Assembly (NCBI RefSeq): GCF_014836935.1
Contig: NZ_JACSPW010000010.1
Span: 1-64,000, forward strand
From: Solibacillus merdavium
GTDB lineage: Bacteria; Bacillota; Bacilli; Bacillales_A; Planococcaceae
Direction: 5' to 3'
DNA: 64,000 nucleotides
Numbering within the stretch: position 1 is the first letter of the stretch; each line of letters begins with the position of its first letter. Under the pieces are notes generated by a model, which was not told the origin of the DNA, searched no databases, and saw only the letters and a list, made by a program, of their open reading frames with translations. This document shows positions 1-64,000 of the stretch, piece by piece. A program made the position numbers and the translations under genes.

Positions 1-28
1 AATACTAATCGGTCGAGGACTTAACCAC
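1..28 (+). rRNA. 23S rRNA, 3' end only
   Basis: The first bases match the conserved 3' terminus of Bacillus 23S rRNA (GGTCGAGGACTTAACCAC). Only the last ~28 nt lie inside the window. The 5S gene follows after a ~63 nt spacer, as in a normal rrn operon. Confidence 0.9.
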
Positions 29-91
29 ATTTTATTGCACAACTCAATGAAACGTTTATCCAGTTTTGAAAGAATGAAATTCTTTCAATAG

Positions 92-207
92 TCTAGTGAT
101 GATGGCAAAGAGGTCACACCCGTTCCCATACCGAACACGGAAGTTAAGCTCTTTAGCGCCGATGGTAGTTGGGGGCTTCCCCCTGTGAGAGTAGGACGTC
201 GCTAGGC
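92..207 (+). rRNA. rrf: 5S rRNA
   Basis: This 116-nt gene contains the conserved core AGGTCACACCCGTTCCCAT and CCGAACACGGAAGTTAAG. Its ends pair (CTAGTGAT with GTCGCTAG), closing helix I. It is the promoter-distal gene of the rRNA operon whose 23S end opens the window. Confidence 0.95.
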
Positions 208-213
208 TCAAAA

Positions 214-250
214 AGTCGCTGCTGATTCAGTCAGTAGTGGCTTTTTTATT
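214..250 (+). terminator. rRNA operon terminator
   Basis: A 12-bp stem with some G-U pairs (AGTCGCTGCTGA with TCAGTAGTGGCT) is followed by a T-tract. It lies immediately after the 5S gene. Confidence 0.85.
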
Positions 251-280
251 ATTTTAAAAAGATAGTGAATTAAAGATAAC

Positions 281-325
281 AAGCATGACCTGAAAGGATA
301 AGACTTTCTGGGGCATGCTTTTTTT
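281..325 (+). terminator. second hairpin with T-tract after rrn operon
   Basis: AAGCATGACC...GGGGCATGCTT forms a long hairpin extended by TGAAAG/CTTTCT and followed by seven T. It is a back-up terminator of the rrn operon or the remnant terminator of a lost gene. Confidence 0.7.
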
Positions 326-486
326 ATTTAACGAACGTAAATACCTTAATGATTTTGAAGATACGCATTAAAGGTTGAGGGTTTAAAAAGGTTCGCCAAT
401 CGATCTTTGAACAGATTTCCGGATTTGAAACTTTTACAACTAAAGTACCGTATACAGAAGGGAAATTTTAATTAAGGGGGGAGCTG

Positions 487-1118
487 ATGCGTAAAATACT
501 GTATATAGCGGTAGCTAGTGTATTGCAGGCGGCCTGTGGCAATGATAATAACAAGCAGTACAGATATAACTACTAAAGGACAAACTGAATGCTCTCAGGA
601 GGTCATCCAGATGAACGGAGCATAATTAGGGAATGGCAAGACATGATCGAAATTCCACAGGCACCATTGGAAATTATTTTAGATTTGCAAAAAACGGGCG
701 GAAATATATCGGTGCCAGCCCAAGGATGATTAAGTGAATTTTCATTTGAATTCCGCTTACTTTAAATCCATATACAGAAGCTTCTATAACATATGAAGAA
801 CATTCTCTCCCTATTTTCGGCGGAGAGTTAAACGTAGCATTACAAATGCCCGAACAACCTACAGGGGAGCTTATTATCCATGCAGGTTCTGGACCAACGA
901 ATAAAGATGGAAATACTATTGGTGGTGGGTCTAATAATAGCCTAAAGATGATTGCGGAAAGTTTAGCAGACCAGGGAATTACCTCAATTCGTTTTGATAG
1001 GCGGGGTATTGGAGAAAATACAGCCCTAATAGCATAAGAAGAAGACTTAACATTTGATATGTATGTAGAGGACGTCACGTCGATTGTGGACTATGCTAAA
1101 ATTTACAGCCGCTTTTAG
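487..1118 (+). pseudogene. decayed alpha/beta-hydrolase lipoprotein
   Basis: An ATG at 487 behind a purine-rich GGGGGGAG stretch opens a lipoprotein-like start (MRKILYIAVASVLQAACG) that stops after about 29 codons. Family-like protein segments then continue in other frames. Near 645-730 there is IEIPQAPLEIILDLQ...VPAQG followed by a stop. From about 766 comes NPYTEASITYEEHSLPIFGG, then LIIHAGSGPTNKDGNT and SIRFDRRGIGE, an in-frame TAA at 1035, and DLTFDMYVEDVTSIVDYAK to about 1100. The HAGSGPT.DGN and RFDRRGIGES-like blocks are typical of secreted bacterial alpha/beta hydrolases. The catalytic Ser elbow region and the whole C-terminal half are missing. Several frameshifts, nonsense codons and internal deletions mean it cannot encode an enzyme. 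It sits between the rrn operon and the tRNA cluster. Confidence 0.8.
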
Positions 1119-1234
1119 CGAGTGGCTTATTAGATAAAATTGTTAAATTCGTGAAGTGAAATAGCTTCTAGATAAGAGGATTATTTTCTCACTCTGAAAA
1201 TAAAAATGTAAGAAAAATTATTTAAAAAAAGTGC

Positions 1235-1262
1235 TTGTATAAAATAAAAACGTTGCTATAAT
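1235..1262 (+). promoter_or_regulatory. sigma-A-type promoter of tRNA cluster
   Basis: TTGTAT, 16-nt spacer, then a perfect TATAAT about 50 nt before tRNA-Asn. The -35 is weak; the -10 is consensus. Confidence 0.6.
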
Positions 1263-1311
1263 AATAAATGTACAAGGGAAACAATGTACTCGGGTACATT
1301 TATAGTAGCGT

Positions 1312-1387
1312 TCCGAAGTAGCTCAGTTGGTAGAGCATCCGGCTGTTAACCGGCAGGTCGCAGGTTCGAGTCCTGCCTTCGGAGCCA
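1312..1387 (+). tRNA. tRNA-Asn (GTT)
   Basis: Complete cloverleaf: acceptor TCCGAAG/CTTCGGA, anticodon loop CTGTTAACC with GTT, T-loop GGTTCGAGTCC, and encoded CCA. It is the first gene of the tRNA cluster. Confidence 0.96.
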
Positions 1388-1455
1388 TTTTTTTTTGCTC
1401 TTTTGTATAGTGAAATTAAAAACAAAAATTTTTAAAAAAATTTTTTCAAAAAGGC

Positions 1456-1484
1456 TTGCATGATATTGAAAATGATGATATTAT
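1456..1484 (+). promoter_or_regulatory. internal promoter of tRNA cluster
   Basis: TTGCAT, 17-nt spacer, TATTAT, lying between tRNA-Asn and tRNA-Glu. It would allow the Glu-to-Lys genes to be transcribed separately from tRNA-Asn. Confidence 0.6.
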
Positions 1485-1521
1485 AAATCTTGTCTTAAAG
1501 AGAACGTAACATTTACATAAC

Positions 1522-1596
1522 GGCCCGTTGGTCAAGTGGTTAAGACACCGCCCTTTCACGGCGGTAACACGGGTTCGAATCCCGTACGGGTCACCA
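1522..1596 (+). tRNA. tRNA-Glu (TTC)
   Basis: 75-nt cloverleaf: acceptor GGCCCGT/ACGGGTC with one G-T pair, anticodon TTC in CCTTTCACG, and encoded CCA. Confidence 0.96.
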
Positions 1597-1640
1597 TTTA
1601 AGGCTTCATAAAAAAATAATCAGTAACACTTGTTATGTAT

Positions 1641-1716
1641 GGAGGATTAGCTCAGCTGGGAGAGCACCTGCCTTACAAGCAGGGGGTCGGCGGTTCGAGC
1701 CCGTCATCCTCCACCA
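1641..1716 (+). tRNA. tRNA-Val (TAC)
   Basis: 76-nt cloverleaf: acceptor GGAGGAT/ATCCTCC, anticodon TAC, and encoded CCA. Confidence 0.96.
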
Positions 1717-1747
1717 TTCATTGTTTAACAGTGTTGCATCATTTGTC

Positions 1748-1831
1748 GGAGGGGTAGCGAAGTGGCTAAACGCGGCGGACTGTAAATCCGCTCCTTAGGG
1801 TTCGGCGGTTCGAATCCGTCCCCCTCCACCA
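1748..1831 (+). tRNA. tRNA-Tyr (GTA)
   Basis: 84-nt class II tRNA with a long variable arm: acceptor GGAGGGG/CCCCTCC, anticodon GTA, and encoded CCA. Confidence 0.96.
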
Positions 1832-1844
1832 TCTATAAAATGTT

Positions 1845-1919
1845 TGGGGTATAGCCAAGCGGTAAGGCAACGGATTTTGATTCCGTCATGCCCTGGTTCG
1901 AATCCAGGTTCCCCAGCCA
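1845..1919 (+). tRNA. tRNA-Gln (TTG)
   Basis: 75-nt cloverleaf with anticodon TTG, T-stem CCTGG/CCAGG and encoded CCA. The acceptor strands are TGGGGTA and TTCCCCA, so position 6:67 is a T-T mismatch in an otherwise paired stem. Confidence 0.95.
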
Positions 1920-1937
1920 TTTTTTTTATTTTTTTCT

Positions 1938-2010
1938 GAGCCATTAGCTCAGTTGGTAGAGCATCTGACTTTTAATCAGAGGGTCGAAGGTTCGAGTCCT
2001 TCATGGCTCA
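1938..2010 (+). tRNA. tRNA-Lys (TTT)
   Basis: 73-nt cloverleaf: acceptor GAGCCAT/ATGGCTC, anticodon TTT. Unlike the other five genes it has no encoded CCA (the discriminator A is followed by CTT), so CCA must be added by nucleotidyltransferase. Confidence 0.95.
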
Positions 2011-2055
2011 CTTTTATTTTATAAATTTAGAAGTGCACTTAAATTAAAAAATTAC

Positions 2056-2092
2056 AATCCTTTACTTATATTTATGAGTAAAGGATTTTTTG
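2056..2092 (+). terminator. terminator of tRNA cluster
   Basis: AATCCTTTACTT...GAGTAAAGGATT stem followed by TTTTT, directly after tRNA-Lys. Confidence 0.85.
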
Positions 2093-2200
2093 CATTTTAA
2101 AGGGAAAATCGTGTAGGAAATCGAAATTTCAATAGAGAGTTTAGCTGAGCATAGTATAGCCGACAAATATATTAAAAAGATATCGTAAGGGGATGGGAAA

Positions 2201-3103
2201 ATGAATAGAAAAATTTCGATTGTAGGTGTTCCATGTGATTATGGTCAACAACGTCGTGGGGTGGATATGGGACCAAGTGCTATTCGATATGCAGGCTTGC
2301 AGCAACGTTTAGTAAATCTAGGATTTGAGGTTGAAGATGAAGGCAATATTCAAGTAATTGAAAGAAATGCAATTGAAAAGAAAGACGAAAAACTTCTAAA
2401 TTTAGATGAAGTAATTAAAGTGAATACAGCACTTGCCGAGAAAGTATATGAAGTTGTAAAAAAAGATTGTACACCGCTAGTATTAGGGGGTGACCATAGT
2501 ATAGCAATAGGTACGTTAGCAGGACTTTCCATGAAATATAAAAACTTAGGAGTAATATGGTTTGACGCCCATGCCGATTTAAATACACCAGAGACAACAC
2601 CTTCAGGAAATATTCATGGTATGCCTCTTGCTACAAGTATAGGGCTTGGACACAAGAGATTGACTTCAATATTACACGGAGAACCAAAAATCAAAGCAAA
2701 AAATATAATCATTATTGGCGGGCGTTCGATTGATGAAGGGGAACGTGAATTAATAAAAACGCGTGGAATTAAAATCTATACGATGCATGAAATTGACCGA
2801 CTTGGAATGACGCATGTAATGGAAGAAACGGTGAATTATTTCAAACAAAATGAAATAGATGGAATGCATCTATCTCTTGATTTAGATGCATTGGATCCTT
2901 TATATACACCTGGAGTTGGAACACCGGTTGCTGGAGGAATTACCTATCGAGAAAGTCATTTAGCAATGGAGATGATTCAGGAATCAGGATTGCTGACTTC
3001 TGCCGAATTTGTTGAAGTGAATCCTATACTGGATGAACGTAATAAAACGGCTGATGTAGCAGTTGCGTTAATCGGTTCTTTGTTTGGTGAAACTTTAGTA
3101 TGA
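2201..3103 (+). CDS. rocF: arginase
   Basis: Ureohydrolase of normal arginase length (300 aa). It should hydrolyse L-arginine to ornithine and urea in the cytoplasm, using a binuclear Mn centre. Visible metal-ligand motifs are GGDHS (H99), DAHAD (D122, H124, D126) and DLDALDP (D227, D229). The substrate loop GNIHGMPLA and the C-terminal EFVEVNP are also present. The start is supported by AAGGGGATGGG ahead of the ATG. It is followed at about 150 bp by sigW, the same neighbour order seen in relatives of Bacillus, although the function is unrelated. No sigma-L -24/-12 element was seen upstream, so regulation probably differs from the B. subtilis roc regulon. Confidence 0.95.
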   Translation: MNRKISIVGVPCDYGQQRRGVDMGPSAIRYAGLQQRLVNLGFEVEDEGNIQVIERNAIEKKDEKLLNLDEVIKVNTALAEKVYEVVKKDCTPLVLGGDHSIAIGTLAGLSMKYKNLGVIWFDAHADLNTPETTPSGNIHGMPLATSIGLGHKRLTSILHGEPKIKAKNIIIIGGRSIDEGERELIKTRGIKIYTMHEIDRLGMTHVMEETVNYFKQNEIDGMHLSLDLDALDPLYTPGVGTPVAGGITYRESHLAMEMIQESGLLTSAEFVEVNPILDERNKTADVAVALIGSLFGETLV

Positions 3104-3194
3104 ATATTGTGGAAAAATGGGTAGAGCATAATGAAATTTGTTATAATAGGTACACATATTTTTGCGGAAAAGATAAAATAAATTTTTTTGAAAA

Positions 3195-3220
3195 TGAAAC
3201 CTTTTAAGAAACAATCCGTA
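3195..3220 (+). promoter_or_regulatory. sigma-W autoregulatory promoter
   Basis: TGAAAC, 16-nt spacer, CGTA: an exact match to the known sigma-W promoter consensus, placed 37 nt before the sigW start codon. It indicates positive autoregulation of sigW-rsiW. Confidence 0.9.
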
Positions 3221-3257
3221 TATATAGAACAGCTGAAAAGGTGGAGAGGAAAGACAA

Positions 3258-3821
3258 ATGGATGCGTTAGTAAATAAAAGAATAAAGCAAGTGCTTAAAG
3301 GTGATCAAAACGCATATGCCGACATTGTTAACCTCTACCAGCACAAGCTGTACCAAGTATGTTTTCGAATGCTTGGAAATAAACAAGAAGCAGAAGATAT
3401 TGCTCAAGAGGCGTTTATACGTGCCTATATTAATCTACATTCGTATGATCAAAATCGAAAATTTTCAACATGGCTTTATCGAATAGGTACGAATCTATGT
3501 ATCGACCGTATTCGGAAAAAGAAACCAGATTACTATTTAGATGCCGAAGTTGCTGGGACAGAAGGATTGGATATGTACTCGCAAATTGCTGCTGATGAGC
3601 AATCACCTGAAGCTGCCGTTGAACAAATGGAGCTTCAGGACAGAATTCAATATGAAATCAGTCGCCTCCCTGACAAATATCGTTCGGTCATTGTTTTAAA
3701 ATATATTGAAGAGTTATCGCTCCAAGAAATTAGTGAAATTTTAGATATGCCGCTTGGTACAGTAAAAACCCGTATTCACCGGGGTCGTGAAGCGTTAAGA
3801 AAGCAGTTAAACAATTTGTAG
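3258..3821 (+). CDS. sigW: ECF RNA polymerase sigma factor SigW
   Basis: 187-aa extracytoplasmic-function sigma factor. Region 2 (about residues 20-90) carries AEDIAQEAFIRAY for -10 recognition. Region 4 (about 125-185) ends in a helix-turn-helix, LSLQEISEILDMPLGTVKTR. In Bacillus it drives envelope-stress and antimicrobial-resistance genes after regulated proteolysis of its anti-sigma factor. Three things support SigW rather than another ECF factor: the rsiW gene 13 bp downstream, the rocF/cdaA neighbours, and a consensus sigma-W promoter in front. Confidence 0.95.
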   Translation: MDALVNKRIKQVLKGDQNAYADIVNLYQHKLYQVCFRMLGNKQEAEDIAQEAFIRAYINLHSYDQNRKFSTWLYRIGTNLCIDRIRKKKPDYYLDAEVAGTEGLDMYSQIAADEQSPEAAVEQMELQDRIQYEISRLPDKYRSVIVLKYIEELSLQEISEILDMPLGTVKTRIHRGREALRKQLNNL

Positions 3822-3834
3822 GAGGAAGATACGC

Positions 3835-4486
<652 letters not shown>

Positions 4487-4577
4487 ATCAGTTTTACTGA
4501 AAATCACATAAAAATAAATTTTTCCTGACGAATGGTGAAACTTTCTTCAAAAAAATGACGTTCTATTATAAAAGGCA

Positions 4578-4607
4578 AAGTCTACTCGTTCGGGTAGACT
4601 TTTTTCT
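4578..4607 (+). terminator. terminator after sigW-rsiW
   Basis: AAAGTCTAC...GTAGACTTT 9-bp stem followed by a T-run. It separates the sigW operon from cdaA. Confidence 0.85.
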
Positions 4608-4617
4608 GTTATGAAAG

Positions 4618-4645
4618 TTAATCAATGCCAAAATTGTGCTATACT
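4618..4645 (+). promoter_or_regulatory. candidate cdaA-cdaR promoter
   Basis: Poor -35 (TTAATC), 16-nt spacer and a good -10 (TATACT), located after the rsiW terminator and about 40 nt before the cdaA start. Confidence 0.45.
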
Positions 4646-4686
4646 AAAGGCAATATGGATTAGCTATAAAAGGTGGGGGATGCCAC

Positions 4687-5523
4687 ATGCAAATAATTGA
4701 ACAATTTACAGACATTGCTGCTGTAGATATGATTTTTAAAGTGTTGGACGTACTGCTTGTATGGTACGTAGTTTATAAGGCATTGACCCTCATTAAAGGA
4801 ACGAAAGCCGTTCAATTATTAAAAGGGTTGCTGATTGTTGTTTTAGCGAAATTTGCTACCTACGTTTTTGGACTCGATACACTTGATTGGCTATTGCAGG
4901 AAGTAATTGACTGGGGTTTCTTGGCCATCATCATTATATTCCAACCGGAAATTCGCCGGGCGCTTGAACAAATAGGGCGAGGGAAGATTTTCCAACGCAC
5001 TAATAACCAACAGGAAGATGAACAAACACGTTTAGTCGAGGCAATAAAAAAATCTGTGAGCTATATGGCGAAACGTCGGATTGGTGCACTTATTTCAATT
5101 GAAAAAGATACAGGTCTAAATGAATATGTGGAAACAGGCATTAAAATGGATGCCGCGCTTTCTTCTGAATTAATGATTAATATTTTCATTCCAAACACCC
5201 CATTGCATGATGGAGCTGTAATTATCCAGAAAAACCGAATTTCGGCTTCTGCCTGTTATTTACCGTTATCTGAAAGTGCATTTATTTCTAAGGAGCTAGG
5301 AACACGTCACCGAGCTGCACTGGGATTAAGTGAAGTCACAGATGCCATTACAATTGTAGTATCGGAAGAAACAGGTGCGATCAGTATTACAGCAAACGGC
5401 AATTTACACCGTAATCTCACTATGACTGAATTTGAAGAGCTATTACGTAAAATGTGGTTTGGTCCTGAGCAAGATTCTAACTTAGCATCTAAGTGGACTT
5501 GGGGAGGGAAAAAGAATGGATAA
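4687..5523 (+). CDS. cdaA: diadenylate cyclase CdaA (c-di-AMP synthase)
   Basis: 278-aa membrane-bound enzyme that condenses two ATP into c-di-AMP. Three N-terminal hydrophobic helices lie within about residues 15-85. The DAC domain follows, with both catalytic motifs: DGA at 175-177 (LHDGAVI) and RHR at 207-209 (GTRHRAALGLSE). Length and architecture are those of Bacillus CdaA (YbbP). It overlaps cdaR by 8 bp and is followed by glmM. This conserved cdaA-cdaR-glmM cluster couples c-di-AMP (potassium and wall homeostasis) to peptidoglycan precursor synthesis. RBS GGTGGGGGA precedes the ATG. Confidence 0.95.
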   Translation: MQIIEQFTDIAAVDMIFKVLDVLLVWYVVYKALTLIKGTKAVQLLKGLLIVVLAKFATYVFGLDTLDWLLQEVIDWGFLAIIIIFQPEIRRALEQIGRGKIFQRTNNQQEDEQTRLVEAIKKSVSYMAKRRIGALISIEKDTGLNEYVETGIKMDAALSSELMINIFIPNTPLHDGAVIIQKNRISASACYLPLSESAFISKELGTRHRAALGLSEVTDAITIVVSEETGAISITANGNLHRNLTMTEFEELLRKMWFGPEQDSNLASKWTWGGKKNG

Positions 5524-6514
5524 ATTATTCGATAGCCCGTGGATGCTACGGTTAGCAGCATTGTTTTTAGCGGCTGCTTTGTTCCTGTACATTCAAACAG
5601 AAGGAAATCGAACAGCTGATTCGGGTTCGTCAAACGAAACAGATGTCATAACAAATGTCCCGCTGGAAGTGTATTATGATTCAGATAATCTGTTTGTCAC
5701 AGGGATTCCTGAAACCGTCGATGTGAAAATTTCCGGACCGACTGCAATTGTTTTAAAAACGAAGCTTGAAAAGGATTTTAAACTATTTGTCAATTTAAAC
5801 TCATTGTTAATCGGTGAACATAGCGTTACAATACAGCAGGAAAACTTTTCTGAAAAACTTAATGTATCAATTGAACCGAAAATTGTTAATGTGACAATTG
5901 AAGAAAAAATTACCGAGCAGTTTCGTATAGAGCCTGAGATGAATAAAAGCCTTGTTGCTGAAGACTTCATCGTAAATAGGATGAGTGCAGAACCGACGAA
6001 AGTTGCTATTACAGGTGCAAAAAGTGTGATAGATAACATAAGCTTCGTAAAGGCAACAATTACAGGTGAGAAAGGTTTAAAAGAATCATTTGAGCAAGAT
6101 GCGACTGTAAAGGTACTTGACCGTGATTTAAATAAACTGGATGTGCGTGTTAATCCAGATAAAGTTAAGGTGAAGGTAGAAATTAATGAATATAGTCGAG
6201 AAGTCCCGATTACATTGAAGGAAATTGGGGAATCAGTAGATGGGCTTACGATTGAAAAGTTGTCGTCAGAGCCATCCCGCATCACTGTTTATGGGGCGAA
6301 AACGACAGTGGATGCTTTGGAAGAAGTAATTGTAGAAGTATCTCGTGAAAAAATTACTGAGTCTGGCTCCTATGATTTTAGTATTCCGCTTCCTACAGGT
6401 GCAACGAAGCTATCACAGGATAAACTAACGGTATATGCAGAGGTATCAGGTAAGCCTGTTCAGGAAGAGGAAAGCGAAGCCAATGCAGAGGAAAGTGTTG
6501 ACGACGCTGAGTAA
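5516..6514 (+). CDS. cdaR: CdaA regulatory protein CdaR (YbbR domains)
   Basis: 332-aa protein with an N-terminal membrane anchor (about residues 10-28) and an external region made of repeated YbbR domains (beta-rich blocks at about 40-120, 120-205, 210-300). The tail is acidic and low-complexity. It is the partner that modulates CdaA activity in related bacteria. The ATG lies within the cdaA 3' end, an 8-bp overlap, indicating translational coupling. There are no catalytic residues to check; the assignment rests on domain type and on the cdaA-cdaR-glmM order. Confidence 0.92.
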   Translation: MDKLFDSPWMLRLAALFLAAALFLYIQTEGNRTADSGSSNETDVITNVPLEVYYDSDNLFVTGIPETVDVKISGPTAIVLKTKLEKDFKLFVNLNSLLIGEHSVTIQQENFSEKLNVSIEPKIVNVTIEEKITEQFRIEPEMNKSLVAEDFIVNRMSAEPTKVAITGAKSVIDNISFVKATITGEKGLKESFEQDATVKVLDRDLNKLDVRVNPDKVKVKVEINEYSREVPITLKEIGESVDGLTIEKLSSEPSRITVYGAKTTVDALEEVIVEVSREKITESGSYDFSIPLPTGATKLSQDKLTVYAEVSGKPVQEEESEANAEESVDDAE

Positions 6515-6600
6515 AACTAACTACCAATAAAACAACCAATCCACATTAGGTGGTAAATTTAAAACGTATGTAATTTAAGCGTTGAAGGAGAGAGAAAGTA

Positions 6601-7953
6601 ATGGGTAAATATTTCGGAACAGATGGCGTCCGCGGTGTCGCAAATAGTGAACTAACACCAGAGTTGGCGTTTAAACTAGGTCGTATTGGCGGCTATGTGC
6701 TAACGAAGGATGCTAAAGATCGCCCGAAAGTATTAATTGGACGAGATACACGTATTTCTGGGGAAATGTTGGAAGGTGCACTTGTTGCAGGTCTCCTTTC
6801 AATTGGTGCGGAAGTTATGCGTTTAGGAGTGATTAGTACACCAGGTGTTGCTTATCTTACACGTGTCATGAATGCAGAAGCAGGGGTCATGATTTCAGCT
6901 TCGCATAACCCTGTGGCGGATAACGGCATTAAATTTTTTGGTCCAGATGGCTTTAAATTAACAGACGCACAAGAAGCAGAAATTGAAAGCTTAATTGATG
7001 CAGAAGAAGATACATTACCACGTCCTGTAGGTGCTGCTGTTGGTTCAGTGACAGACTACTTCGAAGGTGGACAAAAATATATTTCATACTTAAAACAAAC
7101 TGTAGATGAAGATTTCGAAGGCTTACATGTGGCGGTTGATTGTGCACATGGGGCAACTTCATCTTTAGCAACACATTTATTTGCAGACTTAGAGGCCGAT
7201 ATTTCTACTATGGGTGCTTCTCCAGATGGTTTGAATATTAATGAAGGTGTAGGTTCAACACATCCTGAAAAATTAGCTGAATTTATCTTAGAGCGTAATG
7301 CAGATGTTGGCCTGGCCTTTGATGGAGACGGTGACCGTTTAATCGCAGTGGATGAGAACGGAACAATTGTCGATGGTGACCAGATCATGTTTATCATCGG
7401 AAAGTATTTACAAGCAAAAGGTCGCCTAAACAAAGGTACAGTCGTTTCTACTGTAATGAGTAATATGGGCTTCTACAAAGCATTAGAAGAGCATGAAATG
7501 ACAAGTATTCAAACAGCAGTTGGTGACCGCTATGTCGTAGAGGAAATGCGTGCAAACGACTATAACCTAGGTGGCGAACAATCAGGTCACATCGTATTTT
7601 TAGATTACAATACAACTGGTGACGGACTTTTAACGGGAATTCAATTAGTAAGCATCATGAAAGCAACAGGTAAAAAACTATCTGAGCTTGCAGGTGAAAT
7701 GACAATTTACCCGCAAAGATTAATCAATGTTCGTGTTACAGATAAACATGCAGTAACACAAAATGAAAAGGTTGCAGCAGTAATTGCTGAAGTGGAAGCA
7801 GAAATGGCCGGCAATGGTCGTGTGTTAGTCCGCCCTTCAGGTACTGAACCTTTAGTACGTGTGATGGTAGAGGCAGCTTCTGCGGAGGCTTGTGAAGAAT
7901 ATGTTACCCGCATTGCAGATGTGGTAAGCGCAGAAATGGGTTTAGCTGAATAA
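6601..7953 (+). CDS. glmM: phosphoglucosamine mutase GlmM
   Basis: 450-aa cytoplasmic enzyme that converts glucosamine-6-phosphate to glucosamine-1-phosphate, the step before UDP-GlcNAc. The active-site phosphoserine motif ISASHNP has S101. The Mg-binding loop DGDGDR covers 241-246, the sugar-binding GEQSGH is at 325-330 and the phosphate loop RPSGTEP at 411-417. Length is exactly typical. RBS GAAGGAGAG. It is downstream of cdaA-cdaR and upstream of glmS, separated from glmS by a terminator and one unrelated gene. Confidence 0.96.
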
Positions 7954-7963
7954 CATAGAATAA

Positions 7964-8004
7964 GGCGCCGGGGGTGATGGAGACATTGCTTTCGGTGTTT
8001 TTTG
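7964..8004 (+). terminator. terminator of cdaA-cdaR-glmM operon
   Basis: Stem CGCCG...CGGTG continuing inward as GTGATG-GAGA-CATTGC (with G-T pairs), followed by six T. Confidence 0.75.
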
Positions 8005-8032
8005 CTTTTGTGGGGATGGCTAGGGGCTCATT

Positions 8033-8204
8033 TTCTAATATACTGACTTGAAGTTCTAATATAGCTAAAAAAGATCTAGTAAAAGACCATTTTTCTGAAA
8101 TAATTTCAGTGTTCTAAAATTCGGCTCAAATCGTCTAATATCATGGTGAAGTGTCCTAAAATCAAACATATCTTTTCTAATATTAGCTTCATTTATTCTA
8201 ATTA
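8033..8204. repeat. degenerate 21-bp periodic repeat array
   Basis: A TTCTAATAT-like 9-mer recurs at about 8033, 8054, 8074, 8093, 8112, 8133, 8154, 8175 and 8196. Most spacings are exactly 21 bp; the three in the middle are 19-20. The intervening 10-12 bp are not conserved. The array fills the glmM-8310 gap upstream of the sigma-B-like promoter. No protein-coding gene is evident, although 21 is a multiple of three and a 25-codon minus-strand frame crosses part of it. Confidence 0.8.
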
Positions 8205-8243
8205 AAGCACCTTACTAAAAAGCTTATAACTAAACCAATAAAT

Positions 8244-8269
8244 GTTTTAATTTATAATCTTGAGGGAAA
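8244..8269 (+). promoter_or_regulatory. candidate sigma-B (general stress) promoter
   Basis: GTTTTA, 14-nt spacer, GGGAAA matches the sigma-B consensus (GTTTAA N13-15 GGGWAW) with one -35 deviation. It ends 40 nt before the start of a general-stress-protein homologue. Confidence 0.7.
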
Positions 8270-8309
8270 CGATATAGTGTACCCTATTAAGACGAAGGAG
8301 TGTTTTACA

Positions 8310-8834
8310 TTGGCTAAAATTGCAACATTAATTACAGATAAGTTTGAAGATGTGGAATTCACAAGTCCGAAAGAAGCACTGGAAGCTGCAGGGCATACAC
8401 TTGTAACGATTGATAAAGAAGGAAATAAATCAGTTACAGGTAAGAATGGTGAGGCTACAGTTCAAATCGATAAAGGTGTGGCAGATGTAAATCCTGCAGA
8501 CTTTGATGCATTGTTTATCCCAGGAGGTTTCTCACCGGATTTACTGCGTGATGATGATCGTGTCGTAGCATTCGCAAAGTATTTTATGGATGAGAAGAAA
8601 CCTGTATTTGCGATTTGCCATGGTCCACAACTATTAATTACTGCAAAATCCTTAGAGGGAAGAGATACGACAGGTTATAAATCAATTAAAGTCGATTTAG
8701 AGTATGCAGGTGCAAAATTCCATGATGAGGAAGTATTTGTTTGTCAGGAACAGCTTGTGACAAGCCGTACTCCAGATGATTTGCCGGCATTTAACCGTGA
8801 AATCGTGAAGTTATTAAAAGATAAGGCACTGTAA
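8310..8834 (+). CDS. DJ-1/PfpI family general stress protein (YfkM-like)
   Basis: 174-aa PfpI-type protein. The nucleophile elbow AICHGPQ gives C103 and H104; the acidic partner E13 and the glycine-rich PGGFSPDLLR complete the family active site. Members act as deglycase/glyoxalase-like stress proteins or cysteine peptidases; the substrate cannot be told from sequence. The TTG at 8310 is chosen as start because AAGGAG lies 9 nt upstream and the protein then begins MAKIATLITDKFED, as in homologues. A longer frame from 8277 lacks an RBS. A sigma-B-like promoter in front fits a general stress gene. It stands alone between two terminators. Confidence 0.88.
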   Translation: MAKIATLITDKFEDVEFTSPKEALEAAGHTLVTIDKEGNKSVTGKNGEATVQIDKGVADVNPADFDALFIPGGFSPDLLRDDDRVVAFAKYFMDEKKPVFAICHGPQLLITAKSLEGRDTTGYKSIKVDLEYAGAKFHDEEVFVCQEQLVTSRTPDDLPAFNREIVKLLKDKAL

Positions 8835-8869
8835 TAGTGCTCTTAGCATAAGATAATATAATAGTGCAT

Positions 8870-8965
8870 ATCCCGTTTGGAAGTCATTGGAGTGAATGAA
8901 TAAATCAGTGGACAGCACAATTCTTCACTGATGCGTTATTCCAATGACAAAACGGGATTTTTTTC
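8870..8965 (+). terminator. large nested hairpin terminator
   Basis: Three nested inverted repeats (ATCCCGTTT/AAACGGGAT, GTCATTGGA/TCCAATGAC, AATCAGTG/CACTGAT) form one hairpin of about 90 nt followed by TTTTTTT. It is far longer than needed for simple termination. Confidence 0.75.
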
Positions 8966-8994
8966 TATGAAGCGCTTACATTAGAAACAGAGGA

Positions 8995-9024
8995 TTGACG
9001 TATGAATTTGATTATGTGTATGAT
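8995..9024 (+). promoter_or_regulatory. glmS promoter
   Basis: TTGACG, 18-nt spacer, TATGAT, about 85 nt upstream of the ribozyme cleavage site. Confidence 0.65.
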
Positions 9025-9076
9025 GGAAATGCTCATGGAAAAAACTATTTCCTAAGTTGCGCTAAAGGAGGGAAAA

Positions 9077-9091
9077 ATGCGCATAAAATAA
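9077..9091 (+). other. four-codon ORF with strong Shine-Dalgarno
   Basis: AAAGGAGGG at 9064-9072 is followed 4 nt later by ATG CGC ATA AAA TAA. A near-perfect ribosome binding site in front of a minimal ORF just 5' of the glmS ribozyme is unusual. Whether it is translated is unknown. Confidence 0.4.
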
Positions 9092-9104
9092 AATCGGAAA
9101 AAAA

Positions 9105-9263
9105 GTAAAAGCGCCAGAGCTAAGGAAATCGAGCGAACATTAATCCTTAGCTGACGAGGTGGAGGTTTATCGAAATTTCGGCGGATGCCTCCCGATCGCA
9201 CATGCCCGGTTGTAACTTTCGTTTTAAAACAGAGAAGTGATTTTCTGGACAGAAGAACGAAAC
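9105..9263 (+). ncRNA. glmS ribozyme (GlcN6P-activated riboswitch)
   Basis: The catalytic core is unmistakable: GCGCCAGAGC at 9111 (cleavage just 5' of this G), then TGACGAGGTGGAGG, TTTATCGAAATTTCGGCGG and ATGCCTCCCG. A P4-type helix follows (TTTCGTT ... AACGAAA, about 9217-9262). In this RNA class glucosamine-6-phosphate acts as cofactor for self-cleavage, and the cleaved glmS mRNA is degraded, giving feedback on amino-sugar synthesis. The spacer from the ribozyme to the glmS start is about 210 nt. Confidence 0.96.
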
Positions 9264-9475
9264 GGCATACAAATAAAAAATACTAACAAGCTACATCACC
9301 TTTTAAAGAGTAGGAATTTTATAGATGAGTGGACACCTTGCTAAAAGAGAGCAAAGAACATCTTCTAATTAACATTCCTAAAGCGCATCCGGCGAAAAAA
9401 AGGTAGATTTCGTAGTCTGCTTTCTTATTGCCAAAAGTCGCTTAGATATAGCTGTTGCATCGGAGGAAATGGATT

Positions 9476-11275
9476 ATGTGTGGAATTGTAGGATATAATG
9501 GTGTATTAGACGCAAAGGAAATTTTATTAAAAGGTTTAGAGAAACTAGAATACCGTGGCTATGACTCAGCAGGGATTGCTGTTCATAATGAAGAGGGTAT
9601 TACAATCTTTAAAGAAAAGGGCCGTATTGCTGATTTGCGTAAAGCAGTAGATGGTGATGTCGAAGCTGCAGTAGGAATTGGTCATACACGTTGGGCAACT
9701 CACGGTGTACCGAATCGCTTAAACGCTCACCCGCATACAAGTGCTTCAGGAAGATATACGCTTGTACACAATGGCGTTATTGAAAACTACCACTTATTAC
9801 AAAAAGCTTATTTAAAAGGCACAAAAATGTCTTCAGATACAGATACAGAAGTTATTGTTCAGTTAGTTGATTTATTTGCAAAAGAAGGACTATCAACATT
9901 AGAAGCATTCCGTAAAACTTTATCGTTAGTGCATGGTTCATACGCATTAGCGCTTTTAGATAACGAAGATGTTGAAACAATCTATGTAGCGAAAAACAAA
10001 TCTCCTTTATTAGTAGGTGTTGGAGAGGACTTTAATGTTATTGCTTCAGATGCAATGGCGATGCTGCAAGTAACAGATCAATTTATCGAATTACATGATA
10101 AAGAGGTTGTTATTGTGCGTAAAGACAAAGTAGAAATTTCTACTTTAAATGGCCGTTCGGTTGAGCGCGCTCCATTTACAGCAGAACTAGATGCTTCTGA
10201 TATTGAAAAGGGTACTTACCCTCACTATATGTTAAAAGAAATGGATGAACAGCCTACTGTTATCCGTAAAATTATTCAAGCTTATGAACAGGGCGAAGAT
10301 GTAACGGTTGATGCTGATATATTAGATGCATTGGCAGAAGCTGACCGTCTATATATTATTGCAGCGGGTACGAGTTACCATGCTGGATTAATCGGTAAAC
10401 AGTACTTTGAAAAAATTGCTGGTATCCCGGTAGAAGTGCATATTTCAAGTGAATTTGGCTACAACATGCCATTACTTTCGAAAAAGCCTCTATTTATCTT
10501 TATTTCACAATCAGGTGAAACAGCAGATAGCCGTCAAGTATTAGTGAAAATTAAAGAGCTTGGCTATAAGTCATTAACTGTAACGAACGTTCAAGGTTCG
10601 ACGCTTTCTCGAGAAGCGGACTACACATTACTGTTGCATGCTGGACCAGAAATTGCCGTAGCTTCTACTAAAGCTTATGTCGCACAGATAGCTGTGTTAG
10701 CGGTGGCGGCTTATGCGGTGGCAAAGCAAACAGGTGTGGCACTTGATTTTGATTTAAAACAAGAACTGGCAATTGTTGCAAATGGTATTCAAACAATCAT
10801 CGATTCAAAAGATAAAATGGAGCAAATTGCTGAAGATTACTTGAAAATTGCACGTAACGCATTCTTCATCGGCCGTAACATGGACTTCTGTGTATCGCTA
10901 GAAGGTGCATTAAAGCTAAAGGAAATTTCTTATATTCAAGCAGAAGGATTTGCTGGCGGTGAGTTAAAGCATGGTACAATTGCCTTAATTGAAGAAGGTA
11001 CACCTGTATTTGCTTTAGCAACACAAAAAGACGTAGCGCTTAATATTCGCGGTAACGTTAAAGAAGTTGTTGCGCGTGGTGCCAATGCATGCATTATTGC
11101 AATGGAAGGTATGGAAGAAGAAGGCGATTGCTTAGTGCTTCCTCCTGTTCACGAACTATTAACACCACTTGTATCGGTTGTACCGTTACAGTTAATTAGT
11201 TACTATGCGGCTCTTCACCGTCGTTGTGATGTAGATAAACCACGTAATCTAGCAAAATCGGTTACAGTTGAGTAG
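9476..11275 (+). CDS. glmS: glutamine-fructose-6-phosphate aminotransferase GlmS
   Basis: 599-aa enzyme making glucosamine-6-phosphate from fructose-6-phosphate and glutamine. The N-terminal class II glutaminase has Cys2 as nucleophile after Met removal (MCGIVGY), with HTRWATHG and HNGVIEN. Two SIS sugar-isomerase domains follow (about 285-420 and 455-590), ending in the conserved [12 protein letters not shown]. The start at 9476 is fixed by GGAGG 9 nt upstream and by the need for Cys2; the longer frame from 9455 would bury the catalytic cysteine. Controlled by the upstream ribozyme; functionally paired with glmM. Confidence 0.96.
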
Positions 11276-11316
11276 AATGATAAAAACAACCTCTATTGTG
11301 AGTTATAACTAATATT

Positions 11317-11364
11317 GTCACAACTTATAATTATATTTGTCATATAATTATAAGTTGTTATGAC
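11317..11364. repeat. long inverted repeat after glmS
   Basis: Sixteen-bp perfect arms (CAACTTATAATTATAT and its complement) around a 5-nt loop, extended by GTCA/TGAC with small bulges. There is no T-tract, so it is not a standard terminator. It lies between the glmS stop and the true terminator. Confidence 0.8.
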
Positions 11365-11374
11365 ACATAAGTTC

Positions 11375-11421
11375 ACCTTGATACTGCGATAAACATTGCT
11401 GGATCAAGGTTTTCTTTTTTT
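11375..11421 (+). terminator. glmS terminator
   Basis: ACCTTGAT...ATCAAGGT stem followed by TTTCTTTTTTT. Confidence 0.85.
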
Positions 11422-11849
11422 AACCCCAGTTGTATTAAACAAGTGTAATTTACTAAAAGTTAAAAAAGTAACAGTTAAATATTATAATTAATATTGGCAT
11501 AATCCTATTCTGTGACTTTGAAATAAAGTTGAACTGTTTTGTAACTGTATAATAAAGTTGTAGCTTTGTAATAAAGTTTGATTAAAATCATCTTTCCTCT
11601 CTAGATTTCTTAGAGGATAGATGATTTTAATTTGGATATTTATGTCAATGAAACTATATAGATTGTGAAGAAATGTACTTAAACTAACGTCGCAGTTTAG
11701 TTGAAGAAGGATTATAGTCAGATTTACAACGATAAATAAAGAAATGTTACCAAACGACGCTTTGGGAATGTTCTTTATGAGTCGCATATCATTTTTACTA
11801 ATTAACTGTAAGATATATTAGCCGATAGTTTAAGTAATAAAGAATTTCA
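11422..11849. other. AT-rich spacer with one long hairpin
   Basis: No credible gene. It holds three loose copies of AATAAAGTT (about 11523-11578) and a hairpin at 11581-11631 with arms ATTAAAATCATC/GATGATTTTAAT and an inner CCTCT/AGAGG. The 99-aa minus-strand frame (11488-11787) reads through this hairpin and is judged a shadow. Confidence 0.6.
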
Positions 11850-11865
11850 AAAGGAGATGTTTGAA

Positions 11866-12393
11866 ATGAGGTCAGTAGGCATTGATGAAATGACATTAAA
11901 ATTACTAGGAGTAGAAATATCAGATAAGAAAGCACAAATGCCTGTGCCTAAATTTAATGGTGCGACAGGTATGCCCACAAAATCAGCACCAGCGATGAGT
12001 GAAGAAAAATTTAAAGAAGCAATTATAGCACAAGCTAAAAAGGATTTTGAAAATGGTAAGTTTGGTGGTCATAACAATTCTTCTTATATGGTGTTAAAGA
12101 ACAGCTTTGTTTCTGTCGTATCACCTGACCGTAAAGGTTCAATCGCACAAATGATAAGACAAATACCAGCCTTACAGCGTGGTAAAGTCAGCTATTTAGA
12201 GATAAAGGACGCTAAGGGAAATCTTACGTCTACCTATTCGCCTCATAACGGTTGGCACGCAATTGGTACAAAAGAAGAGCAGCGTCGTGAAAGTGCTTTT
12301 GACGCAATTTATACAGAAACGTGGCGCGCTTTAAAAGCCGAGGCACAACAGCAAGTAAAACCGACTTCGAGTTCGATTGATACATTTATTTGA
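11866..12393 (+). CDS. hypothetical protein
   Basis: 175 aa, soluble and basic, with no signal peptide or membrane segment. Not recognised. The frame is long and has a good RBS (AAAGGAGA, 8 nt before the ATG at 11866); the in-frame ATG at 11857 is too close to that RBS. The centre (about 55-120) contains NNSSYMVLKNSFVSVVSPDRKG and a charged SYLEIKDAKG segment, and the C-terminus is Gln/Ser-rich (EAQQQVKPTSSS). It is monocistronic with its own terminator, flanked on both sides by sequence that looks degraded or non-coding, so it may be a recent arrival. Confidence 0.75.
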   Translation: MRSVGIDEMTLKLLGVEISDKKAQMPVPKFNGATGMPTKSAPAMSEEKFKEAIIAQAKKDFENGKFGGHNNSSYMVLKNSFVSVVSPDRKGSIAQMIRQIPALQRGKVSYLEIKDAKGNLTSTYSPHNGWHAIGTKEEQRRESAFDAIYTETWRALKAEAQQQVKPTSSSIDTFI

Positions 12394-12449
12394 GCTATAC
12401 AAAGACATACAAAATAACGTTCCCAAATGCAAGTTAGGGAACACACCAA

Positions 12450-12490
12450 AAAGCCATAAACGCTGTCACATCAACATTTATGGCTTTTCA
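12450..12490 (+). terminator. terminator of 11866 gene
   Basis: AAAGCCATAAA...TTTATGGCTTTT, 11-bp perfect stem with a short T-tract. A smaller hairpin GTTCCC/GGGAAC lies just before it (12419-12442). Confidence 0.8.
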
Positions 12491-12799
12491 TATGGAACAT
12501 TGTTTATACGTGATTTTATGCACGTTTCTACAAAGCCAGTGCCAGCAACAGGTTGAGCGTGTTTTTGGAGATGCTGTGTCAACGACGATATTGTATAGAA
12601 TTGTGTATATTCTTAACGTTGTAAATCCGCATAAATCTGACTTTCCCCTTATTGAACTAACGGGTGCTTTAGTTGAATATTGGATTTCCGAAATGATCAA
12701 TCTTTATTACAAAAAGCCCTATACAAAAATGAAAAATAACCCCTATTTTGATTAATATTTGTCAAAATAGGAGCTATGATTTTCTATAAGAATCATCAT
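12491..12799. other. gene-poor stretch with a hairpin element
   Basis: A frame of 91 codons (12480-12755) begins inside the preceding terminator stem, has no RBS and resembles nothing recognised. The stretch contains a hairpin at 12651-12678 (AACTAA-cgggtgct-TTAGTT, with ATTG/GAAT flanks). It looks like intergenic debris. Confidence 0.5.
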
Positions 12800-12946
12800 T
12801 TATAACTGCATTTTAATCAAAATGTTTTTCAAAGTATAAGTTTCTGGGAGAGATTTTGTTTTTTTGCGATGACTCAAGAAGTCTTTTAATTCACGTTCAA
12901 AAGCCGGGCGATTAGCTGCTGAAATTAACTTTAGTTTTGGTGACAT
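12800..12946 (-). pseudogene. possible Cse60-like small protein remnant
   Basis: Reading from an ATG at 12946, 48 codons begin MSPKLKLISAANRPAFEREL. The LKLISAANR...F..EL..FL pattern recalls the N-terminus of small Cse60-type sporulation proteins (about 60 aa). The second half does not follow the family, no RBS is visible, and the ORF overlaps the start of the opposite-strand gene. Most likely a decayed fragment; the family link is tentative. Confidence 0.25.
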
Positions 12947-13290
12947 TATGGGTTTTATATGATGCTCGGGACCGAGAACAGTCACATTGTCCCCATTGTG
13001 AGACCCCATTTACACGAAAACAAATTTTCCGTAAAACCTATATGCCCTATCGTGAAAAATGCGATTCTTGCCAAAAAATTATTTATTTAGAGGGTAATGC
13101 CACACAGAGTACAATGAGATATGCACTAATACCATTAGCACCGATCTGGCTACAAAATTTCCTGTCACTTCACTTTGCCTATGTATTGTTATTTTCAGCG
13201 CTATTTGTTGTCTCCTTAACATATTTTTATACACCGCTTATGGTACAGTTTACTGATCGAGATACGACAATGGATGATTTTAAGAAGTGA
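12937..13290 (+). CDS. membrane protein with two CxxC motifs (TIGR04104-like)
   Basis: About 117 aa. Two cysteine pairs, CPHC near residue 18 and CDSC near residue 43, form a zinc-ribbon-like N-terminal module. ETPFTRKQIFRKTY between them resembles the cxxc_20_cxxc small membrane proteins of Bacillales. Two hydrophobic segments follow (about 63-80 and 83-103). The start is doubtful: only TTG (12937), GTG (12940) or CTG codons are available and none has an RBS, whereas family members normally start a few residues before the first CxxC. The 5' end may therefore have been replaced by a rearrangement. Followed by a good terminator. Confidence 0.5.
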   Translation: MVTLWVLYDARDREQSHCPHCETPFTRKQIFRKTYMPYREKCDSCQKIIYLEGNATQSTMRYALIPLAPIWLQNFLSLHFAYVLLFSALFVVSLTYFYTPLMVQFTDRDTTMDDFKK

Positions 13291-13296
13291 GAATTT

Positions 13297-13331
13297 AAGC
13301 TTGGCAAAATATGCTAAGCTTTTTTCGTCTT
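13297..13331 (+). terminator. terminator
   Basis: AAGCTTGGCA...TGCTAAGCTT stem with six T. Confidence 0.85.
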
Positions 13332-13375
13332 TTTAGCAGTCAGCTTCGTTTATATAGAGAAGGGAGGGAGAACGT

Positions 13376-13888
13376 TTGAAATCTTCCGGGTTCATTGAAG
13401 AAGTGATGCATACTTATACCGACTACCTGTTTCGCGTCGCCTATTATTATGTTAAAGATTCACATATGGCAGAAGATATTGTGCAGGATGTGTTCATGAA
13501 ATTATATTGTTCTAACTATGTGGAACAAGGCGAACTAAAGGCATATTTATCACGAATAACAGCGAATGCGTCCAAAGATTATTTAAAGAGCTGGGCGTAC
13601 CGCAAAATCAAGTTAACTGAAAAGTTATTTTCAAAAGAAAAAGTTTTACATAGAGATCGCTTAGTGCACCAGGAAGAACTAAATACAATCGACAAAGCGA
13701 TATTAGCATTGCCTCTAAAGCAAAGGGAGGCAATTGTTTATTACTATTTAGAAAGTTTATCGACCAAGGAAATTTCGGAGCTAGTAGAACGTCCCGAAAG
13801 TACAGTGAAATCGAGGCTAAAGATTGGACGGGATTTGCTGAAACAAAACCTTGCAAAAGAAGAATGGGAGGTGCTTTTACATGACTAA
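13376..13888 (+). CDS. ECF-family RNA polymerase sigma factor
   Basis: 170 aa with sigma region 2 at about 8-75 (DYLFRVAYYYVKDSHMAEDI, VQDVFMKLY) and region 4 at about 105-160 with LSTKEISELVERPESTVKSR as the helix-turn-helix. TTG start at 13376 behind GGGAGGGAG. It overlaps the next gene by 8 bp (ATGACTAA), the usual arrangement of an ECF sigma factor with its membrane anti-sigma factor. The stimulus is unknown. No ECF-type autoregulatory promoter was recognised between the preceding terminator and the start. Confidence 0.9.
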   Translation: MKSSGFIEEVMHTYTDYLFRVAYYYVKDSHMAEDIVQDVFMKLYCSNYVEQGELKAYLSRITANASKDYLKSWAYRKIKLTEKLFSKEKVLHRDRLVHQEELNTIDKAILALPLKQREAIVYYYLESLSTKEISELVERPESTVKSRLKIGRDLLKQNLAKEEWEVLLHD

Positions 13889-15011
13889 TTATCGTTTAAC
13901 ACCACTTCGAGATACATCAGAGAATAAAAAACGCATTATGGAACATATGCGAAATAATATGCCATCACCCAAACCAACATCTAAACGTAATTGGATGCCG
14001 GCGCTCATTGCTGTTTTCACGCTTATCGTTGCTATATTTTTGATTGGTCCTTCTATGTATCAGGCGTTATTTAATAAACAAGATTTTACGATTGAAAAAG
14101 TTGTATTCCCTGAAACAGCGTATGATGCGTTAAATAATTCGACTTATCTTGATGAATCAAATGAATTTATTTATCGAACAGAGCACGGATTTTACTCATT
14201 TAATGTTACTAGTAAGAAAGAAACATTATTGGTAGAAACAACTCACTGGGGTTATGACTATGGAGTATCAGAAAACTGGCTTGTTTGGTCACAGCCTGTT
14301 GAAAATGAGGAAAAACTCCATGTATTGAATCGTCAAACGAATGAAGTCCAAATATATGAGACGGATTACTTTTACGGGATTGAAGTGAAGGACGATACAT
14401 TGATTTATATGGGGCTCACTAGTATTGATGGAAATTCTTCAAGTGCTGCGTATAAAATGGTGGATTTGAAAACGGGAGAAATCAAAGAGTTGCGAAAACT
14501 TGGTGGAGAAGGGAGTAATAGTCGCCCGGCAATTAATGGCAGCCGTATCGCTATTTCTGAACGAGTAGAAATGGAGAGAGGAATGTCGACTGTAATTACC
14601 GTACAAGATTATAAAGAAATAAAAGATTACGGAAACTATACAGTGCCCTATAAATCTGTTCAAAATTTGCAGCTAAAAGGAAATCACGTTTACGGTTATA
14701 TGTGGAATGAAGGAGACGATGAGCCTTTTATCGGTTCAATTGATATGGAAAGCGGTCAATTCCATGCAATTAATACTTCTTTCGAGGTACATGACTTTGC
14801 AACAGATGGTGAGCATTATGCTGTTTCGGTACAAAGAGGTGACAGCAATACAGTATGGTTATATGAAAATAATGATGGCGTATTAAAGCGAGTATCCAAG
14901 TTACCAAATATTAAAGAGCGTCTTGTTAAACCGAGATTTACAGAGGCAGGTAGCCTAGTTGTAAATGGAGAAGGACCAGATCGCGCCATGTACTTAATAC
15001 GATTTAAATAG
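13881..15011 (+). CDS. membrane-anchored beta-propeller-like protein, putative anti-sigma factor
   Basis: 376 aa. The start at ATG 13881 follows GGGAGGTG and overlaps the sigma gene. A cytoplasmic N-terminus of about 30 residues (LRDTSENKKRIMEHMRNN) is followed by one transmembrane segment (about 36-55). The large outer region consists of repeating strand blocks such as ISERVEMERGMSTVITVQDY and VNGEGPDRAMYLIRF, in the manner of a six/seven-bladed TolB/YncE-like propeller. No classical zinc-binding HxxxCxxC is present, so the anti-sigma role rests on the overlap with the sigma gene and the topology. Confidence 0.7.
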   Translation: MTNYRLTPLRDTSENKKRIMEHMRNNMPSPKPTSKRNWMPALIAVFTLIVAIFLIGPSMYQALFNKQDFTIEKVVFPETAYDALNNSTYLDESNEFIYRTEHGFYSFNVTSKKETLLVETTHWGYDYGVSENWLVWSQPVENEEKLHVLNRQTNEVQIYETDYFYGIEVKDDTLIYMGLTSIDGNSSSAAYKMVDLKTGEIKELRKLGGEGSNSRPAINGSRIAISERVEMERGMSTVITVQDYKEIKDYGNYTVPYKSVQNLQLKGNHVYGYMWNEGDDEPFIGSIDMESGQFHAINTSFEVHDFATDGEHYAVSVQRGDSNTVWLYENNDGVLKRVSKLPNIKERLVKPRFTEAGSLVVNGEGPDRAMYLIRFK

Positions 15012-15131
15012 TGTGTAAAATGTGCATTTAGCGTCCATCTGAATTGCAATCCCAACACGGGTGTTTTCCAGTTACCAAGTTTGGCTCTACAGACTAAGGG
15101 TAAATACGTTAATAGCTAGGAGGGATAGACA

Positions 15132-15749
15132 ATGAATACTAAATTTAAGATGGGCATTATTTCTCTTTCTGCTGCCTTAGCACTTGCTGCATGTGGTGGG
15201 GAAGGGGATGAAGATACTGCCCAAAATAAAACAACACAGGAAGAAACAAACGGAATATTAAATGAACAAAGTGAAGGTGCAGAAAAAGGTAGCGAGAAAG
15301 ACATGGATCACTCTTCAATGAACCATTCGGGGACAGGTGAAGTTCCAGTAAATTTAAAAGAGGCACAAGATCCAACATTCCCTGTTGGGAGTAAAGCAAT
15401 TATCCAGACGGATCACATGCCTGGTATGAAAAATGCTGAAGCCATAATTGCAGGAGCTTTTGATACAACGGTATATACGGTTTCCTATACACCGACTACG
15501 GGAGGAGAAACCGTTAAAGATCATAAATGGGTTATTCATGAAGAAATAGAGGACGCAGGTGAAGCGCCTTTAGAACCTGAAGCAGAAGTATTACTTGATG
15601 CGGATCATATGGAAGGGATGCAGGGAGCAACTGCCATAATAGATTCAGCTGAAGAAACAACGGTTTATATGATTGATTTTACTTCCACAACAGGAGAACA
15701 AGTAAAAAATCATAAATGGGTAACAGAAAGCGAACTATCTTCTAAATAA
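15132..15749 (+). CDS. YdhK-type lipoprotein with two DUF1541 repeats
   Basis: 205-aa secreted lipoprotein. Signal peptide with lipobox LAAC (C21), then an acidic linker and a Met/His-rich segment (MDHSSMNHS near 57-65). Two DUF1541 units follow, each with the pattern DHMxGMxxAxAxIxxA...TTVYxxxxTxTTG and ending in KNHKWV or KDHKW. Met/His-rich motifs and this family are often associated with copper; the ligand is inferred. RBS TAGGAGGGA. It is monocistronic, downstream of the sigma/anti-sigma pair, and may be part of that regulon (inference). Confidence 0.85.
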   Translation: MNTKFKMGIISLSAALALAACGGEGDEDTAQNKTTQEETNGILNEQSEGAEKGSEKDMDHSSMNHSGTGEVPVNLKEAQDPTFPVGSKAIIQTDHMPGMKNAEAIIAGAFDTTVYTVSYTPTTGGETVKDHKWVIHEEIEDAGEAPLEPEAEVLLDADHMEGMQGATAIIDSAEETTVYMIDFTSTTGEQVKNHKWVTESELSSK

Positions 15750-15756
15750 AATCAGA

Positions 15757-15786
15757 AAGGTGTCCATGTAAAGGTGGACATCTTTT
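15757..15786 (+). terminator. terminator of YdhK gene, first hairpin
   Basis: GGTGTCCA...TGGACATC stem followed by TTTT. Confidence 0.75.
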
Positions 15787-15789
15787 ATT

Positions 15790-15824
15790 GGGCGCCCTTC
15801 TCGAAAGATGGGTGCCCTTTTTGT
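15790..15824 (+). terminator. terminator of YdhK gene, second hairpin
   Basis: GGGCGCCC...GGGTGCCC stem followed by TTTTT, directly after the first. Confidence 0.85.
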
Positions 15825-15990
15825 ATTTAGTTATAAGGTAGAAGTAACAATTATAAAAAATTCAGTGGCTTAAAAGTGGTGGCTTAAAAGTTTAGTTGCT
15901 TGAGAGGTAATTAGAATATATCTATACTTTAATTATGCAATAAGTGATAGTTATTAATAGGCGGCAGAGTATATCAAAGGGGGCTTTAAA

Positions 15991-16866
15991 ATGAAGAGCG
16001 ATTCAACATTTCAAAGAGAAGTAAAAGATTATTGGTATCCGAAATATAACAAGAATGGTTATCCTCATATTCAGCAGGGCTTCATCCTTTCTCCAGACAG
16101 GAATAAAGAATTTGACCCATTTATTTTAATGGCGGAAGACTGGTTCAAACGTGGAACATTCTCAGATCACCCACATCGGGGCTTCCAAACGGTAACGTAT
16201 GTAATCGATGGAAGACTTGAACATATAGATAATGCAGGCGGATATAGCGTATTAGATGCTGGCGATGTTCAATATATGAATGCAGGTTGGGCTGCTAGAC
16301 ATGCGGAAGAAGCTTATGATGATGATCTTATTCATACATTACAGCTATGGCTGAACCTTCCGAAAAGCCTGAAACATACAGAGACAACTTATCAAAATAT
16401 ATATGTAGAAGATGCGCCTGTTGTAAATTTTGAAGGGGGCTCCATTCGAGTATATTCAGGCGAGATTGCAGGAGTAACAGGACCAATGAATAGTTTAGTC
16501 CCGATAACGATGACAGAAATTAGCCTCCGCGAAGGAGCGGAGTATACACATGTTTTACCTGAAAACCATAATTCATTTTTGTATATGCTGGCAGGAGAAA
16601 TGGCGTTCGGGGATAATGAGACAAAGATTGCTAAAACAGGGGCAGCTACTTTATCCTTTTACGAAGAAGGTTCAGAAACTAATCAAAGTGAGTTGAAAAT
16701 CAAAGCAGTCTCGCGTTCCAAAGTGTTAATTTATTCAGGCATTCCAATCCGTGAAGAGATTGCTCTCGGTGGACCATTTGTAATGAATACAATGGAAGAA
16801 ATCAAAGAGGCATTCCGAGATTTTCAGCAAGGGAAGTTTGGCGCACCGGCCGTAAAAGAGAAGTAA
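15991..16866 (+). CDS. pirin family protein
   Basis: 291-aa bicupin. The N-terminal cupin carries the metal-site pattern DHPHRGFQTVTYVIDG, the later His of RHAEE, and a Glu in the same barrel. The C-terminal cupin (about 170-285) is degenerate, as usual. Pirins are iron proteins with quercetinase or regulatory activity; the role here cannot be fixed. RBS AAAGGGGGC. Monocistronic; convergent with the TauE/SafE gene, sharing a bidirectional terminator. Confidence 0.92.
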   Translation: MKSDSTFQREVKDYWYPKYNKNGYPHIQQGFILSPDRNKEFDPFILMAEDWFKRGTFSDHPHRGFQTVTYVIDGRLEHIDNAGGYSVLDAGDVQYMNAGWAARHAEEAYDDDLIHTLQLWLNLPKSLKHTETTYQNIYVEDAPVVNFEGGSIRVYSGEIAGVTGPMNSLVPITMTEISLREGAEYTHVLPENHNSFLYMLAGEMAFGDNETKIAKTGAATLSFYEEGSETNQSELKIKAVSRSKVLIYSGIPIREEIALGGPFVMNTMEEIKEAFRDFQQGKFGAPAVKEK

Positions 16867-16871
16867 GTTCA

Positions 16872-16912
16872 AAGAAACCAGATGGAGCGAAATCATCTGG
16901 TTTCTTTTTATA
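16872..16912. terminator. bidirectional terminator
   Basis: AAAGAAACCAGATG...CATCTGGTTTCTTT with A/T tracts on both sides, between convergent genes. Confidence 0.85.
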
Positions 16913-16914
16913 AA

Positions 16915-17682
16915 TTAAAATAGTAGATCAGCGATAACTTGGACAATTAATAAGAAAAAGATAATAGGAAGCAAAATCTCAATCCATTTACCCTTTAAAT
17001 AAGGGATAATTTTAAGACCGATTTGGGAGCCAACGATTGATCCGACAGCTACTGGAACGGCAACGCCCCAATTGACAATTCCATAAAAAAGGTAAAACAA
17101 AAATGCGGTCGTACAGCTTGCAAACATGACAAAGCGGGTCATTTCAGCAGCCATTACATAGCTGAATTGTTTTTTTAGAAAGTACGTTATATTTAAAAGC
17201 GCGGACCCCGTTCCAAGCCCGCCGTCATATATTCCTATAAGAAATGGAGCTATTAAAGTAGTTTTCTCTTCAATCTCAGGTTGTTCGTTAACAACTGCTT
17301 TTTTATTACTTTTTAAAACGAAAATGAACATCACGATTAACACAATACAAGCCACAATATTCATCGTTTGTTCCGACAGTCTTGTTGCTAAAAAGGCTCC
17401 GCTTATTCCGCCAACTGCAGCGATGAGCATGAATGGGATCATTTTTTTCAGCTGTACTCTCTTTTTCATTGTCAGAACAATAACCGTAGAAAAAGAAGAT
17501 ATGCCTGTTGCAAACTTATTTATTGCAACGGTTGCATGGATTGGGATGCCGACTAGTAATAAGGAAGGAAGTAATACAAATCCTGCCGCTCCAAACATTA
17601 CACCCACAACTGCTGCAAGCAAACCAATTCCAAATAATATGAGACCATCAAATGATAGCCACTCTAGTAGTAAGTTTTCCAA
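16915..17682 (-). CDS. TauE/SafE family sulfite/anion exporter
   Basis: 255-aa polytopic membrane protein with about eight hydrophobic helices in two homologous halves. Typical N-half motif is GFVLLPSLLLVGIPIHATVAIN; C-half is GIYDGGLGTGSALLN. The family moves sulfite, sulfoacetate or related anions, or acts as an uncharacterised permease. The start is placed at TTG 17682 because AGGGGTG lies 6 nt upstream; a TTG at 17703 has no RBS. It is divergent from a LysR regulator with a palindrome between them, so regulation by that LysR protein is likely. Confidence 0.85.
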   Translation of the reverse strand: MENLLLEWLSFDGLILFGIGLLAAVVGVMFGAAGFVLLPSLLLVGIPIHATVAINKFATGISSFSTVIVLTMKKRVQLKKMIPFMLIAAVGGISGAFLATRLSEQTMNIVACIVLIVMFIFVLKSNKKAVVNEQPEIEEKTTLIAPFLIGIYDGGLGTGSALLNITYFLKKQFSYVMAAEMTRFVMFASCTTAFLFYLFYGIVNWGVAVPVAVGSIVGSQIGLKIIPYLKGKWIEILLPIIFFLLIVQVIADLLF

Positions 17683-17747
17683 ACAAATCACCCCTAATGA
17701 CAAAATACTGCTATACTACTCATAAAACAAATATATATATTTTGTTT

Positions 17748-17770
17748 ATTCATAAATTTTAGTTATGAAT
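17748..17770. promoter_or_regulatory. LysR-type operator candidate
   Basis: ATTCATAA, 7 nt, TTATGAAT: a perfect 8-bp inverted repeat in the 98-bp gap between the divergent tauE-like and lysR-like genes. The second arm lies about 11 bp before the lysR-like start, fitting autorepression. A second weaker dyad (AAAACAA...TTGTTT) is next to it. Confidence 0.55.
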
Positions 17771-17780
17771 GGGTGAGAAA

Positions 17781-18668
17781 ATGAATTTACATACACTAAG
17801 AATTTTTACAAATGTCGCAAAGCTAGGCAGTATTACCGAAGCGGCAAATATACTGCATATTAGCCAGCCAGCTGTTACCGCACAGATTCGAAAACTTGAA
17901 GGGGAAATCGGGGTCAAGCTCATTACTGGAAAGGGAAGAGGGATACAACTAACCTCCGAAGGGGAATTTCTTTATGAACAAGGAATGCGCTTATTCTATT
18001 TAGAGGAACAAATTGATGAAAAATTTAACACATTTTTGGCGAAGAAGGAGAACGTAAAAATTGCTTCTTCTTATATTTCAACAAATTATATTTTACCGTC
18101 AATAATTGCGAGTTATAAATTGGAAAACCCACAAATCGATGTGTATGTATCGTTAGGTAATGTGCAGTCAGTAGAGCGGCTCGTCCTAAATTATGAAGTC
18201 GATTTTGGCTTTGTTGTACAGAGTAATATAGGTCATGAAGATTTATCCTTTGAGAAAATACTGGATATCCCATTTTGGTTTGTAGTAAATCCAACTCATC
18301 CTCTAGCAAATAAAGAAGTATCAATTTTTGAATTGAGTGGGCATGATTTTATTTATAGAGAACGGGGCAGTTCAACGCTGGATTTACTCGAGGCAATTTT
18401 TTATACACATAATTGTCCGCTACCAAAATTCGGCTTACAAATGGAAGGTGTACTTGAATCAATAAAAGTCGTGGAAGCTGGTTATGGAATGGCCATTGCA
18501 CCAGCCGTAAGTGTAAAGGAGAAATTGGTACAAGGCAGTCTGGCGCGTGTATTTGTAGATCAGGTAGAAATCAGTCAAAGCCTGTTTATTTGTACAAGGA
18601 AAGCAGATCAGAATGAGTATCCGTTTATTCAATTTTTAAAAAGGAAATTAGGAGATTTAGAAATCTAA
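17781..18668 (+). CDS. LysR-family transcriptional regulator
   Basis: 295 aa. N-terminal winged helix with GSITEAANILHISQPAVTAQ as helix-turn-helix (about 15-45), then a LysR substrate-binding domain (about 88-290). The ATG at 17781 gives the typical MNLHTLRIF start. An upstream in-frame ATG at 17769 is possible but less well placed. It probably controls the divergent TauE/SafE exporter and itself. The inducer is unknown; the CysL/CbbR-like subgroup often senses anions. Confidence 0.88.
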   Translation: MNLHTLRIFTNVAKLGSITEAANILHISQPAVTAQIRKLEGEIGVKLITGKGRGIQLTSEGEFLYEQGMRLFYLEEQIDEKFNTFLAKKENVKIASSYISTNYILPSIIASYKLENPQIDVYVSLGNVQSVERLVLNYEVDFGFVVQSNIGHEDLSFEKILDIPFWFVVNPTHPLANKEVSIFELSGHDFIYRERGSSTLDLLEAIFYTHNCPLPKFGLQMEGVLESIKVVEAGYGMAIAPAVSVKEKLVQGSLARVFVDQVEISQSLFICTRKADQNEYPFIQFLKRKLGDLEI

Positions 18669-18683
18669 CTTCCCTTTATTATG

Positions 18684-18890
18684 TTAACCGTAGTTTCTAT
18701 CCAAAAACAGAAGCATATAACTAGCTGCAAAAAGAATAATAGCAATTCTAGTAATAATATATATTGAAAGCTCTGATGAATTCAGTTTTCTTTCCCTCTT
18801 CATTTTTTTAAAATGTCTATAATAATAGATGGAACACAGTAATAATATAACTGCTGATATTTGAAAAATGTTCTCTAATAAATGAACCAA
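18684..18890 (-). CDS. small membrane protein
   Basis: About 68 aa with two hydrophobic helices (about 7-22 and 45-63) separated by a basic loop KKMKRERK. The TTG at 18890 is preferred because GAGGAG lies 6 nt upstream; a GTG at 18905 would add five residues. Not recognised. Confidence 0.55.
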   Translation of the reverse strand: MVHLLENIFQISAVILLLCSIYYYRHFKKMKRERKLNSSELSIYIITRIAIILFAASYMLLFLDRNYG

Positions 18891-19012
18891 AAAACCGCTC
18901 CTCACTTAAGGATTTTTTCCCCTTTAGGACAAAGGAATCCATTGGGGTGGGGGGATAAATTAAACTTCATCTCAAATCAGCATGGCTATGGGTGCTGGAA
19001 TCGTATCGGTCA

Positions 19013-19516
19013 TTATTTGTGTATATTATATACAACCGTATCGAATAATTCCCCGTTCGTATAAAGTAAAATTGCCCATTCCCCTGATTTGGGTATTTTA
19101 ACGCTAGAAGGAATATGAGCGTCAGCTCCATTATTCTCACCACCAAGTTTCAGTGACCAACCATCAATAAGTATTGGATGAACAGTACCTGATTCTCTAT
19201 GAAAGCCAACTACTGTAAGATCGGTATTTGTGGCATTTTCTGTTCCCCAAAGGTGCCACATCCACTTTTGACCATTTAAACTCGGCATATCTGCTCCTAT
19301 TACACCGGATTTTTTTTCATTGCCAATCATTCCGCTGTCCCCAAATTTTACAGCCTTTCTATCCCAATCAATTGTTTCAATATCACTCTTTTGAACAAAT
19401 GAAGGAATTGTAGCAGGTAAAATAAGTTCTTTTTCTATTTCTTCTTGAGCAGGTGTACAGCCTGTTATGCAAAGTAGCATACTGAAAAATATTAAGATTA
19501 TTTTTATCCTATTCAT
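19013..19516 (-). CDS. DUF4871-like lipoprotein
   Basis: 167-aa lipoprotein. Signal peptide with lipobox ITGC (C20). The mature part has the blocks MWHLWG, TVVGFHRESG and LGGENNGADAHIPSS, characteristic of DUF4871-type secreted Bacillales proteins, an immunoglobulin-like beta fold of unknown role. RBS GGGGAGGCG before the ATG. Monocistronic and divergent from the DUF4166 gene. Confidence 0.8.
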   Translation of the reverse strand: MNRIKIILIFFSMLLCITGCTPAQEEIEKELILPATIPSFVQKSDIETIDWDRKAVKFGDSGMIGNEKKSGVIGADMPSLNGQKWMWHLWGTENATNTDLTVVGFHRESGTVHPILIDGWSLKLGGENNGADAHIPSSVKIPKSGEWAILLYTNGELFDTVVYNIHK

Positions 19517-19545
19517 AGTATCGCCTCCCCAAAATAACCAAATAG

Positions 19546-19590
19546 TTGTAAATTTTAAATGATCAACCGTACAATGAGATTAATTATCTC
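19546..19590 (+). promoter_or_regulatory. promoter with dyad for DUF4166 gene
   Basis: TTGTAA, 18-nt spacer, TACAAT, followed at once by GAGAT-taatt-ATCTC (19576-19590), a dyad near the expected transcription start. Confidence 0.5.
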
Positions 19591-19657
19591 AATAAAAAGT
19601 TCTACAAATTCGGCAACTATTCCTTTTTTTAATGGATGCACTATTAGGAGGATTTCT

Positions 19658-20245
19658 ATGATCTATCAAATTTTGCTAGGCAAACAGTTTGAGCAGCTCC
19701 ATCCAAAATTACAGCATCGATATACAATGCCCTTTTATGCAAAGGGAGTCATGCATGAGATTCAAACAGGTTCTACTTTTATAAAGCCTGTTTATCTACT
19801 CGGAAAGCATGTGAATTTCTTGTTTCCTGAAAACGGCAAAAACATTCCTTTTACACTTAAAAATACATGGGATGGCAAGGACACTGTAATATTTGAAAGA
19901 ACTTTTTACTTCCCTGCCGCAACAAGAACCTTTACAACTGCAATGCATGTTAATTTAAACAGTCTAACAGCACGTGATTATTTAGGTAAACCCACCATTG
20001 TATCTGCTGATTTAGAATTTTTCACAACGAAAGATGGTGGTCTCATTACAAAATCAGGGGCACAAAAGCTTGTCGCAGGTCCTGTTGAAATTCCGCTGCC
20101 TTCTATTTTAGAAGGGCGTGGCAGCGCGGTTGAATGCTTTAATGAACAAAAACAAATGTATACAATTGAAATTGCTACATACAATCCCCTATTCGGTAAA
20201 ATTGTCAGCTATATTGGGGAGTTTAAAGAAACAGAACCTTTTTAG
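19658..20245 (+). CDS. DUF4166 domain protein
   Basis: 195-aa soluble protein. The start at 19658 (AGGAGG upstream) gives MIYQILLGKQFEQLHPKLQ; a longer frame from 19559 crosses the promoter region and is not used. Family-type segments are RTFYFPAATRTFTTAM, a central beta-rich block, and GRGSAVECFNEQ. Function unknown. In many Bacillales the DUF4166 domain is fused to or beside an NAD-dependent epimerase-like protein; no such partner is here. Confidence 0.8.
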   Translation: MIYQILLGKQFEQLHPKLQHRYTMPFYAKGVMHEIQTGSTFIKPVYLLGKHVNFLFPENGKNIPFTLKNTWDGKDTVIFERTFYFPAATRTFTTAMHVNLNSLTARDYLGKPTIVSADLEFFTTKDGGLITKSGAQKLVAGPVEIPLPSILEGRGSAVECFNEQKQMYTIEIATYNPLFGKIVSYIGEFKETEPF

Positions 20246-20301
20246 CAGTTTTTCTGCACGAGATTTAATCAATAAAAAAAAGAGAAAAAATTTTTTGGGA
20301 T

Positions 20302-20316
20302 AGTAATCGCTTACAA
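20302..20316 (-). promoter_or_regulatory. cre-like site (CcpA) upstream of psiE
   Basis: On the minus strand TTGTAAGCGATTACT fits the cre consensus WTGNAANCGNWNNCA except for the last base. It lies just upstream of the psiE -35 box. Confidence 0.5.
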
Positions 20317-20318
20317 AA

Positions 20319-20345
20319 TTGACACATATAAACAGATGGAATAAT
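20319..20345 (+). promoter_or_regulatory. psiE promoter
   Basis: Perfect TTGACA -35. The -10 is either AATAAT (15-nt spacer) or TAATCT (17-nt spacer). Confidence 0.5.
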
Positions 20346-20375
20346 CTGAAAATATAACATCTGGAGGTGTGTACA

Positions 20376-20804
20376 ATGAAGCTTTTAACCAATCCTAAGC
20401 CATTCAAAGAATTGATTCCTAAAGTTTTGCAAGTGATTTTGAATATTGGTTTATCGGTACTGGCGTTAGCTCTATGCGTCATGCTCATCGTCGAGATGGT
20501 CGAATTTCTAAAGTTTATAATTAATAGCGGGAAGCAGGAGTATAAATACTTTTTAGCAAAAATTTTAGTCTTCTTTCTGTACTTTGAGTTTATAACAATG
20601 ATTGTGAAATACTTTAAAGAGGATTACCATTTCCCGCTTCGTTACTTTATGTACATCGGGATTACGGCAATGCTCCGGCTCATTATTGTCGAACATGATT
20701 CTGCATTAGATACACTTATTTTCGCAGGAGTTATATTAATTTTAATCATTGGTTACTATATTATTAATATAACTCCGAGAGAGAGACCAGTGAAGAAATA
20801 TTAA
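20376..20804 (+). CDS. psiE: PsiE family membrane protein
   Basis: 142-aa protein with four hydrophobic helices (about 22-45, 62-80, 90-105, 112-132), matching the phosphate-starvation-inducible PsiE family. Conserved features seen are FEFITMIVKYF and the loop after DYHFPLRYFMYIG. The molecular role is unknown. The ATG at 20376 follows CTGGAGGTG. A cre-like site near its promoter suggests carbon control rather than Pho control; no Pho box was seen. Confidence 0.85.
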   Translation: MKLLTNPKPFKELIPKVLQVILNIGLSVLALALCVMLIVEMVEFLKFIINSGKQEYKYFLAKILVFFLYFEFITMIVKYFKEDYHFPLRYFMYIGITAMLRLIIVEHDSALDTLIFAGVILILIIGYYIINITPRERPVKKY

Positions 20805-20815
20805 ATACAGTGAGT

Positions 20816-20854
20816 ATAAGTTTCAAGTCTTGAAAGGGCTTGAGGCTTATTTTA
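20816..20854 (+). terminator. psiE terminator
   Basis: ATAAGTTTCAAGTC with GGCTTGAGGCTTAT (several G-T pairs) followed by TTT. Confidence 0.65.
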
Positions 20855-20873
20855 AAGTGTAATAGCAGGTTCC

Positions 20874-21806
20874 TTAATTCTTAACTACATTTATTAGCCA
20901 CTTATCATCCGCATCTTTTGAAACAATAAGTTTCACTTGAATATCTTTAAATATAATTTCCCCTTCTTTTCTGACTGTTGCCGCCATATTAACCGTATCT
21001 ATATAACGAATATCTTTATAAGAAGCGATATATTTTAGCACCTCATTATTTGAAAGGGATTTCAGCTTTTCAACCGCAACGTCTGCATTAATACCTAACG
21101 TTATAAATTCCCTCACAAGAGTTGACTGATTAAAAAAGTTTAGCTCATCTCTATCAGCCTTTACTAGCATATTGGCAAACTGTGAACGCTTAATGGGTGT
21201 ATTAGGTTTAAAGTTACCATCCTGATAGCCAGATATAATTCCGAGTGTTTCAAGTGTGGCAATTTGTTGTCCCCATGGATCCGTAAAGTAATTGCCGTTA
21301 AAGATATCCGATTTACCAGCTCCATTCTCTTTGTAGCTGTGACGTTGAATTAGTGGAATGTCATAGGCTTTTATAATGATTCCAGCAAATTGTCCACGTG
21401 TTAAAGGTTGATTTATACCAAATGCCCAATCGAAAGAATTTCCGACAGTATAGCCACGCATTATTCCATTAAAGAACAGTCTATCAATATAAGGGTAAAA
21501 TTGATCTGTCTTCGGCACGTCTATATAGTCGATTCCATAATACAAATCTGAGTATTCTACCTCTTTTAAACGATTGTCCAATGCCTTTGTTAATATACTG
21601 GAAACCTGTCCACGTGTAATATTTTCATAAGGTCTAAACTTAGGTAAAGTTCTGCTAATAGCCTTTTGATCTAATAAATATTGAACAGATGGATAAAAGT
21701 TGTCAGATTCCTTTACGTCAGTGTAATGTACTTTGGCATTTGCGCCGGCACTTGTCGAAAATAACAATCCTAATGCTATACTAAGAGATACAAAAGTTCT
21801 TTTCAT
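20874..21806 (-). CDS. SLH-domain surface protein
   Basis: 310 aa. Signal peptide (about 1-25, ending SAGANA), then three S-layer-homology repeats within residues ~26-215. Typical pieces are YTDVKESDNFYPSVQYL, FAGIIIKAY and GYQDGNFKPNTPIKRSQFANML. SLH trimers bind pyruvylated secondary wall polymer, so the protein is wall-anchored. The C-terminal ~90 residues form a small alpha+beta domain (NTF2-like in appearance) of unknown function. RBS AAAGGAGC. Monocistronic. Confidence 0.88.
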   Translation of the reverse strand: MKRTFVSLSIALGLLFSTSAGANAKVHYTDVKESDNFYPSVQYLLDQKAISRTLPKFRPYENITRGQVSSILTKALDNRLKEVEYSDLYYGIDYIDVPKTDQFYPYIDRLFFNGIMRGYTVGNSFDWAFGINQPLTRGQFAGIIIKAYDIPLIQRHSYKENGAGKSDIFNGNYFTDPWGQQIATLETLGIISGYQDGNFKPNTPIKRSQFANMLVKADRDELNFFNQSTLVREFITLGINADVAVEKLKSLSNNEVLKYIASYKDIRYIDTVNMAATVRKEGEIIFKDIQVKLIVSKDADDKWLINVVKN

Positions 21807-21927
21807 TTATCCAGCTCCTTTAATTATTTGGGTTAATTTTCCTTTAACATACCATATTATTACCAGAATAATCAATAAATTGATAGAAAAGCTTTGTATT
21901 TCATTAATAATCTTAGTGAATAGAGTA

Positions 21928-21976
21928 ATTAAAAAGTGCAGCCAAAGTACAATTTAGTGTACGTTGGCTGCACTTC
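21928..21976 (-). terminator. terminator of chemoreceptor gene
   Basis: AAGTGCAGCCAA...TTGGCTGCACTT, 12-bp arms. On the minus strand it is followed by TTTTTAATT. Confidence 0.85.
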
Positions 21977-21999
21977 TATTTGGATACATCTTTTTTTCC

Positions 22000-23988
22000 T
22001 TAAATTTTGAAACGACTAACAGCTGTCGCAAGGTCAGTGCTCAAGTGATTTAACTCCTCTGATGCCTGTGCGACCGATTGAATCGCATGTAACTGCTCGT
22101 CGGTCGATGCACTTACTTCTTCACAAGCAGCAGCTGCTGTTTGTGAATTCATCGACATTTCCTCGATTGTATCAAGCACACGGTCTTTGTATTTATTTAC
22201 ATTATCAATTTCTGAATGAACAGCAATAAATGAATGGTTTACACGGTCAATTAAATTAGATAGCTGCGCGAACAGCTCGCCCGTTGTATTAACGACTTCA
22301 TTTGATTCATTAAAAGACCGCTTCATTTCATTCATACGAATTGTCACATCATGAGACTGACTTTGAAGCTGATGAATCGTTTTTTTGACGGTTTCTGTTG
22401 CCTCAGCCGATTGTTCAGCCAGTTTGCGTACCTCTTCTGCAACAACCGCAAATCCCTTGCCGTGCTCACCAGCACGAGCAGCCTCAATGGAAGCATTAAG
22501 TGCAAGTAAATTTGTCTGGGTTGAAATAGAGGAAATCGTATTCATTATAGAATCGATTGAAACAATTTGTGACTCTAACAACATAATCACCTTTGTCAGC
22601 TCTATTAGTTCCTGATCATTTTCTGTAAAGCTTTCTAAAAGGTTATCCATCTTCTGACGACCTTCCTGATTCAGGGACGCTGCTTCTTTTGTTGTTTGTT
22701 CAACTTGAGTGGATAGATTTTTCATATTGTTGATTTTCTCGCTTAAACTTGTTGATTGCTCCGTCACAATATCCGCCTGGTCAGATGTATTCGCAGCACT
22801 AATTGCAATTTCATTTACAGCTTGTGCCACTTGAACCGAAGAGGCGCTCGTTTGTTCAGCCATCGCACTTAAATGTTGTGAGCGATCATCTACTTGTTCG
22901 GAAGAGGTTTTTACAATACTAATAATATTTTTCATTTCACCAATCATTGAGTTAAAGTGGTGAGCTAAACGTCCAATTTCATCTTTTGTTTTTACATCAA
23001 TATGAACAGTTAAATCTCCTTGAGATACTTTCCCCATTAATGTACCGAGGGCAAAGAGCGGTTGAACAATTTTTGAAATAAAGAAGTATAGCACGATAAA
23101 GGTAATAGTCAATATTCCAATTGTAATTAAGAAAATAATCTTTTGAATATCAGTTGCTGTACTGTTGAGACTGGATTTATCATAAATCGTGGCTATGGTC
23201 CAATCTACATTATCGATACGCTCTGAAACGATAATACTCGCCACATTATTTATTGATTCTTTAATAGTTGCAGATTCAGTTGTTTGCAGTAACTGCTTAG
23301 CGTATGGTTCCCCCGATAGGTCCTCACCTGCGAGATCGGGGTGGACAATTGCTAAGCCTGTACGGTCAAAAATGACAGGATATCCTTTATATCCAAGCTC
23401 CATTGCTGAAACCATTTCTGTTAAGTTTGTTAATAAAATATCTGCTGCAAGTACCCCGGTTACTTGGTCATTTACTTTTATGCCTGTCACCCCAGTAATA
23501 GTAAAAGTACCAGTTGCCGCATCCAAATAGGGCTCTGTCCAGCTCACGACATCCGGATTCTCTAGGCCAAGCTGATACCAAGGGCGTGTTGTCGCATCGA
23601 TATCTTCGAGACCATCAAAGTGAGGCTCATACATCAACCCTTCAACGTCAGCAGTATAAATTCCGGACACATTAGGGTATGTAGCTAAAAATGTTTGAAA
23701 ATCCTGACGAAGTGTTGCATCCGCTTCGTCAAAAAGCACACTATTATTCAAATAGTAGTTTTCAATTTCATCAGATTGTGCAATTATTTGAAGAGAGTTA
23801 CCATAATTTTCTAAAACTGTTTGAACATTCGTTGATAACTGTTCCACAATGATCTTACTTTGATTCACAACGCTTTCTTCTGTTTTGTTCGAAATAATAA
23901 TAGAACTAATGGTTGCCAATGATCCTAAGCCAATAATAATAATCATAATAACTATCCCTATTATTTTCCATTTTACTGATATTTTCAT
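22000..23988 (-). CDS. methyl-accepting chemotaxis protein, dCache type
   Basis: 662 aa. First transmembrane helix at about 9-33, then a large extracellular dCache sensor (about 40-275, with [20 protein letters not shown] as in amino-acid/organic-acid receptors). A second helix lies at about 280-303, HAMP at 304-357 and the cytoplasmic signalling coiled coil at about 375-660. The tip motif [28 protein letters not shown] is intact, so CheA/CheW coupling is expected. Monocistronic with its own terminator. Confidence 0.93.
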
Positions 23989-24121
23989 AGACTCATCCTT
24001 AAATTAATAGTAAGTTTTTACTTTTCTAATAATAATAATAATAGTAAATAATGAATATTGCAAAATCATTTTTTGTTATTATTAATATAATATTATTCCA
24101 AAAAATGAAGGGGGATTGAAA

Positions 24122-24664
24122 ATGATTTTAGAAACAGAAAGACTCTTATTAAAGCCTTATGAAAAAGAATTTGCAGATGACATTTACGAGGTCGTGAAGC
24201 ATAAGGAAATTGCAGATACAATGGTGATGATTCCGCATCCTTATCCTCGTGAAGTGGTGTATAGTTGGATTTCTTATTTACAGAAAAGTTTTGAACAAGG
24301 AAAGGCCTATGAATTTGCAGCATTTCTAAAAGAAAATGGCCGTTATATTGGAAATTGTGGGTTAGTTACGATTTCAAAAAATCACAGAAATGCTGAAGTA
24401 GGTTATTTTATTGATGTTTCGGAGTGGGGCAAGGGATATGCAACAGAAGCATGCAAGAAAATAATAGAATATGGATTTCAGGAACATCAATTAAATAGAA
24501 TTTATAGCCGCTGCATGGTTAGAAATACCGCTTCAAGAAAAGTAATGGAAAAGTCAGGAATGATATGGGAAGGGCGCCATAGACAAGAGTTTTTAAAAGA
24601 TGGTGTATATGAAGATATGGATTATTTAGCTATTTTAGCAGAAGATTATATTAAAAATAATTAG
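24122..24664 (+). CDS. GNAT N-acetyltransferase, RimJ/RimL type
   Basis: 180 aa with LETERLLLKPYEKEFADDIY at the start, the acetyl-CoA motif A around GYFIDVSEWGKGYATEAC (about 98-115), and the family C-terminus NTASRKVMEKSGMIWEGRHR (about 141-160). It transfers acetyl to a protein N-terminus or small amine; the substrate cannot be told. The ATG at 24122 has GGGGGA 6 nt upstream; the in-frame TTG at 24116 is less likely. Confidence 0.88.
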   Translation: MILETERLLLKPYEKEFADDIYEVVKHKEIADTMVMIPHPYPREVVYSWISYLQKSFEQGKAYEFAAFLKENGRYIGNCGLVTISKNHRNAEVGYFIDVSEWGKGYATEACKKIIEYGFQEHQLNRIYSRCMVRNTASRKVMEKSGMIWEGRHRQEFLKDGVYEDMDYLAILAEDYIKNN

Positions 24665-24701
24665 ATGTTCTGTCCTTTTAGGAATCATTATTATACTTCT
24701 A

Positions 24702-24756
24702 ATAAAACGCTTGAAATGTTGTTATAGCAATATTTTAAGTGTTTTATATTTTTGTG
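24702..24756 (+). terminator. probable terminator of GNAT gene
   Basis: AAAACGCTTGAAAT...ATTTTAAGTGTTTT, imperfect stem followed by TATTTTTG. Confidence 0.6.
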
Positions 24757-24847
24757 GGCAAATACTTCAAAAATATATAGTAAATGTCCATATATAAGGG
24801 TAGTAATTTATATGAACGATAGTTTTTATAAAAAAGGAGGTTTTATT

Positions 24848-25912
24848 TTGAAGTTGCTTGTCGGATTAAGCATAGTGATATTATTTTTCTTCGGATGTTC
24901 AGCAAAAGAAGACGAACAGGTTCAGCCTTTGCCTGCAAATGAGGACATACAGGTTGATGGACGATATGAAGCCATCGTAACTAACCTTAATGCACCATGG
25001 GCAATTAATAAGCTCGGTGATAGTTTTTATATTACGGAGCGTACAGGTAATATTGTAAAGGTAGAGCAAGGTGAAGTAGTAAGACAGGAAGTAAGCTTGG
25101 AACAAACACTTTCAACTGCTTCAGAGGCAGGCTTATTGGGACTTGTATTAGCACCGGATTTCGAACAGTCAAATAAAGCATTTGCGTATTATACTTATGA
25201 AAAGGGACAAGAACAGTTTAATCGGGTTGTGTTACTTCAATTAGAAAACAATATATGGCAAGAGCAGCAAGTGCTTGTTGACGAAATCCCAAGTGGAACT
25301 TATCATCACGGTGGTCGTTTGAAAATAGGTCCAGATAACATGCTTTATGCTACAGCGGGTGATGCGTCAGATCCTGAAATTGCGCAAGATACGGATTCGT
25401 TAGGTGGAAAAATATTGCGTCTGAATTTAGATGGCAGTATTCCAAAGGACAACCTATTCCCTGGCTCATATGTATATAGCTATGGGCACCGGAACCCGCA
25501 AGGCATCACTTGGTCTCCGGATGGAAAAATGTATGCGAGTGAACATGGGCAAAGTGCGAATGATGAAATTAATGAAATTGAAGCAGGAAAAAATTATGGC
25601 TGGCCTACTATTGAAGGGGATGAAGAACAAGAAGGATTAATGTCTCCTTTATTTACCTCAGGTGAGGGAACGACTTGGGCTCCTTCAGGTATGGCTTTTT
25701 ACAATGGAAAGCTATATGTTGCTGCACTGAGAGGGACGGCGATACTTGCTTTTAATTTAGATACAAAAGAAGTGGAAGAAATCGTTAATGATGTAGGTCG
25801 AGTACGGGATGTTTGGATAGAAGAAGATAAACTTTACTTTATTACGAATAATACAGATGGTCGAGGAAATCCATCTAATAAAGATGATCAGCTATACTCA
25901 TTGGACTTATAG
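24848..25912 (+). CDS. PQQ-dependent sugar dehydrogenase-type lipoprotein
   Basis: 354-aa beta-propeller of the soluble glucose/aldose-sugar dehydrogenase family. Start TTG at 24848 with AAAGGAGG 7 nt upstream; an upstream frame from 24752 has none. Lipobox FFGC (C17) predicts anchoring to the outer membrane face. Family motifs: APWAINKLGDSFYITERTG, HHGGRLKIGPDNMLYATAGD, YGHRNPQGITWSPDG, EHGQSANDEIN, KNYGWP. No PQQ biosynthesis genes are present here, so the cofactor would have to be scavenged or the protein may work differently. Confidence 0.88.
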   Translation: MKLLVGLSIVILFFFGCSAKEDEQVQPLPANEDIQVDGRYEAIVTNLNAPWAINKLGDSFYITERTGNIVKVEQGEVVRQEVSLEQTLSTASEAGLLGLVLAPDFEQSNKAFAYYTYEKGQEQFNRVVLLQLENNIWQEQQVLVDEIPSGTYHHGGRLKIGPDNMLYATAGDASDPEIAQDTDSLGGKILRLNLDGSIPKDNLFPGSYVYSYGHRNPQGITWSPDGKMYASEHGQSANDEINEIEAGKNYGWPTIEGDEEQEGLMSPLFTSGEGTTWAPSGMAFYNGKLYVAALRGTAILAFNLDTKEVEEIVNDVGRVRDVWIEEDKLYFITNNTDGRGNPSNKDDQLYSLDL

Positions 25913-25915
25913 AAT

Positions 25916-25960
25916 AAAAAGGGGCTAGTAAAAGCAGATAACTTTTACTAGCCCTTTTAC
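25916..25960. terminator. bidirectional terminator
   Basis: GGGCTAGTAAAA...TTTTACTAGCCC with A/T tracts on both sides, between the convergent sugar dehydrogenase and XRE genes. Confidence 0.88.
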
Positions 25961-25970
25961 ACGTCGTCTT

Positions 25971-26174
25971 TTATTCAGACTGTTCTTCCCAAAACAAATC
26001 GTCCAACGTTTTATTTAATGTTTTACAAATCGCTATGCACACACTTAATGTTGGATTGTATTTCCCGAGCTCAATGAGTCCGATCGTTTGTCGAGTTACC
26101 CCCACTTTTTTAGCCAATTCCTCCTGCGATAAATCATGTTCAATACGAGCCATTTTTAAACGTACATTTTTCAT
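25971..26174 (-). CDS. XRE-family transcriptional regulator
   Basis: 67-aa single-domain helix-turn-helix protein: LSQEELAKKVGVTRQTIGLI followed by ELGKYNPTLSVCIAICKTLN. This YozG/YvaO-like minimal repressor type is often paired with a small membrane protein. It starts 6 bp after the stop of the upstream membrane-protein gene, so the two form one operon. It probably binds the dyad in the operon promoter (26741-26767). Confidence 0.92.
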   Translation of the reverse strand: MKNVRLKMARIEHDLSQEELAKKVGVTRQTIGLIELGKYNPTLSVCIAICKTLNKTLDDLFWEEQSE

Positions 26175-26180
26175 CTGTAT

Positions 26181-26699
26181 TCACCACGTATCTTCATCAT
26201 CTTTTAACATCTTATCATTTACTTGTTTGCTTTTCTTCACAGCTGATTGATGGCCAATAAATAAAAATAGCGCTAGAAACGGTGCGTAAATAAGCAATGA
26301 AATTAAAAATACCATAAAGAAATATTCTATCGCCTGGGCATTACTGTCTGCATAGTTGATGCCACTATTTAATCCCATTGCTAAAGCGATTACGACACCA
26401 GTAAAAATGCCGATAAAAATAGTCTTGGTGCTATAGCGGAATTTACTATTCGCATCATGGATTTCAACCTCTTCCGATAAAACCCCCGTATACATCGCGC
26501 GGTAACTATAATAAATACCGCATGCTATTAGGATAATAAGTTCAGTTGCTATATACTCGACACCGCGACCGTAAATAATCATTTTAGTAATTAATGAAAT
26601 AAGACAAATAATGGATACGATGTAGTAAACTTCACGATAAATTTTGTTTTGGATATTTTGTACACGTTCATCAACAATTTTACGATTAAATAACCCCAT
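26181..26699 (-). CDS. DUF6773-like membrane protein
   Basis: 172 aa with four hydrophobic helices (about 28-45, 52-66, 94-112, 128-148). The cytoplasmic N-terminus is MGLFNRKIVDERVQNIQNKI and the C-terminal tail is Lys/Asp-rich. The DERV..Q.NKIY opening is typical of membrane proteins encoded with XRE regulators in Firmicutes. Function unknown. RBS AAGGGGCG. First gene of the two-gene operon. Confidence 0.8.
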   Translation of the reverse strand: MGLFNRKIVDERVQNIQNKIYREVYYIVSIICLISLITKMIIYGRGVEYIATELIILIACGIYYSYRAMYTGVLSEEVEIHDANSKFRYSTKTIFIGIFTGVVIALAMGLNSGINYADSNAQAIEYFFMVFLISLLIYAPFLALFLFIGHQSAVKKSKQVNDKMLKDDEDTW

Positions 26700-26732
26700 A
26701 AATAACGCCCCTTTATTCTATTTGATAATTTC

Positions 26733-26767
26733 ATTATACAATATAAATTACATAATGCAATTTATAT
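26733..26767 (-). promoter_or_regulatory. operon promoter with embedded operator dyad
   Basis: On the minus strand TTGCAT (26760-26755), 16-nt spacer, TATAAT (26738-26733). A perfect dyad ATATAAATT-N9-AATTTATAT (26741-26767) covers the spacer and -35, an ideal place for XRE autorepression. Confidence 0.7.
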
Positions 26768-26882
26768 ATGTCATAAAGTGATGTATTTTTTGCTTTGAAA
26801 ATACGTTCAAATGACTATTAATGTATTTTAATTAATGATATGTTATTTTCATACAATTATTTTAAATGCGGAGGGTATATAA

Positions 26883-27365
26883 ATGCTTGATACGATTAGA
26901 AGTGTTAGCGATGGGGATCAAATTATAGAAGTAATTCATGCAGCGTTTAAATGTTATGAAGATGATCCGATGCCCTCGAGTGCGTTAATTGAAACGGCAT
27001 CAACAATTAAAAAAGAGCTTGAAAGTAATGTACTAATATTTGGTGCAGAAGTTCTAGGACAGCTTGCTGGGGTTGTAAAGGTTAGATGTTTTAAAGATCA
27101 TTTTTATTTTTCAAGGTTATCAGTGTTGCCTGAATTCCAAGGGCAAGGAATAGCAAGTGCGATTGTAAGATATATTGAAAAGCAGGCAATACAAGAGCAG
27201 ACGCCTTATGTACGCTGCAAAGTTCGGAAATCGGAAGGGGATAATATTCGTTTGTATAAGAAGCTGGGGTACCATATTTCACAAGAAGAAGTAATGACGA
27301 GCCCATTAGGTTTTGTTATGGAGACGGTAACGATGGAAAAGGAGATTGATTGGGAAGGAAATTAA
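26883..27365 (+). CDS. GNAT N-acetyltransferase
   Basis: 160 aa. The acetyl-CoA-binding segment is FSRLSVLPEFQGQGIASAIV (about 76-95), followed by the family helix IRLYKKLGYHISQEE (about 120-134). RBS GGAGGG, 8 nt before ATG. Monocistronic. Substrate unknown. Confidence 0.88.
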   Translation: MLDTIRSVSDGDQIIEVIHAAFKCYEDDPMPSSALIETASTIKKELESNVLIFGAEVLGQLAGVVKVRCFKDHFYFSRLSVLPEFQGQGIASAIVRYIEKQAIQEQTPYVRCKVRKSEGDNIRLYKKLGYHISQEEVMTSPLGFVMETVTMEKEIDWEGN

Positions 27366-27399
27366 ACCACCAACAAGATTACTGTTAGTGGCTGTATGA

Positions 27400-27831
27400 T
27401 TATTTCACCTCTATACTAAACACATAAGAGGCACTTCCTTTACTCCAACGACTGGAAACGACATAAATATAAACGCCGCGTTCTTTTGGGGCAGTAATTG
27501 TATTATCCACAAATTCTATTTCACCTATATTGTCATTGTTCCAAACTGATATAGAAATCTCTTCGGTTGGTTTTTTATTAAACTTGATTTGAAGTTTGCT
27601 TTGGGGTGCCACAACCGTTGGAACTACTCCCTTTTCCTTTATTTGTTCGGAAGGTGAAATGTAATCGACACATTGCTGTCGCCAGATTTCATTCCAACAA
27701 TAAGAACTTTTCAAAACCGTCACTCTTCTATCATCTGTAGTAACCGATGCATTAGGCACACCGCTATTTGTCGTGATAAAAATGACTATAATTACAATGG
27801 AAAGCAGAGCGCCTATTCTAAGAGCCTTCAT
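27400..27831 (-). CDS. secreted hypothetical protein
   Basis: 143 aa with an N-terminal hydrophobic segment (about 5-22) acting as signal anchor and a mature beta-rich domain. Two cysteines (C45 in SYCWNEIW and C54 in QQCVDY) could form a disulfide. The C-terminal part (GVYIYVVSSRWSKGSASYVF) resembles the end of an immunoglobulin-like strand sandwich. RBS AGGAGAGGTG. Not recognised beyond that. Confidence 0.65.
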   Translation of the reverse strand: MKALRIGALLSIVIIVIFITTNSGVPNASVTTDDRRVTVLKSSYCWNEIWRQQCVDYISPSEQIKEKGVVPTVVAPQSKLQIKFNKKPTEEISISVWNNDNIGEIEFVDNTITAPKERGVYIYVVSSRWSKGSASYVFSIEVK

Positions 27832-27860
27832 ACATCACCTCTCCTTGGGAAAATAGGTAA

Positions 27861-27893
27861 GGATCTATCTGGAAAGTAGACTTAGATAGATCC
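27861..27893. terminator. hairpin between convergently ordered minus-strand genes
   Basis: GGATCTATCT...AGATAGATCC, 10-bp perfect stem between the amidohydrolase stop and the next minus-strand gene. The T-tract is weak on either strand. Confidence 0.55.
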
Positions 27894-27905
27894 TGAAAAC
27901 AATTT

Positions 27906-29078
27906 TTATTTTATTACTCCATGGAGCGTTAAGGCTTGTAAAAAGACTTCACTAATATGAAGCATAGATTGCTCATCAACATCAAATTTCGGATGGTGAT
28001 GCGGGTAAATAGCATTAATGTCGTCATTACCGCCACCAACAAAGAAGAATGTACCGGGCTTTTCCTGCAAATAATACGTGAAATCTTCAGCACCCATACG
28101 AGGCGGTACATTGACAACTTGAAGCTCAGGTAAATTGTTCGAAACAGCTTCACGTAATGCAACTGTTTCAGTAGGATGATTGTATACAGCATCATAGCCG
28201 CGTGTATAGTGGAAATCGAGCTGGGCATCGTACTGAATTTCAATTGCTTTACATAAGTTATTTAGTTTTTGCTCTACCATATTGCGTACGTCCGGATTAA
28301 AAGTACGTACAGTCCCTGTTAAATAAGCTTTATCAGGAATAACATTGCCGACTGTACCACTCTCGATTTTGCCGACGGTAATTACAGCGGATTCAATTGG
28401 ATCGGCATTACGGCTAACAATTGGCTGCACACCAAACACAAATTGTGCTGCTGCCATAATCGGATCAATCGTTTCGTGCGGAGATGCGCCGTGACCTCCT
28501 TTTCCTTGAATCGTCAGTTCGAAAAAGTCTGCAGCGGCCATTGAATAGCCTTCACAAAACAGTACCGTACCAACCTCGCTCCAGGATGAAACATGCGCCC
28601 CATATACGTAATCGACACCTTCCAAACAACCTGCCTCTACCATCGCTTTTGCCCCACCAGGAACAACTTCTTCAGCGAACTGGTGAATAAAAACGATATT
28701 GCCGTGTAGAATTTCTCGTGCATCGGCAAGTGCTTTGGCTAAACCAAGAAGCGCAGCAGTATGAATATCGTGTCCACACGCATGACTTACCCCATCAATT
28801 TTAGATTTGTAGGACACATCCTTTTCATCTTGAATCGGAAGTGCGTCAAAATCTGCACGAAATGCAATAGTTGGTCCATCATAAGCCCCTTTTAGAAACC
28901 CAACAACGCCATTACCGCCAACGTTTTCTTTTACTTCAATGCCTAATGAAGCAAGTTTATCAGCGATAAGTTTTGGTGTATTTACTTCTTTAAAAGAAAG
29001 CTCAGGATACATGTGTAAATGTCTACGGATTTCAATCATCTCATCAAAATTGGCTTGTAGCTTTTCTAAAATGCTCAA
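27906..29078 (-). CDS. M20-family amidohydrolase (N-acyl amino-acid / hippurate hydrolase type)
   Basis: About 390 aa metallohydrolase. Metal-site motifs seen are HACGHDIHTAALLG, HQFAEEVVPGGAKAM and, near the end, PHHHPKFDVDE. The lid/dimerisation domain is in the middle (GKGGHGASPHETIDP). It cleaves an amide bond of an N-acyl amino acid or similar; exact substrate unknown. The start is set at TTG 29078, with AGGGGTGG 5 nt before it; a GTG at 29087 lies directly on that RBS. The gene is 18 bp behind a GNAT gene on the same strand, so they are probably co-transcribed. Confidence 0.9.
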   Translation of the reverse strand: MSILEKLQANFDEMIEIRRHLHMYPELSFKEVNTPKLIADKLASLGIEVKENVGGNGVVGFLKGAYDGPTIAFRADFDALPIQDEKDVSYKSKIDGVSHACGHDIHTAALLGLAKALADAREILHGNIVFIHQFAEEVVPGGAKAMVEAGCLEGVDYVYGAHVSSWSEVGTVLFCEGYSMAAADFFELTIQGKGGHGASPHETIDPIMAAAQFVFGVQPIVSRNADPIESAVITVGKIESGTVGNVIPDKAYLTGTVRTFNPDVRNMVEQKLNNLCKAIEIQYDAQLDFHYTRGYDAVYNHPTETVALREAVSNNLPELQVVNVPPRMGAEDFTYYLQEKPGTFFFVGGGNDDINAIYPHHHPKFDVDEQSMLHISEVFLQALTLHGVIK

Positions 29079-29096
29079 TTCATCCACCCCTAAATT

Positions 29097-29636
29097 TTAT
29101 AGTTGTAACGCTTCCCACTCTTCTCGTAAAACCCCCATACGAATTGAATCATAATATTGACCATCATAATAGCGGACTTTACGAATACGTGCTTCCATTT
29201 GCATGCCGAGTTTTTCACCTACACGAATCATACGTTCATTGCCTGACCAAGTTGTGAGTCCAACCCGAACAAGTGGCATTGACTCAAATAAATGTCCAAT
29301 CCATAATTTCAATGCGCGTGTGCCAATACCTTTGCCCCACGAGCCAGCTTCGTGTAAAACAATGCCGATTTCGAGCCATTTGGAAGGCTTATGCTCCCAG
29401 TAATACGTAATAATTCCGCGTACTACACCAGCTACTTCAATAACCCAATAGCTATCATCGCCAATCCAATCGCGCTTTGTTTGAATGAAGCTTTCGTAAG
29501 GCATAGCTTTATGCGGATAGTAGGGTGCATCCCACTTTTTCCATTCAGGCTGTTCCTCTTTATATATAAGCTCCCATAAGCGTTTCATATCATTTTCTAC
29601 AATTGGTCGAATCGTTAAATCTTGATCTTTATACAT
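29097..29636 (-). CDS. GNAT N-acetyltransferase
   Basis: 179 aa. Acetyl-CoA motif IGIVLHEAGSWGKGIGTRAL (about 91-110) and a C-terminal motif NERMIRVGEKLGMQMEARIR (about 129-148), as in RimJ/SpeG-like acetyltransferases. RBS AGAGGAGAA. It is upstream of, and probably co-transcribed with, the M20 amidohydrolase, an attractive acyl-transfer/acyl-removal pairing (inference). Confidence 0.88.
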   Translation of the reverse strand: MYKDQDLTIRPIVENDMKRLWELIYKEEQPEWKKWDAPYYPHKAMPYESFIQTKRDWIGDDSYWVIEVAGVVRGIITYYWEHKPSKWLEIGIVLHEAGSWGKGIGTRALKLWIGHLFESMPLVRVGLTTWSGNERMIRVGEKLGMQMEARIRKVRYYDGQYYDSIRMGVLREEWEALQL

Positions 29637-30073
29637 TGTTCTCCTCTTTTCAAGTGTTCTTTTTTGTAATAGATTGAAAAGAGCATAGTTCTACTTTCCA
29701 ATCACCTAGGTTGTGTGTTTCATTAAGTTCATTAATTTCTATTTATTAACTTAATATTATTTTATCAGAAAATTAAATCAATTATTAGTGGTGTTTCATT
29801 AAAAAAGGAATATGAAGATGAGCCGTGTTTGGGATGGCTCTCTTGCTGTTTTTAGGAAATATTCGATTTTAATAGAAAATAAATGATATTTATAAGAGAA
29901 TTATTGTAATAGATAATAAAAGTAGGGGTAAAAGGTAAAGATTAATGAAAATGAGCCGAGTTTAATGATAAGAACTATTAATATTGCTTATTAAGAACTA
30001 TAATAATCCATTAAAGCGTAATGGGAATATAAATAATAATAGAATATCAATAAATTAAAAGTGAGGTGGAGAA
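29637..30073. other. spacer with a repeated mini-ORF start
   Basis: No sizeable gene. At 29818-29886 a 22-codon ORF (MSRVWDGSLAVFRKYS...) follows AAAGGAA and contains the dyad GAGCC/GGCTC. The sequence ATGAARATGAGCCG-GTTT occurs at its start and again at about 29945, where it reads MKMSRV then stop. The rest is AT-rich, with the GGDEF/EAL gene promoter presumably in the last 100 bp. Confidence 0.45.
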
Positions 30074-31777
30074 ATGGCTGTGGTAGAGCAAACAAATGTC
30101 CTAGGATCCATCCAACTGACAGTAGAAGAATTACAAAATATAAAATTGGCATTAGATGAAGCCTCTATTTTAGCTGTTACTGACCAGCGCGGTGTAATTA
30201 CAATGGTTAACGACCGATTTTGTGAAATATCTAAATATGAAAGAAATGAGCTTATTGGACAGGATCACCGACTGTTAAACTCAGCTTACCACCCAAAAAC
30301 TTTTTTTAAGGAAATGTGGCGCACAATTGGTTCTGGACAAACTTGGCATGGTGAAATTTGTAACTGTGCAAAAGATGGTTCAATATATTGGGTGCAAACG
30401 ACTATCGTGCCATTTCTAAATTCCAAAGGAAAACCGTATCAATACATTTCCATTCGTTCAGATATTACAGCTCGGAAGAAAATCGGAGAAATGATACATA
30501 TCGCCCATCATGATGATTTGACAGGACTGCAAAATCGCCGACAATTAATAAATGACTTAAATAAATTGATAGAAGTAGAAAATCAGCCATTCACACTTAT
30601 GCTGTTTGATGTAAATCGTTTTAAAAATATTAATGATGGTTTAGGTCATCATATAGGTGATATTTTTTTGGTTGAAATAGCCCAGCGAATGAAAACATTA
30701 AATAGTGATGAAGTCACTTTTTACCGGTTAAGTGGCGATGAGTTTGTTTGTATTTTAAAGGAACCCGAATTACTGGAAAAAATTGCGGATGACCTCCAAA
30801 ATAAAATTCAGCGGCAATTCGATTTAAATAATCATAAATTTTATGCATCAATTAGTATTGGAGCCGTGAATTACCCCGAACACGGTCAGTCAGCGCAGGA
30901 TATCCTAAAATATGCAGATATTGCGATGTATGAAGCGAAGAAAAGCAATAATAAAGGCTATGTAATTTATAAAAAGCAGCAACGTTTTTCTCATAACCAA
31001 ATGCTGAAATTAGAGACGAGATTGCATGATGCAATTATTAACGAGGCTTTTGAGCTATATTACCAGCCTAAAGTAAATTTGCAGACGAATAAAATTGATG
31101 GAATGGAAGCCCTAATTCGTTGGTTTGATGAGGAGCTTGGCTTTGTGGCCCCGGATGAATTTATACCATTTGCAGAAGAGGTTGGTTTTATAACAGACAT
31201 TAGTGAATGGGTAATTGCTACGGCTGGACGTCAAGTTATGGAATGGAACAAACAATTTAACTTAAAACTACGTGTCGCGGTTAATATTTCGCCAAGCCAT
31301 TTAAAAGCAGAAGATTTTATTGAGCGTTTGAAAAATATACTAAAGACCAATGATATTTCGCCAAGTTCATTGGAAATAGAAATTACCGAAATGAGCTTTT
31401 TAGATCAAAATACAGATTTACTGAACACGATAATGCAATTGAAAGAAATGGGTATTACATTAGCCATTGATGATTTTGGTACAGGGTACTCATCATTGAG
31501 CTATTTAAAAAGATTTCCGGTTGATCTACTGAAAATCGATCGGTCGTTCATCCATGAAATGTATAAAAATGAAGCGGATGTTGCAATGGTCTCAGCTATT
31601 ATAACGTTGGCGCGGGCACTTGATTTAAAGATAGTTGCAGAAGGTGTAGAAGAAAACAAAGACTTGTTGCTACTACGTGAATTTAACTGTGAGTTTGTCC
31701 AAGGTTACTATTACAGCCGACCATTAAATATTGAGGATTTTTCAAAACGTTTAAGTGAGAAGGGTATACGAGTATAA
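30074..31777 (+). CDS. PAS-GGDEF-EAL c-di-GMP turnover protein
   Basis: 567 aa, cytoplasmic. PAS/PAC sensor at about 18-140 (TWHGEICNCAKDGSIYWVQT, as in Aer-like PAS domains). The GGDEF domain (about 150-300) has signature SGDEF instead of GGDEF and no RxxD inhibitory site at the usual place. The EAL domain (about 320-560) has all expected residues: EALIRW, EITE, DDFGTGYSSLSYLKRF, KIDRSFI, AEGVE and the final QGYYYSRPL. Phosphodiesterase activity is therefore likely; cyclase activity is uncertain. RBS GAGGTGGAG. Confidence 0.9.
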   Translation: MAVVEQTNVLGSIQLTVEELQNIKLALDEASILAVTDQRGVITMVNDRFCEISKYERNELIGQDHRLLNSAYHPKTFFKEMWRTIGSGQTWHGEICNCAKDGSIYWVQTTIVPFLNSKGKPYQYISIRSDITARKKIGEMIHIAHHDDLTGLQNRRQLINDLNKLIEVENQPFTLMLFDVNRFKNINDGLGHHIGDIFLVEIAQRMKTLNSDEVTFYRLSGDEFVCILKEPELLEKIADDLQNKIQRQFDLNNHKFYASISIGAVNYPEHGQSAQDILKYADIAMYEAKKSNNKGYVIYKKQQRFSHNQMLKLETRLHDAIINEAFELYYQPKVNLQTNKIDGMEALIRWFDEELGFVAPDEFIPFAEEVGFITDISEWVIATAGRQVMEWNKQFNLKLRVAVNISPSHLKAEDFIERLKNILKTNDISPSSLEIEITEMSFLDQNTDLLNTIMQLKEMGITLAIDDFGTGYSSLSYLKRFPVDLLKIDRSFIHEMYKNEADVAMVSAIITLARALDLKIVAEGVEENKDLLLLREFNCEFVQGYYYSRPLNIEDFSKRLSEKGIRV

Positions 31778-31834
31778 CTATCCACGCATGTTGATGTATA
31801 TTAATTTTGTGAAAAGTTTTAAGAAGCTAAGAAT

Positions 31835-31880
31835 AAAAAGCCATGGCTTGCCCTAAAAACTGATAGAAAAACCATGGCGG
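31835..31880 (-). terminator. terminator of FAD oxidoreductase gene
   Basis: GCCATGG...CCATGGC stem; on the minus strand it is followed by TTTTTATT. Confidence 0.7.
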
Positions 31881-31884
31881 TTAC

Positions 31885-33096
31885 TTATTTAATTCCATAT
31901 TTCCGGTCTAATGTGACAATACGTGCGTCGTCATTTGGTCGATTCATAATTAAGTCAGCTATAATTTTCGAGCCGAGCATGCTATAAACTGTGCCATTGC
32001 CGCCAAAGCCAAGCAAATAATAATGATTTGGGTCTTCTGGATGTTGCCCGATAAATGGAAGGTGGTCTAAAGATTCCCCGAACGATGCACAATATTTGTA
32101 TGGTGCATGAAACGTTTCGTCAGGCAATAACTCATGGAGTTTATCGATTAGCTCACGTGCCATCGCGTCGACTACTGTTTCATGTTTGGCGGGTGATGAT
32201 TTTCTTTCATCCAACCCACCGATAATAATGCGATTGTCCACCGTTTTTCTCATATATAAATATGGACGGGCCGTTTCCCAAATTAGTGCATCCTCAAACC
32301 AGCCTTTAAAGCTTGGTTTTTGCTCGGTAACAATCGCATAGGAGCGATTAATGTCAGCGCCCTTTATTGTTGCATACGGGAGCCGCTCATAACCTGTTGT
32401 ATAGACGATCCGTGATGCTTTAAAGTCACCATTCATTGTTCGCAGAATAATCTCATTTCCTTCGTTTTCAATCACATTGGCGTACGTATGTTCAAATAAA
32501 TCCATTCCTTGCCCTATTAGCTGTTCTGCTAAGGAAACAACAAATTTATAAGGATTTATTTCTGCATCATCATTCGTGTACAATGCAGCAGGCGCTTTAA
32601 AAGGCAACCGCTTTTCTACGACAAGTTCGTTCCAGAACTCAGCAGGAAAACCGTGTTTTATTAACATCTCACATTCTTTTTCCAGTACTTTTACATCGCC
32701 TTTTTTACTTGCATAACAAATGCTCGGGCGTCGAATAAAATCTGCCTGATCGAGCAATGAATGTGCTATTTCCTCTAATTGGTCTACGGCTTTATAGCAA
32801 AGTTTATAAAAGCGCACTGCATCCTCTTCACCTATCAATTCGCTTAATTCATGTAGCTGGATGTCATTTGAATATTGGAGGAGTCCAGTATTGGCGGCAG
32901 TACTGCCAGAGCCAATTTCGTTTCGTTCTAACACGGCTACTTTTAAGCCCTCATCAATCAATGCCTTCGCTGTTAATATTCCACTCATTCCAGCACCGAC
33001 CACGATGACATCGTAATGCGGTCTAATGGGTGGGTTCGAATGTTGTTTTTTAACGAATGTACTCGGCCAAAACAATAAGCCGTTGTGTAATTCCAT
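31885..33096 (-). CDS. FAD-dependent oxidoreductase (DAO family)
   Basis: 403 aa. The FAD-binding Rossmann motif is near the N-terminus (YDVIVVGAGMSGILTAKALI, about 28-47) and continues with VLERNEIGSGSTAANTGLL. A substrate domain sits in the centre, and the C-terminal FAD loop is LLGFGGNGTVYSMLGSKI (about 366-383). This fold covers glycine oxidase, sarcosine oxidase and glycerol-3-phosphate dehydrogenase relatives. The N-terminal 27 residues with FWPSTF are an extension typical of the YurR-like subgroup. RBS AGGGGGAC. Monocistronic. Confidence 0.88.
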   Translation of the reverse strand: MELHNGLLFWPSTFVKKQHSNPPIRPHYDVIVVGAGMSGILTAKALIDEGLKVAVLERNEIGSGSTAANTGLLQYSNDIQLHELSELIGEEDAVRFYKLCYKAVDQLEEIAHSLLDQADFIRRPSICYASKKGDVKVLEKECEMLIKHGFPAEFWNELVVEKRLPFKAPAALYTNDDAEINPYKFVVSLAEQLIGQGMDLFEHTYANVIENEGNEIILRTMNGDFKASRIVYTTGYERLPYATIKGADINRSYAIVTEQKPSFKGWFEDALIWETARPYLYMRKTVDNRIIIGGLDERKSSPAKHETVVDAMARELIDKLHELLPDETFHAPYKYCASFGESLDHLPFIGQHPEDPNHYYLLGFGGNGTVYSMLGSKIIADLIMNRPNDDARIVTLDRKYGIK

Positions 33097-33222
33097 ATAT
33101 AGTCCCCCTTGAGATGATCTAGAGAATATTTCCCGTTCTTTACTATTTCTAATCTTGGAATTTTTAGATTAAATAAATATGGGTAAAGAGGAAAGAATAG
33201 AAATTAGAAGGAGGTATAGTAG

Positions 33223-33882
33223 ATGGATCCTTATATTTTTGGATTTTTTGCATTAGCTTATATTGTTATCTTAATTTGGGGAATTACGAAACATAAAAAA
33301 ACAGCCTCGGCAATTATATTTTTTGTCATCCTTGCCCTTATTTATGATAATGCAATATTAGCGGTAGGACACTTGTTTGGAGAAGGGGAGTTACTAAAAA
33401 ATTTAAGCTATGGACGATTCTGGCTTCACGCAATCTTTACCCCAACATTGATTATTTTTTCATTATTCGTTATGAGAGAAGCGAACATTCAGTTTGCCTA
33501 TAAAAAATGGGTTGCCTTTTCATTTGGTGCTTTATGGATTTTGGCAATGATTGTCGAGTATTTTACGGAGCTAAGTGGTCTTGAACTCGCACCACAAGAG
33601 TCATATGGGGTACTTAACTATAGTACAACTGAAGCCGCATCAGGACCTCCACTCATGATTTTAATAGTTCTTGTAGCATTATTAATCGCTGCAATTATGC
33701 TTGCTTGGAAAAGAAAGTGGTGGTGGATGCTTGTCGGAACAATCTTTATGACAATTGGCAGTGCGTTCCCGCTCGATATCGGGAGCGATGCGATTACAAA
33801 TGCATTCGAATTATTTTTAATTGCAACGTTAATGTGGACAGCCATTCATTTTTCAAATGAAAGAGAGCATAAAAGATATTAA
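33223..33882 (+). CDS. polytopic membrane protein
   Basis: 219 aa with about six or seven hydrophobic helices, few charged residues and short loops. Conserved-looking pieces are NAILAVGHLFGEG, GRFWLHAIFTPTLI and SGPPLMILIVLVA. Not assigned to a family. RBS GAAGGAGGT. A GGGTAA at 33181 with TTTTTA 14 nt upstream could be a weak sigma-B promoter. Confidence 0.7.
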   Translation: MDPYIFGFFALAYIVILIWGITKHKKTASAIIFFVILALIYDNAILAVGHLFGEGELLKNLSYGRFWLHAIFTPTLIIFSLFVMREANIQFAYKKWVAFSFGALWILAMIVEYFTELSGLELAPQESYGVLNYSTTEAASGPPLMILIVLVALLIAAIMLAWKRKWWWMLVGTIFMTIGSAFPLDIGSDAITNAFELFLIATLMWTAIHFSNEREHKRY

Positions 33883-33888
33883 TAAATA

Positions 33889-33926
33889 ATTGTGCTAGTT
33901 TTTTACTTAGCACAATTATTTTTTGT
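33889..33926 (+). terminator. terminator
   Basis: TTGTGCTA...TTAGCACAA stem followed by TTATTTTTTG. Confidence 0.85.
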
Positions 33927-33947
33927 ACACTACCTTGCAATGAACAT

Positions 33948-33964
33948 TAGTGTTTGATACACTA
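33948..33964. promoter_or_regulatory. PadR operator candidate
   Basis: Perfect dyad TAGTGT-ttgat-ACACTA 38 bp before the padR start, in the promoter region (TTGATA and TATATA boxes around it). Autoregulation is usual for PadR proteins. Confidence 0.6.
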
Positions 33965-34001
33965 CTGTATATAAAACAATAGTGAGGTGTGAGGTGAAGT
34001 A

Positions 34002-34316
34002 GTGAATCCTCAATTTAAAAAAGGTGTATTAAATTTATGTGTACTCGCCTTGTTAGAGCAGAAAGATATGTACGGATATGAGCTTGTCCAGGCGATCTCA
34101 ACACAAATAGAAATTTCAGAAGGCTCGGTCTATCCGTTATTGCGCAGGCTCACAAAAGATGGGCTTTTCACAACGTACTTAATGGAGTCTACAGAGGGAC
34201 CGCCACGCAAATATTATCAAATTACCGAACAAGGCATTGAACAACTAAACAGCTTACGTAATGAATGGGAAAGTTTTATTTCAGGTGTAAATACTTTAAT
34301 TCAAGGGAGCAAATAA
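34002..34316 (+). CDS. PadR-family transcriptional regulator
   Basis: 104 aa winged-helix protein: GVLNLCVLALLEQKDMYGYE at the start, recognition helix SEGSVYPLLRRLTKDGLF (about 45-62) and the wing/dimer helix EGPPRKYYQITEQGIEQL. GTG start at 34002 with GAGGTG 5 nt upstream. It ends 1 bp before the next gene, forming the widespread PadR-HAAS operon in which the regulator controls a membrane or surface protein. Confidence 0.93.
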   Translation: MNPQFKKGVLNLCVLALLEQKDMYGYELVQAISTQIEISEGSVYPLLRRLTKDGLFTTYLMESTEGPPRKYYQITEQGIEQLNSLRNEWESFISGVNTLIQGSK

Positions 34317-34317
34317 A

Positions 34318-35364
34318 ATGAACGAACAACAATTTTTAATTTTACTTGATCACCATTTAGAAAAATTACAGCAGCAAGAGCGTGAGGATATTCGCCGAGA
34401 CTTTGAGGAATACTTCGAAAATGGCCGTGCCGAGGGGAAAACGACAGAGGAAATCATTCAATCGTTCGGAAATATAAAGGAGTTGGCCGAAGAACTTCTT
34501 GCCTCATATGATGAAGAGGATTTCACAGAGAATATGGCCATTATGAAAAATGATGAAACGTTTCCATATCGCAATGTAGAGATAGAAGCTGACGGAGTTA
34601 ACATATTAATTATTCCAACAGATGCTAGTGAGGCAATGATTGAAGCAAAGGATAAGGACAACTTAACAGAAGCAACGATGGAAATTAAAAATGACACACT
34701 TTTTATTTCCGTAAAGCGTCAAGAACAAGTTCGCCGTTTTTGGTTTATAACAATAATAGGGTCAATCAATCCAATAGATACGGTTATTCATTTGCCGAAA
34801 AAACAATATGAGAATCTCACAATCAATAATGACAATGGGCGTATTAAGGTGTCCGAAACAGTCGCACAGCAATTTTATTTAAGATCAGATAACGGTCGTA
34901 TTTTAACAGATCATATTCAAGGGAAGATGCTTGATGCTCACTCTGCTAATGGGCGTGTTGTACTTACAGAAACTAATATTAAAAATGTAAAAGCAAGTTC
35001 TAATAATGGTCGAATTATTGCAGAGAATGTAGTGGGTCAGGAACTTCAATTAGAGTCTGATAACGGACGTGTAGAACTGAAAGATGTTGTAGGTGAAATT
35101 AAAGCACAGTCACGAAATGGACGGATTGTAGCCCAATTAAAAACTGTTCAATCCCCATTAAATTTTGCATCCGATAATGGGCAAATTTTATTGAGCACAG
35201 AAGGAAAGTTAGAAAATGTTGAAATTGAAAGTTCGACTGCCTGGGGTTCTGTCTCCATTTATAATGAAAAAACGTCGCATTATACACATGGAACGAAAGA
35301 ACATCGAATTCAATTGAAAACTAGTAATGGGAAAATTACAGTAGAGGATCGGTTAGTCCTGTAA
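34318..35364 (+). CDS. HAAS + DUF4097 beta-strand repeat protein
   Basis: 348 aa. The N-terminal ~70 residues form a HAAS/DUF1700 helical domain (LEKLQQQEREDIRRDFEEYF, then NIKELAEELL). The rest is a DUF4097 right-handed beta structure with a repeating D/N-NGR turn (DNGRIKV, DNGRILT, ANGRVVL, NNGRIIA, DNGRVEL, RNGRIVA, DNGQILL), about 15-20 residues per rung. No signal peptide or membrane segment is visible, so unlike LiaG-type proteins it appears cytoplasmic. Immediately follows padR. Confidence 0.88.
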   Translation: MNEQQFLILLDHHLEKLQQQEREDIRRDFEEYFENGRAEGKTTEEIIQSFGNIKELAEELLASYDEEDFTENMAIMKNDETFPYRNVEIEADGVNILIIPTDASEAMIEAKDKDNLTEATMEIKNDTLFISVKRQEQVRRFWFITIIGSINPIDTVIHLPKKQYENLTINNDNGRIKVSETVAQQFYLRSDNGRILTDHIQGKMLDAHSANGRVVLTETNIKNVKASSNNGRIIAENVVGQELQLESDNGRVELKDVVGEIKAQSRNGRIVAQLKTVQSPLNFASDNGQILLSTEGKLENVEIESSTAWGSVSIYNEKTSHYTHGTKEHRIQLKTSNGKITVEDRLVL

Positions 35365-35443
35365 TCATTGTAAAAATTAGAATTTCATCGTCATAATCCG
35401 TATAATAAAACTACTAATGATAGTTGAAATGGAGTCGTTAACG

Positions 35444-35800
35444 ATGAAAACATATAGCTTTAAATTATTTGGTGGCTATAAGGTGATGCTTGACCAAAAG
35501 GATATAATAATTGACTATGCGGGGGAGAAGTTCCTTTTTATAAAAAAAGCAAAACCTCGCAAAAAGGCCATTCCTTATCAGGAGATTTTACGAGTAGATT
35601 ATAAGGAATCCGGTATGACATTCGGTTATGTACGTCTTATTACCGAGCACAACGCCCCCTATGTTAGCAGTTCTTATGTTGCTCAGCATGATGAAAATGC
35701 CTGGATGGTAGAAAAAGATGAAATCGGTAAATTAAACGAAGTGTTGGATTTACTGAAAAAACAATGTAAAAATATAGAGTTCGTTCATATGAAAGCTTAG
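35444..35800 (+). CDS. small PH-like (DUF4429-type) protein
   Basis: 118 aa, soluble. The start at 35444 follows TGGAGT. Sequence MKTYSFKLFGGYKVMLDQ...IPYQEILRVDYKESGMTFGYVRL has the strand-turn pattern of bacterial PH-like domains. A C-terminal helix (EIGKLNEVLDLLKKQ) closes the fold. Function unknown. Upstream in-frame ATGs at 35417 and 35432 lack an RBS. Confidence 0.65.
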   Translation: MKTYSFKLFGGYKVMLDQKDIIIDYAGEKFLFIKKAKPRKKAIPYQEILRVDYKESGMTFGYVRLITEHNAPYVSSSYVAQHDENAWMVEKDEIGKLNEVLDLLKKQCKNIEFVHMKA

Positions 35801-35825
35801 CTAATATGCTAGGCTTCTTTTTTTG
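35793..35825 (+). terminator. terminator of 35444 gene
   Basis: AAGCTTAGC...GCTAGGCTT stem overlapping the stop codon and followed by a T-run. Confidence 0.65.
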
Positions 35826-35835
35826 TGCTATAAAA

Positions 35836-35868
35836 AAGTACCCAAAAATTTTGGGCACTTCCTTATAT
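35836..35868 (-). terminator. terminator of ABC exporter operon
   Basis: AAGTACCCAAAA/TTTTGGGCACTT; on the minus strand it is followed by TTTTTTA. Confidence 0.75.
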
Positions 35869-35871
35869 ATA

Positions 35872-37584
35872 TTAAATTGTTTGCATTTTTGACCACAGCT
35901 GCTTGTAATAGGAGTGGGAGTTAATAAGTTCTTCATGTTTGCCTGCGCCTGAAAGCTGGCCTTCTTCAAATAGTAGTATTTGATCGGCATTCGTAATCGT
36001 TGAAAGACGATGGGCAATAATAATCGTCGTCCGGTTTTTCATCAATGCCTGCAAAGCAAGCTGAACTTCTCGTTCTGATTCATTGTCTAAATTAGATGTT
36101 GCCTCATCTAATAATAATATTTGGGGGTTACGTAAAATTGCTCGTGCTATCGCAATTCGTTGTTTTTGACCGCCGGATAATTTAATGCCGCCTTCACCAA
36201 CCTCGGTATCCAGGCCCCGATCCAATGTCATAACAAAATCATATGCATATGCAGCTCGTAATGCTTCCACAATCTGCTCCTCTGTTGCATCATGTTGACC
36301 GTATAATACATTTTCACGTATTGATCCGTTCATAAGCGGTGCATCTTGGGTTACATAGCCGAACAGCTTCCGCCATTCATATAAGTTGTATTGTTCTATG
36401 TTCGTCTGTCCATATAAAATTTCACCATCTGTCACTTCATAAAAACGTTCAATTAAGGAAAACATCGTCGTTTTCCCTCCGCCACTAGTACTTACAAATG
36501 CTGTCGTTTTGCCAGCAGGAATCGTAAAGTTCATTCCTTTTAAAATAGGCTGCTCGGCATACTGAAACTTTACATTTTGAAAGACAATTGCCTGGGCAGT
36601 AGTTGGGATAACAGAGCCAGGGATCTTTTCTGTCGCCTGTGAAATGATGGATTGGATACGCTCTGTGGCACCGAGTGCTTTTTGTAATGCAGTAAAAAAT
36701 GTAGCCATTTGTGTAAATGGAATAATAATTTGTACTAAATAAATCATAATTGCTACAAGTGCTCCTGAAGAAATTGCACCGGTAGAAACTTGAGTACCAC
36801 CGTAACCGAACAAGAGAATTAGAACAACCATCATAATAAGTGTCATAATTGGGGACAAAATAGCTAAAATTTTAGCTTCCTTTAGACCGAATCGATAAAG
36901 CTGCTCAATACGGTCTTCTCCGCGCTCCTTTTCCAAACGCTCAGTTTGAGACGATTTCACGAGTCGAATATTCGATAATACCCGGCCTAGATGTCCGCTG
37001 AAAGAAGCAAGTTCATCTTGATTGGCTTTTGCTATTTTATGCATTCTTTGTCCAAGCGGTATTGTGACAAATATGGCAAGTGGCACAGCAATTAACATAA
37101 GCAATGTCATCTTCCAGTCAATCCACAATAAAATTGCTATCGCTCCAATAATGGAGAAAATACCTGAAACGAAGCTGACAAGATGACTCGTCACTAATTC
37201 TTTAACAACGCTTGTATCTTGTGTAATACGGCTCATCGTTTCACCCGATTCATGGGCATCAAAATAAGGTGTTTTTAAATGTAAAATATGCTGCCAAAGT
37301 GTATTGCGTAAATTTGCAACAATACGCTCTCCGAGCATGCGCATTAAGAAATAGGTAAGACCACTTAGTATTGCTTGAATAACTAAAATGATAGCTACAG
37401 CGGTTACCGCTGTCCATGCAAATCCAGTACTCGAAAAATCATTGATCATATTCATTGTAAAGAGAGGCACGGCTAAAGATGCGAGTGTTTCAATAATGCT
37501 TAACGCAAAAACAACAATAACTAGTCTTTTTGGGAATTTGCTTTTTTTTACGAGTGCCCATAATTGCTTAAGTTGAACGTTCAT
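35872..37584 (-). CDS. ABC exporter, fused permease/ATPase (BmrA-like)
   Basis: 570 aa half-transporter expected to act as homodimer: six transmembrane helices (about 20-310) and a nucleotide-binding domain (about 340-570). Signature LSGGQKQRIAIARAIL and Walker B ILLLDEATSNLD are normal. The Walker A reads VSTSGGGKTT, with Ser where the first Ala/Gly of the P-loop motif should be. Overlaps the upstream MerR gene by 4 bp (ATGA), so expression depends on that regulator. Likely a multidrug or lipid exporter. RBS AGGAGGT. Confidence 0.9.
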   Translation of the reverse strand: MNVQLKQLWALVKKSKFPKRLVIVVFALSIIETLASLAVPLFTMNMINDFSSTGFAWTAVTAVAIILVIQAILSGLTYFLMRMLGERIVANLRNTLWQHILHLKTPYFDAHESGETMSRITQDTSVVKELVTSHLVSFVSGIFSIIGAIAILLWIDWKMTLLMLIAVPLAIFVTIPLGQRMHKIAKANQDELASFSGHLGRVLSNIRLVKSSQTERLEKERGEDRIEQLYRFGLKEAKILAILSPIMTLIMMVVLILLFGYGGTQVSTGAISSGALVAIMIYLVQIIIPFTQMATFFTALQKALGATERIQSIISQATEKIPGSVIPTTAQAIVFQNVKFQYAEQPILKGMNFTIPAGKTTAFVSTSGGGKTTMFSLIERFYEVTDGEILYGQTNIEQYNLYEWRKLFGYVTQDAPLMNGSIRENVLYGQHDATEEQIVEALRAAYAYDFVMTLDRGLDTEVGEGGIKLSGGQKQRIAIARAILRNPQILLLDEATSNLDNESEREVQLALQALMKNRTTIIIAHRLSTITNADQILLFEEGQLSGAGKHEELINSHSYYKQLWSKMQTI

Positions 37585-38315
37585 GTAATAACCTCCTCAT
37601 GTATTTTCAATCGCTCAACTTGTTCCATTAGCCATTTTTCCTCTTCGGTAGTAAAAGGAATAGCAAATAACCAATTATCAACTTCAATAGTCGCATACTT
37701 CTCAAATTCCTGAACTAAACTTTTCGCTAAATCCTGTGGAATAATATTAAATAAACGTTCAAGTATCTCTTTTAAGACAGTATCTGAAGGTGGACACATA
37801 AAAGCTTGCTTTAGTTCATGTACACTTTCAATATAGCGCCGATTAATTTCGATAAAGTTCATATCAAAATAGCTATACATGCGGTCGATTAGCTGCTCAG
37901 GAAGGTATTGCTTTAAATAGTCCCTTTGAGCATCCTCTGTTAGTAAACTATGGATGACGAGCAATAATGTTGTAGGATCAACCGCAGTATGATCTTGGTG
38001 TATGTGAATGGCGGTATCGATTGTTGAAATCATTTGTTCAAGTTGTTTTTTCTTTTTGAGTAACTGGTATTTTTGCTGTTCCAAAGATTCGAGTATGGAA
38101 TCGTTCTTTTTCAGAAGTTCCTTAATATCCTCCAGAGAATATTCAAGATATTTAAATGTTAAAATCTTTTGGACTGTAATTATATTGTCATCATTATAAT
38201 AGCGTTGCCCACCAGCAGAAATATAGGCTGGGTACAATAAACCTTTTTCTCCGTAATACCGCAATGTACGAATTGTAATGCCTGTTTTTTTAGAAAACTC
38301 CCCAATTGAATACAT
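37581..38315 (-). CDS. MerR-family regulator of the ABC exporter
   Basis: 244 aa. Winged-helix N-terminus (YSIGEFSKKTGITIRTLRYY, about 2-21), coiled-coil linker with many Lys/Gln (about 70-105), and a C-terminal effector domain of ~135 residues resembling the TipA-S type (helical, aromatic-rich). First gene of a two-gene operon with the exporter, under a 19-bp-spacer promoter, so it should activate export on drug binding. The effector is unknown. Confidence 0.9.
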   Translation of the reverse strand: MYSIGEFSKKTGITIRTLRYYGEKGLLYPAYISAGGQRYYNDDNIITVQKILTFKYLEYSLEDIKELLKKNDSILESLEQQKYQLLKKKKQLEQMISTIDTAIHIHQDHTAVDPTTLLLVIHSLLTEDAQRDYLKQYLPEQLIDRMYSYFDMNFIEINRRYIESVHELKQAFMCPPSDTVLKEILERLFNIIPQDLAKSLVQEFEKYATIEVDNWLFAIPFTTEEEKWLMEQVERLKIHEEVIT

Positions 38316-38336
38316 TCATTTCACTCCCTTATATGT

Positions 38337-38367
38337 AGTATAAAAGCTAACGTAACGTTACATGCAA
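38337..38367 (-). promoter_or_regulatory. MerR-type promoter with 19-bp spacer and dyad
   Basis: On the minus strand TTGCAT (38367-38362), spacer of exactly 19 bp, TATACT (38342-38337). A perfect dyad TAACGT-t-ACGTTA (38348-38360) lies within the spacer. This is the canonical layout for activation by DNA distortion by MerR proteins. Confidence 0.85.
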
Positions 38368-38436
38368 TAAAAACAATTAAAATATTTTTCATGTATTAAA
38401 AAAAATATGACGTATTTGTCGAAAGCTGTTGCAATA

Positions 38437-38452
38437 TGTTTCACGTGAAAAC
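38437..38452. promoter_or_regulatory. candidate parS site (ParB/Spo0J binding)
   Basis: TGTTTCACGTGAAAAC matches the parS consensus TGTTNCACGTGAAACA at 14 of 16 positions, including the whole TTTCACGTGAAA palindrome. It is intergenic, upstream of the SLH-NlpC/P60 gene. Confidence 0.75.
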
Positions 38453-38652
38453 TTTTGACCTAAATTTAACTGTATAGATTAAAGGGGTATAATAAAAATT
38501 TGTAAGAATCAAAAAATATTAACAATTAACATAGAAAAAAATTACAATAAATACTATTATATTTAATAAGAAAGAGTTTGATTGTTAAGTGGAATTTCGA
38601 TTTTTATATACAAAGCGTTTACAACAACGATGATAGCGAGGAGAGAATGTGT

Positions 38653-40209
38653 ATGATTCGAAGAATTTTGTTTCAAATTGTAATAATATGTATATTTATG
38701 GCTACGGCAACCGGGGTAGGGTATGCTAATACATTTCCCGATGTTCCGAGTGACACAAAATTAAGCGAAGAGCTTAATGTTTTAAGTGATTTTGGAGGAA
38801 TCGCAATAATACCGAATGAACCTTTTCGGGTAAATGATGCAATAACAAGATATGAAGCTGCAGAAATGATCGTTCGAACAATGCAAATTGATTATGAAGC
38901 TTCACCAATTCCTACATACGAGGATATTTCAGAAGATGACCCACGCATGCCCATTATCGCAGCGATTACAGAGCTACGTATTATGACAGGGTTTGAAGGC
39001 AAGTTTAACCCTGATGCAAAGTTGACACGTGCCCAGGCAGTAAAAATTCTGGCACAGGCATTTGGGTTATCAGGGCAAGCACCGATAACTTATAAGGATA
39101 TTCCTAAAAATCATAGTGGATCAAATGCTATCCAAGCTTTTGTAGCAAATCAAATTCTATTTCCTGCAAAAAACGAAAAGTTCAATCCAAATGCAGTGAT
39201 GACACGCGGGAACTTTGCTTCTTATACTGCAAGAATTATCGAGCCTACATTGCGACCTTCAGAACCAGAACAACCAGTTTTTGAAAGCTGTGCAAAAGAT
39301 ACCAATAAAAAAAGATATGTAGTCGATGTTGCAGTCACAAACTTCTGGAATAAACCAAATCAAGCGCGTGCTGTTGATTATCCTTCGACGAAAGATCCAG
39401 TAGAAATGCAAAAGTGGGTTTCATCGTTAAGTTTGTCACAAAAAAAGTGGCTGGTAGGACGTACAGATACACAAGCATTATACGGGGATGAGGTTGCGTT
39501 GCTTGAAACAAAAGGAAAGTGGCAACGTGTGGCGGCAAAAGATCAATATGTACCGTATTTAAAGGAAGGCTATCCGGGCTGGGTACCCAAAACTCATATT
39601 GTAGCAACGAATAAAAATTATGATGACTGTGCCATTGCCATTATTACATCACAAAAAGCACACTTATTAGAGGAAGACGCAAAAACAAAATTCCTTCAGA
39701 TTAGTTATGCAACGATACTACCTATAATCGAGGAAGACGCAAAGTACTATTACGTTGAGACACCAAGTAATGGCGTTAAACTATTAAAGAAGGGGGACGC
39801 AAAATCGTATACAGCATACAGCAAAGTCCCTAAACCAACTGCACAAACGATTATTAAAGAAGCGAAGCGTTATTTAGATCTTCCTTATTTATGGGCAGGA
39901 ACATCTTCATGGGGCTATGATTGCTCAGGAATTTTATATGCGGTATTTAGATCGCACGGCATTATGATTCCCCGCGATTCATTTTACCAAGCGACAGGTG
40001 GGAAAGCCGTTGCAAAGAAAGACTTAAAGCCTGGAGACCTTGTATTTTTTGCTTATAATGGCGGCAAAGGAAAAGTATATCATGTCGGTCTGTATGTGGG
40101 AGAAGGCAAAATGCTGCATGCACCACATTATGCGTCAAAAGTGAAAATTGAATCGATGAATAATGGTGCCTATAAAAAGAATTATTCTGGAGCAAGACGT
40201 TATTTATAG
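38653..40209 (+). CDS. SLH-SH3-NlpC/P60 cell-wall hydrolase
   Basis: 518 aa. Signal peptide (about 1-25), three SLH-type repeats (about 26-200, e.g. INDAITRYEAAEMIVRTM-like and LTRAQAVKILAQAFG), SH3-like wall-binding segments (about 215-400), and a C-terminal NlpC/P60 endopeptidase. The catalytic triad is visible as C424 (YDCSG), H477 (YHVGLY) and H489 (LHAP). It should cleave D-Glu-mDAP/Lys stem-peptide bonds while tethered to the secondary wall polymer. The ATG at 38653 follows AGGAGAGA; the frame opens earlier but without an RBS. Monocistronic. Confidence 0.9.
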   Translation: MIRRILFQIVIICIFMATATGVGYANTFPDVPSDTKLSEELNVLSDFGGIAIIPNEPFRVNDAITRYEAAEMIVRTMQIDYEASPIPTYEDISEDDPRMPIIAAITELRIMTGFEGKFNPDAKLTRAQAVKILAQAFGLSGQAPITYKDIPKNHSGSNAIQAFVANQILFPAKNEKFNPNAVMTRGNFASYTARIIEPTLRPSEPEQPVFESCAKDTNKKRYVVDVAVTNFWNKPNQARAVDYPSTKDPVEMQKWVSSLSLSQKKWLVGRTDTQALYGDEVALLETKGKWQRVAAKDQYVPYLKEGYPGWVPKTHIVATNKNYDDCAIAIITSQKAHLLEEDAKTKFLQISYATILPIIEEDAKYYYVETPSNGVKLLKKGDAKSYTAYSKVPKPTAQTIIKEAKRYLDLPYLWAGTSSWGYDCSGILYAVFRSHGIMIPRDSFYQATGGKAVAKKDLKPGDLVFFAYNGGKGKVYHVGLYVGEGKMLHAPHYASKVKIESMNNGAYKKNYSGARRYL

Positions 40210-40215
40210 AAAATA

Positions 40216-40256
40216 GGGTGTGTTAAAAGTGAAAAGCTTTTAACACACTTTCTTGT
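40216..40256 (+). terminator. terminator of NlpC/P60 gene
   Basis: GTGTGTTAAAAG...CTTTTAACACAC 12-bp perfect stem, T-rich tail. Confidence 0.88.
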
Positions 40257-40327
40257 CTTTTTATATGTATTATTAATTGTCATATGGGTATATGTATTAA
40301 AATAGAGGAAAAGAAGGAGGCGTATTT

Positions 40328-40732
40328 ATGAATAGTTGGCTTTTAGCTTCAATTATAATATTAGGAATAGCAGTTGTTCTATTAGTAGGATGTATAGTAG
40401 CTGTACTAGGACCAATAAAAAAAGTCGTCACTTTATTATTGGCACGTGTTGAAGGCATTCAAAAACAGTTAAGCTATATACAAACAGAAACGGTAAAGTT
40501 AACGGAAACGATGGATCGTATAAAAACAGATATTGAATTTAAAAAGGACTCTGTTCAGTCGGTCATTCAATCGGTAAAAAACACCGGTATTGTATTAAAC
40601 CAGGTAAGTGATGTCTCCTATGACAAGACTTCGGCTGTTTTGAAAAAGGCAAATAATGATTCACAGCGACAAGCAGAAGTGAAAGAGTGGACAAATATAG
40701 TAATGAGTTATGTAAATCGCAAAGCACAATAA
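40328..40732 (+). CDS. DUF948 membrane-anchored protein
   Basis: 134 aa. One N-terminal membrane helix (about 5-28), then an amphipathic, probably coiled-coil segment rich in Ile/Thr/Lys (KQLSYIQTETVKLTETMDRI), and a basic tail. Matches the YtxG/DUF948 type of Bacillales, small membrane proteins of unknown role linked to general stress. RBS GAAGGAGGC. Monocistronic. Confidence 0.8.
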   Translation: MNSWLLASIIILGIAVVLLVGCIVAVLGPIKKVVTLLLARVEGIQKQLSYIQTETVKLTETMDRIKTDIEFKKDSVQSVIQSVKNTGIVLNQVSDVSYDKTSAVLKKANNDSQRQAEVKEWTNIVMSYVNRKAQ

Positions 40733-40746
40733 AGAAAAGACGTAAG

Positions 40747-40792
40747 ACTGTGTTAAAAGTCAGGTTGACTTTTAACACAGCTTTTTTTGCTT
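40747..40792 (+). terminator. terminator of DUF948 gene
   Basis: CTGTGTTAAAAGTC...GACTTTTAACACAG 14-bp perfect stem plus TTTTTTT. Its core is almost the same as the terminator at 40216. Confidence 0.9.
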
Positions 40793-40825
40793 GAAAAAGT
40801 ATAAGAGAAATGAAGAGCAATAATT

Positions 40826-40840
40826 ATGAAAGCGTTTTTA
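40826..40840 (+). promoter_or_regulatory. cre-like site
   Basis: ATGAAAGCGTTTTTA fits WTGNAANCGNWNNCA except for one base (T for C). About 260 bp before the microprotein genes. Confidence 0.4.
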
Positions 40841-40923
40841 TTCTGTACTACAACAGATGATGCTAATTAATGATCTATTCTTCTAAATAAAATTTAAAAC
40901 TAAAAAAACTGAGGTGTCACAAA

Positions 40924-40955
40924 GTGTTCAAAGAAAGCGTTTCAATTTTGAACAC
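40924..40955. promoter_or_regulatory. 9-bp-arm inverted repeat upstream of microprotein operon
   Basis: GTGTTCAAA, 14 nt, TTTGAACAC. The loop has no T-tract after it, so it looks like an operator rather than a terminator. GTTGT-tat-ACAAC lies further downstream near 41022. Confidence 0.55.
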
Positions 40956-41100
40956 ATTGTGAAAAGGGGTATTTCTCACTTTTAATTTTATAAAATGGGA
41001 GTACAATATGAATTAAGTAAGTTGTTATACAACAAGTCGCAAAAGTCATTGGGGAAAAGGCTTTTTAAAATAACAGGTTTTAAAAAAGGAGAAATGAAAC

Positions 41101-41223
41101 ATGTGGGTAGTAACAGTGTTTAACCATATAAATGATATTCGTATGTTCGAATATACGACAAAAAACGAAGCAGCAACACAATTAGCAAAATATACAAATG
41201 CAGTTTTATCATACACAAAATAA
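41101..41223 (+). CDS. 40-aa microprotein, copy 1
   Basis: 40 residues, too short for usual gene calls. It begins MWVVTVFN, continues NDIRMFEYTTKNEAATQLAK and ends AVLSYTK. It has an excellent RBS (AAAAAAGGAGAA) 7 nt upstream. The predicted layout is a short beta-hairpin (WVVTVF..IRMFEY) and a helix (TKNEAATQLAKY). Copy 2 follows 23 bp downstream and is 29/40 identical, with many silent third-base differences, showing selection on the protein. Function unknown; no membrane segment or signal peptide. Confidence 0.85.
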   Translation: MWVVTVFNHINDIRMFEYTTKNEAATQLAKYTNAVLSYTK

Positions 41224-41246
41224 AAAAACAAAAGGAGCTGAAAAAT

Positions 41247-41369
41247 ATGTGGGTAGTAACTATTTTTAACAATCCAAATGATATCAGAATGTTTGAATAC
41301 ACAACAAAAAAAGAAGCATCGGCAATTTTAGCTCAATACAAAAATGCGGTATTATCTTTTACAAATTAA
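41247..41369 (+). CDS. 40-aa microprotein, copy 2
   Basis: 40 residues, paralogue of the preceding gene. MWVVTIFN and NDIRMFEYTTK are the same apart from V/I at position 6. The helix reads KEASAILAQYKNAVL and the end is SFTN. RBS AAAGGAGCTG, about 7 nt before the ATG. Codons for identical residues often differ from copy 1 (Arg CGT/AGA, Thr ACG/ACA, Phe TTC/TTT). Followed by a strong terminator, so the two genes form one small operon. Confidence 0.85.
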   Translation: MWVVTIFNNPNDIRMFEYTTKKEASAILAQYKNAVLSFTN

Positions 41370-41379
41370 TATTAGAAAA

Positions 41380-41422
41380 GTCTATGCTGTAAGTGAAAAA
41401 GCTTACCGCATAGATTTTTTTT
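41380..41422 (+). terminator. terminator of microprotein operon
   Basis: TCTATGC-t-GTAAG...CTTAC-c-GCATAGA stem and eight T. Confidence 0.9.
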
Positions 41423-41551
41423 TAGGGAAAAACAGTAAAGGGTGTTGCCCCACCTTTCTCATTTATTAGAATCAAATGATATGTTAAACGAGAATGGTCT
41501 GAATTAGAATGAGTTGTTGCTCTAAGGGAGGTATAACTCTTATTTATTATA

Positions 41552-41566
41552 AAATAATTATTATAA
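41552..41566. promoter_or_regulatory. distal PerR-box-like sequence
   Basis: AAATAATTATTATAA matches 13 of 15 positions of TTATAATNATTATAA, with a perfect right half. It is about 250 bp before ahpC, in AT-rich DNA, so it may be chance. Confidence 0.3.
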
Positions 41567-41715
41567 AATAATTCCTTGATACAAAGATAATGTATAAGTA
41601 ACGAAATTTTATAATTGAAGTACTTTTTAATGTTAATATAAATTATTGGATATTACTGTTGTTCATGGGTTTGCCCATTCTAAAAGTAAAATCCCACAAT
41701 TTATGTAGCTACTAG

Positions 41716-41768
41716 TTGACGAAATATTATTAATGTAAGATAATTTTAGATGGTAATAATAATTATTT
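41716..41768 (+). promoter_or_regulatory. ahpC promoter with PerR-box-like dyad
   Basis: TTGACG, 17-nt spacer, GATAAT (41739-41744). Just after it TAATAATAATTATTT (41754-41768) matches 12 of 15 PerR-box positions, followed by a second TAATAATTATT block. Repression by PerR at the start site is the known mode for Bacillus ahpCF. Confidence 0.6.
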
Positions 41769-41811
41769 TGTAATAATTATTCAATGATATTTATATAGGA
41801 GGAATTTTAAC

Positions 41812-42375
41812 ATGGCATTAATCGGTAAAGAAATAGCACCATTCGCTGCAAAAGCATTCCAAAAAGGCGAATTCATCGACGTATCTTCAGAAAACTTCAA
41901 AGGACAATGGTCAGTAGTATGCTTCTACCCAGCAGACTTCACATTCGTTTGCCCAACTGAGTTAGAAGACCTACAAAACGAATATGCTACTTTAAAATCT
42001 TTAGGAGTAGAAGTTTACTCAGTATCAACTGACACACACTTCACTCACAAAGCATGGCATGATACTTCTGATGCAATCGGTAAAATCGAGTACATTATGA
42101 TTGGTGACCCATCACATACAATCTCTAAAGCATTTGACGTATTAAACGAAGAAGATGGTTTAGCAGAGCGCGGAACATTCATTATCGATCCAGATGGTAT
42201 TGTACAAGCAGTAGAAATCAATGCTGGCGGTATCGGTCGTGACGCATCTATTTTAGTTAACAAAATTAAAGCAGCTCAATACGTACGTAACAATCCAGGT
42301 GAAGTTTGCCCAGCTAAATGGGAAGAAGGCGGCGAAACGTTAACACCAAGCTTGGATCTAGTAGGTAAAATCTAA
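41812..42375 (+). CDS. ahpC: alkyl hydroperoxide reductase C (2-Cys peroxiredoxin)
   Basis: 187-aa peroxiredoxin of the AhpC/Prx1 class. Peroxidatic C47 is in FTFVCPTE and the resolving C166 in GEVCPAKW; both are intact. It reduces H2O2 and organic peroxides and is re-reduced by AhpF encoded next. RBS AGGAGGAA. The codon use is markedly biased to one set, as for a highly expressed gene. A PerR-like dyad overlaps the promoter. A terminator-like hairpin separates it from ahpF. Confidence 0.97.
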
Positions 42376-42603
42376 AATCTAAGTTCTAAGTTCTAAGTTA
42401 TAAATAACAACAAAAAGGCGGCAAAAAACAACCATTATGGATTGATTTTTGTCGCTCTGTTTTTAATGTGGGAAAGGAAAGATAAGCTCTCTATCTTTTA
42501 ATTTAAATATGAAAGAGGTGAAAGGCTTGCTGTGTTAGAGGGAGAATGGTCGACTATTTTTCGGGGGGAACAATAGGAGGGCATTCGTACAGCAGCCAGT
42601 GCA
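42376..42603 (+). other. ahpC-ahpF spacer: repeats, hairpin, short ORF
   Basis: A 7-bp tandem repeat (AAGTTCT, three copies, about 42381-42399) is followed by a hairpin with T-tail (GCGGCAAAAA...TTTTTGTCGC, 42418-42465), probably attenuating read-through into ahpF. A 9-codon ORF (42509-42538) then lies ahead of an AGGAGG at 42575-42580 that is unusually far (23 nt) from the ahpF ATG. Confidence 0.6.
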
Positions 42604-44160
42604 ATGTTAGATAATCAAATTAAAGCGCAATTACAGCAGTATTTAACGATGCTTGAAGGAGATCTATTGATTAAAGCGAGTATTGGTGATGACAAAACTT
42701 CACAAGATATGCTCAATTTAGTAGAGGAACTTGAAAAAATGTCGCCTCGTATTACGGTGCAACATTCATTGTTGGAACGTACACCAAGCTTTAGCATTAA
42801 TAAGGTAGGTGCAGAGGAATCGGGCGTTGTATTTGCAGGTTTACCGCTTGGCCATGAATTCACATCATTGGTTTTAGCGCTTTTACAAGTTTCAGGTCGT
42901 GCGCCAAAAGTAGATGCCGCGGTTATAAAACGTATTCAAGCAATTAAACAGCCGTTGAAATTTGAAACGTATGTAAGTTTAACTTGTCACAACTGCCCAG
43001 ATGTTGTACAGGCATTAAATATTATGTCAGTGTTAAATCCGAACATTTCCAACGTGATGATTGAAGGTGGTACGTTCCAGAATGAGATTAAAGAGCGTGA
43101 CATTATGGCAGTACCTACAGTTTATTTGAACGGTGAGAATTTCGGTGGCGGTCGTATGGAATTGGAAGATATTTTAGCAAAGCTAGGGGAAGTATCGGAT
43201 GGTTCGGAGTTTGCGGATAAAGAACCTTTTGATGTATTAGTAGTAGGTGGCGGTCCTGCGGGTTCTGCGGCGGCAATTTATTCGGCGCGTAAAGGGATTC
43301 GTACAGGTATTGTTGCTGAACGCTTCGGTGGTCAAGTAAATGATACGCTATCAATCGAAAATATCATCGGAACAAAGGCAACGGAAGGTCCTGCATTTGT
43401 ATCGAGCTTAGAGGCGCATGTACTAGATTACGAAATCGATGTAATGAAATCTCAACGTGCTAAAAAAATCGAGAAAAAAGATCTTATTGAAGTTACATTG
43501 GAAAATGGAGCTGTCTTAAAAGGTAAAACAGTAATTCTTTCAACAGGTGCACGCTATCGTCAATTGGGAGTACCGGGTGAAGAGAAATTTAAAAATAAAG
43601 GCGTTGCTTACTGTCCGCATTGCGACGGTCCAATCTTTAAAGGGAAAGATGTAGCGGTTATTGGTGGAGGTAACTCAGGTGTTGAAGCTGCAATTGATTT
43701 AGCGGGTGTAGTAAATCACGTAACGCTAATTCAACGAAGTGAAGAGTTGAAGGCTGATAAAGTGCTGCAGGAACGTGTTCGTAGCTTGAAAAACGTTACA
43801 ATCATTACGAATGCTTTAACTACAGAAATTACAGGTACTGATAAAGTGAATGGCTTAACATATAAGGATCGAAAAACAGGTGAAGAAAAACAAATTGCAT
43901 TGCAAGGTGTTTTCATTCAAATTGGCTTATTGCCAAATACGGAATTCCTGCAAGGGGCAATAGAAATGAATGCACATGGAGAGATTATTGTCGATAAGCA
44001 CGGTGCGACAAATGTTTCTGGCATCTTTGCCGCAGGTGATTGTACAGATACTGCGTATAAACAAATCGTCATCTCAATGGGTTCAGGTGCAACAGCAGCT
44101 TTAGGAGCATTTGATTATATGATTCGTAATGTTGATTCTCGTGACTATATAGAGGCGTAA
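42604..44160 (+). CDS. ahpF: alkyl hydroperoxide reductase subunit F
   Basis: 518-aa flavoprotein disulfide reductase. Two fused thioredoxin folds at the N-terminus (about 1-200) carry the CHNC redox pair (C128/C131). The thioredoxin-reductase-like part has FAD motif [19 protein letters not shown] (about 213-231), redox CPHC (C337/C340), NAD(P) motif [17 protein letters not shown] and the C-terminal [10 protein letters not shown]. Electrons pass NADH, FAD, C337/C340, C128/C131 to AhpC. The ATG gives the usual [14 protein letters not shown] start, but no Shine-Dalgarno is next to it. Confidence 0.95.
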
Positions 44161-44167
44161 AAAATAG

Positions 44168-44206
44168 ATCCGTTGTGCGAAAAAATTCGTGCAACGGATT
44201 TTTCTA
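44168..44206 (+). terminator. ahpF terminator
   Basis: ATCCGTTG...CAACGGAT stem and TTTTTCT. Confidence 0.88.
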
Positions 44207-44324
44207 TTAGAATGGAATTGTGGGTGATACATCAAGAAGAAGGTTGTTATAAAAGAAAAAAGTGTATTCTTTCTAGTAAACGGGTAATAAATATAATGAC
44301 TACTAGAAAGGGAGGTTTTTATAA

Positions 44325-44546
44325 ATGAGAAATGAAAGAGATGAAAAAATAAAGCATAAAAAACTCGACAATCCTGATTTATTAAATACCGAAAAGGATA
44401 GTATTTTTGATATAGATGAGGAAATGAAATTTGTCGATCCGATCCCGATGGAAGAACTTAATGATCAAGTAAAAGATGAGAGACATCCTGCAGACACTAA
44501 AAAAACGTCAGGTAGTGAGCGTAAAAACCAACCGAGACGTAGATAG
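44325..44546 (+). CDS. small hydrophilic protein
   Basis: 73 aa, almost no hydrophobic core; 40% or so charged residues, with an acidic centre (FDIDEEMKFVDPIPMEEL) and a basic C-terminus (ERKNQPRRR). Good RBS (AAAGGGAGG) and own terminator support expression. Likely intrinsically disordered; not assigned to a family. Confidence 0.65.
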   Translation: MRNERDEKIKHKKLDNPDLLNTEKDSIFDIDEEMKFVDPIPMEELNDQVKDERHPADTKKTSGSERKNQPRRR

Positions 44547-44561
44547 TTTAATTTAATAAAT

Positions 44562-44602
44562 AATTGATCATTTTACTTTTGTAAAATGGTCAATTTTTCT
44601 TG
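44562..44602 (+). terminator. terminator
   Basis: TTGATCATTTTAC...GTAAAATGGTCAA stem and TTTTTCT. Confidence 0.85.
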
Positions 44603-44690
44603 TCACTTTTCAGAATTGCCCTATACTTTTCACAGAATTGCACCTTGAAATGAATTACAATAATGGAATAAAGGAAGGGAGTTCTTAAAA

Positions 44691-45263
44691 ATGAAGTGGA
44701 AATCCATAGTATTAAGTTTATTTGTAATGGTATTTTTAGCTGCGTGTGGTGATGAAAAGGAAACAGTTAGTCAAGCGATTGATAAGAAGGAAGTCGAGTC
44801 TGAAACTGAAACCATATCAAAAGGCCAAACTGAAGATGTGAAAGGTTTGGTGGCGGAATATAGTGCGAACAAAACGACTGATGAAAAGGCATCAATTACT
44901 TCAACACAATTAATCGTGACGGATACAAGTGAAAATAAAGTTACATATGATTTACCGGAAGATGAGTTTTTTGTTTCGATTGCACCGTATATTAATGAAA
45001 CTCATCCTTGTAAAGACCATAGTTTAACAGGTTGCCAAGGCGAGTTAGTGCAAAAGGAAATAGATGTTTTCATTGAAAATGAAAAAGGTGAAGTTGTAGT
45101 GGATGAGACGATGAAAACTTTAGAGAATGGTTTCGTCGATTTATGGTTGCCGCGTAATGAAGCATTCATTGTTGAAATGTCTTATGATGGGAAAAGTGTA
45201 ACAGGAGATTTAACAACGTTTGAGGAAGATGGAACATGTATCACGACATTACAATTACTGTAA
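44691..45263 (+). CDS. CueP-family copper-binding lipoprotein
   Basis: 190-aa lipoprotein (lipobox LAAC, C19). The mature domain has the CueP core: FVSIAPYINETHPCKDHSLT-GCQGEL, then ENGFVDLWLPRNEAFIVEM and the C-terminal GTCITTLQL. The three conserved cysteines (C107, C115, C183) and H110 are present. CueP sequesters copper outside the membrane in enterobacteria; the Gram-positive versions are lipoproteins. RBS AAGGAAGGGAG. Monocistronic. No copper ATPase or CsoR gene is next to it. Confidence 0.85.
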   Translation: MKWKSIVLSLFVMVFLAACGDEKETVSQAIDKKEVESETETISKGQTEDVKGLVAEYSANKTTDEKASITSTQLIVTDTSENKVTYDLPEDEFFVSIAPYINETHPCKDHSLTGCQGELVQKEIDVFIENEKGEVVVDETMKTLENGFVDLWLPRNEAFIVEMSYDGKSVTGDLTTFEEDGTCITTLQLL

Positions 45264-45279
45264 ATTGGATATAAAAACT

Positions 45280-45325
45280 ACAAGCTCATAGTAGAGGACT
45301 ATAACATCCTTTACTGTGAGCTTGT
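45280..45325. terminator. hairpin between convergent genes
   Basis: ACAAGCTCA...TGAGCTTGT, 9-bp arms with a large internal loop. Probable shared terminator. Confidence 0.5.
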
Positions 45326-45342
45326 ATTGTCTGGGTTATTTT

Positions 45343-46215
45343 TTAATTCTTTTTTGCAGGGATGATATCATTAATAGTACGTGATAATTTTAAAGCTTTT
45401 AATTCAAATTCGCTATAGTAGATTTCTGCGCCTGCTCCACCAATATAAAAAGATATATCCTGATGTGCTTGGGCCAACTTTTCCAATGTTGTAATGGATT
45501 GTGCAAATTCAGTAAAAGCAATTTCAGTGGATCCTGTGAGGAGCACAATGGCCGGCTTTTTTAAAGCGATAGTCGATTGAATCGCGGTAGGTGCAGGTGA
45601 AGGACCGAGCATTAGTGTTCGATAACCACGTAACATGCATTGAATAAGCAGAATCTGCATAGGAATTTCATGTCTTTCTCCAGGAAGACAGCTCCCTAAA
45701 ACGAGCGGAGCATCTTCTGGGACGTAAAAGTGCCGACGGATATGACTTAAAAAGTCTCGCACCGTTTGACTACTGATGGCTTCCTGATATTCCCCCCACG
45801 CATTTTCGCACCAAAGTTGGCCAATTTCATGTAAAAAAGGAACAACAATTTCATGAATCAGCTTTTCAACACCAAATTTATGGTGTGCCTGTTCGAGTAA
45901 ATGTAATATCTCATGTTCATCCCCTTCCGTACCAGCCTTAATAAGCGCTTTATGGAAGAAAGTAATAGGGTTTACTTCTGGGGTGTCTTTATATTTAAGA
46001 TAATGGTCTACAGCTTGCTTAATTGTCATGCCATTATTTATATGATTTTTCAACTGTATTAAAGTTTGTACTTCGTCTTCGGAATAAAAGCGATAACCAT
46101 TGTCCAATCTTTCGGGTTGGATGATTTGATAGCGATCTTCCCATTTACGGATCAGTTGTTTTGAAAGATTTGTAATATCAGATACTTGCTGAATAGAATA
46201 CGTTTTTTTAACCAA
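45343..46215 (-). CDS. MerR-family regulator with cobalamin-binding-like domain
   Basis: 290 aa. N-terminal MerR helix-turn-helix (YSIQQVSDITNLSKQLIRKW, about 6-25), a four-helix cap (about 85-165) and a Rossmann-type B12-binding fold (about 168-285), the CarH/LitR architecture. The lower axial His is kept (H182 in GERHEIP, though the motif ends in Pro). The cap W-x9-E-H motif reads W135...E145-A146, so the distal His is lost. GG of IGGAGAE is present. TTG start at 46215 with AAGGAGG 8 nt upstream; the GTG at 46224 is part of the RBS. Divergent from the MMPL gene. Confidence 0.85.
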   Translation of the reverse strand: MVKKTYSIQQVSDITNLSKQLIRKWEDRYQIIQPERLDNGYRFYSEDEVQTLIQLKNHINNGMTIKQAVDHYLKYKDTPEVNPITFFHKALIKAGTEGDEHEILHLLEQAHHKFGVEKLIHEIVVPFLHEIGQLWCENAWGEYQEAISSQTVRDFLSHIRRHFYVPEDAPLVLGSCLPGERHEIPMQILLIQCMLRGYRTLMLGPSPAPTAIQSTIALKKPAIVLLTGSTEIAFTEFAQSITTLEKLAQAHQDISFYIGGAGAEIYYSEFELKALKLSRTINDIIPAKKN

Positions 46216-46274
46216 GTTTTGCACCTCCTTAAGTAATTACTTATTTATGTCTATTCAATCGAAAAAAAAAGCAC

Positions 46275-46321
46275 TTGTCAAATGTTTTTCGTATGCTGTA
46301 CAATGTTTGTATAACAATGTA
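46275..46321 (+). promoter_or_regulatory. MMPL gene promoter with operator dyad
   Basis: TTGTCA, 18-nt spacer, TACAAT (46299-46304). The -10 is the left edge of a 23-bp imperfect dyad (TACA.TGTT...AACA.TGTA, 46299-46321), a probable binding site of the divergent MerR-type regulator. Confidence 0.6.
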
Positions 46322-46395
46322 TGGGGTTATTGTTTGTAGGGTATGATTATTAGTAAAAATTTGTAAATAGAAAAGTGGGAGAAGGAGGTTGTATT

Positions 46396-48597
46396 ATGTC
46401 AAAACATCCATTAGAAAAATGGGGAAGTGTAATGGGCGGCAAGAATACACGCTGGATAGTTGTAGCACTATGGATTGTATTCGCTGTTACATTTGCACTT
46501 ATCTTCCCGCAAATTAATAGTGTAGAAAGTTTTGCGGGTGATGAAATCCCAGAAACATATACATCAATACAAGCAGGAAAGATTTTAGAAGAAGAATTTG
46601 CGTCAGATAGTGGAATTCCATTATTAATTACTTGGTATAACGAATCAGGAATTACAGAACAGGATGTAACAAATATCCAAGGGTTATACAAGCAACTTGC
46701 AGATGATCCACTAAATGGGCAGGAATCTATTCCTCCATTCCATGAAATTCCGGCTCAAGCATTAATGGGCTTGTTATCGGAAAATGGAGCCGCACTTGTA
46801 ACACCTGTGTTTTTCTCCCCAGATAAAAATACAGATGTATTAAAAGAAAACTTAGCGATTATTAAAGAACGTACGGAAGAACAGTTTGGTGAAAATCCAT
46901 ATGAGTCGAACTTGGAAGATGAAGGGTTACATGCTCGTTTCTCAGGACCAGTTGGAATCTCAATTGACGCGACGGATCTTTTTAAAGCAGCTGATGTTCA
47001 ACTTATGATTGCCACTGTTATCATTATTTTAGTCATTTTATTATTAATATACCGTTCTCCAATTTTAGCTATTATTCCTTTAGTTGTTGTTGGGATTGCA
47101 TATTTAGTTGTCAGTCCTTTATTAGGGGCGATGGCAGAAAACGGCTGGATCGATAAAGATGCGCAGGCAGTAGCGATTATGATTGTCCTACTATTTGGTG
47201 CGGGTACAGACTATTGTTTATTCTTAATTACACGTTACCGCGACATATTATTAACAGAAGAAAACAAATTTACGGCGTTAGCCATGGCAGTACGTGAATC
47301 TACCGGTGCCATTGTAATGAGTGGTTTAACTGTAGTAATCGGTTTAGCAACACTGGCTTTAGCGGACTATGGTGCTTTCCAGCGATTCGCTGTTCCGTTT
47401 AGTTTCGGTGTATTAATAACAGGTTTTGCTGTTGTCACATTATTGCCGGCTGTACTCGGCATTTTAGGTCGTGCAGCATTTTGGCCGTTCGTTCCACGTA
47501 CTGAATCGGCTGAAAAAGCACATGCAGAAAAGAAAAATAAACCATATAAACCTCGTAAGCCAAATCACCGTTATATGCGTGCGGTCGGTGAATTCGTAAC
47601 GACAAAGCCGTGGCTTGTCATTGTTATTGCAGGTGTAATTTTGATTGGTTTAGCTTTCGCTTCAACGAATATTAAATATAATTATGATTTAATTTCTTCA
47701 TTCCCGGAAGATATGCCTTCTCGTGAAGGCTTTACAATTATTGAAGATAACTTCACACCGGGCGAATTAGCTCCGGTACAGCTTTTAGTAGATTCAGAAG
47801 GAACAGATATTAATATTACAGAACAATTATTAGGGTTGCCTTACGTGAGCATTGTAAAAGAAATGCGTACAGGTGAGGTGAATAGTAATATTCAGCTTTA
47901 TGAAATAGATTTAGACAAAAATCCATACTCAAATGAAGCGATGGATGATGTTGAACAGATGAAAAATGATGTGAAGTCGATTTTAGCTGAAAATAATCTG
48001 GAAGATGGTCAGTTCTGGGTAGGGGGCGAAACAAGCGCTCAATTAGATACAAAGGTTGTACAATCAGGTGATGAAAACATTATTCAACCTGTTATGATTA
48101 TCATTATTTTCATCGTATTACTAGGTTACTTACGTGCCCTTATTACTTCGATTCAACTGATGGTAACTGTATTGATTTCCTTCTTCTCAGCTTTAGGTGC
48201 TGGTTGGTTAATAATCCATTATGGATTAGGGCATGAAGCAATGGCAAGTGCGATTCCTTTATATAGCTTTGTATTTATTATTGCTTTAGGAAATGACTAT
48301 AATATATTCATGATTTCAGATATATGGAAAAACCGAAAGCGTGGGATTGCTCATCGTGAGGCCATTGTGAATGGTATTGCATCAACAGGAGCCGTCATTA
48401 CTTCGGCAGGTTTAATTTTAGCGGGTACATTCTTAGTATTAGCTACATTACCGATTCAATTATTAGTGCAATTCGGTATTGTAACGGCAGTCGGAGTATT
48501 ACTGGATACGTTTGTTGTACGTCCGTTGCTTGTACCAGCAATTATTACGGTATTTGGAAAATGGTCCTATTGGCCAAATAAAAAGCTTCAAAAATAG
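46396..48597 (+). CDS. MMPL/RND-family exporter
   Basis: 733-aa transporter with two internal repeats: one transmembrane helix, a periplasmic-type loop (about 45-190) and five helices, then the same again from about 395. MMPL motifs seen: LLFGAGTDYCLFLITRYRD (with the proton-relay Asp/Tyr) and ALGNDYNIFMISDIWKNRKR in the second half. Such proteins export lipids, glycolipids or drugs using the proton gradient. The ATG at 46396 follows GAAGGAGGTT. Own terminator. Divergent from the cobalamin-fold MerR protein, its likely regulator. Confidence 0.92.
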   Translation: MSKHPLEKWGSVMGGKNTRWIVVALWIVFAVTFALIFPQINSVESFAGDEIPETYTSIQAGKILEEEFASDSGIPLLITWYNESGITEQDVTNIQGLYKQLADDPLNGQESIPPFHEIPAQALMGLLSENGAALVTPVFFSPDKNTDVLKENLAIIKERTEEQFGENPYESNLEDEGLHARFSGPVGISIDATDLFKAADVQLMIATVIIILVILLLIYRSPILAIIPLVVVGIAYLVVSPLLGAMAENGWIDKDAQAVAIMIVLLFGAGTDYCLFLITRYRDILLTEENKFTALAMAVRESTGAIVMSGLTVVIGLATLALADYGAFQRFAVPFSFGVLITGFAVVTLLPAVLGILGRAAFWPFVPRTESAEKAHAEKKNKPYKPRKPNHRYMRAVGEFVTTKPWLVIVIAGVILIGLAFASTNIKYNYDLISSFPEDMPSREGFTIIEDNFTPGELAPVQLLVDSEGTDINITEQLLGLPYVSIVKEMRTGEVNSNIQLYEIDLDKNPYSNEAMDDVEQMKNDVKSILAENNLEDGQFWVGGETSAQLDTKVVQSGDENIIQPVMIIIIFIVLLGYLRALITSIQLMVTVLISFFSALGAGWLIIHYGLGHEAMASAIPLYSFVFIIALGNDYNIFMISDIWKNRKRGIAHREAIVNGIASTGAVITSAGLILAGTFLVLATLPIQLLVQFGIVTAVGVLLDTFVVRPLLVPAIITVFGKWSYWPNKKLQK

Positions 48598-48600
48598 AAA

Positions 48601-48648
48601 AAGGGTGCTGTCCGAAATGAACTTCCGGACAGCACCTTTTGTTTTTAA
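48601..48648. terminator. bidirectional terminator
   Basis: AAGGTGCTGTCCG-type arms (GGTGCTGTCCG/CGGACAGCACC) with TTTTG tail, between convergent exporter genes. Confidence 0.88.
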
Positions 48649-50381
48649 GAAGTTAAAGAACCTGATTGTAATCGATACATCAATTCATATTTACCGCCGA
48701 GTGCAACAAGCTCATCATGGCTTCCTTGCTCGACAATTTCCCCACGATCTAATACTAAAATTTTATCTGCATTTTTAATAGTAGAAAGGCGGTGTGCAAT
48801 GATGAACGTAGTCCGTCCCTTTTTTAGTACATCCATCGCATGCTGGATAATCTCTTCTGTTTCAGAGTCAATATTAGATGTTGCTTCATCCAAAATCAAA
48901 ATGGCTGGGTCAAATGCTAGTGCCCGTGCAAATGAGATTAATTGGCGTTGACCAGATGAAAGGGTACTTCCTTTTTCGATTACTGGTTCATCAATTCCTT
49001 TTTCAAATTTTGATAAAACACGGTCACCACCAACCGCCTCCAGTGCATTTTCTACCATCTCTCGTGAGATACGCGCATCATTCAAGCTAACATTTGATGC
49101 AATCGTTCCTGTAAATAAATACGGGTCCTGTAATACGATACCCATATGCTCACGAATTGCTTGGCGAGGCAGCTTTGTAATATCCTGCCCATCAATGATA
49201 ATACGTCCTTTTTGTGGGTCATAGAAGCGGAATAATAAATTCATTATTGAGCTTTTTCCTGAGCCTGTATGACCAACAAGTGCAATTGTTTCGCCTTCCT
49301 TTGCTTCAAAGTGAATATTTTTCAATACATACTCGTCATTTTTGTATGCAAAAGAAACATGATCAAATACAACATTTCCTTTGTAGCGCTCAATTCTTTC
49401 TTTGCTTACTTCTTCTCCCGGCTGATCAAGTAATTCGAATACACGGGTACCCGCTACAAGTGAACGTTCCAGTTGTGAAAATTGATTGACCAAGTTAGTG
49501 ATCGGATTGAATAGACGCGTAATATAATCAACAAATGCATAAAGTGTACCTGCTGAAACTGCTTCGGGCAATGTCATCGATTGTGTACCGAAGTAATAAA
49601 CGAATACAGCGAACATACCAAGTCGTAAAATATTTACTAAGTTATGTGAAGTCGCAGAATCCAACAATAAAAGCTTACGGTTGTATTGGTAATGCTCATC
49701 GTTCATCTCATCAAATTCAAGTCTCATCTGATCTTCACGGCGGAAAGCCTGAATAATTGTCATTCCATTAATCGATTCGTTAATCATCGCATTAATATCG
49801 GAAATTTTTGTACGAATAACATGATTGTATTGTGAAGCGAATTTTCGGTATAAAATCATCCAAATATAGACGATTGGAATGAGTACTAGGGCAAAAAGCG
49901 CCATTTTCCAATTTAAAATAAATAAAGCTATATATACCCCTGCAATGGTAATAAAGCTGTTCGCAAATTGCGAAAGTACGGTTACGTAAAGGTTTCGAAT
50001 AGCCTCTGTATCATTTGTAACACGGGCAACTACTTTACCGGCCGGCAAGTTATCAAAGTATTCAATTGGTAGCTTTTGAATATGCCCGAACACATCTTTC
50101 CGTAGCTGTTGGATGACAAAGTTTGCACCCCGCTGTAAAAAGATGAACATTAAATAACGGAATACAGCAGTCAGTACGGATAACAAGAAGAAAATCGATA
50201 ATAAAATCGCAATTGGCTCTGCCTGTAAATTACCTGGTTCCATGTAATGGTCGATAATATATTTTGCGATAAACGGACCTGCAATATCCGTTGCAACAGC
50301 AATTGTTAATAAGGATAATCCGATTAAAATCGGCTTTTTAAATTTTAAAGCATAAAGATACAGTCGTTTAGATGTACTCAT
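48645..50381 (-). CDS. heterodimeric ABC exporter, second subunit (BmrD/YfiC-like)
   Basis: 578 aa: six transmembrane helices (about 18-310) and an ATPase domain (about 335-575). Walker A VGHTGSGKSS and Walker B LILDEATSNIDSETE are canonical with the catalytic Glu. The signature motif is LSSGQ rather than LSGGQ. Overlaps the preceding subunit gene by 4 bp (ATGA). Together the two proteins form one asymmetric exporter: this subunit supplies the good Walker B, the partner the good signature. Typical substrates are drugs; the real substrate is unknown. Confidence 0.92.
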   Translation of the reverse strand: MSTSKRLYLYALKFKKPILIGLSLLTIAVATDIAGPFIAKYIIDHYMEPGNLQAEPIAILLSIFFLLSVLTAVFRYLMFIFLQRGANFVIQQLRKDVFGHIQKLPIEYFDNLPAGKVVARVTNDTEAIRNLYVTVLSQFANSFITIAGVYIALFILNWKMALFALVLIPIVYIWMILYRKFASQYNHVIRTKISDINAMINESINGMTIIQAFRREDQMRLEFDEMNDEHYQYNRKLLLLDSATSHNLVNILRLGMFAVFVYYFGTQSMTLPEAVSAGTLYAFVDYITRLFNPITNLVNQFSQLERSLVAGTRVFELLDQPGEEVSKERIERYKGNVVFDHVSFAYKNDEYVLKNIHFEAKEGETIALVGHTGSGKSSIMNLLFRFYDPQKGRIIIDGQDITKLPRQAIREHMGIVLQDPYLFTGTIASNVSLNDARISREMVENALEAVGGDRVLSKFEKGIDEPVIEKGSTLSSGQRQLISFARALAFDPAILILDEATSNIDSETEEIIQHAMDVLKKGRTTFIIAHRLSTIKNADKILVLDRGEIVEQGSHDELVALGGKYELMYRLQSGSLTS

Positions 50382-52120
50382 TGTTTTACCTCCTCAAGCT
50401 GCTGGCGGTCAAATTGCTCTTTGTACCAACCACCTAAGCGTAGAAGCTCTTCATGTGTACCTCGTTCAACAATAAAGCCATCATCCAGTACAATTATTTC
50501 GTCCGCATGCTGAATACCCGACAAGCGGTGGGTTGAAATGATTGTTGTTTTCCCGGAGCGCTCTGTTTGAATATTTTCAATTATTTTTGATTCCGTTTTT
50601 GCATCTACTGCTGATAAAGAATCATCCAGAATTAAGATTTCCGGATCTTTAATAAGTGCACGTGCGATTGATACACGCTGTTTTTGTCCGCCAGATAAAG
50701 ATACTCCTTTTTCTCCGACTAGTGTTTCGATGCCTAGTGGTAAATTAGCTAAGTCTTTTTCAAAGTCTGCTAAGCGAATAGCCTCATCAATATCTGCTGC
50801 TGTCGCATCTTCTTTTCCGAACAATATATTTTCACGAATGGTACGAGAAAATAGTACGTGATCTTGTGGTACATAACCAATCCAGTCTAAAATTTGTTCC
50901 TTCGTCATATGTGCTATATCTGTATTATTAATAATAATTTGCCCATTTCCTAACGGGTACTCTCGTAATAGTTGACGAATGAAGGTTGTTTTTCCGGCAC
51001 CTGTTTTTCCGACAATGCCAAGGGTTTGCCCTTTTTGTAAATTCAATGAAATTTGCTGTAAGTTTTTTACCTGAGATAAAGGGTATTGAAAAGTAAACTC
51101 AGAAAAACCAATTGAATTGGGTACGTTATGTTTCATTGGAGTATTTGGGTTTTTAACATCTGCTTCATACTCTAATGTATCTTGTACACGGTCAAGAGAG
51201 GCACTTCCTTGCTGCATGACGTTAATCAGCTCGCCAATTGCGAACATTGGCCAGATTGCAAGCCCTAAATACACATTAAATGATACGAGCTGACCCACTG
51301 TTAGCGCCTCATTTGATACAAGGACGGCTCCGTAACCAAGCGCGATAACGTAACAGACTCCTGTACCGATTTTTGTTATTGGCATAAAAAGACCATTAAT
51401 ATAGGCAACGCGCATATTTTTTGCAAAGATATTTTCGCTCATCTCTTCAAAGCGTTCTTCGTCTTTACCTTCTTGGACGTAAGCGCGGATAACGCGTGTT
51501 CCTGCAACTGATTCAAGAACATTGTCATTCATTTCACCGAATGCGCCCTGTGCAGTCATATATCTTTCGTGGACAATCTTACCTAAATATTGAATAATGA
51601 TTGCCATAACCGGTATTGGGAGCATCGCAAAGAAAGTTAATTTCCAGGAGATGAAGAAACCCATTGCCAAAATAATAAGCGCCATAAACACCGTCGAATC
51701 AATTAGAGTCATGATTCCAAATCCTGCTGTTAATGTAACGGCATTTAAATCGTTTGTAGCTTTTGCCATTAAGTCCCCTGTACGGTTTTTTTCATAAAAT
51801 GTAGGTGTCATTTGTAAAAATTGATGCATTAATTTTTTCCGCAATATTCGATCAAGCGCAATAGAACCGCCAAATAGTTGGTATTGCCAATAGAAGTTTA
51901 ATCCATAGCTTGCAATCGCAGCAGCCAGAATAAATCCTACATACTTAAGAAGCTGTGCCTGATCCATCTCACCGCTTGTCATAACATCGATGGCTTCACC
52001 TAAAATCCATGGCGGCAATACTTCTATAAAACTTGCAATTATCAATAGTGTTATAGCGATTGTGTACTGCTTACGGTACTGTTTAAAAAACCATTTTAAT
52101 TTAAAAAACACATTAAACAT
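50378..52120 (-). CDS. heterodimeric ABC exporter, first subunit (BmrC/YfiB-like)
   Basis: 580 aa with the same fold. Walker A VGKTGAGKTT and signature LSGGQKQRVSIARAL are canonical, but Walker B is ILILDDSLSAVD, Asp in place of the catalytic Glu. This is the hallmark of the degenerate-site subunit in heterodimeric exporters such as BmrC. ATG behind AGAAGGT. Preceded by a long structured leader with a 32-codon ORF and two terminators on the same strand, so its expression is probably controlled by attenuation. Confidence 0.92.
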   Translation of the reverse strand: MFNVFFKLKWFFKQYRKQYTIAITLLIIASFIEVLPPWILGEAIDVMTSGEMDQAQLLKYVGFILAAAIASYGLNFYWQYQLFGGSIALDRILRKKLMHQFLQMTPTFYEKNRTGDLMAKATNDLNAVTLTAGFGIMTLIDSTVFMALIILAMGFFISWKLTFFAMLPIPVMAIIIQYLGKIVHERYMTAQGAFGEMNDNVLESVAGTRVIRAYVQEGKDEERFEEMSENIFAKNMRVAYINGLFMPITKIGTGVCYVIALGYGAVLVSNEALTVGQLVSFNVYLGLAIWPMFAIGELINVMQQGSASLDRVQDTLEYEADVKNPNTPMKHNVPNSIGFSEFTFQYPLSQVKNLQQISLNLQKGQTLGIVGKTGAGKTTFIRQLLREYPLGNGQIIINNTDIAHMTKEQILDWIGYVPQDHVLFSRTIRENILFGKEDATAADIDEAIRLADFEKDLANLPLGIETLVGEKGVSLSGGQKQRVSIARALIKDPEILILDDSLSAVDAKTESKIIENIQTERSGKTTIISTHRLSGIQHADEIIVLDDGFIVERGTHEELLRLGGWYKEQFDRQQLEEVKQ

Positions 52121-52156
52121 TACTTATACCTTCTTTCTATAAAATTTAAAGCAAGG

Positions 52157-52210
52157 CTACCCATCATCATATCGATCCGTTTTTAATAGTTTTCGCGTAA
52201 AGAATGTCAT
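52157..52210 (-). CDS. 17-codon ORF in exporter leader
   Basis: Starts with ATG directly after a stop codon (TTTAAATGA context) and has a perfect SD (CAGGAGGGC) 7 nt upstream. It reads MTFFTRKLLKTDRYDDG, then TAG, 36 nt before the ABC gene. A translated micro-ORF or a device to keep ribosomes on the leader. Confidence 0.5.
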   Translation of the reverse strand: MTFFTRKLLKTDRYDDG

Positions 52211-52285
52211 TTAAAGCCCTCCTGAATGTTTTTTCACTAAATAGCACTGCTTTTTTGTTTCGATCACTTGTAAGCTCTTATCCAA
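52211..52285 (-). other. 24-codon ORF coupled to the 17-codon ORF
   Basis: A TTG right after the second terminator's T-run opens 24 codons (MDKSLQVIETKKQCYLVKKH...), ending in the TAA that touches the next ATG. No RBS, so translation is doubtful. Confidence 0.25.
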
Positions 52286-52322
52286 CAAAAAAACACCTCT
52301 TTCGATTTTTCGAAAAGGTGTC
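52286..52322 (-). terminator. leader terminator T2
   Basis: On the minus strand ACACCTTTTCG...CGAAAGAGGTGT, 11-bp stem, followed by TTTTTTT. Lies between the exporter promoter and the exporter genes. Confidence 0.85.
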
Positions 52323-52328
52323 ATTACG

Positions 52329-52358
52329 AAAAAAGCACAAGGAAGTCCAAACCCGTGC
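52329..52358 (-). terminator. leader terminator T1
   Basis: On the minus strand GCACGGG, 10-nt loop, CTTGTGC (two G-U pairs), followed by TTTTTT. Starts 3 nt after the stop of the leader peptide. Confidence 0.75.
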
Positions 52359-52361
52359 CCT

Positions 52362-52460
52362 TCATTTAAAAGTGCAAGCTACATCAAAACAAAGGTACGG
52401 AATAGGGGAATATGAAGTTGTCGCTTTTGAAACGTGTACATCTAAAGGTGTTGTCATCAT
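52362..52460 (-). CDS. putative 32-aa leader peptide of ABC exporter
   Basis: ATG ATG start with AAAGGAG 9 nt (and AGGGG 1 nt) upstream. It encodes MMTTPLDVHVSKATTSYSPI followed by PYLCFDVACTFK, and stops just before terminator T1. A consensus promoter lies 45 nt upstream. Size and position match the known B. subtilis case, where translation of the bmrB leader controls bmrCD by ribosome-mediated attenuation. A segment inside the ORF (TTCCCCTATTCC) can pair with the SD region, and its 5' codons share ACACCTTT with the 5' arm of T2. Confidence 0.65.
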   Translation of the reverse strand: MMTTPLDVHVSKATTSYSPIPYLCFDVACTFK

Positions 52461-52505
52461 GCCCCTAATCTCCTTTCCTTGTTCCAATTTATTTAGTGTT
52501 CCTTA

Positions 52506-52534
52506 ATATTATTAGAGCGAATTATCATTGTCAA
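52506..52534 (-). promoter_or_regulatory. exporter operon promoter
   Basis: On the minus strand a perfect TTGACA (52534-52529), 17-nt spacer, TAATAT (52511-52506). Confidence 0.75.
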
Positions 52535-52686
52535 TATATTTTGAAAACAATTTATATTCAGTGTTGGAATTTTGTGGTTTTTTACTATTAGATCGTATAA
52601 AAAACAATTTTATTGTTATAAAAGTTTGAAAATTGAGAGTATATTCGTTATCGTGGAAGTAATACATCAAAAGGAGTGGTACAACG

Positions 52687-53193
52687 ATGAAGAAGCTGTT
52701 TTTTACTTTGTTACTGATATTCGTGCTCGCGGCATGCGGGACGGAAGATACAACAGATATAACAAATAATGTCCCGGGAAATACTACAGATGATGTAACG
52801 CAGGGTAATACAAATGTAGAGGAAAAAAAGATTACTTTATATAAATCTGATGAAAATGCTGAAAATACAGTTCCATATGAAGAAGAGTTTGAAGGTGATG
52901 AAGGAAACCTAGTGCCGTTTATTTTCTCGGAAGTAAATGAGCATGACGTAGAATTATTGGATTATACAGTAGAAAGTGAGAATAAAAGCTTAGTGCTAAA
53001 TTTAGGCGACGATATTTATACTATTCAAGGTTCAGCTGGAGCGAAAATGTTCGTAGAAACATTAGCCCGTTCTTACTTTGAAAATTTACCGGAAATTGAG
53101 GAAATTACATTTATCCATAAGGGCTCGTACGAACCAGCTTTGGATCATATGAATATAGGGCAGCCTTACTTACGAAGTGAATTTGATATGTAG
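52687..53193 (+). CDS. lipoprotein, GerMN-like
   Basis: 168 aa; lipobox LAAC (C17), Thr/Asn-rich linker (about 20-45), then a domain with EKKITLYKSDENAENTVPYE and GAKMFVETLARSYFENLPEI. The order of strands and the helix LARSYF recall a single sporulation/spore-germination GerMN domain, but the match is tentative. RBS AAAGGAGTGG. It sits 17 bp before the amidohydrolase gene and may be co-transcribed. Confidence 0.6.
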   Translation: MKKLFFTLLLIFVLAACGTEDTTDITNNVPGNTTDDVTQGNTNVEEKKITLYKSDENAENTVPYEEEFEGDEGNLVPFIFSEVNEHDVELLDYTVESENKSLVLNLGDDIYTIQGSAGAKMFVETLARSYFENLPEIEEITFIHKGSYEPALDHMNIGQPYLRSEFDM

Positions 53194-53210
53194 ATTGGGG
53201 ATTGTGGGAG

Positions 53211-54788
53211 ATGAAACAACTATGGACAAATGGCACGATTTATACGATGGAACAAGAAGGAAGTACAGTTCAGGCTGTGCTTGTGCATGAAGGGGAAATT
53301 ATAGAAACAGGAGACTTCAATCAATTACGGGAAAAAGCAGATGAAATAATCGATTTACAAGGTGCCTTCATGTATCCCGGCTTTGTCGATAGTCATTTGC
53401 ATATGATTGGGCATGGAGCAAAGTTAATGCGACTGGATTTAACACAGGCCAAGAGTGGAAAGGAACTTCTGGAGCTCGTACAAAATGCTACAAGTCTGCT
53501 TGAAGAAGGGCAATGGTTAATTGGCGATGGCTGGAATGAAAATCAATTTATAGATGTTCAAATTCCGACAATAGAAGAACTTGATGCCGTAACTGATAGA
53601 CCTATATATCTTAATCGTGTTTGTCATCATGTTGCACTCGTAAATTCAGCGGCGTTTCAATTAGCAGGTATAACAAATGACACGCCAGATCCAGAAGGTG
53701 GAAAATTGGGCCGTCATAAAAATGGGGAACTGAATGGCTTACTGTATGAGCAAGCTATGAATTTGGTGTCGTCTATTTTCCAGCAAGAAGGAGAAAGCTA
53801 TATTGATAGTTTGCAGCACTATCTGCAATTGGGCATTGAACATATGCAATCATATGGATTAACGGGTGGTCATACGGAGGAAATGGGTTATTTTGGGCAT
53901 TACATTAATCCGTTAACAGCCTATCAACGTACAGTTGGGGATAAAAAGCATTTCCGTGTCAATCTATTGCGTCATCATACAGTCTTTGAAGAAATGATTA
54001 AAAATAATGCACCATATGATGAACCGTTTATCGAGCCCGGTGCGATGAAGATTTTTGCCGATGGCTCATTTGGAGGCTCCACTGCTGCGTTATTGGAGCC
54101 ATATGCAAATGAGTTGGATAATAAAGGTATGCTTATTCATACAGATGAACAAATGGAAGCCCTCATTCAATTAGCAAGAAAATACGATGAAGCAGTCGCC
54201 ATCCATATTATCGGGGATGGTAGTATGGAACAAGTATTGACGTATTTAGAGAAATATCCTGTTAATAAAGGAAAGCGAGATCGCCTCATTCATTGCTGTC
54301 TCGTATCTGAAGAGCAGCTGGCAAGAATAAAAAAGCTGTCTGTTATTTTAGATTTACAGCCTGCTTTTGTCACGTCTGACTTCCCATGGATACGTGAAAA
54401 GCTGGGAGAAAATCGTTCCGGTCATATATATGCTTGGAAGACTTTTGTAGAAGCAGGTTTAATGTGCGCGGCAGGAACAGATGCGCCGATAGAAGCGATT
54501 AGTCCATTTGAAACAATTTACGCTGCAGTAGAACGCAAAAAGCCTCACGATACGCATGACGGATATGGAGCTGCACAAAAGCTATCTCGTTTTGAAGCAG
54601 TCAAAATGTATACGGTTGGAAGTGCGGAGGCCATTTGTAAAGAAAATGAGCGTGGTTACATCCGGCCGGGATACGATGCAGACTTTACAATACTCGATAA
54701 AGATCTATTACATTGCACTGCCGAAGAAATATTGCAAACTACTGCATTAAAAACAGTTGTTGCAGGTAATGTTGTATATAAAAAGTAA
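53211..54788 (+). CDS. amidohydrolase family 3 protein (YtcJ-like)
   Basis: About 525 aa. Metal-binding start of the barrel is GFVDSHLHMIGHG (about 63-75). Further motifs are GDGWNENQF, FADGSFGGSTAALL, VAIHIIGDGSMEQVL (barrel His) and CAAGTDAPIEAISPF (late barrel Asp). The C-terminus returns to the beta-sandwich (RPGYDADFTILDKD). Family members are N-substituted formamide deformylase-like or exoenzyme-regulatory YtcJ proteins; substrate unknown. The ATG at 53211 is used with TGGGGAT 9 nt upstream; a TTG at 53202 is possible. Confidence 0.88.
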   Translation: MKQLWTNGTIYTMEQEGSTVQAVLVHEGEIIETGDFNQLREKADEIIDLQGAFMYPGFVDSHLHMIGHGAKLMRLDLTQAKSGKELLELVQNATSLLEEGQWLIGDGWNENQFIDVQIPTIEELDAVTDRPIYLNRVCHHVALVNSAAFQLAGITNDTPDPEGGKLGRHKNGELNGLLYEQAMNLVSSIFQQEGESYIDSLQHYLQLGIEHMQSYGLTGGHTEEMGYFGHYINPLTAYQRTVGDKKHFRVNLLRHHTVFEEMIKNNAPYDEPFIEPGAMKIFADGSFGGSTAALLEPYANELDNKGMLIHTDEQMEALIQLARKYDEAVAIHIIGDGSMEQVLTYLEKYPVNKGKRDRLIHCCLVSEEQLARIKKLSVILDLQPAFVTSDFPWIREKLGENRSGHIYAWKTFVEAGLMCAAGTDAPIEAISPFETIYAAVERKKPHDTHDGYGAAQKLSRFEAVKMYTVGSAEAICKENERGYIRPGYDADFTILDKDLLHCTAEEILQTTALKTVVAGNVVYKK

Positions 54789-54796
54789 CTAATGCA

Positions 54797-54830
54797 TAAA
54801 GAATCACATATAAGTGTGGTTCTTTTTCTT
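54797..54830 (+). terminator. terminator
   Basis: AGAATCACA...TGTGGTTCT stem and TTTTTC. Confidence 0.82.
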
Positions 54831-54937
54831 TTGGAAAATATAACCCAAGTAAACTTATAGGAAAAAGTGTTGAAAAATCCTCTGTAAAAAGATATGATAT
54901 AAAAAGCTGAAAATTCAGTTATATAAGGAGTGGTGAA

Positions 54938-56554
54938 ATGAAGTTAAATAGATTATGGATTTTATTACCTTTTTCTTTTCTATTGTTATTAACCGCATGT
55001 AGCGGTGGTGAAGGTACAACCCAAGAGAACTCAACAGTCACAAACAATGAACCGGCTTCAAATACATCAACAGAGAATTTGAATGCACAAGGCGGTGAGT
55101 TAGTAATCGAAGTGCTTTCTGAGGCTGTGGAGTTGGATCCCCACGGTTCAAATGATATTCCTTCGTCAAATGTACAACGCAATATTTTCGAAACACTAGT
55201 TGTTCGAAATTTTGAGACAGGGGAGATAGAACCGTTATTAGCAGAGTCTTGGGAATATATTGATGAGTTGACTTTACAATTAAAATTACGTCAAGGGGTA
55301 AAATTCCATGATGGTACAGATTTTAATGCTGAAGCAGTAAAGGTGAATTTGGACCGTTTACTTGACCCAAATATCGCTTCACCACGTCTTTCAAACTTTG
55401 AACCAATTACAGAGATTGTTGTAATGGATGACTATACAATCCAAATTAAAACAGAGAAACCATATGGACCGCTATTATTCGCATTAACACATCCCGGCGG
55501 AAATATTATGAGCCCAGCTGTCATTGAAGAAGACTATAAACGTATGGAAAATGGCGGAGAGGCACGTGCATACGGAAATGAAAATCCTATCGGTACAGGT
55601 TTCTTAAAATTAGATAAATGGACGCCAGGTCAGGAAATTCGTTTAGTGAAGAATACAGAATACTGGGGTGAGCAAGTTACTTACGATTCAGCTGTCTTTA
55701 AAACAGTGCCTGAAAGTGCTACACGTGCAGCTGATTTAGAAGCAGGGTATGCACATATTATTGATCCGGTGCAACCAACAGAAGTACCTCTAGTGGAAGG
55801 GTATGCACAGGTATTAAAGCAGCCCTCTGTATCTATTTCATATTTAGGCTTCAATACTGAAAAAGAACCATTTAATAACCCGAAAGTTCGTCAAGCTATT
55901 GCAAAAGCATTGGACCGCGAAGCAATTATTAAAGGGGTGTACGATGGATTTGGTGTGCAAGCCTTTGGTCCATTATCACCTATGGTATGGGGTTACACAG
56001 AAGATGTAACAAAACAGGATACAAACATAGAAGAAGCAAAGGCATTATTGGCGGAAGCAGGCTTAGCTGATGGCTTCAAAACAGCTATTTGGACGAATGA
56101 CAATCCACAGCGTCAACAAATTGCAGTAATATTACAAGAAACATTAAAGCAATTGAAAATTGATGCAACAATTGAAGTAATGGAATGGGGCGCTTATTTA
56201 GAGAAAACATCCAAGGGTGACCACGATATGTTCATGCTAGGATGGGCACCTTCTACAGGGGATGCGGATGGCGCACTTTACCCATTATTCCATTCATCTG
56301 ATATCGGTAATAACAACCGTACCCGCTATAACAATGCAAAGTTGGATGAATTGCTGGAACTCGGACGTATTGAAACGGATGAAACGATACGTGCGGATAT
56401 TTATAAGCAAGCACAGGAAATGATCAATACAGAAGCACCAGCGGCATTCATTCATCACCAAGCATACTTAACAGGGTATGCGAATAATGTTACAGGGTTT
56501 TCAGTTGATGCGACAGGTATTTATCAAATTCAAAACGTACAAATTAATCAATAA
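54938..56554 (+). CDS. ABC transporter substrate-binding lipoprotein, family 5 (copy A)
   Basis: 538 aa. Lipobox LTAC (C21), then a family-5 (oligopeptide/nickel/glutathione) solute-binding fold: SEAVELDPHGSNDIPSSNVQ near the start of the mature part, the signature LRQGVKFHDGTDFNAEAVK, and AFIHHQAYLTGY at the end. It is most like the GsiB-type glutathione/peptide binders. RBS AAGGAG. Monocistronic, without permease or ATPase genes. A related copy is at 60498; shared segments include IWTNDNPQRQ, EWGAYL and GYAHII-P-QP. Confidence 0.9.
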   Translation: MKLNRLWILLPFSFLLLLTACSGGEGTTQENSTVTNNEPASNTSTENLNAQGGELVIEVLSEAVELDPHGSNDIPSSNVQRNIFETLVVRNFETGEIEPLLAESWEYIDELTLQLKLRQGVKFHDGTDFNAEAVKVNLDRLLDPNIASPRLSNFEPITEIVVMDDYTIQIKTEKPYGPLLFALTHPGGNIMSPAVIEEDYKRMENGGEARAYGNENPIGTGFLKLDKWTPGQEIRLVKNTEYWGEQVTYDSAVFKTVPESATRAADLEAGYAHIIDPVQPTEVPLVEGYAQVLKQPSVSISYLGFNTEKEPFNNPKVRQAIAKALDREAIIKGVYDGFGVQAFGPLSPMVWGYTEDVTKQDTNIEEAKALLAEAGLADGFKTAIWTNDNPQRQQIAVILQETLKQLKIDATIEVMEWGAYLEKTSKGDHDMFMLGWAPSTGDADGALYPLFHSSDIGNNNRTRYNNAKLDELLELGRIETDETIRADIYKQAQEMINTEAPAAFIHHQAYLTGYANNVTGFSVDATGIYQIQNVQINQ

Positions 56555-56560
56555 GCAAAA

Positions 56561-56612
56561 AAGTGCTACTTGCAACCGACAAAATTCACTCGGTATGCAA
56601 GTAGCCTTTTTC
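56561..56612 (+). terminator. terminator of copy A
   Basis: GCTACTTGCA-a-CCGA...TCGG-ta-TGCAAGTAGC and TTTTT. Confidence 0.92.
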
Positions 56613-56700
56613 ATGGATAAAAGTTAATTGCCCTTTCCTGATGTTTGGCATGTCCTGGATGTATTTAATATACTAAATTTACGAGAAAGGATGGGATACG

Positions 56701-57204
56701 ATGGAACCTATAGAAAATGTATTGCCTCCAATTGTAGATGATAAAACATATGTGCTAGTCATAGGCTCGATGCCAGGGAAACAATCATTAGAGAAACAAC
56801 AATATTACGGTAACCCAAGAAATCATTTTTGGGCAATCATCGGGAAGCTACTGGCAACCGAAATTCCTGAAAACTATAATGATAAAATCAGACTTCTTCG
56901 TACACATAGAATTGGTTTATGGGATTCAGTAAAAAGTTGTGAACGGAAAGGGAGTTTGGATGCAGCGATAAAAAATGAAGTTCCAAATGACTTTGCAACG
57001 CTTTTTAAAAAGTATCCCCAAATTAAACTTATCTTATTTAATGGCGGTAAAAGCTTTGAAGTATTTAAGAAGCATGTGGGATTAGAGACTTTAGAAAATC
57101 GTGCGTATGAAAAAATGCCTTCTACAAGCCCTATACCAGGAAGAAATATAAAATCATTCGATGAAAAGGTGGAGGCATGGCGTGTTATTCAACAATATCT
57201 ATAA
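56701..57204 (+). CDS. DNA-deoxyinosine (hypoxanthine-DNA) glycosylase, UDG family 6
   Basis: 167 aa. The uracil-DNA-glycosylase fold is recognisable from GSMPGKQSLEKQQYYGNPRN (about 22-41), the following HFW, then IGLWDSVKSCERKGSLDAAI and the C-terminal STSPIPGRN. In family 6 enzymes these regions form the pocket that removes hypoxanthine (deaminated adenine) from DNA. RBS AAAGGATGGG. Monocistronic. Confidence 0.85.
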   Translation: MEPIENVLPPIVDDKTYVLVIGSMPGKQSLEKQQYYGNPRNHFWAIIGKLLATEIPENYNDKIRLLRTHRIGLWDSVKSCERKGSLDAAIKNEVPNDFATLFKKYPQIKLILFNGGKSFEVFKKHVGLETLENRAYEKMPSTSPIPGRNIKSFDEKVEAWRVIQQYL

Positions 57205-57264
57205 ATAGACCATTTTAGTGTTGTTCGGTATGATTATATAAATGATAAAAAAGGGGAGTTTTCC

Positions 57265-57735
57265 ATGTATCGTGTAGCAGAAGATTTCGTAAAAGATTGG
57301 GCAATAGCATCAAAAGGTGCACTAAGAATAATGCAGGCAATTCCGAATGATAAAATGCATATTGCGATTGTCGATGACCATAATTCACTAGGTTGGTTAT
57401 CGTGGCATTTAGTAAGTGTAGCAGGTGCATTTGGTCAATTTGCAGGGTTACAAATTCCTGCTCCGGGACCAGATATGCCACAGCCTGAAACAATGGAAGA
57501 AATCATTGAGAAATATGAGCTAGTACGTGAAGCATATAAAAAAGAAGCAGCCACATTGACGGAAGAGCAATTATTAGAAGAAGTGCCTGCATTTGGAGGA
57601 ATGATGCAGCGCGGTGATTTATTGAGTAAAGTCATTGCACATCAAACACATCATGTTGGTCAAATGACTGTATTACTTCGCCAAGCAGGCTTAAGCGTTC
57701 CACCAGTAATGGGACCAACAAAAGAAATGCAGTAA
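57265..57735 (+). CDS. DinB family protein
   Basis: 156 aa four-helix bundle. Probable metal-binding histidines are in LGWLSWHLVS (first) and KVIAHQTHHVGQMTVL (later). DinB/YfiT proteins are putative metal-dependent hydrolases or bacillithiol-dependent transferases; this one has no known substrate. RBS AAAGGGGAG. Follows the DNA glycosylase by 60 bp; possibly co-transcribed. Confidence 0.88.
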   Translation: MYRVAEDFVKDWAIASKGALRIMQAIPNDKMHIAIVDDHNSLGWLSWHLVSVAGAFGQFAGLQIPAPGPDMPQPETMEEIIEKYELVREAYKKEAATLTEEQLLEEVPAFGGMMQRGDLLSKVIAHQTHHVGQMTVLLRQAGLSVPPVMGPTKEMQ

Positions 57736-57767
57736 TATAGTGACCTTCGCCTTTCGGTAAATGAAAA

Positions 57768-57806
57768 AAAGAAAGTGCCCCAACTTTAAGGCACTTTCTT
57801 TTTTAA
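57768..57806. terminator. bidirectional terminator
   Basis: AAAGAAAGTGCC...GGCACTTTCTTT with A- and T-tracts between convergent genes. Confidence 0.9.
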
Positions 57807-57808
57807 AA

Positions 57809-58579
57809 TTAATTGGAAAAATAATCATATGCATTTTTTGCAAGTAAAGTAACTGTGACGATAATGAATAGGACGCGAACATAGCCACTACCACGCTTAA
57901 TGGCAAATCGTGAACCAACAATCGCACCGAAAATTTGTGAAGCCCCCATTATAAGCCCGTATGTATAATTGATTTGGCCTAAATAGACGAACATCAAAAG
58001 TGCCCCAATATTACTTCCAAAGTTTAATAACTTTGCATTGCCTGCAGCCTTTAAAAAATCATACCCAACCATTAAAAATGCAAAAATTAAAAATGAACCT
58101 GTACCTGGTCCCAAAAAGCCATCATAAAAGCCGATAAGTGAAATGACTAGGAAGAATAAAATATATTTAGTCTTCGATAGGGATTTAACTGCAGAAATAC
58201 TACCCCAATCCTTTTTGAAAATGGTATAGATTGCTACAGCAGCTAACATAATTAGCATTAGTGGTTTTAATAGATTCGGATCGAGTAAATGAACAATCCA
58301 TGCCCCAATCATAGAACTAATAAAAACATAAGGAAAGTATTTCATTACCGATTTAATATCCAATTTTCCAGAACGGTAAAATGTAATGGTGCTTGTTAGT
58401 GATCCCATTGTCCCGGCAAGCTTATTTGTTGCAACTGCTGCAGATGGACTAAGCCCAGCGAACATCAGTGCAGGTAAGGAAATTAGACCACCGCCTCCCA
58501 CAACAGAATCGATAAAGGCAGCTAAAAAACCAAAGCAAAGTAAGATAATAATGAGTTGTGGGTCTAACTCAAATCCCAT
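57809..58579 (-). CDS. TauE/SafE family membrane permease (YfcA-like)
   Basis: 256 aa with about eight membrane helices. N-half motif FIDSVVGGGGLISLPALMFA (about 23-42) and PSAAVATNKLAG; C-half GFYDGFLGPGTGSFLIFAF. This is the YfcA branch, distinct from the paralogue at 16915-17682, whose motifs differ. Substrate unknown. RBS AAGAAGG. Monocistronic. Confidence 0.9.
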   Translation of the reverse strand: MGFELDPQLIIILLCFGFLAAFIDSVVGGGGLISLPALMFAGLSPSAAVATNKLAGTMGSLTSTITFYRSGKLDIKSVMKYFPYVFISSMIGAWIVHLLDPNLLKPLMLIMLAAVAIYTIFKKDWGSISAVKSLSKTKYILFFLVISLIGFYDGFLGPGTGSFLIFAFLMVGYDFLKAAGNAKLLNFGSNIGALLMFVYLGQINYTYGLIMGASQIFGAIVGSRFAIKRGSGYVRVLFIIVTVTLLAKNAYDYFSN

Positions 58580-58712
58580 AAAGGAAAACCTTCTTTCTTA
58601 ATATAAACCAATATAGTCATGCTAACGAAAAACAGGTTTCATGTAAATACTTAAAATTTTGCAATAACTATGATATTGTTAGTAAATTAGCTTTATAGAA
58701 CGGAGTATATAA

Positions 58713-59426
58713 ATGAAAGACTACCAATTTTTACTGTTTGATTTAGATGATACACTGCTGGATTTTAAAGCAGCAGAGAAATTAGCTTTACCGAAGTTAT
58801 TTGAAGCGCATCAGTTGCCATTAACTCCACAAATTAAAAGTGTCTATCAGGAGATTAACTCTAATTTATGGCGCTTACTTGAAGAAGGATTAGTTACTAG
58901 AGAAGAGTTAATGCAAACGCGTTTTGGAAAAACATTTGAATACTTTGGCTATGAAGTAGACGGTAGGGCATTGGATGCTGAATATCGCGGATATTTAACA
59001 GAAAGTAAAGTGTTCGTAGACGGTGCGTTGCAATTAATTCAAACATTGGCGCCTCAATATGACCTATATATTACATCAAACGGTTTGGCTGATACACAAA
59101 TGAAGCGGCTCCAAGTTACGGGACTGGCTCCATATTTTAAAGGAATCTTCGTCTCGGAAAATACAGGCTATCAAAAACCGATGAAACAATTTTTTGACTA
59201 TGTGTTTGACCATATTCCGAATTTCGATTTAAATAAGGCATTGATAATAGGTGATTCCTATAGTGCAGATATTATTGGTGGGGATCGTGCAGGCATTGAT
59301 ACGTGTTGGTTAAACCCAATGTATATTACACCGCCGCAATCCGTTGTTCCAACATATGAAATTAGTAGGCTAAATCAACTTCTTTCGATTTTAAAGAATG
59401 AAAAGCATTTAAAAAGCACTGTATAA
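58713..59426 (+). CDS. HAD-family nucleotidase (YjjG/YfnB type)
   Basis: 237 aa. HAD motif I FDLDDTLLDF (D10, D12), motif II TSNG, motif III Lys in YQKP, and motif IV IIGDSYSADIIGG. A helical C1 cap lies between motifs I and II. This branch (YjjG, YfnB) dephosphorylates pyrimidine nucleoside monophosphates and guards against non-canonical ones. RBS GGAG, 10 nt before ATG. Monocistronic. Confidence 0.9.
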   Translation: MKDYQFLLFDLDDTLLDFKAAEKLALPKLFEAHQLPLTPQIKSVYQEINSNLWRLLEEGLVTREELMQTRFGKTFEYFGYEVDGRALDAEYRGYLTESKVFVDGALQLIQTLAPQYDLYITSNGLADTQMKRLQVTGLAPYFKGIFVSENTGYQKPMKQFFDYVFDHIPNFDLNKALIIGDSYSADIIGGDRAGIDTCWLNPMYITPPQSVVPTYEISRLNQLLSILKNEKHLKSTV

Positions 59427-59558
59427 TATTGCTTTTTTTAAGGGTCTTTACTATTAGAAAGGTCCAAAGTAGGGGGGGAGAGTAGTCTATAGGTGCATAG
59501 TAAATGGTGAATTTTTTTGTTAAAATGTAGTATAAAATGTACGCAAGGAGTGAGCGTA

Positions 59559-60224
59559 ATGACCTTATTTATAATAGTCGTAATGGTAATTGTAGGCTAT
59601 CTCGCATACAAAATTTACATTCATGACAATACAATTTTCTACAAAATGACAGGTTATTCTTATTTTGATGTATTAATGAAGAAAAAGGTTCGCATATTAA
59701 ATAAAATTATGCATGACTTAGAGCAGGCTAAAGGCGCTCGAAAAGTAATGATAAATTTACAAATTCCTGTTTACGAGGAAATACATTCAATTGATGCTTT
59801 ACTCCTGCATGAATCAGGTATTTATGTAGTGAACATAAAAGACAAATCAGGTTGGATTAATGGACGAGAGCAAAATATTGAATGGAAAGAGCTATTACAT
59901 AAGAATAAAATACGTACATTCAACAACCCAATACACGAAACTAAGCGTCTGATAAATGCCTTGCAGGACCAACTTCCAGAAGTTGATGCAACACTATTCG
60001 AGACGGTTGTTGTTTTTACAAACGATTGTTCATTTCAACAAATTGAAATACATTCGGAAAATGTTGAAGTGTTAAAAATGTCCGAGTTAAATAATCTGAC
60101 AAAAACTCTTGATCGAAAACGTTTAACAGAAGCGGATATTGAAACATTATTCTCAACATTAGAGGGCTTTATGACTGGAAAAAACAGTGCATTAAAGTCG
60201 AAACCAACAGTATCGGTGAATTGA
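59559..60224 (+). CDS. membrane-anchored NERD-domain protein
   Basis: 221 aa. One N-terminal membrane helix (about 3-22) followed by a nuclease-related (NERD) domain: QIPVYEEIHSIDALLLHESG, then IYVVNIKDKSGWINGRE (the usual E-x-K-x like strand reads VNIKDKSG) and FETVVVFTNDC. The catalytic-type residues of the restriction-endonuclease-like core are only partly kept, so nuclease activity is doubtful. The ATG at 59559 follows CAAGGAG; the frame opens earlier, at 59517, without an RBS. Confidence 0.75.
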   Translation: MTLFIIVVMVIVGYLAYKIYIHDNTIFYKMTGYSYFDVLMKKKVRILNKIMHDLEQAKGARKVMINLQIPVYEEIHSIDALLLHESGIYVVNIKDKSGWINGREQNIEWKELLHKNKIRTFNNPIHETKRLINALQDQLPEVDATLFETVVVFTNDCSFQQIEIHSENVEVLKMSELNNLTKTLDRKRLTEADIETLFSTLEGFMTGKNSALKSKPTVSVN

Positions 60225-60230
60225 AATTAT

Positions 60231-60268
60231 GAGCTAAGCAGATTGTCTACTGCTTAGCTCTTTTTTTA
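60231..60268 (+). terminator. terminator of NERD gene
   Basis: GAGCTAAGCAG...CTGCTTAGCTC and TTTTTTT. Confidence 0.92.
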
Positions 60269-60497
60269 TTTAAAAATGAAATGTATAAAAAATGCATAAT
60301 GTACTATTGAAAAATGATGAGTTTTGCTATATAGCACATTTTATTTGCTCATTTAAGTAATTTATTACGAAAATAATATGAACGAATTATTTGTCTGAAA
60401 TGTATAAAAATTTGAAATATTGTTTGTTTTATGAAAATTAATCTGTAAAATTTAGGATGTAAGATGTATAAAGCAAAAAACAAAGGGGGCACAACAA

Positions 60498-62120
60498 ATG
60501 AAGAACAATTTTAAAAATAGCTTTCTGCTATTTATAGTAATGGCATTTGCCTTATTACTTGTTGCATGTAGCGGAGGGGATGATTCAACGGAAGATTCTT
60601 CTAGTAATAACGATTCTTCGGCAGATTCGTCGAATGATACGCATGCAGCAGGCGGTGATTTAGTATTAGCAACCTTATCCGATGCCGCAAATCTAGATCC
60701 ACATATGTCAACGGACGTTCCATCAGCTTCGGTATTATCAAATATTACAGAGGGATTAGTAAAAAAGGATAAAGACGGAGAAATTATTCCGAGCTTGGCA
60801 AAAAGTTGGACATCCATTGATGATTTAACATGGGAGTTTGAACTTGAAGAAGGGGTAAAATTCCATGATGGAGAAGAATTCAATGCTACAGCAGTGAAAA
60901 AGAACTTTGAAAGAATTTTGGATCCCGAAGTTGCAGCGCCACGCGCATTTTTGTTTGAAGCCATTAAAGAAGTGGAAGTTGTGAGTGATTACACTGTACG
61001 TATTCATACACATTATCCATTCGCACCACTGTTAAACCATTTAAACCACCCAGTAGGCGTTATTCTTTCACCAGCTCAAATTGATGCCGATTATGAAAAT
61101 ATGAAAACGGGCAATATAGCCGGAGCAATTATGAATGCAAATGGTCCAGTTGGTACTGGCTTTATGAAGTTTGATTCATGGACACCAGGAACGGAAATTA
61201 AATTAGTGAATAATCAGGATTACTGGAATCAAAAGGCTTATATAGATTCAGTAACTTTTAAAGTAATTCCTGAAAGTGCAACGCGTGCAGCTGAACTTGA
61301 GACCGGGTATGCACATATTATTGAGCCAGTTCAACCTAATGAAGTTGAAATGATTGATGCAACATCTAGTTCAGTTAGTATTACTCCAGGTTCTTCACTA
61401 TCTTACATTGGATTTAATATTAACAAGAAGCCGTTTGATGATGTACGTGTACGTCAGGCAATCTCAATGATTGTAGATCAACAGTTAATCATTGATGGTA
61501 TTTATGAGGGAATTGGTGAACCGGCACGTGGTCCACTAGCACCAACTGTGTTTGGCTATGATGGAACACTAACACCAATTTCAAAAGATATCGAAAAGGC
61601 AAAAGCACTTTTAGCGGAAGCTGGGTACGCAGAGGGCTTTGAGACTTCGATTTGGACAAATGATAATCCACAACGACAAAATATTGCAATTATGCTTCAA
61701 GAAGAATTAAAGCAATTAAATATTACAGCTAATATCGAAGTTTTAGAGTGGGGTGCATACCTTGATAAAACGGATGCAGGTGAGCATGAAATGTATATTT
61801 TAGGTTTATCTAATCCAGTAGGTGATGCAGATTACTTCTTGACACAACTATACCATTCTAAAAACCACGGAGGATCTGGTAATACTACTTTTTATAGTAA
61901 TAAAGAGTTAGATGCAATACTAGATGAAGCACGTGAAGAAATTGATACAACGAAACGTTTGGCCTTATATAAACAGGCTCAAGAAATCTTAATAGAAGAA
62001 GCACCAATGATTTACGTACACCACCAAGCCTATATTTCAGGATTAAGTGAAAAAATTGAAGGACACTGGATTAATGATTCAGGACATCATAAGCTTCAGG
62101 AAGTGAAATTTGTAAAGTAA
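60498..62120 (+). CDS. ABC transporter substrate-binding lipoprotein, family 5 (copy B)
   Basis: 540 aa. Lipobox LVAC (C24), Ser/Asp-rich linker, then the family-5 fold: SDAANLDPHMSTDVPSASVL, signature LEEGVKFHDGEEFNATAVK and the end IYVHHQAYISGL. Clearly a paralogue of the protein at 54938, sharing SWT/KWTPG-EI-LV-N, IPESATRAAELETGYAHIIE and IWTNDNPQRQ. RBS AAAGGGGGC. Also without transporter partners nearby; the two may feed a shared permease elsewhere or act as sensors. Confidence 0.9.
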   Translation: MKNNFKNSFLLFIVMAFALLLVACSGGDDSTEDSSSNNDSSADSSNDTHAAGGDLVLATLSDAANLDPHMSTDVPSASVLSNITEGLVKKDKDGEIIPSLAKSWTSIDDLTWEFELEEGVKFHDGEEFNATAVKKNFERILDPEVAAPRAFLFEAIKEVEVVSDYTVRIHTHYPFAPLLNHLNHPVGVILSPAQIDADYENMKTGNIAGAIMNANGPVGTGFMKFDSWTPGTEIKLVNNQDYWNQKAYIDSVTFKVIPESATRAAELETGYAHIIEPVQPNEVEMIDATSSSVSITPGSSLSYIGFNINKKPFDDVRVRQAISMIVDQQLIIDGIYEGIGEPARGPLAPTVFGYDGTLTPISKDIEKAKALLAEAGYAEGFETSIWTNDNPQRQNIAIMLQEELKQLNITANIEVLEWGAYLDKTDAGEHEMYILGLSNPVGDADYFLTQLYHSKNHGGSGNTTFYSNKELDAILDEAREEIDTTKRLALYKQAQEILIEEAPMIYVHHQAYISGLSEKIEGHWINDSGHHKLQEVKFVK

Positions 62121-62126
62121 GTATAG

Positions 62127-62167
62127 TAAAAGGAAGCGGAACTTTTCGGAGTTCTACTTCCTTTTTA
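62127..62167 (+). terminator. terminator of copy B
   Basis: AAAAGGAAG-cg-GAAC...GTTC-ta-CTTCCTTTTT stem with T-tail. Confidence 0.88.
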
Positions 62168-62244
62168 TGTATTTTTTAAAGGTAAACTGGTCGTTACCGT
62201 CGAAATTATTTAAGTAACGAAATCCTATTTAGGAGGTTTTATGT

Positions 62245-63003
62245 ATGAGATTGAAGGATAAAGTCGCAGTAATAACAGGTGCTGCATCAGGAATGGGGAA
62301 GGCGACGGCCATTTTATTTGCCCGAGAAGGTGCAAAGGTTGTTGTATCGGACCTAACTCTTGAAGGTGCGGGGGCAACAGTAGCAGAAATTACAGCACTG
62401 GGCGGAACGGCAACTGCTGTAGTAGCTAATGTTGCGACGGAAGCAGATATTCATAAATTAATAAAAGCCGCTTTAAATAGTTATGGTACACTTGATATTT
62501 TAGTAAACAATGCTGGTATTATGGACGACTTCTCTCCAGTAGGCGATGTGAAAGATGACTTATGGGATCGCGTATTTGAAGTAAATGTAAAAGGTGTTAT
62601 GCGTGCAAGCCGTCAAGCGATGCCTATTTTTCTGGAAAAGGGTGCAGGAACGATTATAAATATTGCCTCAATAGGTGGTTTATACGGCTCTAGGGCGGGG
62701 GCTGCGTATACAGCATCTAAACATGCTGTTATAGGATTAACGAAAAATACAGCATTCCAATATGCGGAAAAAGGTATTAAATGTAATGCTATTGCTCCAG
62801 GCGGGGTCAATACAAATATTGGTGCAAGTTTCAGCAGTGCAAATCAAGAAGGTATGACTCGTGCAATGGCAGGAGCAAGTTTTAACCCACGGAGTGGTGA
62901 ACCGGAAGATATTGCGCGGGTTGCACTGTTTTTAGCATCAGAGGACTCTGATTTTGTAAATGGGGTCGTCATTACTGCAGATGCAGGATGGACAGCGTAT
63001 TAA
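62245..63003 (+). CDS. short-chain dehydrogenase/reductase
   Basis: 252 aa classical SDR. NAD(P)-binding TGAASGMG (11-18), acidic D36 after the second strand (VVSDLT) pointing to NAD(H), NNAG (88-91) and catalytic S142, Y155 and K159 (YTASK). The C-terminus is the usual VVITADAGWTAY. Substrate unknown; related to 3-oxoacyl reductases and glucose dehydrogenases. RBS AGGAGG. Monocistronic. Confidence 0.93.
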   Translation: MRLKDKVAVITGAASGMGKATAILFAREGAKVVVSDLTLEGAGATVAEITALGGTATAVVANVATEADIHKLIKAALNSYGTLDILVNNAGIMDDFSPVGDVKDDLWDRVFEVNVKGVMRASRQAMPIFLEKGAGTIINIASIGGLYGSRAGAAYTASKHAVIGLTKNTAFQYAEKGIKCNAIAPGGVNTNIGASFSSANQEGMTRAMAGASFNPRSGEPEDIARVALFLASEDSDFVNGVVITADAGWTAY

Positions 63004-63020
63004 TATTTTCTATTTTCAAG

Positions 63021-63048
63021 GTTCGGTAAACATACCGAACTTTTTTTT
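63021..63048 (+). terminator. terminator of SDR gene
   Basis: GTTCGGT-aaacat-ACCGAAC and eight T. Confidence 0.9.
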
Positions 63049-63169
63049 ATGGAAAAAAATCTATCAATCTAATACTAATTCAAGAAAAATATGTTTTTTA
63101 TTGAATTTTATTAACTTTTTGCTATATTAATACGTCTAATATATAAAGTAAAGATTGGAGGGCAATAAG

Positions 63170-64000
63170 ATGGGGAAAAAAATTGGCCTACTTGGTATTT
63201 TGTTTAGTTTCTTGTTAGTTGTTCAAGGTTACCGGTTTTGGACAGACGTACCATCCACATTTGCAGAGAGCGGGATGGTTACGATAAGCATAACTTACTC
63301 TGAACAGGTGGCTTTCGACCGTTTTATTAATAAAGCATCAAGTACAAGTGAATTAGTGAAACCCTTTTATTTATTTAATGGAGGGCTAACGCGGAGCATT
63401 CAAAACTGTGATGAATACATAGAGGTTGAAAAAATACTAGAAGACAAGAAGCGGCCTACCAATAAGCAAGGGAATGAACAGAGCCAACCGATTAGTGGAG
63501 ATAATAAGGGAAAAAGAATTGCGCTCACATTTGATGATGGTCCACATCAATCGGTGACCAATCAAATTTTATTAACGCTTCAAAAACATGAAGTGAAGGC
63601 GACATTTTTTGTGCTTGGGCAAAATGTTGTGAAGCATCCTGAAATCGTAAAAAAGGCAGATGCATCTGGGCATGAAATCGCCAACCATTCATGGGGGCAT
63701 AAAAATTTAACCAAGCTAAACGTAAGCCAAATGCAAGAGGAAATCAATCGGGCAAACGAGGCAATCTGTGATGCAATCGGGAAATATCCCACAATGTATA
63801 GACCACCATTTGGAGCGATTGACGAGACGGTACGAGAAGTAATTGAGTTAACCCCGGTTTTATGGAATATTGATACGCTCGATTGGCATCATAAAACGCC
63901 GGCAAAAACGTTGGCGAACTTGAAGGCCCAGGCAAAGAATGATGGTATTATTTTAATGCATGATATTCATCAACAATCGGCAGAAGCTTTGGAAGATGTT
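63170..64000 (+). CDS. polysaccharide deacetylase (NodB domain), 3' end outside window
   Basis: 277 codons visible with no stop. An N-terminal membrane/signal helix (about 4-20) and a ~90-residue stalk precede a NodB domain: TFDDGPH (D122, D123), metal histidines H173 and H177 in NHSWGH, RPPFG (211-215), DTLDWHH (235-241) and LMHDIH (H264). All catalytic residues are intact, so it should be an active carbohydrate esterase family 4 enzyme acting on peptidoglycan GlcNAc/MurNAc or chitin-like polymers outside the membrane. RBS TTGGAGGG. Only the last residues are missing. Confidence 0.92.
   Translation, partial: MGKKIGLLGILFSFLLVVQGYRFWTDVPSTFAESGMVTISITYSEQVAFDRFINKASSTSELVKPFYLFNGGLTRSIQNCDEYIEVEKILEDKKRPTNKQGNEQSQPISGDNKGKRIALTFDDGPHQSVTNQILLTLQKHEVKATFFVLGQNVVKHPEIVKKADASGHEIANHSWGHKNLTKLNVSQMQEEINRANEAICDAIGKYPTMYRPPFGAIDETVREVIELTPVLWNIDTLDWHHKTPAKTLANLKAQAKNDGIILMHDIHQQSAEALEDV

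Follow-up and report, generated by a model that had tools for sequence, protein, structure and literature searches.

The leader in front of the exporter genes on this contig of Solibacillus merdavium is, with a probability that we put at about 70%, the Solibacillus version of the bmrBCD leader, that is, a ribosome-mediated transcription attenuator of a multidrug exporter with two translated leader open reading frames (ORFs), uORF1 and uORF2, which would follow different logics. On the minus strand of the window, by which we mean the whole stretch of 64,000 nucleotides that was analysed, a promoter is followed by uORF1, two hairpins with T-runs (T1 and T2), uORF2 and the ATG of a bmrC-like gene at 52120. 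The whole arrangement, including both uORFs, is kept in 16/16 genomes of Solibacillus and, in looser form, elsewhere in Bacillales.

In the proposed mechanism, uORF1 would be the sensor, with its Shine-Dalgarno (SD) motif and start region (segment 1) pairing with codons farther along the same ORF (segment 2). If no ribosome is present, or if it moves fast, T1 and T2 would form and the transcript would stop before uORF2. A 50S inhibitor that holds a ribosome near the start of uORF1 would leave segment 1 covered and segment 2 free, and the freed segment 2 would disturb the first hairpin, so that RNA polymerase reads through. In the read-through transcript, uORF2 would be translated, and its C-terminal peptide and stop codon would act afterwards, most likely on termination or recycling shortly before the bmrC start, which would set the translation of bmrC or the stability of the mRNA.

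Layout of the leader and the exporter genes

The promoter is of the sigma-A type (52506-52534, minus strand), with TTGACA at 52534-52529, a spacer of 17 nt and TAATAT at 52511-52506, and TTGACA recurs at the same distance in 16/16 Solibacillus leaders. uORF1 (52362-52460, minus strand; MMTTPLDVHVSKATTSYSPIPYLCFDVACTFK) comprises 32 codons between an ATG at 52460 and a TGA at 52362, and its SD motif AAGGAG lies at 52475-52470. T1 (52329-52359, minus strand), formed by the hairpin 52359-52334 and a T-run, begins 2-3 nt past the uORF1 stop and is weak in the window; T2 (52286-52322, minus strand), with the hairpin 52322-52292 and its T-run, is a strong intrinsic terminator. uORF2 (52157-52210, minus strand; MTFFTRKLLKTDRYDDG-TAG) has 17 codons between an ATG at 52210 and the TAG at 52157, and an SD motif AGGAGG at 52223-52218. 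A preliminary description of this DNA had already pointed out the consensus promoter, the 32-codon frame with its good SD, the terminator 3 nt behind its stop, the second and stronger terminator, and the 17-codon micro-ORF with its perfect SD; these elements are confirmed here, and the interpretation given to them is partly supported.

By count, promoter-like matches in the window are at chance level (7 against 6.9 expected), and a simple terminator scan of the window found none (1.1 expected), listing neither T1 nor T2 because the loop of T1 is long and T2 is bulged. The promoter, T1 and T2 are thus rated above chance because they are conserved, not because of such counts. The Rfam 15 models gave no match to window positions 52090-52560 up to E=1. 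On the plus strand, divergent from the leader, the region 52687-54788 contains a 168-aa lipoprotein-like ORF, which has no NCBIfam match, and an amidohydrolase-like ORF, both labels being readings of the sequence.

The exporter genes encode proteins of 580 aa (50378-52120, minus strand) and 578 aa (48645-50381, minus strand), whose closest counterparts of solved structure are B. subtilis YheI (BmrC) and YheH (BmrD), respectively, in keeping with the earlier proposal of a heterodimeric bmrCD-type exporter. The identity of the window BmrC with that of B. subtilis is 56% (a 204-aa fragment was searched), all 16 Solibacillus genomes have a bmrC ortholog with at least 86% identity, and a 98% identical BmrC is found on a contig of S. 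faecavium. The window BmrD ortholog is without the roughly 100-aa insertion that is present near the N-terminus of B. subtilis BmrD.

With bmrC and bmrD orthologs downstream, the leader is best read as an ortholog of the known bmrBCD attenuator and not as a parallel invention, so that the "parallel or divergent version" of the preliminary description is given up. The B. subtilis operon (yheJ-yheI-yheH; Reilman et al. 2014, PMC4191407), described by its authors as the first case of a multidrug ABC transporter regulated by attenuation through a leader peptide, shares with the window the exporter orthologs and the order of elements, from the promoter through a short leader ORF to an intrinsic terminator; an ATG-started uORF1 with its SD helix and a uORF2 are also present in the B. 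subtilis-type locus L141. In B. subtilis, translation of the leader is required, ErmC methylation abolishes the response to lincomycin, mutations that block the terminator lead to high uninduced expression, and an AbrB-controlled, growth-phase-dependent promoter has been reported (PMC4191407). Translation rates have been monitored with a bmrC-GFP reporter (PMC8670375). By orthology, the leader in the window would be expected to be induced by antibiotics as well.

The comparative analysis covered 150 distinct loci, made up of 80 named loci less two duplicates, 30 class-level loci, 26 loci of the genus Bacillus and 16 of Solibacillus; L001, L031 and L032 were dropped as duplicates of the window, L002 and L011, respectively. 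It should be noted that the loci are not independent, some of those from Planococcus being nearly identical.

uORF1, its SD helix and the terminators

The preliminary description had noted that TTCCCCTATTCC, within uORF1, faces the SD motif of the same ORF. This pairing, between segment 1 (52452-52475, minus strand) and the codons of the SYSPIPYL stretch (segment 2, 52392-52417, minus strand) as anti-SD, is not significant in the window taken alone (p=0.11 against dinucleotide shuffles; 0.07 in the genus test), but it is borne out by comparison across loci. Among the 16 Solibacillus leaders, in which segment 2 corresponds to an SYxP stretch, cognate pairs of the two segments have a mean energy of -15.6 kcal/mol, against -12.9 kcal/mol for non-cognate and -9.5 kcal/mol for shuffled pairs: the pairing of the uORF1 SD is maintained by compensation within the genus.

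The same holds family-wide. A uORF1 candidate, defined as an ATG-started ORF of 16-36 codons whose SD has 5 or more matches and whose stop lies 140 nt or more upstream of bmrC, was found in 135 of the 150 loci and in none of the remaining 15. Pairing of its SD region with its own codons from +22 onwards was significant (p ≤ 0.05) in 106/135 loci, with a mean of -18.0 kcal/mol against -10.8 kcal/mol in dinucleotide shuffles. Like tests on the SD of bmrC and of uORF2, in which the partners were 41 and 60 nt long and 60 shuffles were drawn, were significant in just 2% of 135 and 5% of 125 loci, respectively. Four loci that pull the count of 106 down were retained among the 135: L108, L149 and L150, the last two of which had an internal start picked by the rule, and L160, in which the frame picked differs from that listed.

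The peptide, in turn, drifts. In the nearest relative of the window (L002), a one-base deletion shifts the frame of uORF1, so that the second half of the peptide differs and the SD helix stays, a hint that the switch does not depend critically on the uORF1 peptide. A peptide that is not conserved while the stems are had been named beforehand as an observation that would speak against a leader-peptide attenuator, and this is in part what was found for uORF1; drift of the peptide with retention of the helix and the stems fits a switch that senses a ribosome near the start codon. The SD helix likewise suggests that the sensor reads a ribosome near the start of uORF1, as in the short ABC-F uORFs, for which a stall right after initiation is assumed (PMC10201436). 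An SD motif that would pair with later codons of its own ORF while the peptide drifts looks new. In five loci (L072, L078, L084, L092 and L095), uORF1 lies about 100-200 nt farther upstream than usual; the extra sequence seems to have been inserted between the terminators and uORF2, and L084 has an additional strong hairpin upstream of uORF2.

T1 and T2 differ in strength, as had been claimed: the hairpin energies in the window are -7.8 kcal/mol for T1 and -13.6 kcal/mol for T2. Within Solibacillus, the arms pair with mean energies of -16.4 kcal/mol (T1; -7.1 shuffled) and -15.7 kcal/mol (T2; -4.8 shuffled), and a hairpin with a T-run is present at the T2 place in 16/16 and at the T1 place in 15/16 genomes (missed in L003). 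Terminator-type hairpins between uORF1 and uORF2 were found in 131/135 loci, two or more of them in 79: one in 52 loci, two in 68, three in 11 and none in four. Thus, the two terminators are present as described, but their number is not a fixed property of the leader, and T1 has an equilibrium probability of just 0.03 in the window. In L102, L104, L107 and L155-L164, one to three such hairpins are lined up between the uORFs, and this variable number indicates quick change between lineages.

In the loci with a T2 among 17 folded to the T2 end, T2 has an equilibrium probability of 0.83-0.98 without a ribosome, so that equilibrium folding cannot reveal attenuation. When a ribosome was mimicked by masking at codons 2 and 4, the predicted sequestration of the 5' arm of the first hairpin rose from 0.44 to 0.62 (n=131). 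The same masking on shuffled arms gave a nearly equal rise (0.17 against 0.14, p=0.54), and masked folding was therefore dropped as support for antitermination. Direct pairing of uORF1 codons with the 5' arm of the first hairpin was significant in 25% of 131 loci, with p=0.56 in the window, and that with the second hairpin in 3% of 79. The preliminary description was right that uORF1 codons 3-6 and the 5' arm of T2 have ACACCTTT in common; the pairing of the 3' arm of T2 with codons 1-8 that it drew from this is good in 7/16 Solibacillus leaders (the window, L002-L006 and L016) and at chance level in 9/16, and is not upheld as a general feature. Among ten region tests across the family, the highest value was reached by the 3' arm of T2 with the 5' UTR, SD and codons 1-7 (17% of 78 loci at p ≤ 0.05), which is a weak enrichment. 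Two further candidates were rejected: a cascade in which the loop and 3' arm of T1 capture the 5' arm of T2 (p ≤ 0.05 in 10% of 78 loci), and pairing between the 5' arms of T1 and T2, which was no better than shuffles in Solibacillus. Region, masking and arm tests together demonstrated no conserved antiterminator pairing.

uORF1 also bears on the annotation in B. subtilis. There, bmrB is described as a 162-bp gene with a GTG start that ends 119 bp before bmrC, that is, as one leader of 53 codons with the terminator inside it (PMC4191407); PMC7828314 lists a BmrB of 54 residues; PMC5821984 and PMC8670375 also refer to BmrB, and PMC9226507 to a uORF. The leader in the window, unlike the published one, has a uORF1 that ends before two T-run hairpins, and an extra conserved uORF2. 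L141, with a BmrC fragment that matches YheI at 100% identity, contains the published bmrB frame exactly, overlapped by an ATG-started frame of 23 codons (MPRNLRVYQTVSYWRGKPFVLFS) with the SD AAGGAGG and an SD helix of -24.8 kcal/mol (-11.8 in shuffles). Across 11 loci of the B. subtilis group, defined by a uORF1 beginning with MPRN or MPKN, the ATG frame (23-32 codons) is intact in 11/11. The bmrB frame has its GTG and at least 50 codons in 5/11 and is broken in 6/11, the GTG being lost in four (GTA, GTC, TGT and TGT) and the frame cut to 27 or 16 codons in two. Left out of this group were L112, L151 and L152, which have a BmrC fragment with 86-88% identity and a different uORF1; L152, the one of the three that was read in the bmrB frame, has no such frame.

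That attenuation works exactly as published, with a single long bmrB ORF that extends into the terminator and whose translation is slowed throughout, and with uORF1 and uORF2 as incidental frames, appears quite improbable in view of these broken frames, and the uORF1 of the window, which stops before T1, could not enter it. A plasmid-overexpressed GFP fusion in the bmrB frame did fluoresce, and rare codons in this frame affected basal read-through, both as expected for a translated bmrB; however, a chromosomal in-frame bmrB-GFP fusion gave no fluorescence (PMC4191407). The knockout of the bmrB start also altered other starts and possible ribosome-binding sites (RBSs) in the 5' UTR (PMC4191407), and for this reason the knockout and fusion data cannot separate the bmrB frame from the ATG frame. 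Judged from frame conservation, the true leader is probably the ATG frame, and bmrB was probably mis-framed. Since the frame annotated in B. subtilis is in doubt, a terminator inside the leader may not be a defining feature of the bmrBCD family.

uORF2 and the start of bmrC

A uORF2-type ORF is located just upstream of bmrC in 128/150 loci, B. subtilis included, under a rule that demands 12-30 codons, an SD with at least 4 matches, a stop 10-70 nt before bmrC and a C-terminus [DE][GSDCA][GDE]-stop, the C-terminal pattern thus being itself a criterion. The stops observed lie 16-44 nt before the bmrC start. Additional to the 128, L046 and L065 are off the pattern by one residue. uORF2 is missing in 17/30 class-level loci, in L036 and L083 and, by the rule, in L102, which was counted as lacking because its uORF2-like ORF (ending LDGG) lies 76 nt before the start used; it is also missing from all 14 paralogous exporter loci of Solibacillus (0/14). 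It occurs in six families by handle (f1, f14, f33, f38, f57 and f58). In B. subtilis, uORF2 (VKTNTEARAVRAKLDEKSCKEKIEGG) has a GTG start and ends 17 nt before bmrC, its last residues being CKEKIEGG in L141. A wider C-terminal pattern gave 91 matches in 78/261 family genomes and 2 control matches; 75 of the 91 sit 28-44 nt before bmrC and 16 elsewhere, by coordinates. With a related pattern, 27 matches in 27/44 genomes of the genus Bacillus were obtained (4 control matches), of which 26 lie directly before bmrC by coordinate comparison.

The C-terminus of uORF2 is under amino-acid-level selection. Over its last eight codons, pN/pS amounts to 0.08 in Psychrobacillus, 0.10 in the Planococcus group, 0.12 in Sporosarcina, 0.12 in a group that we take to be B. 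licheniformis-like and 0.22 in the B. subtilis group; it is 0.37 in Neobacillus/Cytobacillus, 0.54 in Solibacillus and 0.58 in Lysinibacillus. Selection is clear in five of the eight groups and weak in Solibacillus and Lysinibacillus. A serine codon switch (TCT/AGT) occurs in L050, and the N-terminus drifts between loci. The stop codon is TAG in 101/128 uORF2 loci against 9/49 window ORFs of at least 150 aa, a comparison that ignores kinship and is not leaned on here.

Three other roles of uORF2 have to be weighed. It might be a translation booster only, with an SD that loads ribosomes for re-initiation at bmrC and a peptide without relevance. The good SD and the short distance from the stop to bmrC would suit this, as would the folding of the uORF2-bmrC region, which is weaker than shuffles in 9/14 loci and about equal in four, and re-initiation at leader ORFs is already a published idea (PMC4833913). 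Nevertheless, mere loading would require neither the conservation, amid synonymous variation, of the C-terminal residues in six families by handle, nor the recurrence of the motif before an unrelated operon (see below), and we regard the booster as unlikely, though as the strongest of the competing roles. Alternatively, uORF2 might encode a free peptide acting in trans, for example, a regulator of the transporter or an exported signal. Selection on the C-terminus and the constant place beside the exporter in the 128 loci would agree with a free peptide, but the position fixed immediately before the bmrC RBS, the drifting N-terminus and the second operon, which has no exporter after its leader within the stretches read, make it improbable.

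The third role, translational attenuation of the ErmC/ErmB type, in which uORF2 would control a hairpin that hides the bmrC RBS, has a precedent for two leaders in ermB (PMC8274638). However, no such hairpin was seen in any of 14 loci, each folded from a point upstream of uORF2 to within bmrC: in 13/14 the region has z values of -0.1 to +1.9 against mononucleotide shuffles, and only B. subtilis lies below (-1.25). An RBS that is not hidden speaks against classical translational attenuation, which we consider very improbable here.

An action of the uORF2 peptide and stop codon on termination or recycling would not be needed for induction as such, at least in B. subtilis: a complete bmrB-gfp with its own RBS still more than doubled with lincomycin (PMC4191407), and since such reporters, apparently without the uORF2 region, were still induced, uORF2 is dispensable for basic induction in that species.

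A second operon, related systems and implications

The pattern KESLE[SG]G-TAG gave 62 matches in 51/261 family genomes and none in the reversed control. Of the 16 matches of the wider pattern away from bmrC, 13 are second matches in genomes that also match at bmrC, and one, in G208, precedes a bmrC-like frame of 317 aa. Eleven of the 13 loci were fetched (G150 and G154 were not), and G085 and G224 were set aside. The 11 loci (L167-L177) come from Psychrobacillus- and Sporosarcina-type genomes, by name or coordinates. Each of the 11 has a uORF1 with an SD helix (p ≤ 0.04) and a uORF2, and T-run hairpins between the two were read by eye, the stretch of L176 beginning past the first one. Behind the leader follow two small ORFs, one of about 40 aa in 10/11 loci (by an SD rule; one has 31 aa) and one of 52-65 aa in 11/11. 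Neither protein has a family in Pfam or NCBIfam, in which the longer one has two matches far below the cut-off. The operon is possibly induced by antibiotics.

Among known systems, vmlR, cplR and other ARE-ABCF attenuators also have a uORF that is stalled by ribosome inhibitors, and in cplR a 5' hairpin hides the uORF and a terminator precedes the resistance gene (PMC9226507, PMC10201436). Their uORFs have three or four codons, against 16-36 here (by our own selection rule), and, unlike in these systems, the anti-SD lies inside the ORF and a second uORF follows the terminators. The ermB gene is preceded by two leaders, ermBL and ermBL2, as is the exporter here, but its control is presented as translational attenuation (PMC8274638), whereas in the bmrBCD leader the second ORF lies behind terminators and beside an open RBS. 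The attenuator of the exporter is thus known, and the SD helix with the ORF's own codons, the ATG frame in place of bmrB, and uORF2 look new. The available part of PMC4191407 does not mention uORF2, and the literature consulted contains no mention of the overlapping ATG frame, uORF2 or the second operon; earlier notice, for example, in the term-seq study of Dar 2016, is possible.

A more far-reaching reading, which we hold tentatively and at somewhat less than even odds, is that Bacillales possess a portable two-leader module in which uORF1 would sense stalling and uORF2 would be a peptide-dependent checkpoint that slows or steers termination, that the bmrB frame is wrong and the true pair was missed, and that the module also drives the operon of two small proteins. 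An incorrect bmrB frame would mean that the model of sensing and the experiments on codons have to be reinterpreted. If uORF2 is a peptide-dependent checkpoint, it would represent a new arrest or termination peptide, found in six families by handle and in front of two unrelated operons.
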